A DNA stretch of 64,000 nucleotides from Glutinoglossum americanum (taxonomy: Eukaryota; Ascomycota; Geoglossomycetes; Geoglossales; Geoglossaceae): the NCBI GenBank assembly GCA_020080175.1, contig JAGHQL010000071.1, forward strand, positions 55,386 through 119,385, given 5' to 3'. The position numbers and the translations under genes were made by a program. The notes beneath the pieces were generated by a model. That model was not told where the DNA came from and made no database searches. It saw only the letters and a program-made list of their open reading frames with translations. Below, piece after piece: positions 1-64,000 of this stretch (position 1 is the stretch's first letter; the number at the start of each line of letters is the position of its first letter).

Positions 1-20025: not shown

Positions 20026-22716
20026 ATTGTGTAATGGCTGTTTGCTATGGTTTGCTATACAGCAGAATACCACACTACCCACAGCCCCAGCCCCACCCAT
20101 TCCTAGATAAGCGGATGCGAAGAAGAGGTGCCCTCGACTCCGCTATTTTGGTTCTGAAGTAATGATAATTTCCGTAGTCCTACTGGATACCACATCCAAA
20201 ATCAAGTACTTGTCTTAGACACCCTCACAGGCAAAATTCAGCTCGAGAACGAAATAAAAGAAAATCAAACCCTAGTGTAGGGATCTTACGGGAAGTGTTC
20301 TATTAATTTCTATCTTTTGTCAGCCGGCTAGCTGGCAGCAATGGATAGCTAAGGGGACTCGGTCTCTTCTTCAAAGAAAGCGCTCATAACCATCTCATGA
20401 GTCATTCCACTCGAATGATGTAGAATGTTGTTAGAAAAAAATAATATAAATAAATAACAGACAGGCATCCCATCCGTCTAGTCAAAAAAAAGTCGAGACT
20501 TTGCCGCCGACGTGGACCTGGAGGACTAGGATTAAACTGACCGGGGTAACAAGACCGGGCTCCACAGCGGTGGTGGATCGCTTGGAGAAGTACCCCCACG
20601 CGCGCAGAAACGAATACCCAATTGCTCTAGTCTAATCTTATAAATTGCTTAAACCTAAGCGGATAAACCGCCGTGCATTTCCGATATGTCTCCCATGAGG
20701 CCTCGGCCCAAACGGGAAGAAGCTGCAGAAACGAGGCGGTGAATAAGCAAGCAATAAGTGGAGTACAACATGCGTACCGCGTAAGGACGGGTCAGCCTTG
20801 GGCAGGCGAAGCGGTTGGCCAGTAACAGGCGGCCTCGCTGGTTGGTTGGAGAGCAAGGAGTAAGGCGTCAGCGCGTCGCTGTTGGGCGCGGGCGGTATGA
20901 GTTTGGCATTTGGAATTTTAGATACTCCATGTGGCGGCCGATCCGTGAGATATCTTGGATCGTCGTTTCATTTCGCCCGTTCGGACTGTTAGAATAGACG
21001 CATTGGAAGCAATGCTTGGTATGCTGTATCCGCTCAGCTGAGAACATGCAGATCTTATGCTTACGCAGAAGCATATTATTTTCATACTTCCATTAGCCTA
21101 CTGCATTCGTTTTGCTTGCCTTGTTCCAAGTTGCCTGGTCCATGAAAAACAATAAACCGGGTAGGAAGAAGCCAAGAACACGTTCGAGAATCCTACCGCG
21201 CCCTCGAAAGCAAAAAACCTCCACCATGTGAGCGTTCAGAAGAATTAGAGAAGATGATTAGCTAGTTTACTGACAGCCTGACGAGGCGCACCGACACCGC
21301 CGATCACTCCAAACGACATTTTCGGAATTTGCCGCTCATCAATCCATCTCCGGCCAGACCCCCTCTGTACATGCAGGGGCAGTGCACAAATGCATGGCTA
21401 TTAGTGGCCGCTTATGTTGCTCTGGGTGCCCTATTCGCCGACAAGGTGCGTTACGTCACGGATCACCGTCATGCGGAGACGCAATGGCCGGAGGCATCAG
21501 TGGCTAATTGGGTGACTAGTTGGGAGCTACCTTCGAGTCATTCTTTCAGTCATTCTCTGAGCCATATGGGACTCACGGCTACTATATAATTCGTTTTAAG
21601 TCCTACCGTCTTGTATGTAGTACGAGCGATTGAACTGCTTCTATATACGCTTAACTATAGCCCATATCTACCACCATTCCGCTAGGGCGAGCATGACCAC
21701 CAGCACCTTGACTGTTGTTTATTCTCAGGGTGCCTTGTTGGTGGCCGAATTGACGTGAACCTGGTGAACTTTCATTGGTCACCCCCTACCCCGAGCGGTA
21801 AGCGGAAAATCACCATTCGTCAATGGTCTTCAACGGCCTCCACCGCATCGGCAGTGTGCTGAACCGAAGAAAAATGAAGGAAAACGAAACAAGGAACAAA
21901 ACGCAACAGCTATCCTACAGGGTGTTATCCCATTCCCACCGAAGCCCATCCCACCCCTTCGTTCCTGACAACCCGACGCCCACATATGCATGTGCATAGA
22001 TGCCTTAGACTATCTATTACGACCCAAAGCCCCCGGCCAGGTAAATAAATTAATGCCATCCTACTTTGGCAGGACAGGGTGTGAGGCTGAGCGGAGAGAG
22101 CCGGGTTGTGCCTATTCAGATCACTTACTGCATGCCCTTAGCCGGGCATGAAAACAGGGCTGGGCTAGGGGGGAGCAGCATATGCATAAATGGATCGGGT
22201 TGGTGATGTGAGGCGCCATGTAATATGGGTAACTGATGGATTGGTTGTGAAAGTGGGGGGTTGGACGTTTTGATAAAGAGGTGACTCAACCGCAAGACGC
22301 ATGGCTTAACTTAATGTCTTCCGGTCTTTATATGAACGGTCTTCCGTCTTTATATGAAGATGCCCGGCAGTCAACCAGTCATCCTACCTAGCCCACGGCC
22401 GACAAAGCTGTAGGGATTTAGAAACAGAAAAGCAGACGCTTGGCCACGCATCCGCTCTCACAGTCCTCCAATCCATACATAGAAGGGGGTTGTTTGGGAG
22501 TACCATACTTTCAGGCAAGTCACCCACAAGGTTGTGATGCCTACCTGCTTGGTAGATTACCGGAGTGTCTCGTATTCATATAGTCGGCTAATATGTTATC
22601 TCCCGCACGGTAAATCTAGGAAGAGGAAGAGAGAAGAAAGAAATGCTTCGTTCATATAAGACACCAACACACTCCACCATAAACAACCAGCCGATCACAC
22701 CATACCAACCATAACG
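20026..22716. other. Gene-poor spacer
   Basis: No coding sequence, RNA gene or transposon part was recognised in 2.7 kb. A two-copy ~22-bp repeat lies at 22316-22359. The last 200 bases include pyrimidine and A-rich sequence that should be the promoter and leader of the next gene. Confidence 0.5.
22316..22359. repeat. Two tandem copies of a 21-23 bp unit
   Basis: GTCTTCCGGTCTTTATATGA plus ACG is followed by GTCTTCCGTCTTTATATGAA plus G. It is short and non-coding and lies about 360 bp upstream of the membrane-protein gene. Confidence 0.85.
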
Positions 22717-24042
22717 ATGATACTCCCTAACGCAACTACTACCGCTATCTATCCACCTACAGCCACCCCTTCCGCCCTAAATCCCGCAATCTTCTCCGTC
22801 CCCGGCCCCTACCGCAAGCTCCTCTCCCAGTTCCCCCAATCCCCCACGCACTGGCTCCTCACCGAATCCAACCCGCACTTCTCCGTGCAGGAAATCCAAT
22901 GCCTCTTCGCCGTCAGCGGCCAATACGGCGACGCGCCCCGCGCGGTCTTCTACATCCTCGCCGTCATCTCCGTCGTCCTGCGCACCAAGCCCTGGATCGC
23001 CGCGACCACCCTCGGCTACGTCATGACGTACAGCGGCGTCGCGGCGATCCACGCGTTCGTGCTCGTGGCCGCGAGGAGGAAGCTGCTCTTCGACGGCTGG
23101 GCGTGGGTCAAGGTGTCGATGGGGGGAAGCGGGCTGGAGAACCTGGCCGTGTGGCCGATGACCTGGGACGAGGACTGCGACCCCGTCCTCGCGGTCGTCG
23201 GGACGGGCTTTCTCCTCGTGACTCCGATGCAGCTCTGGAGCCAAACCTTCCGGCAGGCTCACTCCCGGAAACCGATCCTCCTCCTCTGGTCCCTGCTCAT
23301 GCTCATCGGCACCATCTGCGCGTTCATAAACGAAACCTACGTGGACGTGTGGGCGTTTCCACAATACAGGTTTTGCTCTGGGTCCGCGGTGGACGAGAAG
23401 CTGCCTGTGTGGAACAGCGGGACGCGCGCGGATGTTCTGAGCGAGACGGGTTCGGTTGGGGCGCTGAACGAGACGATCTGGGCGACCTTTAGGGAAGGCG
23501 GGTTCAGCGGGTGTCTGTATCCGTGTTTTCATGCGAGGTGGCCGTTGAGGGTGAGTACGGATATCATCGCGATCGAGTCCGTGGGGACGTATCCGAGCAG
23601 CACGAACGTGGATCCCGGGATGGGGTGGCGGGTGATGGCCGTGGTGTACTTTCTTGTTTGCTCGTCTGCCATCACGAGTCTGATCCTCTTTTTTGCGAGG
23701 ATGGCCGGCTATAAGCCTCGGAGTGAGAAGGAATATCTTCGGTTCTCGGAAATCCCCAGATTCAGGAGGATCGGATGGATCTTGGATATGTATTTAAGGG
23801 TCATGAGCGTAGTTTGTTTTCTAGGGTTCGTGGCGTGGATTGAGTGGGTGATTTGGTATTTCCCAAAGAGCGAGACGTTCGAGCATGTCGGTCAGTGGGG
23901 CGTCGTGGTTCTCGTGGCTCTTGTCATGTTTGCTATGCTTATAAGCCAGTATGCTGACCAGGTTTCTCGGTTTTGTGAGACGTTTTGGATATGGGTGTGG
24001 AGGCGGTCCCGGATCAACCAGGAGATTGAGCTCAACGGTTAG
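22717..24042 (+). CDS. Polytopic membrane protein of unknown function, 441 aa
   Basis: This is an intronless, GC-rich ORF with strong codon bias in its first half (the high GC also creates long shadow frames on both strands). I do not recognise the family. About seven or eight hydrophobic segments are visible, near residues 75-92, 95-120, 155-172, 185-208, 308-332, 350-372 and 386-412, with a longer polar loop between about 208 and 305 that contains several Cys and an N-glycosylation site (NETI), probably extracytosolic. The N-terminal 60 residues are Thr/Pro-rich without a signal peptide. Similar orphan integral membrane proteins are common in filamentous fungi. The ATG at 22717 follows an A-rich leader, which fits a fungal start. 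Neighbouring genes give no functional hint. Confidence 0.75.
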   Translation: MILPNATTTAIYPPTATPSALNPAIFSVPGPYRKLLSQFPQSPTHWLLTESNPHFSVQEIQCLFAVSGQYGDAPRAVFYILAVISVVLRTKPWIAATTLGYVMTYSGVAAIHAFVLVAARRKLLFDGWAWVKVSMGGSGLENLAVWPMTWDEDCDPVLAVVGTGFLLVTPMQLWSQTFRQAHSRKPILLLWSLLMLIGTICAFINETYVDVWAFPQYRFCSGSAVDEKLPVWNSGTRADVLSETGSVGALNETIWATFREGGFSGCLYPCFHARWPLRVSTDIIAIESVGTYPSSTNVDPGMGWRVMAVVYFLVCSSAITSLILFFARMAGYKPRSEKEYLRFSEIPRFRRIGWILDMYLRVMSVVCFLGFVAWIEWVIWYFPKSETFEHVGQWGVVVLVALVMFAMLISQYADQVSRFCETFWIWVWRRSRINQEIELNG

Positions 24043-25802
24043 CAGGAATGCCCAATTAGTTAACCTTAATGACAACCGTATGCGTTATGACTATTACACT
24101 GTAGAGTAAGAATTTTAAGCCTTCAACGGGCATTAGCACTAATGCATCCGAATGCGGGCCTAATTAGCTTCATCTTTATAGGCGGAGTCTGCTAAATTGG
24201 TATTAGCGTATCGCTTAACTAACTCGTTACTGCTTTGCACGGCCTGGTGTACTATGCGCTCCGTGAATACTATTCAGAACTTACCTAACACCGCATTGGC
24301 TAGAGCAAAGTAGTTTACAATATATCACAGCCCGGTTTTTGGAGGCCTCGCCTTTTCAGCCTTGCCAAGCCTGCCTCACGATTCAAGCCCTGTTGGTTGG
24401 ACTCTGCTCCACGACTTGCTGATTTTCCGGGCGCACAACCAATCCCTTATGTAGGTGCTCCTGTTATTATCTCGCATATGCCTGTTTAGGTGTTGCGAAA
24501 AGCACCTCACGGATCCACAGGCGGCGGGCTTGGCAGTTGCTTCAAACCATCTCTTTGTGGCGGATTAGCATCTAGTTAGCGTCTGAGCGAGCATGCCTCA
24601 TCAAAAACATACGACTTAATTCTGATCGCCGTTTTTTGATTTTCGGCTTTGTAGCATTTGATTATGGGTCTGTAGGAGAATGGCGCGTATCGATTGACTT
24701 TCAACTATTCCTTCGGGTGAGGCTGAGTTGCAGCCAAGAGAGCAGCTGCGGGCAAACTTTTACGTTGCGTATTGGGAGGGTATTTCTGGGCCCCGCTTAT
24801 CAGTAATACAGTCTTAGCTATGCTAAAACAAATGGATATGTTATTACAGTCTATCGATCAAGTAAAAAAAAAAAAGGAACTATTTACTGTGACTGCGACT
24901 GCGATCGTGATAGTATAGATATGTCATGGATAAGGCGGAGAATAGGAGAAGGGTGCTGTCGAAAAAATGAATCGATCATTCGGTATTGAAAACCGGAGAT
25001 TGTATAAGGGAGGAAAATGAGTAGTAGCATGCGATTCCTAAAGTGACGCGCAACAATACGAAAGCGAATGATTTAGTGAAATCCTGCAGCCGTATTACAT
25101 GAACACAAGACTAAGATTTGGTTGACTAGAGAATATCTAGCTTCCATTCATGAGTAAAAGGAGAAGGATCAGGAGGGCTAACACCATTGCGAGGCATAAA
25201 TGCATAGATCCCAATTCCGTCCAAGCAAGCATAAGCCACTTTGACTGGGTTTGTAGGGACTCCGTTCTCCATCTGCTCGGGAGTTGATCGCGAACCCCAA
25301 CCCGACGAGGCTGAAATACCGGAACTTGCCGAAAGCGCCGAGTTGGGAATGCGAGGGTATCGCGGGCGGTACACAAAATACGCTTGGCTCTACAATCCAT
25401 GCTGCCAGCGCTGCGACCCTTGGCTTGTTGGCGCTGCGTTCTAGACTGGTTTTATATGCTGCATGCTGGGTCATTTGTAGTTTAGCCTTCGATGATGCAG
25501 CTCAGCCCTCCTTGGCCGAGCCCCTACTTTCCGCATTCGTATTATTGTTTTGGAAGTGTGGCAGCTGCTTCGCCCCTTTATCCTGTTCTTAGTTTCCACA
25601 GCTTGTCCTACTAATATCAGATAATCCGTATCTGCTTCTACATAGCATGCCCTTAGCACTGCTTTTAGCCCTAACTCTCCATTGAGCTGTGATGGTAAGC
25701 GGTCTACCACTGTCCCACCTTAGAAACCTCATTGAGCTCACCTTGCCCACGGCCGCTTCGGGAACTGATCTCTGGGATTGGGCCGGGTGCGCCCGGGGTT
25801 GA
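24043..25802. other. Intergenic spacer
   Basis: No gene was recognised. An A-rich tract of about a dozen bases lies near 24867. Overlapping ~80-100 aa frames on both strands at 25126-25592 have no supporting motif. The 5' exon of the downstream NLR-like gene may lie in the last few hundred bases. Confidence 0.45.
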
Positions 25803-28800
25803 GTGCGTCGATACCGGATCTCGAAAAGTAGGGATCGGCTACTGATCCATCTTAGTATTATTGCGGTACATGGGTTGAACCCCTTCAACAGCAAAACCCA
25901 TGCCTTTGATACCTGGACGAAGGCCTCCGATAACCGTAGTCAGCTTTGGCTTCGAGACGATCTGCCAGAGGTCGCACCAAATTCGCGAGTCTTCATCTAC
26001 GAATATGATTCATTCCCAGCATTGACTCAGAGTAAAAGGCGCTTCGTCCATGAGGCTAACGATTTTCTTGAGTGCCTCGATAATGAAAAATTCACTGTAA
26101 GAGGCTATTACCAAGTCCGCGTCAGAGCCATACTTATCATCTATCCAGGACCCAAATCGACCTCTCATTTTCGTCGCGCACAGCCTTGGAGGAATTCTCG
26201 TTAAACAGGTTGAACCACTTGCGCTTTTGATTGGGACTCAAGCTAATGGGCAAGAAAGGCTCTCGTGAATGCGGTTAGTAACAGACACTACGCAGCGATC
26301 AAAGATGCAACGTAAGCATGCCTGTCTGATCCAACGAACTTCTTATATCTAACGATGGTAGATGCGGCCTTGTTTTTTTCGGAACACCCCATGCGGGCGG
26401 CAATGATGGTCTCGTCACATTAGGTCGGGTCTCTGCCAGCATCGTAAATGCGCTATCCCTCTCATCGACGAATGACCTGATGGAAGCGGTTAGATCCGGT
26501 TCTTTGTATGCGGACGTCTTAGAGGAGGGTTGGAGACAACAGCTTAATGATTTTAAAATCGTCTCGTTATACGAGGGCATTGGGAATGTGAGTACTAGCA
26601 AAAGTAATCTATGGGACGACCATTAAACTAAAGGATGTTGCTCAGATTGTGTCTCGTGAATCGGCCTCTTTCGGACTTCCGGGTGATGTGGAAAACATTG
26701 TTCGTTTGAAGGCAGATCATAGCAACATGTGTCGTTTCGATACAACGGTCCAGGCAGATCTGGATAATTTTAAGATTGTACGGGGAAATATGCATCGGCT
26801 TTACATGGCTGCGATGAACCGCAACCCCGCGCCGACTGCCACCTCAATGGTGCCGGCCTAGGCAAATTCTCTTGGCCTAGGTGTGTAATCGTAGCCTCAA
26901 GATTTGTTCTTCCTGGCGCAGCATTAATTCGGCTATAATTTATCTAATCGTGTACCACTCAATATGTTCCCGATGTAGTTTGATCCTCAAGATGACAATT
27001 TACCAACTGATAGCTCTACGTAGATCCTATTGCCTCACAGGTTCAACCTAACCCTCAACCCCCAGGGCAATTAATACGGCGGGATACTGCTGTTAGCAGC
27101 GTCGACATCCCCTTGTTACCTGAAGCAGTATCTCTCAGTGCCCTTGGCGTAGGCGAGCAAAGGAACTTTTCATTCCTTTTTTCCCACTCGAGCGAAATGC
27201 CGTTAATGCAACTCGTTATACCTTCATACGTTAGATCTTTCCGTCACTACGATTATGAGAAGGGATTTGAACGAATTGATCGAGAAAGACACCCTAATAC
27301 ATGCCAATGGATCAGTCAGAATGAGAATATTAAGTGGTGGTCCGCAAGTCGGCGCAATAGCCTGCTCTGGCTTTCTGGTGACCCTGGCCTCGGCAAATCC
27401 ACACTGCTAACATATTTGACACATCTCCTGAGGGGGCGACCTCGACATCTTAATGTTGGCAAAAACAGTGCTGTCATCTACAGTTTTTGCAATGAGCAAG
27501 CGAATAATACTGGAAGTATGGTCTTATCTGTTGCCATTCATCAAATGTTGACGCAATTTCCGCATCTCCAACATCGTGCCTATGAACCCGACCAGGCACA
27601 TTGCCTAGGGAATACACGCTGGCGGGTCACCAAGGGTAAACACCGGTCGGTTGCTGGACTGTGGCACCTTCTTTGCCAACTTGCCAAAGAATCTCGTCTT
27701 AGCCGGGTATTCCTGATAGTCGATGCTCTCGATGAATGTGACAAAGGGTCCCAGGTTGAACTTATACAATTGTTTTACCGAGCTGTTCCCTGTCTGAAGG
27801 TCTTAGTTTCCAGTCGGCCTAGCGAAGAACTAAGAACGGCATTTTCGAAATGGATGACTCATTCGCCTGAGACCATCAAGTGCCTAAAGGCTGAAGACGA
27901 GGAGGCTCATGTCAATGATGACATCGACCGGTATATCCATGGGGAGGTTGAACGAATCGGAAAACTCAGAGGCCACTCTCCCCAACAGAGCAAAATGATA
28001 ATCGAGAGACTGGCACAAGATCGTTCGAGGATTTTCCTTCCAGTGGCCTTGCTGTTCAATAGACTGGAGCTGGAGCCAACAAGCGAATTGGCTAGGGTAC
28101 TGGAAGAAACCCCCAATGACCTTCAGGTTCTGTACGAAAGATTGCTTTCTCAAATCCCTTCATCGGTCCGCTCAAGGCCATCCGCAATATTCAAGTATCT
28201 CATTCACGCTTGCACGCCTCTCACAGTACGCGAATTAGCCTTCGCTAGCAGTACTGATCAGGACCGCGCTCATTGCGAGGAGATGATGGCCGGCTTCTTG
28301 AGCGACAGTCATCTGACAAGCTTTCGAAAAGATCTGCTACTCTATGGGCCTATACTAAGGATTCGGCAAGATGACGACACTGTTAATTTTATACATGTTT
28401 CTGTGAAGGAGTTCCTAGTTGAGCGCTCGCTTTCACCTATGGAACCGTTTCTCATTGAACCCCGCCAGGCTCAAAAGGGGATTGCTGCCGACTGCCTTAA
28501 GTTGCTGCTTTCGAAAGCTCACTTGGTCTTTCCCGGACCGTGGGATCGGGGGTTTATAGACGCGCCGATGGCGCCCGAGCACGTTCTTTTGGGGTATGCT
28601 TCGCAATATTGGTATGAGCACCTAAAACAGGCAACCTTATTCATGCCTTCGGTCGAGGATGTCGATCCCGAGCTTCTATCCCTTGCCAGGGACCTTGCAG
28701 ACCTTTGGAAATACCCTTCTACTCTAGGATTTCGTGCACTACTACTGTCACGCAGCGGTTTCCACGGCCTCAACAAACAAGAGCTTGAAAAAATTTCTCC

Positions 28801-29995
28801 GATAGAAGTTTTCAGCGCGCTAGGGCTATCCTCGTTTCTACAGGTTCTTTTGCGTGAGATCACTGGATCTGCCTCCTATCTGATGCCAAGCACTATGTCT
28901 GCCCTTACACTCGCAATTAAAGGAGGACACGAATCGACAGTAGATATAATCGTTGACCGGTTTAAAATCTCCTCCCTTGAAAGCCCAGCGTTCGGGGATG
29001 TAGTCGCAGATTCAGCGTGGACCGGCCGACCGGGGCCTTTGAGGAAGGTGCTCGAGCTACGAAAAGCGCGAACACATAAGTTGGTCGAGGCCACCACCGC
29101 AGCTTTCTTAACAGGGCAACACGCAACGCTAGCAGCACTTACCGCTGACCGGTCTATCTTCGAAGACCGTAATCAGTTTGATATGACAGTGCTGCACGTT
29201 TTATTCGTTAAAAACCTCCAGAACTACCAGCTTGCCCCAGATACAGCACTCGCAATCGCATTGTACTACATCACAAATAAGGTTGATATCAAGGCAACAG
29301 ACGTCCTGGGCAACACAGCTCTGCATTATGCCTGCTGGGGTAGGTATTTTTGCACCGCGGAGTTGATTAGGGGTCTCGTCGAGAAAGGGGCAGATATTCA
29401 CTGCCGTAATTATGGTGGCTTGACTCCTTTTCATTTCGCGGCGAGGTATGTAAAACGCCTTGACGCGATCGAAGCTCTTCTGCAAATTGGTGGTAATGGC
29501 ATCGTCGCCGCGGCATCCAATGGCAAGATGACTCCATTACATTGGGCTGTTGCGCGCTGGTGTGGGCTTGGTTATGAAGATAGCGAACCTGTCATACGTA
29601 CTCTTCTCTCACGCGGAGCTGATATGCAAGCTACGAACTCAAGAGGCGCTACTCCATTGCAATTAGCATCTGGCTCGGCTATGCGCTACGTCCTTCAGTC
29701 CGTCTACGCAAGGCTAGATGGCATACAACATATTTCCGTTAACTATAATCCCCAGCCACCGAGGTACATCGGCCACGATTTCGAACGCACGCCTGACCAA
29801 ATGAGTCTATGCAATGGAGACTCCGAGGACTCATCCAGCCAGCTCGTCCTCGACCAGGAATCGTGGGAAAATGAAAGTCACCAAAGTTTTGTCACGGCGC
29901 CACAGAGCATTATGTCTATAGAATCTGGATCAAGCAGTGGCCATTCTGGCAGAACACGGCGGCTCTGGGTACGTATGGGAGGATGGTGGAGGTGA
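25803..29995 (+). CDS. NLR-like protein: alpha/beta-hydrolase (SesB/SERAC1 type), NACHT and ankyrin repeats
   Basis: Exons that splice in frame: to 26096, 26149-26208, 26259-26311, 26362-26587, 26646-26849 (weak GTGCCG donor) and 27041-29995. The hydrolase part reads IIAVHGLNP, then FVAHSLGG with the nucleophile Ser, GLVFFGTPHAGG, and the ADHSNMCRFD block with the likely His. The NACHT NTPase follows: GDPGLGKST (Walker A, about 27378-27405), VFLIVDALDECD (Walker B, about 27710) and VSSRPSEE. Ankyrin repeats cover about 29300-29690 (GNTALHYACWG, GLTPFHFAAR, KMTPLHWAVA, GATPLQLASG). In fungi this architecture belongs to STAND receptors used in non-self recognition, with the hydrolase as effector and the repeats as sensor. 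The true 5' exon is not identified; an acceptor at 25855 would start this exon. The stop at 26859-26861 is avoided only if the 191-nt intron 26850-27040 is real. Confidence 0.85.
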
Positions 29996-32521
29996 ACCAA
30001 CCGGTGACTACCTGCCGGATAGTGGGAGGGCTACGAAGCGCTTGGCCGCCTGTCGGCGATCGAAGGATCTCAGGGCCAACCGCGGCCATCTCCAACTACA
30101 TCCGGAGCAGCCGATATAGGCGTATCCCCCCAACCTCGTCCGAAAATGCAGAAATCTCTACCCAAAGCACAAAACTCTACAGTATCCGGAACTTTTCTGA
30201 AATTCTTGAGGAATAGAGATTTCAAAGCTGTTCGTCTAGAAGGTAGAAAGTGGAATGGAGTTAGGAGAGGCTCGGTTGACTATCAGAAAAGAGCTACGAG
30301 TCGGATGGGTAAAGGATCTGGAATACAGGAGGAAAGGCGCTTAGACAGTCTCAGGGTTAGTCAGCAGACTTGCTAGAAGGATTAGTACGGTATCATAACA
30401 TCAACACCTAATATAGTCTAATCCCACAGCTTAGCCATTCTGCCGATATTTGCGTTTCATAACTCGCCCGTTAGCCTTTTCTGTATGAACGGACGTTTCA
30501 GCTTAGGGCAACCTGCGTGGCGTTGGCACAGCTAATCGTAACTACAGCGTTATATCTTCCTCTATAATATGCAAGTTCCGGGTGCAATTCAAGTTCATTC
30601 CTGTTCCACATTTTCTCGATTCATTTTACAATCCTTGCCTTTCGTGCTTTCACGACCCTAACCCTGTTTCGCTGAAACTAGTTGGATCCATGACCACAGA
30701 CACACCCCTTTAATCAATATTGTTAAAAAAAAACATGGGAAATAACCAGCAACAGGTATCGCCTAGAAACTCATACAGAGACAGCCATTTGCCACAAATT
30801 CTAGAGAAATGTCTAGGTGCAGTTTAGATCCCCAGGGGCGCGGGTTTTGTCGGGCCGTCTTCCCACACGTGGGGAGTTGGGCGTATCTTTTCACCGGCGA
30901 AGGTTGGGGAGCCTTAGGAAATCACGATCAGGGCTGCATTTCCGGACTCCGGTGTTGATATTGCCGAGCTCTCGGGAATTGTAGTAGAGCTCACGAAGGC
31001 TAAACCCAACATGGTTGTTTGGCACGTAATCGTAGTCACCTCAGCGGGGCATGTACCTTTTCGCCCTCTTTAGTCACTTATACTACTAGCTATAAAAACC
31101 GCTACCTAAGATAGCAGAGAATATAGTACTGCCGTGGTGAGGTAATTGGTGGTTGGAGGCCTCCATTGGAATTCTTCTAACATATCCATGTAATGGCATA
31201 CCCGGCCTGAAGGCCGCCTCTAGCTTAGCTCTGCCCTACTAGGCATTCACTTACACAATCCCTGTCCAATCCGCCTCCTGATAGCCTTGCCCAAACACGG
31301 TCATGCCCTGGTTCGGAATGGAACCTCCCACTCCCTAGCGTAGGGCGGGACTGGAGAATGGTGAATCCTAACTCTAACAAATTCTTCACACCACGTAGAG
31401 GCTTCGAGTTTTCTTGAGGCCCCAGGCGCTTCATTCGTAATAAAAGTATACCCGTTCCCTTGAGCGACAGTTGTCTTCACAGAGTATATCTTGGCCGTCA
31501 CCAATGTTTTGCTGTGGCACTAGCATGGTAGGTTAAATGGGAAACGTCGCCCAGTTGATCAAAGTTCTCGATCTCGATGCTCCACGGCAAGTGAAATAGC
31601 CAGCCCCTGAATACCGAATCATCTCGAGGCTTGAGGCGGAGGCGGACTACTAGAGTTGTTAATCTCCTACAAAGATGCCATTCAATCAGCTTAGATTAAC
31701 CCAGTGACTAGTTGATTTAGCGCCCATAAGGAAAATAAAGGGAGCAGAGTATGGTAGAAGTCGTTTAACTTGAGTTTGCTCTCAGCCGAATCGACCGCGA
31801 CCCGACGCAAGAAAAGCCTCCCGGCATCACCTTAAGTAACGGGTGCAGACCTGCCCCTATGGAAAACCGAACACACCGAAACTATCCTAGCGGGGATTCT
31901 CTGTAGTCAAGTCGCTCCTATGGCTCACCCTGACATAAATAAATTTCCAGACAACTTGGACCCCTACAACACCCCAGCTATGAAAATTACGCTTGATTGC
32001 TAACTCTGGAAATATTCCCTACATTAAGGCGGCTATTACCGAGCAGCTAAGCACGATATTCGTCTGCTGCGAGTTGTGCTATTCACGAGGATATTCAAAA
32101 GGGTCTGGACGCAAAGCGGCGTACTCTCGAGTAGAGGTAAGATATAGTGCCAATATAAAAGCAAGGTGAGGGGTCAATACTAAGTACAGAAGACGAGAGC
32201 AAAGTTGATATGTTAGACGTGCAGAACCTCACCATTGGCAATGCGTGGCGCCGCGCTAATACCGGATATTATGACATGCCTCCAACGCTCGCTCCGAATT
32301 TACAGATCCTAGGTATTTAACGGCTTCCAGGCTATATAGAGAGCCAGTGTGGAACGCCCTGTAACGGAATAGCGCTGCCTTCCCCAGGCGGGAACTCTAA
32401 AAAGGAGTTTTCCAAGTCGCATAAAGAGAAGAACAAAACCATTGGTAAACCAAGGTGATAGAGGGGTAAAATCCAAGAAGTCATATAAAGACAGCAACAT
32501 GAACCGGGCCCGGCTGGAACT
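29996..32521. other. Gene-poor spacer
   Basis: The first 150 bases could hold an extra 3' exon of the NLR-like gene, since a GTACGT donor-like site lies at 29969. Otherwise there are only short open frames, A-rich tracts (for example near 30724) and no recognised gene, RNA or repeat. Confidence 0.45.
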
Positions 32522-34295
32522 TTATCCATGCTCCCTCCCTCTCCCCACTCTTCCAACCTTCCTCAAACCCCAAACGCTCACGGAGAGGCTCGTAACGCTC
32601 AAGGCGAACAGAAACCAGAAAGCGGCCCGATATCCCTCCAATAACGCCTCCGGGCTGCTTTTGTCCTCGAAGACAGAGTTTTCCGTGACACTATTCGCTA
32701 TCAGAGCCACGAGCGCTAGACCGACGCTTTTCCCAATCTGAGATACCGTATTGAAGACCCCACCCGCCAGACCTTGCGTCTCCGTAGGAAAAACAGATGC
32801 TATGACGATATTGGAGACCGTAAAAAGTGAATCCGCTCCAATCGAATTTAAGAAAATGGCGGGGAAGGCACAGACCCAGTACGACCACTTAGGATCCACG
32901 AGAGCCATCAAAAATGGAGACAGACTAGAAACGACCGTCGTTGCATTTATGATCCAGTCGGCCCGAATGCGGTGGAGCACAAGACCTGTGACAATGCTGC
33001 TCAGTGAGCCGGATATAGGGGTAGGTAGAAAGCGCCAGGCCGTTTCTAGAGCACTGTGGCCCTGTACTTCTTGAAAGAAGTAATTGAGCATTTGCTCAAA
33101 AGCGTTGAAAGCACCCCATATGAGAAATACATTTATAGAGATGCTTGTGAAAGCCTTATTGCTCCATAGCGAGTTCTTGATGAGAGCCGGGCGACCGCGA
33201 CGTTCCTGTCGGCCAACCCAAAAGACGAAGACTATGATCAATAGTGCCGATAGAGATAAGAGGAGAGCGTTGATAGGGGAGCTTATATTCGAGGCGTCAT
33301 CAGTAATGGATCTATCATGTTCGTCAGCAACCATGTTAAATAAGAAGGACTAAGGCTTAAAATACGCTAAAACATAGGATAGCAATGCAAGAGACGGGCT
33401 TGCTGTGAGCGCTCCGATCCAGTCAATGCCGAATGCTACCCGTTTCCATGATATAGGTGGAGCATATTTATCTTTTGTCGGTAGTTGCCATATGCCCAAG
33501 AAAAGCACGACGGTATTTATGATTGCAACAGTATGGAAACCCCATGGCCATCCAAGGGTATCGGCGAAGACGCCACCTAAAGTCAAGCCTATGCCAAATC
33601 CAATAGGCTGACCTCCCCCCATCAGTGCAAAAGCCAGATTCCTTAGCTGTCCAGGAAGGAAATTTTCGGTAATGAGACTGACAGCAGATGGGAGGCAAAG
33701 AGATGTGGCGAGTCCAGAGAGGATCCGGAAAAAGATTAGCTGCGGGCCCGTCTGCGACAACCCGCAAGCCATCGAAAAGATACTCTGCAAAAAGCACCCC
33801 AAGAGGAAAATTTCCCTGCTTCCTACGACATCTGAGAGCGAGCCGGAAATGAGAAGTGTGCACCCATTAGCTAATGCGTACATCGATATAGGCCTGTCGG
33901 CCTAAAATATCAGCATATTGTGTTTTCCTTCATGACGCGAGCCTATCTAGATATCGGCGTAGGTCATGTGGAGGAACTGCTAATAACGGCACGTACCATA
34001 AAGCCACGCCGGGGTCCAAATCCAGATCCATAGCGATCTGGGGGGTGGCGACGGTTACCAGCCCACCAAGGAAACAGCTTATTAGAGTTGCACACGAAAT
34101 ACAGGTAATAATGATGATACCGTTTCCGCCATGGTGGCCTGGGTCATCTATGGGGTCATGTTTGTAGATCAGTAACTGGTCTTCGTCGGGGCATTCGTCA
34201 TGTTGGTCAAGAAATGGTGGAGTTGTCGTTCCATTACATCCCAGTGCCGGGTCAACTGGAAAGGCACCCGGTGGTATCGAGCCATATTCGGGCAT
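32522..34295 (-). CDS. MFS transporter, drug:H+ antiporter-like, three exons, 538 aa
   Basis: Exons 34295-33997, 33893-33366 and 33311-32522 join in frame. The first splice restores LWPISMYALANGC and the second restores SYVLASITDDASN, both typical of the family. The N-terminus is hydrophilic (about 55 residues), then about twelve to fourteen hydrophobic segments follow. The loop between helices 2 and 3 reads SGSLSDVVGSR, the MFS signature in a form common in the DHA2/ATR1-like group, and helix 5 holds the GGGQPIGFGIGLTLGG antiporter motif. It would export small molecules from the cell, substrate unknown. It sits 2.5 kb from the aromatic-metabolism genes and might export their product or a substrate, but that is only position-based. 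Confidence 0.9.
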
Positions 34296-36802
34296 CTTGC
34301 CGTGTTGTATAACAGCCTTGCTTGGGAATTATTTTGGTTGGTGATCTGTATTGGCTAGTGAGCGGACTGCGGGGGGGAATGAAGTGCCTGAATTGCCTCA
34401 GTGTGAGTTCGGTGAATGGCAGGTGATGCTCGTTGAGCATTAGGCGTTATAGCGTTCAGGTCGGGCCGGCTTAACGTGCTATAAGGCTGAACACTAGGCG
34501 CGAAGCTCACAGAAGTGAGTCGAAAGCGGAGGCAAGATAAAACATGAACAAAGAGTCCTAAAGTTCTAGGGGTCTTCTCCGCTTTCTAGTTCTGGGTCGT
34601 AACTATACCAGAGGCTAGTGAAATAGGCGGATGGAATCCCTGAATTAGATGGTTATTGTACACGATAAAATAGAGGAAGATTTACCATTCAAGCCGGGAG
34701 GGTGTAAATGGAAGGATAATATTCACCTCAAGCGTGGCAACCTTCTGGGCGTGGGCTGGCCCATGGGTCTTAGCTAGAGGAGCTGGGCGATATTAAGACA
34801 ATAATGTCACATCCGCTTAGCTCACACCTCCCCCATCCATGGACGGCATATCCGATCTTAGGATCGGGGACACCCGGTATGATAGCTAACGAACAGGCCA
34901 GTATTAGTTGTCGTTCCGTAAGACACCCACTAAGTGGGAGTTATTTGCTTCGAGATTTACGGGATTCATAGATCGAAATTTGCGACGGAGTGGCGGGACG
35001 AGTGGTTATTGCATCGCCGTGACCACCGCCATGGAGAGAGTGGGGCGTCAAACGTCCCAAGTAAAACCCGCAGCGGACAGTCCGACCTCGCAACTACGAC
35101 AACCACTAGTACTTCTGGGTAAAAATATGGCTGATCTATCCAATTTAAAATACGTCGCAACAAGAACCCCGAGTTTACCACAAGCGAACACGATAAACTA
35201 AGTTAACTAGTCAGCTTATGAGATCAATGCGTTGGTGTTTAGCAGTGAGAATACTGATGCTCACAACTCTGGGAAATCGTAAGGGCAACTAACGTAGGTT
35301 CGCCATATCATCTAGGTGTACCCGATATACATGCGGTCATCAGGATACTCGACCCATAGACGAAGGACGTCGGGCAGGCGGTGTGCAACAAAGAGTAACC
35401 TTCACTCGGCATCGCCAACCGAAAATGGGACCGATTAGCGGAATGCATGCACCATGGGTCATCGCTAGCTGATGTGATTGTCATCTGGCAGGCTGGGCCA
35501 CTTCTAGACCAGGAACCTGCAGTCTCGTTAGGCCAAATGGTGGCGTTGCTAAGCATTGGTTCTAGAATTAATTCTTCTCATTTTACGTAAATGCGAGATA
35601 CGGCGGCAGGGAAATCCTCCATGGGTTATGCGCCTCTCATGACGAAGAGAAACGTTTCATGGCTTGAAAGTAATCGTGCGTGACGCCGCACGGGCTTCTT
35701 CATGGGTAATATGGGAAGGAATCTAGATGAAGCTTGCTGAGAAGAAGTGTGGATCGGAGCTATTGGAGCTGGAATAGGATAGCTAGCTGAAATCCTAGAG
35801 TAAGATAGGAAAAAGAAAGTCTTTGTTGCTGAATCGGCTGCCTAACCTGTACAGCTAGTCTGCTCCTCTGTTTTAATTGACTTTTAGCGTCATAATCCCA
35901 ACTCAACTCCGACAACCGATCTCTCCTATCCAGGCCCAACAGGCCACCCCAAGATCGGCGGGATACAGACGACCTAGCACATTTTCCCCCAACCCCGTTT
36001 TATTCCTTTCGTTGCCTGCGAACGCTTCCGGATCCGGGTCATGAGTAACCGCACAGAGCTTGCGTCGTTTTTTTAGAAAACCCCCTGGATGCTGAAAGTG
36101 GATGGGTGAACGATGTGGTGCAACGTTCAGGTGGCCAATGGAGCTTTGCGCGAAGCTGAGGGGAGGAAATTGAGAACCGTACCCTAGTAAATCTACGCAG
36201 AAGTGAGTGCGAAGTTTTACAACCTATCACGTATCTGTGCTATAGTAGCACAAGTACGGCCCATCCTTGTAATGTGGGATGCAGCTCCTTGGAACTATTT
36301 TCTTGAAGGTGGGCGGATGGTGTGATGTGCACGAACTTCGTGCAGCATTTGCTTTCCCCATGCCGCTTTATGACAACGCCCGACCAGATCACCGGGTGGC
36401 TACCGGGCCAGACCCCCTACTTGCCTTGATGCCGCATCCCAGCTCTACGTTGTGTCGCGCCAGCTGAGGGATACTCCGCCTGTGAGCCTGCGGTTCACCA
36501 ATAGCTAACGGACCACATGAGCTAGTAGGGGGAATGCGTGAAGTCCCGAGCCTGAGAGTGACTCCCCCGTCTTGCAACTTCCTGCTGGCAAAGTAGAACC
36601 GCTTCCTCGGTCCTCCACACTTTGGAGAATTAAGCCTTTTCCTTTTCACCCGAGGGGCCTCCATCTCTAGTGCCCACGTTCGTTAGATTTCATCAAATCC
36701 CAGGAAAGGTGGTCGCGCGCCTACCGCTGGTGTTCGGTATTTTAGAAATTTTCCACTTAATTTCCAAAGCACAGTTCGCTGATGGATTAGAACATCATCG
36801 CG
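34296..36802. other. Spacer between transporter and aminotransferase
   Basis: No gene was recognised over 2.5 kb. It contains the upstream regions of the two divergently transcribed genes at its ends; the middle shows only short open frames. Confidence 0.5.
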
Positions 36803-38775
36803 ATGCAGTCGAGCGTCCCCAATGCCGCAAATCCCGCCACGGCCAATCAAGACAACCCTGTCGAGGAGAAATCGGTAAGACCCCCAAGTAGCCATGTCTT
36901 TGCGATGTTAAACTCGTGCTAGGGGCTGGAAAAGCTTAAATCGAGGACATGGGACCGTATGCCTGCCTAATTAACTTTCTCCCAGGTGGTTGAGAGGGCC
37001 GAAACGTTGGCTGACATATACTCTGTAGATATCCTGAGCCTAGAAGCTACCTCAAGAAAGGTGGCAGAGAGTAGTTTAGAACGGCATTAGTAGGCTCGCT
37101 GACGCGACGGTAGCCATCGATAATGCAAGCCTTACACGCGACTTTAAGTAGACCTGGTCCGTCCTCAACTGCGGGCTATCGAACCAAGCTCTAGTGTTGA
37201 ATGTGGTAGATCTTTCTAATCGGGGTTATTAGGCATTCTATCCCTAGGTCCTGGAGCTCCGAGTAGCCAGTATTACCCGTTCGATGATGTGCGTTTCAAG
37301 GTTCCTTCAATCGGGCGCTTCTCCGAAGCCGAATTTAGAGGTTCGGGGATAGAGCTACAAGCTAGAAAATATGATATGAGAGAGGGAAACAGCGAATACG
37401 GTAGATCTATGCCTTCCCAGTATATGCAATGAAGAGGAGCCAAACTGAATCGCCGTCACACGTTTTCCAAGATCTATCACTCGCCTTGAATTATGGGCAA
37501 GGCACGGGCTCTTCACAGCTCCTGGGTTTTGTAACCGAACACACAGAGGTACGCCCAGGCATGTCTCTTCTTCCGAATTGCCTTCTAACCGCCTCCCGAA
37601 GCTCGTCCACAATCCCCCTTTTAAAGACTGGAAATGCGTCCTAACAGGAGGCAATACCTCCGCCCTTGACCTGGCCTTCCGCACGTTCACAGAGAGAGGG
37701 GATTATATCCTAGTCGAAGAATACACATACCCCACTGCATTTGAGACAAGTTCCCCTCTCGGTATCAAATTCGCAGGAATTAGGATGGATCCCGAAGGCC
37801 CCCTCCCCTCCAGTATGTCCAAGATCCTTGAGGACTGGGACGAAAATGCGAGGGGGGGGAAGAAACCACATATACTCTACACCATCCCTACCGGTCAAAA
37901 CCCCTCCGGAGCGACCCAGAGTCTGGAGCGCCGCCGGGAAATATACGGTGTCGCACAGAAGCATGATGTTTATATCCTAGAGGATGACCCTTACTATTTC
38001 ATCCAAATGCTGCCCAAAGCCTCAATTGACCGATCGAGCACCCAACCTCCCACGTCCCAGGCATCCTTCATCTCAAGTCTCATCCCAAGTTTCCTCAGTA
38101 TCGATACGGACGGCCGAGTCCTCCGCATGGATTCCTTTTCTAAGATAATTGCCCCTGGTACCCGAACTGGCTGGGTGACAGCATCGGAACAGATCATCGA
38201 CCGCTTTGTCCGGGCTCATGAGACATCGCTCCAAAATCCCAGCGGGTTCTCGCAGATTATGTTGTTCAAATTGCTGCACGAGGGGTGGGGCCATTCTGGG
38301 ATGATAAACTGGCTATTTCACCTCCGGTTAGAATATACGAAAAGGCGGGACGCGATGATGGCTGCGTGCGAGACATACCTTCCACATCGGATAGTCAGCT
38401 GGAGTCCACCTAAAGCAGGGTTCTTCGTAAGTAGTCACGCCTGTCCAGTTATGAACGAATAAAAATCTCTCCCGCAACGCATCCGCTGACGGAATAAATT
38501 CCCATTCATAGGCCTGGCTAAAAATCAATTACTCCCTCCACCCCCATAATACCACCAAAACCCCCCGGGCAATCGAAAGGGAAATCTATGAAGCCACTAT
38601 CGAGAGTGGTGCGCTCGTCGTTCCAGGGAGTTGGTTTCAAGCCGACCAGGACGCTGAGTTACCTGAATTGTTCTTCCGTGTCACATTCGCATCGCTGAAC
38701 TGCGAAGACACGGCGGAGGCGATTAAGAGGTTTGGGGTTGCTGTTAGAGCGTGTTTTGGGGTGGATTCGTGTTAG
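36803..38775 (+). CDS. PLP-dependent aromatic aminotransferase (Aro8/2-aminoadipate type), six exons, 496 aa
   Basis: Exons 36803-36874, 36986-37070, 37233-37400, 37472-37548, 37602-38426 and 38512-38775 sum to 497 codons with every phase matching. The second-to-third junction uses a weak donor and a 162-nt intron and is the least certain. Fold-type I aminotransferase motifs are clear: ILSLGPGAP, LNYGQGTG, TGGNTSALDLAF, YTIPTGQNPSG, EDDPYYF (PLP-ring Asp and Tyr) and DSFSKIIAPGTRTGW with the Schiff-base Lys. The closest families are fungal Aro8-like enzymes that exchange amino groups between tyrosine, phenylalanine or tryptophan and 2-oxo acids. Here it could supply 4-hydroxyphenylpyruvate to the HPPD encoded 7 kb downstream. 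No targeting signal is visible. Confidence 0.88.
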
Positions 38776-40619
38776 TTTTAGGCTAGTGACTGCTCAAGGG
38801 GTGTTTCTGGTGTGTAGGGGATAGGTTGTGGGCCCTCAGACTGTTGGCTTAGGTGATATCGAAAACTACGCAACTCCAAGTGATTCTTCATTGGGGTGTA
38901 TTACTATGCGACTTCGTTACCACTATCATATCTGCATCGCCCGTTCATATTGCGAATTAAATACGTTGTCAGGCACCGGAATTATTTGCCAGTAAGTCAA
39001 ATGCACAAGTGTTTGCACAGCCTAAACAAAGTTTCCTCGATACCCCATACCCACAGAGCGTTTTAATCTATATCAACTTAATATTAAACTATATAAACCC
39101 ACCATCTATGCCCATAAAAGTCCTTACTCAACAAGGCTATCATTCCCCGATTAATCACAGAGCCCATTACCATAGAAAAGGGGCGGTTTGGAGGAAGCCT
39201 TAGCAAACGGCGTCCTGTGGGAGACTCAAAGGAAAGCGCTAGTATCTTTGGAAAGAGCTTATATCATTTATGTATGACGGGGTCGTAGAGCAAAACCCGC
39301 GCACCCAGAGTCACTTATATGAGGCTATGCACTACCGCTAACCTAGCTACGGGTGATTTAATGGAGAATGTCAAGTTGGCACATACAGGCGTGTGAGCAT
39401 CTTGAAAGCAGCTGATTGCCGCTTTACGGCTGATCCCTACGTTGCTTTCACTCTCAGCCTAATTCTGGCTGTACCAGGTGTTGGAAACTTGGTTGCTACA
39501 TTGACAATGGCTACTCTCCGCGGCCACGCGGCAACTATGCTGGGCATGTATATTAGCCCGGATGCTTGCTGATTTCCCCCGCCAATACTCTATACTCACC
39601 CAGCCCCCTAGTATCCAAAGGGATGACGGCGAATCCGGCCTATGCCTAGTAAACCGTGTGTCCAATGCCCAACACACAACGCTGTCATCCTAATTAGCTT
39701 TTAATTGTGTGCTGCCTAAATTTAACAGTGACAGGTCTGTTACCAACTAATTCCCTTAGGGGCCGCAGCAACCGAACGAACTCCGGGCCTAAATCGAGCC
39801 GATAGTTTTTGCTAATTCGTACAACATACCACTATACTACGCCTAGCCCACTAAACCAGCCGGGGCCGTACGTACAGCTACCCCCCTAGAATCCCCTTCC
39901 TAGCGCAATTGCCTCCCCATAAACCGGCGGAAAGCCACCTACAGTACTACCCGGTATTGCCGAGTCCGAAGAGCGGTTCTATTTCATATGCCGTACACAC
40001 GAAACGCAACAGTAACTGCGCAAATTTAACCGGAGTCCCGGATTCCGCATCACACCGAATGGTCTCACGAAACCCACGGAACCATGCAGCGGCTTCCCCG
40101 TTGTGCGTTGGTACGACCACACATAGATCAAACCTCGGCGCTTAATAGTATTGGCCATTTGGGATTCGCTGGCCAGAATGGGAGCACAACATTGTATGTA
40201 GTGAAGCCCCCTGCCGGTGCAACCGAGACAAGGTCATCCTACAAGACCCCAGGTGCGGGAAATGTTTTGTCCACCACTGCGACGAAGTAGGGCCGCACTT
40301 ACGAGGGTACGAAGGTCCCACCGGTGTTACGGGGTTTCCCGCGTAGATTAGTGAAGCTTGCTTCGTCCTAGGGGTATAACTATTAGGAGAGTGTGGTTAC
40401 ACAAACTACCGTGCTTCTTGGCAAATCCTTTCTGTTGTAAACCGGCAAATGGTTCTCTTAAGGTAGTTACTAAGTGGCAAAGGGTTCGAGTGGACATCGG
40501 AATTACTTAGGTGGTGAGAGAAGCTTATGTCACGTAGGGTAGCGAAAACAACCTATATATATGCCCAAAATAGATAAGTGCAGATATTTTATTCCGAGTC
40601 TGCCATAGCGATTAAACGG
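38776..40619. other. Intergenic spacer
   Basis: Nothing coding was recognised. Short open frames (up to 78 aa near 39909) have no family resemblance. Confidence 0.5.
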
Positions 40620-42626
40620 CTAACCCACACACGCTCCCCCAAGGGGCTTTGAGGCAATTGGCGCAAAATATTCATTGATCCCCTGAACCGTCCCCGCCCC
40701 TTCGACTAAGGCGAGTGTGCACCCCACATAACCATCTGGACGAACAACCACCACGCCCCCCTTTTCCCCACAAAACCCCAGCTTAACGTGAGCCTCTCCC
40801 TTCGCTTTTGAGACCCCACCGGACTTAATATCATCAGCATAAACTTGGTCACGATACTCCGCCAAGACGCCAGGCAGCGATTCATTTATCTCGATCGCAG
40901 GCCTCGGAGCATTGAAGATGGTGCAGAAGGTAAAGAACAGCGAATGGGGGTTGTGGCGCTCGTGATACGGTATAGGGCCCATGATGTCGTGGCGGCGATA
41001 GCTGGAGAGGAACGAATTGTCCTCTTGTAGATTTGTCGCGAAATCGGAAATGGCTTGAGATGTTGTAGCGGGGCTACCGGCGAATATGTATATGCGGTAG
41101 GAGCCATTCTGCGGAATCTCTTGCTCCAGATGAGCGATGCAGGCGTCGGACACTCGAGTTACCGTAACTGGAGGGAAGACGCGCCCCGGGAGCAGCTTCA
41201 CACCTGGGGGGCTAAAAAGCGGTGACTTTGCCGGATGCGCCTCGCTCCAGTTCAGACAATTAGGATCATAATGGACACCATACCCACTAGTAAACTCCGT
41301 TGACTGCTTGAAAGTCCTCACAAACTCATTACTCTCCTCTGCTTCACCGTGATCTTTGCACCTCACCGCATCCTCCACCTCGCTAACTGAAGGCGGGCGC
41401 GAGCTGAACAGCGCAGCGTATTTGGCATCAAAGTCTATGAGCTTTTGTGCCATTTTTTTGCGCTCCTCTTCGTAGGTGTGGAGAATCGCTTGGGTTGCGA
41501 AGCCGGATTCGACGAGGTGGAATTTCCAGGCGAAGTTCTGGGCATCTAGGAAGCCATAGTTCATGCCTTGGCCGGCTTTAGGCTGGTTTCTTTGGTGTCA
41601 GCGGTATCCCCCGGAGGGTTCGGTCGGCGGAGGCCATACGCTATGTGTATGGCAGGCATCACCACCCATGAATATTCGTTGGTCTAATGTGTATCTCTCC
41701 GCTATGCCTTGTACGATGGGATATGCGGAATGCCAATCCACCCTATCCCACTCGATACGATATGGACTGAGAATGTCGTTTGCCTGTTGTTGTATCCTCG
41801 ATTCAGTGGCCATCCTTCGGGGGTCTTGGCCTTTGTCTGATGATTTGATCTGAACATAAACTCGAACCACGTTGTTTCCGTGAGGGATAATCATGGCTGA
41901 GCCACTATCTGAATGAACTGTGCATTTCATCTATACAACAATTAGCACCAAGTTGTCAAGAGCTATGTTATATTTGCGAACTTGTATATCCGGGAAGTCT
42001 GTCCTGACCACTCCATCTATAACGCTCCATACGTGGATTGTTGGGTCCTTATAGGTCATTTTTACTCCGAGCTGCTCTCTTACAAAGCTTCTCGCACCAT
42101 CTGCACCAAAGAGGTACTTCGTCCTCACTGCGCACTCTGCCTCGCCATTGGTTTGGATCAGGTCAACCTGGACCGGATACTCAAGATCTTCACCTTCGTT
42201 TTTAAATCTAGAGATGGCCCAGGACCTGTCTATTTGGATGTCCATTCTCTCTAAGTCCTCGACAAATATCTTCTCAATTCGCCCCTGGTGTAGGATAGTC
42301 GTAAATGGGTACCTTGTATCGATGAACTCTGGATAACTCTTCCACGTCCCCGTCCGATGGATCCCCTTTCCATGCTGCAACGGATTCCAGAAGGCGACTT
42401 CGTAAATCCTACCTGGGTTGTAAGCCATTATTGGGCGCTTCAGGCCCATATTACGCAATATGTCCAGAGACCGCGCCTGGATACCATCGGCTCGGCCGAT
42501 CTGGGTTCGTTCTGGTCTAATGTCGATGTGCTTGATCTTGTATTTTCCGAGGCGTGCAATGCAGGCAGCGAGCATCAAACCCACTGGACCCGCCCCCACG
42601 ATGACGATGTCATACGCTTCGGACAT
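40620..42626 (-). CDS. FAD-dependent phenol 2-monooxygenase-like hydroxylase, three exons, 632 aa
   Basis: Exons 42626-41982, 41930-41640 and 41582-40620 join in phase 0. The N-terminus has the FAD dinucleotide fold ([14 protein letters not shown]). The middle holds the DG motif region ([17 protein letters not shown]) and the second FAD motif ([21 protein letters not shown], which is cut by the second intron and restored by splicing). The last 200 residues match the thioredoxin-like dimerisation domain of phenol hydroxylase. Such enzymes use NAD(P)H and O2 to put a hydroxyl next to an existing phenol hydroxyl, making a catechol. It is transcribed divergently from a ring-cleaving dioxygenase gene, which suits a hydroxylate-then-cleave pair. 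The actual phenol is unknown. Confidence 0.92.
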
Positions 42627-43687
42627 TGCTGTCCTAACACTCTCACTCCCAGGAGGGCAGTATAGCGATGGCTATAGCTCGGAATCCTCAGAAGGCAATT
42701 AGAGAAGTATTTTTGCTAACATAGTGGAGCAGAAAAGGCTAGCATCAATTGTGATAGGGCGATAACCTAAATGTACTACGGGTTTCATATGAGGTCGTTG
42801 TGCCAGACAACAAACGGGGGAAGCTCGACTGTGGAGTTTTAGTAAACACTTTAGGTTCAATACTTGCTTCTTCATATGGTAGTCGAAACTTCCCCATTGT
42901 GCCCCACTGCTTTTACCCTCCGTTACACTAATTAAGGGGAATATACGCGTCAATTTGGTAGGCTCAGCGTTCTTCTCGGCAACACTGAGCAGCTGACCGA
43001 ACACCTTGTGGGTGGATTTTGGACCGGCAATACGCTTGTGGTAACATAGAACGGGTTGGCCAGCTTAGATCCGCATCTTAGACATACCATCATTCTACAA
43101 GCTATGCAAAATAAGGATAGGGATTTAGATTGGCCGTCCGGCAAATGTGGCTCCTCCCTCTCTCTGGCTATATTTCCTTTGTTGGCACAAAAGTGTGGTT
43201 AGATGGGGGCTAAATAATCTAGTTAAATTCAGGGCGATTTCGCGTCTCTAGAGCGGACCTTGGTGGGCTAGCGAGGAGCGGTGGAACCGGTCTTCCCGTA
43301 GTCTAGATGGTCGGGCTTAGTGACATCCTAGCTACGTTATTGCTGCGGTACTACGTAGCACACGTCACAATCTAGTGGTAACACAACATCTTGAAGCGCA
43401 AGTCTGGAACAATTCGCATCGGAGGTTTCCAAACCCCCGAGGTATTTGGCAAAACGACCCTGCTCTTGTACGACTTACCCAACCCACTGCTTCGTATACC
43501 AGTCGGCTTCAGCAATCGAAAGGCTTGCCCTCATCTAATTCTCTCACCAATCCTCTAGAATCGCCTTTACCATATCCCGCTAACAAGAGCAGCTAATCGC
43601 ACTCACCGCATAAACTATCGCAGTTAATTTGCGATAGCGGTCGCGCTCTCGAATTAGTTGATGTCATAGCTCATGTTCTGAGCAGCA
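42627..43687. promoter_or_regulatory. Divergent intergenic region between hydroxylase and ring-cleavage dioxygenase
   Basis: About 1.06 kb separates the two start codons on opposite strands. It should carry both promoters. An inverted repeat lies at 43615-43637, about 50-70 bp before the dioxygenase ATG. A 101-aa minus-strand frame at 42699-43004 has no recognisable features and I leave it out. Confidence 0.45.
43615..43637. repeat. 8-bp inverted repeat upstream of the dioxygenase gene
   Basis: CTATCGCA at 43615-43622 is matched by TGCGATAG at 43630-43637, with a 7-base AT-rich spacer. The position suits an operator or a dimeric transcription-factor site, but no protein is known to bind it. 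Confidence 0.6.
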
Positions 43688-44466
43688 ATGGGGCAATTCA
43701 CCAGCTATATTATCGGCTATAGCAGTTCTCGTGTGGTTGCCGGTAAACATTCAGCAAGCACGCCAGGAGCCATTACCGGCCGCTGCCGGTACAATACCGA
43801 TCTTTCTCAGTACACATACCCGTCGCCACTGGATGGATACAAAAACCTTGAGCCCATTCCTGAGTGAGTGAACAGTCATATCGGCCATATGGTGTTCTTA
43901 TCGCTAACTAATGGCGATAGCACCAAGAATGCTGACAAGAGCTATGTAAATCCGCAGACAGGGATCTTGAGCGACGCCTACCAGAGATTTGTTGACCCCA
44001 TCTCAAATCATGGTCCGCTACCAGGTTTCGATATTCACATCTATTTCAACCCGGTAATGACGCTGACCCAGTTGGTGCATATATCGCTAACGAAACAGCC
44101 AGGATGACCAAGAGCAGACCAAATTTGCACAGGAGCTTTGGGAGCGGATTCGGCGAGAATGTTGGTATCCCTCCAGAGACCCTATGCCCTATAGACTAAC
44201 ATCTTGAAGTTCCTGAACTCCGCATCTATCGTCTATGGTACGAGCCATGCGGGCCTCACGCTACAGGCATGTTCGAAGTCAACCTCTTCACCCCAGCTCA
44301 ATTTGGAGCTTTTGTCGGCTGGCTGGTTATTAACCGTGGACCTTTGAGTGCTCTCGTCCATCCCAACACTAACGATGAGCTAAGAGATCACATACAACGG
44401 TACATGTGGATGGGCCCGGAGATTCCGTTGAATATGACGGTGTTCAAGCTGAGGGGAGATGCCTAA
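43688..44466 (+). CDS. DOPA 4,5-dioxygenase family extradiol dioxygenase, four exons, 207 aa
   Basis: Exons 43688-43863, 43921-44053, 44103-44160 and 44210-44466 join in frame. The family blocks appear in order: YTYPSPLDGYKNLEPI, SYVNPQTGILSDAY, GFDIHIYFNP, FAQELWERIRRE, PELRIYRLW, GPHATGMFEVNLFTPAQFG and INRGPLSALVHPNT. The three conserved His (in FDIHIY, GPHATG and LVHPNT) are all present, so the iron centre should be intact. Family members open L-DOPA or other catechols beside the diol; in basidiomycetes and some bacteria this gives betalamic acid or muscaflavin precursors. In ascomycetes the natural substrate is mostly unknown. The start is inferred: the ATG at 43688 gives a 43-residue extension before the conserved part, a little long, so a shorter first exon is possible. 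Confidence 0.88.
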
Positions 44467-46098
44467 ATCTTGGGCTCAGAAACGGGAGTTGTCCTGAGTG
44501 TATCCCCTAAAGCCTTCGATCAGCGCTAGGGGTTTGGGGAAGCTAGAATATCGTGGCCCTCCTTTAGGCTTGGTCGCTGGTTTTTCCGCAAGAATTTTAA
44601 GCCAGCTTCAACTATTGAATTCTAAACAATAATTTCACATCCGCATCTAGCCGGATATAGCGAGAGCATAAAATCATGAAAATCACAAACTCAATTCATT
44701 TACGGGCGCGCTAAGGATACCCACGTGTTCAATGAGGGGAAATAAATCCCATGCAAGACTGCGATCTCGGAGCAAACCCGCACCGTCCCAAGATACCATG
44801 TAATTGGTGAGCACTTTGCCGGAAAGTATGTGCTCTGGTACGTAGTACAAAACTAGGTATGTAACCTCCCAACTAGCCAGCGCCAAAAATTTAGCATACA
44901 TACACTCAACCCGTCCTCCCCGACCACCCCGCAACCCAGCGTTCGTAAATTTCCCGTCCGGATTCACTGAGCCCAGCAAATTGTGTGCCCTTGCGAAATA
45001 GATCTCGCGGTATAACTAGTCGATGATCGTGGTGTGGCTGGCTGAGCCGGAGGCCCGTCTAAGTACCAAGGTCGGCCTGAGGACGATACCCATAATTTTA
45101 GTGGACGACACCAACTCCATCCCGCGCTATCCGCTCTCTTGGATCCGGCCGCATTAAGAGTGTGTAGATCGGTATATGCCAACTTGAGCAAAACAGTCAG
45201 GTGAAACTCCCAGTGGCCCTTGCAGAACCAACCACTCTATACCTTCGCCATTTTCAATACGACCGCAGATCGACCCAAACCAACCTTAGGATAGTAGTGG
45301 GCCCACCCGGGTAGACTGCCTGTATTCCGAGGGCCTAGCGGAGGCTGCAAGGTGCCTTGAGAGATCAGGTCGACAGTCAAGAGTGGCAAGAACTTGGGTG
45401 CCCACGATCATCCCCAGCTGAATTGTCAGACTTCTCAATACAAGGGGCCGGCAGGATCGCACCGATTCGGTGTGGGACCAGCCGGTGACATGGAGGCGCT
45501 CCATACAATGTCGGGCACTAACTAGGCTGGCCAAACTAGGGCTCAGTGAAGCGTGATTACCTCAGGTCAACACTTCGCTTCTCAGTAAGTGTCAACACTT
45601 CCGCGGCTAAAGCGGCAATCTCACCCTTAGGAGCAGGTGAGTGACCTGCAACCGAGGACAGTAAGAATTAATGCCGACCCAGCGTTCCGAATACCCCCTA
45701 CCCAGAAATGATATGGCGGAATCATGAAGAAAAGCGGGAAATTGCCTGTAGCCAAGCGAGTTTAGATATCCTTATGACCAAAGCGGCGATGATATCATCC
45801 AGGAATCACATTCACAAACGCTCCATTGACGCAGTGCAACCATCTCCGTGGACAGTCCCTTGAATGCAGAAATCCATTCGCGTTGCGGAAGTCTTGACCT
45901 TGTTAATTTCCGGCTCACCTATGGCTTCAATTGCTATAAATGATTCGCTAAATCACATGGACCGCAATTTGTATACTTACCGTCTATGGCTTGCTGTCTA
46001 CTCCTCAACCTCTTTTAGAGCAGACCCGTTAGTTCTCAATATCCGTCTGCCACCTCCGAGAGCACTTAGGGCCTCCCTCAACGAAGCCAGTGGCAGCG
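44467..46098. other. Intergenic spacer upstream of HPPD
   Basis: No gene was recognised. It contains a short direct repeat with TCAACACTT twice near 45568-45601. The last few hundred bases are the HPPD promoter region. Confidence 0.5.
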
Positions 46099-47389
<1,291 letters not shown>

Positions 47390-47554
47390 CTAGTTGACAT
47401 AGCCACGCAGGGGGTGAGTTAGGAACTAGATGAGCATAGCATTCAGTCTTAAAATTCATTTATCGATAAAAAATCAAAAATAGCATTGCCCCTAAGGCAG
47501 ATACTCATATGGCTTCCCAAACGCAATATAGAGATAGAACGCTGCGAAATAAAA

Positions 47555-48346
47555 CTATAACAATCTTGGGCTACCTCTAAGTAAGGAATTCCCCTCAATC
47601 TCCGCCCTCATTGCTTCCTTAACAATATCCCCACATAGCCTCGCATAAGGATTCGTGCTCGCTGCCACTTTCCGAGCCCCTCGATCTCCATATCTCCCCG
47701 CTATCTCGAAATCCAAGTTCGCCATCTCCTCTAGCCCTGCCCTCCCAATTCCCCTCAAAGGCTCCGGAAGAAGCTGCCCACTACACTTCTCCTCCCACTT
47801 TTCCCCCTTTCCTCTATCGCCGCCTACCTCCAAACCGTAGTTGTCACCAAAGGAATTCGCAGCCTTCCAGAGCAAATGACCCCTCTGCGCGTGCGCGGCG
47901 GACAAAACATTCCCCTGCAACGCCGACACCCTGGCCCCAACTGCCGCCGGTGTGGCGAGGGCTATTGCTTTGCATAAGTCACTCCATAGTGTACTTCGCT
48001 GTACCGCCTCAGATCGCAAATCATCGCCAAGGAGTAAACGCAAAGCTTGTGCGCGATTGTTATATGCAGAGGCGTAGGTTGGGTGAGCCGTCACTAGATC
48101 GGTGAGCTGGGCGAGGGCGTGTTGAATGAGAGATGGAGATGGAGCTGGAATGTTGAGGGGTTGAATGGCGGTAAGTTCAGTGAACTGGAGGATCCGAAGC
48201 AGGTCTGCGGAGATATGAGGAAGAGAAGGCGGGCAGGTTGGGTCAATCAGAATGCTGGAGAAAGGCCCCGAAGATTCAGGGTCAAAGACCAAGCTGAGTA
48301 CCAGAGCATCGTTGTTACTGAGATTGAGTTGTGATTGGGCGGCCAT
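47555..48346 (-). CDS. TTC36-like tetratricopeptide protein, 263 aa
   Basis: This single-exon gene resembles TTC36: a TPR helix pair around residues 75-105 (THPTYASAYNNRAQALRLL), a following helical pair with AIALA, a third with AHAQRGHLLWKAA, and the closing NPYARLCGDIVKEAM block, which in the family is NPYAALCNxML. Compared with animal TTC36 (about 190 aa) it has an extra insertion at about 170-195 rich in Gly, Lys and Glu. TPR proteins bind partner proteins. Mouse TTC36 is reported to bind HPD and protect it from degradation; here the gene is convergent with HPPD at 165 bp and divergent from a dehydrogenase gene. A role as HPPD partner is therefore a reasonable inference. Confidence 0.8.
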   Translation of the reverse strand: MAAQSQLNLSNNDALVLSLVFDPESSGPFSSILIDPTCPPSLPHISADLLRILQFTELTAIQPLNIPAPSPSLIQHALAQLTDLVTAHPTYASAYNNRAQALRLLLGDDLRSEAVQRSTLWSDLCKAIALATPAAVGARVSALQGNVLSAAHAQRGHLLWKAANSFGDNYGLEVGGDRGKGEKWEEKCSGQLLPEPLRGIGRAGLEEMANLDFEIAGRYGDRGARKVAASTNPYARLCGDIVKEAMRAEIEGNSLLRGSPRLL

Positions 48347-48603
48347 GGTGTCTGCCCGTTCATGCTCGGTGGAAGGAACTACTTGCCGGCTTTATGGTGA
48401 ATTGGCTTTAACTACTTACGCTGCTTTAATGATATGAATGCTTCCTAGCTCTACGCTGAACAGTGTTGTGTAACCCACTTGCATAACGCGGGCCACCCAA
48501 TATTAAATGGGGGCCCCACTCGTTTGAGATTCCGATTTATTCGAGATTTCCACTTCCCGAAGATACCTCGACACCCTACTTTATTCTAAAGCCGACAGCA
48601 AAT
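48347..48603. promoter_or_regulatory. Short bidirectional promoter region
   Basis: Only 257 bp separate the start codons of the TTC36-like gene (minus) and the FMN dehydrogenase gene (plus), so both promoters must lie here or overlap the genes. This suggests shared regulation. No specific operator was identified. Confidence 0.6.
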
Positions 48604-50337
48604 ATGACTGGGCCAAAGCCTATTCCTATCCACGAGATAGTCCGCCATAACAAGCCAAACGACTGTTGGGTGGTAATTGAAGGTCAAGTATGGGATCTTA
48701 CCGAGTTCGCTCCGCAGCATCCGGGCGGCGAAGGTTGTAAGTATTCTAGCTTCCTAGACGTAGGCTATAGCGGTAACGAAACGATGAAAGTAATACTCCG
48801 GTATGCTGGCCAGGATGCCACTCGGCAATACAATGAAGTTCATACCCTCGCTCTACTGCCTACGGCTCTCACTATATCCAAATTGATGGGTAAACTCGAC
48901 ACGATAAATTCGATATGGCCGACGGCCCAGGACACGCTGAGTCAGGTCACCCACCAGAAAAAACCTCCGCTCTCCTCCATCCTCAGTTCCCACGACTTCG
49001 AAATAGCTGCTCACAGCACACTCTCGAAAAAAGCATGGGCCTTTTATTCTTCTGCAGCCACAGATCTCATTTCCGATAGGGCCAACAAGTCCTTTTACAA
49101 TCGAGTGTGGTTTCGACCGAGAGTCCTGAGGGATGTTAAGGAGGTGGATACAGTTTGTATGATCCAGGGTGTTCGGAGTTCCCTTCCCCTTTTCGTCGCG
49201 CCTGCAGCTATGGCAAGACTTGCGCATGAATCTGGAGAGAGAGGCATTGCCAAGGCGTGCTCCAAAAAGGGGATAATCCAATGCGTTAGTTGAATGTGCC
49301 CTGTGCCCCGCCCCTCGATAGAGAGGCAGCGAGCGGGTCAATTAGCTAATTAGAAAACCGTCATACCAAAGGCCTCGATCAATGCATCCTACGCTATCGA
49401 AGAAATTGTCTCCGCAGCTCCTGCTGATTATCCTTTCTTCTTTCAACTATATGTGAACAAGCATAGACCATCATCCGAATTGCTCCTAAAGCGGGTTTGG
49501 GATCTTGGCATCCGTGTATTATTTCTAACCGTAGACGCTCCCGCCCCTGGGAAACGCGAAGCAGATGAGGCGGTCCGAGCGGGTGACATTCTGAGCACGC
49601 CAATGAGCGGTACGTCGGCTACTCGCGATAAGACTGGAAGTGGACTCGCGAGGACTATGGGGACTTATATCGACCCTTCGCTGAGTTGGGAAGACTTGGT
49701 GTGGCTGAGGAGTTTCTGGATGGGAAAGGTTATAGTTAAAGGAGTGCAATCTGTGGAAGATGCAAAGAGAGCGAGCAAAGAAGGAATTGACGGCATAGTC
49801 CTGAGGTAGGGAGGCGATATCCATAATGACCGTATCCAGCGTTGACTGGGGTGTAGTAACCATGGTGGAAGAAACCTGGACACATCTTCACCGGCTGTCC
49901 TGGTACTACTAGAGCTACGACGGCACTGCCCTGAGATATTCAGCCAGCTAGAAGTGTATGTCGATGGCGGCATAAGGCGCGGAACCGATATCTTAAAGGC
50001 CCTCTGTCTGGGTGCAACAGCGGTCTCGATTGGGCGACCATTCCTTTATGCGCTCTCCTACGGCGAGGATGGAGTGGAGCATCTCATCGACAGTGAGTCT
50101 CTACCTGAGTTTTCCATGATTGCCTCTGATCAACATTAGACCAGAGAATCCGAAAGAGATATGCTGACAAAGTTCTCAGTTTTGCGAGATGAGTTGGAGA
50201 CCGCTATGAGACTCCTTGGGATTACGGACCTCTCGCAGTTACACTCAGGTCTAGTCAATACAGGGGACATCGACCATTTGGTGCCCTCAACTCAAGGCGA
50301 TATATTCACCAAAAGAGGGTTAAAAGCTAAGATTTGA
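48604..50337 (+). CDS. Cytochrome b5-FMN 2-hydroxyacid dehydrogenase (flavocytochrome b2/mandelate dehydrogenase type), five exons, 484 aa
   Basis: Exons 48604-48736, 48791-49284, 49372-49805, 49857-50092 and 50180-50337 sum to 485 codons in frame. The N-terminal haem domain has both ligand His (HPGGEG and NEVHT). The FMN barrel has the catalytic set of flavocytochrome b2: FYSSAA (Tyr), FFQLYVNK (Tyr), [12 protein letters not shown] (Asp), KVIVKGV (Lys) and SNHGGR with His356 and Arg359. It would oxidise an L-2-hydroxyacid and pass electrons to cytochrome c or another acceptor. The protein begins directly with the haem domain and has no mitochondrial presequence, unlike yeast Cyb2. Among aromatic genes, 4-hydroxyphenyllactate or mandelate-type acids are plausible substrates. 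The first intron (54 nt) has no stop and is a multiple of three, so unspliced mRNA would still be readable. Confidence 0.92.
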
Positions 50338-53300
50338 GAGTTACAAGCATACTATGTTACTTGCGATTTCTCCACCAACGATAATGCAACCGCACGCCGG
50401 CAGTTTGCGAAGCAATATCAACGGGTAGGGACGTGTTTACATTAATACTATTTAGTCGGACCAGCTTGTTCTTTTATTTAAGCCAGATAATAAATTCTCG
50501 TATATCGATTAATTACACCCCCGTGGTGACAGCCAGAGAGAGATCACCTGCGTGGGATTTAGGACACTACAATTTCCACCCCTAGAAGAAGCACCCTTCC
50601 GTGAACCCCACATTCATAATCGTTGAAGGTGACTGCTCAGCTAGGGCAAGCCCCACCCCTTTTACCCCTATTTCTTAATATCCGAGGGCCGTTAATTCGA
50701 CTTGATAATTACAGCTAAGAGTTTGGGCGATGACAAATGAACAAATTACAAAAATTAAATACCCACCCAGCATGCGGAGAATTTGTGGCCACAAACATAC
50801 AATTTCCCTCGCGAAGACAAGTGAGATGTCTTTGCAGTCCCGAGCCACAACCGTGAAAAAAACCTCAGAAACGAAATCAAAAGCAACCAGTTTCAGAGCT
50901 CTTCCTAGTGTCCCCCTGACTAAGACTAGCTTCCCGTGAATCACTCAATATCTTGCAAAATTTGGTGCATTCCGAGTTTGTTACGAAACATAACCACCTG
51001 AAGCCCTGTTAACAGGGGTCGCGAACGCCAAGGCACCTCATGCAAGTAAGCCCTCAATTTTCACGGGAAATTTATTCTGCGAAGCTCGCAACAGGAGCTC
51101 TTTGTTCAAGTCGCAGCTGGGTTTCTACTCTTCTGTGCGGCACTCCCTGCGCTAGTATTAGCGCCTGGTGATGCCCTGCACACATACACTAGGCAAAAGA
51201 GCCATGCGCTATACCGAGATACATCGGTACAATATGAGACGAACAATGTAGCCGCTCTCACCTCTAGCCGTCCGAAATCTCTCACCTTGGCGCTTTCCTA
51301 GTTAGTGATGACAAAATTTCGGCCCCCTGCCCAGTTGCGTACACCCACCCTAATGTACAATAAACCAAGAACCGACAAGCGAAAATAAAAACAAATTCAT
51401 GATCGGTAGGCTGCATGTATGTGCTTGTATGAGAAAGAGAAATGGTATTGAGGAACGAGAAGCGTAATGCAACGGGCATTAATCTAAGGGCGCCCAAGGT
51501 GAAAAATCCTTTGCCAATTTATACATCACCCACTTACCCCAGAGAAGAATTGATACAACGGAAAACCATCTCACGATAAGGCAAACAGAAAGGCTTCCTC
51601 TAACTCCAGAGCACGAACCAACACCCGAAAGGACAGACGGAACGCCAATAAGAACATACTCCAAACTAAGAATTGATAACCTTTCGATAGCCAGCAGCGA
51701 GGTGGAGGCGGGGCGCTGTCAAAAACTGAGCCTATCCAGCCATAGATATAAAATCACTTGAGATACAATATATAGTAAAGACGAGAAAGTTCACCCATGT
51801 GCGCCGGAGGAAAACCCATAGACCAGATATTCTAGAACTGCTATCTTAGGTAGAATCAAGCTCTTTTAAATACCGGGTAAAGGGTGTTGCTTGGTGATCA
51901 CCATATGAGAATTTACTCACGAGCCCATGATCCTGCATACTCCCGCTCCTCATTTGACACTGCCTTTATCTCTCTGTAAGGTCCGCAATGCTGATGCTCC
52001 GTCTCCCCGTCCCCTATTCCTCGCTCAGTTCATCACGGGTTTCTGCGACGAATGTTACGGAGGGCCGCTGTTTTAGGTGTCGGTGCAAGCAGCAACTGTC
52101 GCTAACTGCCCAAATTAGCCTAGCCACCCCCGCGTTCTGATGCCCAGCCACAAAAGCAGCGTCATGCCATGACCCCCACCTCTCTCCACGTTCTGCCTGC
52201 TGCTCTGCTCTATCCATCCATGTCCACCCCCCACAAACCATCACCTAATGAAAAGACAAACCACGGAAATACCCGCTATATCCGGAATTTGGAATTCTGC
52301 CTCCGTCGAGACGGGAAGGTGCGGTATGTGAATGGTCTTGTTTGTAGCCAACTTGTCTCCTGAATTAACTTTTATAGGAACAGGATGTCTAGTGCTCCCT
52401 AGAGTGGCTATCTAGACCCCTTAGTTCAAGAGTTGCCAGCGTTTTTCGCGATAAGCAGTGGGGGAGCTAGCTCGGTCGTGCCAAGGGTTTTTTTAGTAAG
52501 AGCAAGTACCCAGCCCATAGTAATACCTTTCACCGTGGAGGATTGTGGACGCCTTATCGTTTGAATCCGTTGCATAGTGTGAGCCAGTTATTTTCTTCCC
52601 GATTTTCAAGGCGAGAACTGGATCGGCAGGGACCTATTGATTGGTTGGCCGGGGTAGATTAGCGGACCGCCTCATAACGCCATCCCCTGCTATGTACTCC
52701 GGAACCGCTGCGAAGCAGAAAGTGTAATAAGGTATGCCTAGGCTAAGTTTAAATGCAATTTCAAAGATAACAGCTCTTGCCCGAGCAGTCCGTTAGATAT
52801 CGCCTCGGTCTAGTTTGATGGTTCTACACCATAATGATGTTTTGAAAGGTCCAACCCTGCTTGTTTACCGCTTATTTCTAAACGAGATCTAGCTTAGAAG
52901 AGTAAGAAAGAGGCAACGGATCGTTAGCGTTTGAATGAGTAGGTATGGCTTCGTTCCGCTCCCTGTGATGTCGTGGGGGTGATGAGGAAAATCGCCCGTC
53001 GCTGCGATGTCCTTTCTTTTTCCAGGATCGCATACGTGCTGGCATTTTGGCGTGTAAATTCATAACGGCATGTCAAAGCAAAAGCTCATCGAATTCAAAT
53101 TGACCCACATCTCCTTTTGCAGCCTCAAGTCCCGCCAGTTTCATAATTGGTTTTACCAGGGTACCGTTCATGGATTATAGTCGTAGTCATTTAGATTGGG
53201 TCCAGGGATGTTGGTTAGCTTCCTATTGGGCCGCATTTATATATCCGATGGCAGCCAACAATGGTGAGTAAGCACAGCTATAGCCTAAATTAATATATTT

Positions 53301-53451
53301 TCGTGGGGTGACAAGGCAAGGCTGTCTTATCTACGCTTATCAGCATGCGGGTTGAACCTCACTACTCAGGACTGAGACACTTTGGACACGCTCTAGCTGT
53401 TCTAGTGGATCTCGTGGCTACGATTCTTGACTTAATTACCCTATACAGGGC
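50338..53451. other. Gene-poor spacer
   Basis: About 3.1 kb without a recognisable gene, RNA gene or transposon. Open frames of 60-90 aa occur on both strands with no motifs. A short 5' exon of the kinase gene could lie in the last few hundred bases, because a CAG acceptor-like site sits just before the chosen ATG. Confidence 0.5.
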
Positions 53452-56235
53452 ATGGCTCAGACTACCGGCCATCAAAATCGCCTTCTGGCACTGGACAGAC
53501 ACTTCCCTTCGCCATGGCGTCATAAGACAGATTCTGATATCGAAAGCATCGCCAGGATACTGAGGTCAAGTGACCTGAAACAATGGGCGAAGGAGGCCCG
53601 TCTCTACAGCATCCTCCGCATGATCGACCGCTTAGATTTAATGGATGATCTCCTCCATCGAGGCTTCAGGGACCTTTGGCTCCCGCTCCCTTCACTAAGA
53701 ATTCCATCAGCCCTAAGGAGCGAGTTTGCGAAAGCCCAGAAGTATGTGCTCACTCGGGACTTTTCAGGCACTGCCAGGTGGCCATATCGCAGACATCTAT
53801 CCTTCAGCCAAGAACAGGACGTTCCCCTAGGGCATCGCCATCGACGAGAGATTGGCAATTACGAGGTAGATTTGGTTTATGAATCCTCAGGCAACCAGTC
53901 ACTAGCAACCAAGTGCTGGCGGCGTGGGCCCAAGTTGGAAGACGACCTAGTAATGAAAATGATTCAGCAGGAAATACGGATCACCAAGCGCCTCTGTCAC
54001 CGCCATTGCGTTGAGTATGTTGGGAGTTATACAACCACCACATCCGTCGGCCTACTGATCCTCCCGGTAGCGGAGCGTGACCTTCTAACATTTCTCCGCA
54101 GCGCTGAGTGTAATATATCTGAATATGTGCTATGCCAGAGTTGGTTCGGGTGTCTGACATCCGCTCTACTCTACCTGCACAACAACAATATCAGGCAAGC
54201 CCTCAGCTTTGAACCGAAAGCTCACTCCGCTCCACTAACTATCGGACAGTAATATCGATATTCGGCCCGATAGCCTTTTAGTCGCAAATAATTCAATCTT
54301 CTTGGCGGGCTTTAGCATTAGGTAGGTAACTAATTAGTATTCTCCTATGACGCTAGAAGCTGAAGTTCTTCAGTTCGGACTGCAAAAGGAGCTCAGTCGG
54401 AGCCGTAAATGGATCCGGCGTCAACTCACTACGCTACGTCTCTCCTGAGGGATGCAATCAAGGTGACTTAATTGGTTCCTCGGATGTCTGGTCTCTAGGC
54501 TGTGTGTTCTTGGAAATGCTCACCGTCATAGCCCGTCGTGGTGTAGCTCACCTCGAGCGGTGGTTGGTGAGCCATTCCCCGGATAGTAACGGAGTCTATG
54601 GTAGAGCTACTTCAACCATACTGCTATATATTCAGCAATTTCTCAGACAGCGTTTCTGGCCCTCGGATCCAAGAGTTGTAGACCTCACTCAGGGAATGCT
54701 AGACCCCAGAGCTGAGAACCGCCCAACTGCCAGACAGATTGCCTCCCAGCTGAGGGGTATCTCAGAAGATGGACCTCAATGGTGCGGCCGCTGCTGTATT
54801 AAGCATCTCACCGATGACGGTGGCCTAGAAGGCTTATACCATTTTGTAGCTAGACAAGAGGCTTTTACTGAGGCAGATATCCAGTTTATCAGTCGCAGGC
54901 TAGCGTGGGATCGGCTGCTTGAATGGTCTTCTATACCGCGAACGTATATTGTCCTATGCTTGATGGACAAGTTGGATCTCATGCCAAAATTTCTCCAGGC
55001 TGGCGTCTCTGATATCTGGTTCCCATATGATAAACAGCTCATTCGACAATTGCTAAGCAACCAGCAGGTCGTTCAGGATTTCTTAGCAAAGCAAAACACG
55101 GTTTTGAGCAAGAAGCTTGTAGTAGATGTGCATCAGCATCAGCACATCTTGGATGGGGACGGGGACGAGTACCTTCCACGGATCAAGGGACTGGGGTCGG
55201 GTGGCTTCGGGTCTGTTTGGCATGTGTACGATCCTGGAAGCGATCGCGAGCTCGCAAAGAAACTCATACCACGAGTCAAAGTAGTTCTCGAGAACCGGGC
55301 AAAAGACGCTGCCAATATCTTCCAGAGAGAGCTAGCCACTCTGCGGCGTCTGTCTGTCAAAGAACATCGACATCTCGTCAGGGTAGTTGGTAGTTACACC
55401 GACCAAAGCGACTTTGTGCTCTTATTTTCTCCTGTTGCCGACATGAACCTAGGAACCTACCTCGATGATAGGACACCACAGAGAGATTTTAAACATCTCG
55501 AGCGCTGGTTTGGCTGCCTGGCTACAGCATTGCAGTACCTTCACAACATGAAAATCCGGTGCGTCCAGGGTTTCTGATTTGGTAACATAGCAGCGCTAAC
55601 TTACTCAGACACAAGGACATAAAGCCACAAAACGTTTTGGTCAAGGGAGACAACGTTTTGCTTGCGGATTTTGGAATCAGGTAAGGACATGACCGCCCGT
55701 CTCGTCTGGCTCAGCCACTGAATCAAGATGCAGCTATGATTGGAGCAGTAACTCGCGTCCCACAACATCCGGACCAGGGTCGCGGGATCCGCGATACTGC
55801 GCACCAGAGGTCGCTGACTGGGAAGCTCGTAACGAATCATCCGACATCTTCTCACTAGGGTGTGTGTTCCTTGAGATGTTCTCTACACTCAAAGGCCACC
55901 CACCCCTAAAAATCCGACAGTACTTCGAAGAGAATGGGACTGGCGCGACCTGGTACCACAAGAACCAGGAAGCTCTGAGATCCTTCTCCAACCTGCTCTA
56001 TAATGAAACGGAAATCGGCGACCGCCCACCACTATCCTGGATAAGTGCAATGACCTGCTCAGAGAGAAGCAGGCGCCTTAGTTCCAGCGCACTAGTGGAA
56101 AGAATTTTGGATACAGAGGGGATGAATGAACAGCAGATCAACAGATTTTGCGGAAAGTGCTGCATTGCAGCTTACACGGCTAGTAATACCGCAACATCCG
56201 AACTCGCGCTATCTGGGAATGCGAGGGGGTCTTAA
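53452..56235 (+). CDS. Tandem pseudokinase-kinase protein, five exons, 857 aa
   Basis: Exons 53452-54194, 54250-54321, 54374-55558, 55609-55680 and 55734-56235 join in frame. Two copies of one unit are present: a helical lead-in (ILRMIDRLDLMDDLL in copy 1, VLCLMDKLDLMPKFL in copy 2) and then a protein-kinase fold. Copy 2 looks active: GSGGFGSVW, ELAKKLI, RHKDIKPQNVLV (Asp670), LADFGIS (Asp687) and YCAPE. Copy 1 is degraded: no Gly loop, SNIDIRPDSLLV in place of HKD and LAGFSIS in place of LADFGIS, so the metal-binding Asp is gone (Gly268), though YVSPE and SDVWSLGCVFLEM remain. Introns sit at the same place and phase in both copies and the short exons between them are both 72 nt. Intron 1 has a GC donor. 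It probably is a Ser/Thr kinase controlled by its pseudokinase half. Confidence 0.85.
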
Positions 56236-57595
56236 GTCTTTAATAATAACTAGTTTATAACTATAGATGCTATTTACGAAGTTCACCCGGCAAAAAAGAC
56301 TACTCTATCAAGCATCTGACCACCAGCGCGAAGAGGAAAAGAGACGAAAAAAATCAGGAACTGAATTTCCTCAGCTTTTGGCCGCTGCCTCGTAGCCCAA
56401 AAATATTTCCCCGCTTGTCACGAAAAAACATCGAGTGGAATAAGTTGCTGCTTTACTCCACAAAACAGCCGGAGCGAATGACCAATCGCCGCTTTGAGGC
56501 CGACGTATTAATTAGCGCTGGTTTCTCGTGCCGGTTTGGGCAATTAATATCATCACCCCATATTATCCCGCCGCCGCACTACGCCACAAAACCTTATAGT
56601 GTGGCGATCCAAGACCACTCAACTCCGTTATAGGTAATTGATTTCGGAATAACGGTCGTTTAATAAATTAGCTTTGGTGGCAACGCTCGAGTAAATAAAC
56701 TTCACTGGGATTCCCGTTTTGCTAGTACGCTCGAAAAACATTGAAGAAATTGGAATGCCTTTGTTAATATTAACCTAATCCGTTTGTCTATCTTTCCCGT
56801 ATGCAAATTCCAAACCAAGTTTATTCCAGCTTTTTTTTTAGTCTATTCGCTCCCCTTTCTAGGTTCTCCAATTCCAGCGAAAACGATGCATGGCACCTCT
56901 GTACTGCTGTCATTCCTCTCCGTCCTCTGTACAGGCTTGTAGCCTCTGAGTGCAAAATCTTGTCCCCGGTCTATCATAAACATTGCCTCTCAGACTCTAT
57001 CATAAAATCTTCCGTAAAAACGGTGAAACATAAATAACCTCCGTAGTACACCGCCCCGCTATAACTCGGTTCGCCGTTTCTCAGGACTCTGATAAAAGTT
57101 ACAACCTCTAAAAATTCAACTTAAAGATTACCCCTAGTCTAGGCATATCTAGGAGGTATTAGGGATGACCTCGACTGGGTGGTAAAGCGCCTCAGAGCCA
57201 GAGCCTGTTTTGTGTCCAGAGCAGCGAGGACGACCGGCCTTGGCCATTGAAGTACACAGGGTAACAAAATAAAAAACATGTGGAGCCCTGCAATTGGAAA
57301 ATCCACATCCTGAGCTTGGCGGAAAACGCCCCGAGACGCAAAGTGCCGAGTAGAAACTCAAATTACACAGAAATGCCACCCGAGACACCCGCCCATTGAA
57401 TTAAGTACATGCAAAAACCCAACGTCTAAATAAACTCCTTAAAAAAATTTAGAACCATGCCCTAAATAGTAGCTCTAAAAGATAGGACAAAAGAATAAAA
57501 GGATAAAAAGGACCTCCATGAGAGTTCGAGGATATCTTCCGGCAATATAAAGAATTCCGCCAATCGGGGGAAGGGTGGGAAATGTATGGTGAATG
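56236..57595. other. Intergenic spacer
   Basis: Convergent 3' flank of the kinase and patatin-like genes. Pyrimidine-rich and A-rich tracts only; no gene recognised. Confidence 0.5.
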
Positions 57596-59228
57596 CTAAT
57601 TAGCCAATTCGTGAGGGTCGAGTTCATAGGGGAGCTCAACCGGGTATTGCGGTGGGTGTGAAGGATGCCCCATCCGGTGTGGCTGCTGTAGCTGTGGATC
57701 GTACTGGCGGCCTGGGTTGGAGTGCCTGTATGCGTGGTCCCCTCCTGAGTGGTACCCGTGGGCCGGGGTCCGCTGCCAGCGAGGTATATGGTGGGGGGTT
57801 CTGGCCCCAGGCGTACTCAAGTTAACATAGCGCATCGCTGCGATTGTAGGGCATCTTCGCCTGCGGTAGTTGACGAGTTGTTGCGCGCAATCGTTGAGCT
57901 CATTCCGGACATCGATTTGGTCAAGATAGCGGCGAGTGGCGCTCTCTATTGCGGAAAACGTAATGCTGTGATTGCCGACAACGCCCTTCCACTCGTCCAT
58001 TTCCACGTCACCGAGTCCGGTGTCGACATTAAAGCGATAATATGGAATCCCCCAATGCCGGGCTGTCTCGGTCATATGCCTATGCACTCTCTCCGGGTCC
58101 ATTAAAGACCTGTCGGAATTGCCGACCAAGCCAAGAGACTTTCTGAGTGCCCGGACCCTACTGAAAGTAGAGAGTGGTGCTCCTATACCGTTACCGATGC
58201 TCACAAGGACCCCGACAGGGCAGTATTGGGCCGCCGAGGCCCCAGTCTCCTGCCTATACATGGAGCAAGCCTCGTTGAAACCTTCCACACTCGGGTTATT
58301 TTCCCAGGTTCCGCCGTCTCTAAAGTGGCTACCATTGATTTCGACCTTGCGAAAGTAGCGAGGAGTGGCAAAAGTCGCCATGGCTGCTTCCCAGACGTAG
58401 CAGTTGATATTTACATCCGGGTTGCGGTTTCGAGCCTGTTCACGTGGGTGCGGAGAGGCACCAATAGGAGTGCGGGGGTAAGATCGTAATAAGTGAGGTG
58501 TCTCCGTTGCGCGCTTGGCTTTCAGGATCGTTAAAATAGTTCTGTTTAATTAGTGCTAGGCTCAACTATTTGGACATTTAAAACCCACGTTCGGCAGCGA
58601 CTCTCCTCGCCAGTTGTATGCAGTAGGGCATCGGGTTGGTCTTGCGCTGACTCGTCCGTCGAGACACGATCTCTGACCAAACCTACTACAAATTTCTTGA
58701 GCTTTCGGTGGCTGTACTGGTTGTGCTTGAAGTGCCGCTTCTTTGCAATAATTGTCTCCCCCAAGCGGTTGTACTCTTCTTTGCAAGCATCGATATTCAT
58801 GCGGAGACGACCGAGCATTATTGCAATAAATCTGCAGTCCATTTGTTAACACCTCGCCTACAGAAGCCGGGCCTTGCCGGGTTACTTACCCTCCTGTGTT
58901 TGTTCCCACCACATAGTCAAAGTAGTGACAAGGAACTGGTGGATTTTGGTCGGAAGCTCTTGGGTCATATTGGCTCATCGGTTCATCGTGTTCTGCCACC
59001 GAGGGGAGACGAGCGTCTTCGGTTCTCTCAAGCTCTCCAACCTTGGCCATAAGCCGCTCGAGGATTAATAGGCTAGAGTAACTCCTGATCCACCCGCCGT
59101 CTACAAACAATCAACGTTAGAAGCTGCTAGAATCTTGGAAGTGAATGGCTGGACTTGCCTAGAGTTAGAATGATGTCTTTCGTGGGGTCATGGCCTGGGG
59201 GGTCCCTTGAGGAAGAACCGGCATTCAT
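57596..59228 (-). CDS. Patatin-like phospholipase-fold protein with lost catalytic motifs, four exons, 489 aa
   Basis: Exons 59228-59159, 59100-58890, 58831-58589 and 58541-57596 join in frame, restoring ILTLDGG, GTNTGGFIAIMLGRL, RCRTTILTILKAK and HLLRSY. Patatin proteins cut acyl chains from lipids with a Ser-Asp dyad. Here the GxSxG nucleophile elbow reads GTNTGG: Ser is replaced by Asn91 (codon AAC). The oxyanion loop, normally DGGGxRG, reads DGGWIRS at residues 24-30. The dyad Asp is kept (RDGGTWENNP, Asp250). The C-terminus is His/Pro/Gln-rich and looks disordered. Intron 1 uses a GC donor (GCAAGT). The frame is otherwise intact over 489 codons, so it is probably an expressed pseudoenzyme and not a dead gene, although recent inactivation cannot be excluded. 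Confidence 0.82.
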
Positions 59229-60482
59229 TGTGACCTTAGGGCTTGGTGCTAGGTTCAAACTTAAGAAACGGTCCGCTTCCGAGACCACCGGAAGCCTAGC
59301 AAGGGCCTTTATTAACGGCGCTAGGGTTGTGCGGCTCCACTTTTATTCGTTTCGACGTCCGGGGGAGGGGGCAAATCTTTGTTTTAAGGTGATTCGAAGT
59401 GCCTTAGTTTACCTGGGCGCCACTCCTAATCGAAATTGCGCAGCATTATAAGCACAGCCGTCGTGCAAAGCAGAATCGATGCTGCCTCGCTTGAAGGCTT
59501 CACAGCCTCATCTCCCAGGTGGAAGCATTCTCTATCCACTGATGGGTGGCTGGCCTGCATAGACGCCAAGAAGTGGCTTTCCAGCAATGTGAAGGTGGAA
59601 ATTGGAGCCCTTTGTTTTTCGGACAAGGCTGTGTTAATCATGATAGCCTCGAGCCCCATATCGAACCCCATATAATAGCCAGCACCCGAAATACTCATGG
59701 CGATTGGCAGCCCAGACGCCGCGCTGACCGGATTGAGACGCCAAGAACAGAAAGAGTGTAATTGGGTAAAATCACGCAATGGACCCCATACTCACTTTGA
59801 CCTAGATGATAGGCCGTGCGAACGGGATGTTACTTGTTATCCTGATTGGGTGTCAGGTAATCAGTTAACCCGGGGCCTAGACTCAACTGCTTTTGGAATG
59901 TCTCAGCTGCGCGCTAATCAGCCTTGCACGCCACGAGGTGCATCGCAGCCCCGTGTACGAGCTGGACCGACCCATATGCATTCTGCAATCGTACATATTC
60001 TACCGGGAGAATTCCTGTCTGTCAAAAGGGGTGAGCTCATATTCGTTCGGGTTGGTGGGTGACTGAAACTTGATCGAATGCCCCGCTCGACTCGTCATGC
60101 TGTCGCTATAGAGGAGCGAAGCTGGTCTCCAGATACTGAGGCCACGAAAGACGAGTCATCTGTCCAACTCAAGATCCGCCTAGTTTGAGTAGCGTTTGAT
60201 CCATGCGAAAAGGCAGAGGCAGACAGGGCAGATTTTGAAGGAAATAGCCGATTCCCAGTCGGAGGCTTGGCGCAGACGTGTGGCATTCTTCTAATAGTTG
60301 GATTCTCCTACTTGCCGGCCTCGCGTTGGTAAGCTGAAGTTATAAACGTGTAGGCGCCCCCGCAGACGCCCCGAGGTAATTGCCACCACCCTAATTTCGT
60401 GGCTCTCTGAGCGCTAGGTGGACCACCTAGCCTATAAGTGCGCCCTCTGGTACCTTTCTAACACGAACTACCACAGTATCAA
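59229..60482. other. Intergenic spacer
   Basis: Divergent region between the patatin-like gene and a small hypothetical gene. Overlapping open frames of 60-120 aa on both strands at 59426-60062 show no family features, so no gene is called. Confidence 0.45.
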
Positions 60483-61004
60483 ATGCCGGGAACAATACCC
60501 TCGCCCGAGGAACCCACGGCAGTGCGGAGTGGTACCGACAACACAACAAAGTCGGACGGTTCGAAAAGGTCAAATTCCAAAAAGTCAGCAAAGTCGAAGT
60601 CTGTAAAATCGAGCCTGTGCACTCTACGTTCTCCCACGCCAGATGCGTCTCAATGTCAACCAGACAAATCCTCGCTCAATTCGAATCGAAATCTCGAGGT
60701 CTTCGTGTACGAGGTCAAACAGAATCGAACATTCAAAATGCGGAAAGGCGAATTGTATACCAAAGCCGGTAAGTTTTGCGGGCCTAATCTTCAAGCACCT
60801 CCACCAGCTAACATGCTGACAGGTCAAGAGAATGTCGAAAAAGTTCGGATCCCGCGAGGACAAGGAAGGGTACCCATTCACCTTAGCAGCGGGTTAGGCG
60901 ATTCGCAGATTTTTGTCGCCACGGTTTACATTGATATCACTACGCGATTCCAGCGTTTTTTCTTTGGTCGCTATGAAACAATGTACGTTATCGGATGCGT
61001 GTAA
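60483..61004 (+). CDS. Hypothetical protein, 173 aa unspliced or 155 aa spliced
   Basis: I do not recognise this gene. The first 65 residues are rich in Ser, Lys and Thr and probably disordered (KRSNSKKSAKSKSVKSS). The rest (LEVFVYEVKQNRTFKM through VATVYIDITTRFQRFFF) alternates hydrophobic and polar residues, as in a beta-rich fold. A canonical fungal intron lies at 60769-60822: GTAAGT donor, GCTAAC branch sequence and GACAG acceptor. It is 54 nt and stop-free, so both forms are readable; the spliced form gives KAGQENVEKV. The gene faces away from the patatin-like gene. The 3' end could be longer if another intron follows near 60980. Confidence 0.45.
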   Translation: MPGTIPSPEEPTAVRSGTDNTTKSDGSKRSNSKKSAKSKSVKSSLCTLRSPTPDASQCQPDKSSLNSNRNLEVFVYEVKQNRTFKMRKGELYTKAGKFCGPNLQAPPPANMLTGQENVEKVRIPRGQGRVPIHLSSGLGDSQIFVATVYIDITTRFQRFFFGRYETMYVIGCV

Positions 61005-61938
61005 TCGCAGTACAAAGGCACTAGCGGTGCCAGGCGCAATTTGGGTTTGGTATGGGGGGCGAGGGTCTAGAAGGCGTTATTTGGCGTTGGTGGAATAATG
61101 GCCTACTATTGCAATAGACACCAGTAGGCTGAGAGACAATATCACTTATAAAATCACCTTAGAGACCTTATGTTGGTTTGCCATGAGCACGCTGACTTTC
61201 TAAAGGAAGGGAGGATGCTCGCCAGTACCAGCTCTTACCACTCACATAGAAAGGACTATTCAGCATGTCTGAAAATGCCACTAGATAAATCACATATCGC
61301 AAACGAAATACCACTAGTTTTTTAGCCCAGGCGTAGCTCCATATTGTAGATGCCCTGAGCTATCCCCTAAATAGATGCGTCAAGAGCATAACTACTCGAG
61401 ATCCGAGCCCTGAAGAACGGGAGCTACAGCATTTGATCCTCCGACTGGAGCGATGTATGCTTCCAATACTGCGCACATGGTGACAATTAGGACTGAGATA
61501 CTAACCCAGGCTTAGTGAAAAAGATTGCGAGCGCACATCGCCGCTTATAACGAAGAGTCGCCGATAGAAATATATCCATATCCAATGCAGAATAACTGCC
61601 ATCCCCTCGACGAGCTATGGAAAGAGTTGCACTGCGTCAAATCACGGCACCTACCGTGTGGATAGAGTGGGTTTTTGTATTCTTCTGGCCTGTTCTGCAG
61701 TGGGCAGTAGAGTTGGCAAGTTAATCGCAAACCTTCATCCCCTACGCTGTTGTTATGCAGCTCTATGTGACAATACCAAAGCTTCCGCATCCATTGAAAA
61801 TCAACTACCCCCAGGGTATGCTCTTAATACGACTGGGATACCCCTTAGCACCGCGAAAACCCTGCACACTACTGCGAGAGCCGAAAAAGGGGCAGACGGC
61901 TCACATAGTAACTAGTACCAAGTGTGCAATTTCAATAG

Positions 61939-61968
61939 ATCCCTATGCAGAGAATCCCTATGCAGAGA
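61939..61968. repeat. Two tandem copies of a 15-bp unit
   Basis: ATCCCTATGCAGAGA occurs twice head to tail. It is non-coding as far as I can see. Confidence 0.9.
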
Positions 61969-62040
61969 CTCAGGTTTAATTCTTAGTCCTAGATAAATGG
62001 CTCGGCTAAAACCGCGTATACTCGCTGCCCACTTTGTGTC

Positions 62041-62253
62041 TTATTTTCGCAAAAAAGCAAAACAGGCTGCACCGGAGATACGGGCCTGTGAACCCAGGAA
62101 AACCACATAAATTTCGCAAGAGCTGGGAACCGAGAGGCTAGCAAATGCGCCGCCAATACCTGTTGCCCGCCCCAACGCTTCGGGGGCGGTGTCGCTGAGC
62201 TTGGTGTGAATTGCGTCGAACTGCTGCGAGGTTGTTGTCTCGGGTCCTTTCAT
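62041..62253 (-). CDS. Possible small ORF, 70 aa
   Basis: I do not recognise it. The first 32 residues (MKGPETTTSQQFDAIHTKL and onward) look like ordinary soluble protein, and a GTATTG donor-like site follows the GRAT segment, so this may be the first exon of a larger minus-strand gene whose other exons I could not identify. It may equally be a chance frame. Confidence 0.22.
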   Translation of the reverse strand: MKGPETTTSQQFDAIHTKLSDTAPEALGRATGIGGAFASLSVPSSCEIYVVFLGSQARISGAACFAFLRK

Positions 62254-64000
62254 CCTACATCCTGATAGGTTGAATCCCCGAAACAGGACTACTGCTCTAA
62301 TTTAGAGTCGACGGACGCTCATTTCAACCCGACCGCGCTGTGAGATAAGCATGCGACACCGCAAACAATCCTAGAACGAGCTCCTTCTGGTGTTAGTGGT
62401 GGTGGCGCCCCTCGTCAGCTTCCACGTACACCGACAACTCTCCAGCACACACCACTTGGCACCCAGATCACGCGACGATCCCCGGCGATTTCAGTAAACC
62501 ACCGCCATTCCTTCTGAGAGCCTTGACGTCAAACCCCCCGAGCGCAGACCTAGCCTGCACCACTCGACGGCAAGTGACATGGGGTGACCGAAAGAGCGCA
62601 AAGCGACACCCGGATGCGGTCACGGACCTTTTTTTTTAATACCCCTCTCGCGGGGGTTTAGCGGAGTTAGCTATAGAGGTTTAACTGTAAAAGAAGAAAA
62701 AACTCACGGACTCCAAAGAGCGAGGGAGGTACGACGGGCGTTTATCGCATGAATTGGATCGAACGGGATAAAGCGGCATTAAAGTTGGGTTACATCCGCC
62801 GGTTTTAGACGGAGAAGCTTGAAAATCGGCGGGGACATTTCCAAAAGCGGCGAAAGCATCTTTCTTTTTCCAGCGATCCTGATTGATTATCTAAGCCCCG
62901 GTATAGAGCAGCGGATTGGGTTGATGGGATGGACGCATGTCGAGAGGACCTCCTTGACTCTCTTGACTCCGAGCACACTCTCTCGAATGACAGGTACCAC
63001 GAACCACGAGACCCTAGGACGAGCTGGGGCCCGCCTCAGGCTGAGCGGTCACCATGACGGTAGGATCAACGACGTGGACCTCGTAGGCGAAGGGCGGCTT
63101 CCGTATAACTGGCTCCCCGACGGCGACGGCACATGGGGCCCAACAACAGCGTCCGATTTTCCTATCAGAAGTGCTGTTACACGAGCGGTGCGAGGCCTTG
63201 CAGAGCAGGAAGCACAGAATTAATTTGATTGGAGCATTGTAGGAGCGAGTAACTCGGTCCTGAGGGTTCTTATTCTCGAACTGAAGAATTGCAAACGACA
63301 AAGTAAATTGAATTGAATACAGAATACAATATTATTCCGAGCGGGTGCAGTCGTTCCAATGTAATATGAAGGGTCGATTTCCTTCCGGCGTTTCGGTTCA
63401 GCGTTCCCATTCCAGCGCTTTCTTTCCAACAGGGAGGGCTGGATTCGCCACAATGGGTTATGGGGACTTGCTCACTTCACTCGAGTACATCTAATTCTGT
63501 ACCTCGAACGCTGACGAGACCTAGCTTTGAACTCTCTGTTTTTCTTTTCTTCTTTCCTTTTTATTACGCTTCGTGGGTTCGTTACCTTGAGCAGGGCCCG
63601 ATTACCCCGCGCTTCCAGACCGTGAGGAGTGTGCGGGGTATGGAAGCCAGAAAGGCTTGGCAGGGCTGGAGGACCTTCGCTGTACCGCTATACTAGCTAA
63701 GTCAATTCACTACTACCAGGAATTCTAAGACTATTTAGGCTTCCTATTTGGGGAGTGGATACCTGGCAATGGATCACTCAAGCGGCACGAAGTCTCTTTT
63801 ATTCTCCGAGAAACATCAACAGGTGTGCTCTTTCTCCGGGACTTCTCAACTCCGCTGTGGGTAATTAACCTCAGGCCAGCGATTTTGATAGTAGCATTTA
63901 GGGTCGAGATAAACTTCGGCTTCACCACTTGGATCCCGTGTCAAGGCTGTTGCGAGGCATGCCCTCGGAGCATTCCGCTCAGGGGTTATGACCTCAGAGC

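Follow-up and report, generated by a model that had tools for sequence, protein, structure and literature searches.

A putative tandem pseudokinase-kinase gene in the earth tongue Glutinoglossum americanum, most likely formed by duplication of an intron-bearing unit

The Janus kinases, animal tyrosine kinases with FERM-SH2 regions, place a pseudokinase before the kinase, the order also found in the fungal gene described here. A pseudokinase stands immediately before a kinase within a single protein in Gcn2 as well, and in yeast Gcn2 the pseudokinase contacts the adjoining kinase for activation, according to the available text of PMC4014428. Plant tandem kinase-pseudokinases (TKPs) such as WTK1/Yr15 and RPG1 combine a kinase and a pseudokinase with no other named domain; the available text of PMC6170490 gives duplication as a common origin (52/92), proposes a decoy role and likens these proteins to the Janus kinases. 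Fungal HELL proteins join a helical domain to a kinase or pseudokinase in an MLKL-like manner, HELL being a membrane-targeting bundle, and no tandem layout is described in the available text of PMC12881547. In the open-access literature on fungal tandem kinases, fungal pseudokinases and NLR kinases, as far as its available text extends, no description of a pseudokinase-kinase unit tandem was found.

The stretch of DNA analyzed here (the window; 64,000 nucleotides) comes from Glutinoglossum americanum, an earth tongue of the Geoglossomycetes, and contains at 53452-56235 (+) one gene of five exons encoding 857 residues plus a stop. The gene consists of two head-to-tail copies of a unit made up of a helical lead-in, a protein kinase and a Cys-rich tail, an architecture shared with a single-unit fungal family whose members have only one unit and retain the catalytic residues. 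As in Gcn2, the pseudokinase of the window protein immediately precedes the kinase, but the RWD and HisRS-like domains of Gcn2 were found in neither half at E values up to 0.01; we infer that the Gcn2 pair and the window pair had separate origins. A Gcn2-like locus of the same genome (L042, G000:C5) encodes an RWD domain, a degenerate kinase (HKDLHANN, DGG) and a kinase with HRD and DFG, and its HisRS-like match is weak (22 bits, cut-off 25). With the plant TKPs the window protein shares the tandem of kinase and pseudokinase with no further named domain, but the plant proteins are members of plant kinase families, the kinase of WTK1 precedes its pseudokinase, and no such lead-in is described in the available text of PMC6170490. 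Neither NACHT nor NB-ARC domains were found in either half at E values up to 0.01, so that the make-up of a fungal NLR (NACHT/NB-ARC plus repeats) is absent at that threshold, and the only named families matched in the two halves were kinase families. The lead-in had no Pfam match at E values up to 1, HeLo and HELL included; its predicted helices are short (4-14 residues), and its predicted fold is SAM-like by weak matches only.

All features of the gene lie on the + strand. Exon 1 (53452..54194) encodes the copy 1 lead-in and the kinase as far as helix E, and is followed by intron 1 (54195..54249; 55 nt, GC-AG, phase 2), which contains a branch-like CTAAC with its end 10 nt upstream of the acceptor. 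Exon 2 (54250..54321; 72 nt) encodes a degenerate catalytic loop, N-I-D-I-R-P-D-S, with GFS in place of DFG, and contains the codons of Asn249 (54251-54253) and Gly268 (54308-54310). Following intron 2 (54322..54373; 52 nt, GT-AG, phase 2), exon 3 (54374..55558; 1185 nt) encodes the copy 1 C-lobe and tail, the junction, and the copy 2 lead-in and kinase to helix E. Intron 3 (55559..55608; 50 nt, GT-AG, phase 2) matches intron 1 in codon position; exon 4 (55609..55680; 72 nt) encodes an intact loop, H-K-D-I-K-P-Q-N, and DFG, with the codons of His668 at 55610-55612 and Asp687 at 55667-55669; intron 4 (55681..55733; 53 nt, GT-AG, phase 2) matches intron 2 in codon position; and exon 5 (55734..56235) encodes the copy 2 activation loop, C-lobe, tail and stop. 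The lead-ins were delimited at 53497..53826 in copy 1 (about residues 16-125, by alignment to copy 2 and the family profile) and at 54831..55178 in copy 2, where the region is predicted to be helical and SAM-like. Both halves have a C-x-x-C-C motif in the tail, C-G-R-C-C at 54783..54797 and C-G-K-C-C at 56149..56163, of which the last two Cys are conserved across the family. A profile of the unit (396 positions), built from 196 relatives and copy 2, matched copy 1 with 297 bits over positions 3-395 and copy 2 with 451 bits over positions 2-395.

The initial annotation described both halves as the same helical lead-in plus kinase, and the halves are indeed homologous: 104 of 323 residues are identical by BLASTP (32%, E 1e-41), and the half-versus-half local score is 364, whereas the best of 200 shuffles reached 62. 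Counted in codons, the inner exon boundaries lie at 247.67, 271.67, 666.67 and 690.67, pairs that are 419.0 codons apart, so the equal codon positions and phases of the paired introns, the 72-nt inner exons and the constant 419-codon offset reported earlier all stand, with all four introns in phase 2. An origin by internal duplication that carried the introns along was also proposed, and it agrees with a survey of the best 30 of 98 own-genome matches to copy 2, from which the window's own three, L039 (a repeat of L018) and L032 (frameshifted at the first intron site, with no intron seen there) were left out. In the 25 own-genome relatives that could be aligned through both sites, neither position holds an intron, and some of these relatives have introns at other places. 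The largest insert at query positions 238-271 is 12 residues (36 nt), in one of the 25 loci, and 20 of the 25 have no insert; inserts in the relatives thus measure at most 36 nt, versus 50-55 nt for the introns of the window gene. Among the genes read, then, only the two halves have this pair of introns, which makes a common origin from one intron-bearing unit the most likely one.

Both kinases belong to the protein kinase superfamily by their PF00069 matches (copy 1, 86.3 bits; copy 2, 123.4 bits; cut-off 31.7). Among the best 60 matches to solved structures by sequence, CDK4/6 came first for the copy 2 kinase and MAP3K5 for the copy 1 kinase, which is information at the general kinase level only and gives no family placement. 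Every key residue is present in copy 2, as initially annotated. Copy 1 has Asn249 for the HxD His, Gly268 for the DFG Asp and a broken Gly loop, losses that were all noted before, and in addition lacks the catalytic-loop Lys and Asn and the DFG Gly. It retains the catalytic Asp of the HxD motif (N-I-D), the ATP-binding VAIK Lys, the helix-C Glu, the DFG Phe and the helix-F Asp. Loss of at least one of the VAIK Lys, HRD Asp and DFG Asp marks a pseudokinase by sequence, and copy 1 qualifies as one, by sequence, through Gly268. The missing residues are nearly invariant in 60 single-unit rows, which include two broken own-genome copies: the catalytic-loop Asn and Lys are each present in 60/60, the DFG Asp and the HxD Asp in 59/60, and each of the His, Asp, Lys, Asn and DFG residues in 58-60 of the 60. 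Copy 1 is expected to be inactive and copy 2 active, judging from these residues. Some kinases that lack the metal-binding residues still transfer phosphate, as CASK does, and together with the retained catalytic Asp this counts against the inactivity of copy 1.

Three protein searches, each of which scored only the 7990-7993 candidates sharing the most words, listed 120 of 678, 105, and 120 of 365 matches and yielded 295 proteins; the search with a two-row alignment did not list P0002, itself one of its rows, which indicates a limited reach for tandems. Every row with a named organism among the 120 of 678 matches listed was from a fungus. Of 296 sequences scored (the 295 and the window protein), 211 match the whole unit in one stretch, such as the single-unit relatives P0003 and P0025. 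Some relatives carry other domains: P0229, P0235 and P0142 have an Hsp70 and a kinase of the window family, in P0229 in the order Hsp70 and then the whole unit, and P0110 (Aspergillus bertholletiae) has an ENTH domain followed by the whole unit. Two overlapping profile stretches were found in 14 of the 296: the window protein, its database entry P0001, P0002 and 11 others. Two kinases per protein, as in the window gene, are present in P0010, P0021, P0023, P0037, P0038, P0123, P0043, P0231, P0279 and P0284. In nine of the 11 others the first stretch begins past profile position 85, with no lead-in matched (nine of the ten two-kinase proteins), and in P0043 it begins at position 48. P0241 has a second lead-in only, seemingly two lead-ins before one kinase, as might arise if part of the unit had been duplicated. 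Six of the 11 have ankyrin repeats and/or a fungal lectin. All eight first copies compared (P0023, P0037 and P0241 left out) have HxD, Lys, Asn and DFG. Thus two-kinase proteins take several forms in the family, and a degenerate first copy was found, among those compared, only in the window gene and P0002. A locus of the same genome (L041, G000:C1:381035-383106, -) encodes two wider-family kinases in tandem with HxD and DFG in both, and perhaps resembles P0231 and P0279.

A search of fungal proteins for two-copy versions of the unit had been suggested, and besides the window's P0001 it found one protein of the same layout among those listed, P0002 of Dendryphion nanum (Dothideomycetes, Pleosporales). 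P0002 has two units in the same order as in the window gene, with an intact copy 2 whose lead-in seems truncated as annotated (profile from position 22). Its copy 1 is degenerate at the same four positions, namely the catalytic-loop Lys and Asn and the DFG Asp and Gly; both copy 1s have Ser for the catalytic-loop Asn kept in 60/60 single-unit rows, and both keep the VAIK Lys, helix-C Glu and DFG Phe. P0002 copy 1 differs from that of the window in reading H-S-N-I-N-P-L-S and NFE, with Asn replacing the HxD Asp. The earlier view of copy 1 as a kept pseudokinase, not a freshly damaged one, is favored by this degenerate copy 1 of P0002, and recent damage was rejected as the main reading because the sole same-layout homolog found also has a degenerate copy 1. 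The MAD6 defence kinase, the best NCBIfam match of P0002, was set aside at 90 of 460 bits, far below the cut-off. In the predicted structure of the D. nanum tandem the copy 1 kinase had pLDDT mostly under 50, probably due to relatives that were aligned to copy 2; no domain contact was seen, and the model was set aside.

The constraint on copy 1 can be estimated from columns conserved in the single-unit relatives. In the 72 columns with at least 90% conservation, the window copy 1 retains 55 and copy 2 retains 65, and P0002 copy 1 retains 41, the copy 2 rows of the two species having 65 and 66; in the 73 columns with 70-90% conservation, the corresponding numbers are 34 for the window copy 1, 18 for P0002 copy 1 and 52 and 42 for the copy 2 rows. 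Retention drops in less conserved columns in all rows, those of intact copies too, and the slope alone proves nothing; the argument for constraint, such as can be read from residues, is the 76% of copy 1 set against the 90% of copy 2. Outside the catalytic set the window copy 1 is, by this measure of its residues, close to the intact copies. In a set of 80 columns, hand-copied with conservation rounded to 0.90, it has lost 6/10 catalytic or nucleotide-binding residues versus 14/70 others (one-sided Fisher p 0.013); for P0002 copy 1 the numbers are 6/10 catalytic versus 32/70 others, an excess that is not significant (p 0.31). The lack of stops in copy 1 is little proof of function, since a stop in copy 1 would remove copy 2 as well. 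Copy 1 is probably a kept pseudokinase.

The copies of the two species pair by position in both trees that were built. In a quick tree of 80 rows support is 99 for the copy 2 pair as sisters and 85 for the copy 1 pair, and in a careful tree of 52 rows (the 80 minus 28 divergent or redundant rows) the support is 100/100 and 99/95, respectively. Two long branches meet in the copy 1 pairing, which may be false according to a warning of the program; when P0002 copy 1 is left out, no supported group holds the window copy 1. The end branches of copy 1 are about three and about five times those of copy 2 (1.65 versus 0.54 and 3.83 versus 0.80). Independent duplication in each species is disfavored, as a pairing of the window copies 1 and 2 is rejected with p-AU 0.0009 in a test that shares the model's pull on long branches; a clade of all four copies (p-AU 0.19) and a grouping of the window copy 1 with both copy 2 rows (p-AU 0.077) are not rejected. 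The trees by themselves leave a sister relationship of copy 1 and copy 2 undemonstrated. Shared rare residues were tried as proof of that relationship and discarded, the window copy 1 having three such columns and the 60 single-unit rows averaging 1.2 and reaching 5. The tandem looks older than either gene, as one old tandem inherited by or transferred into both lineages; patchy loss and transfer cannot be told apart with two genes in two classes only.

The reading preferred here, with modest confidence, is that internal duplication produced one signaling protein in which copy 2 is a working kinase and copy 1 a kept pseudokinase that regulates copy 2 in cis, a mode of action preferred on account of the Gcn2 parallel. 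Copy 1 would be unable to place Mg-ATP normally and would hold copy 2 off, or prop it on, by direct domain contact; binding or modification of copy 1 or its lead-in would flip the switch, and the lead-ins might let the protein self-associate. Both regulation in cis and self-association are inferences. Fusions of sister units to fungal NLR-type domains make non-self or stress sensing the leading guess for what the protein responds to.

An unlikely alternative is that the gene is an analog of the plant TKPs, in which copy 1 would be a decoy or sensor whose disturbance frees copy 2 for cell death or defence. The initial annotation had already raised the possibility of an analogous immune regulator. 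The layout, frequent duplication origin and proposed decoy role of the plant proteins agree with it, as do relatives in which the whole unit is fused to the NACHT-type domain NPHP3_N (P0102), to PNP_UDP_1 (P0264) or to ankyrin repeats (P0065). In their available text, PMC10197012 counts kinases as one N-terminal class of fungal NLRs and PMC12258605 treats kinases as possible integrated decoys. The unit is C-terminal in P0102 and P0264, and so is the kinase in 9/12 Sordariales NLRs that have one, by the available text of PMC12258605; in P0156, a protein with a kinase and HET, the lead-in was unmatched. Being rare and changing fast, copy 1 resembles an arms-race gene, but fast change also fits relaxed constraint, no NLR domain was found in the tandem protein itself at E values up to 0.01, and the immune-type genes found lie 23-51 kb away, except for a patatin-like one.

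That neighborhood was described earlier as one of HET, NLR-like and patatin genes. Of the other open frames in the window, 22 have 180 codons or more, and 20 of these were scanned, so that genes made of shorter exons may add to the list. The patatin-like piece does adjoin the tandem gene at a distance of 1.4 kb, but the two HET genes (98-2518, - and 3658-6222, -) are 47-51 kb away and the NACHT-ankyrin gene (27014-29992, +), after which come transport and aromatic-metabolism genes, is 23 kb away, so the neighbors give the immune role little support. The patatin-like piece (57599-58549, -) is below the Pfam cut-off (22.7 bits versus 27.7) and its match covers a C-terminal piece only. The patatin-like gene as a whole (57599-59110, -) has GTNTGG where patatins usually have the nucleophile elbow GTSTGG, with what looks like a GT-AG intron directly after it, and DGGWIRS in place of DGGGIRG; by these motifs the gene may encode a dead lipase. 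About 1.2 kb before the window start there is a wider-family kinase (L009, 3311-4219; G000:C287:53311-54219, +) with the catalytic loop H-G-D and DFS at the position of DFG.

Less probable again is that copy 1 became useless after the duplication and is retained as it lies in frame upstream of copy 2, serving at most as a spacer. The long end branches of copy 1 and the 41 of 72 conserved columns kept by P0002 copy 1 are in keeping with such a relict, and tandem neighbors in this family do decay, as at L040 (G000:C29), where a multi-stop kinase copy (4469-5154) is followed after 0.7 kb by a lead-in and kinase that look intact (5842-7108). The 55 of 72 highly conserved columns kept by the window copy 1, and its match of 297 bits to nearly the entire unit profile, argue against it. 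Lower in probability than either of these alternatives is the wider proposal that fungi independently evolved a plant-type tandem pseudokinase-kinase immune receptor, kept across two fungal classes, in which copy 1 would be a diversifying sensor or decoy and copy 2 the output kinase.

The annotated protein of the locus (P0001; FGG08_003866; 775 aa) is built on a different model. Removal of 54015-54373 (GT...AG, with a GTATGT donor) reproduces P0001 exactly except for two residues at the start, where the public model begins two residues earlier by way of an upstream exon; this model avoids the GC-AG intron 1 and drops copy 1 from the end of helix C through the DFG position. The five-exon model is taken here as the right one, on sequence grounds, because the stretch removed by the public model aligns with conserved family sequence. 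That the locus is instead two adjoining genes or wrongly modeled, or that the real transcript lacks the copy 1 catalytic loop, is highly improbable, for although intron 1 requires a GC-AG splice and the public cut has its own GTATGT donor, the sequence cut is conserved in the family, the introns of copy 1 sit at the same codons and in the same phase as their counterparts in copy 2, P0001 and P0002 each hold two halves in one protein, and exon 3 stays in a single open frame for 1185 nt through the junction of the halves (a chance of approximately 6e-9 for 395 uniform random codons), which also bears out, as far as a reading frame can, the initial annotation of one gene across both halves.

With copy 1 read as a kept pseudokinase beside a working copy 2, the window gene adds a further setting, beside Gcn2 and the tandem kinases of plants and animals, in which one of two neighboring kinases would have lost catalysis yet stayed. 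The gene also exposes an unnamed domain, the lead-in, which was matched in 221 of the 296 sequences scored and occurs in a large family of fungal kinases that includes fusions to NLR-type parts. The compact gene would be a convenient one in which to ask if tandem pseudokinases take part in fungal non-self recognition.
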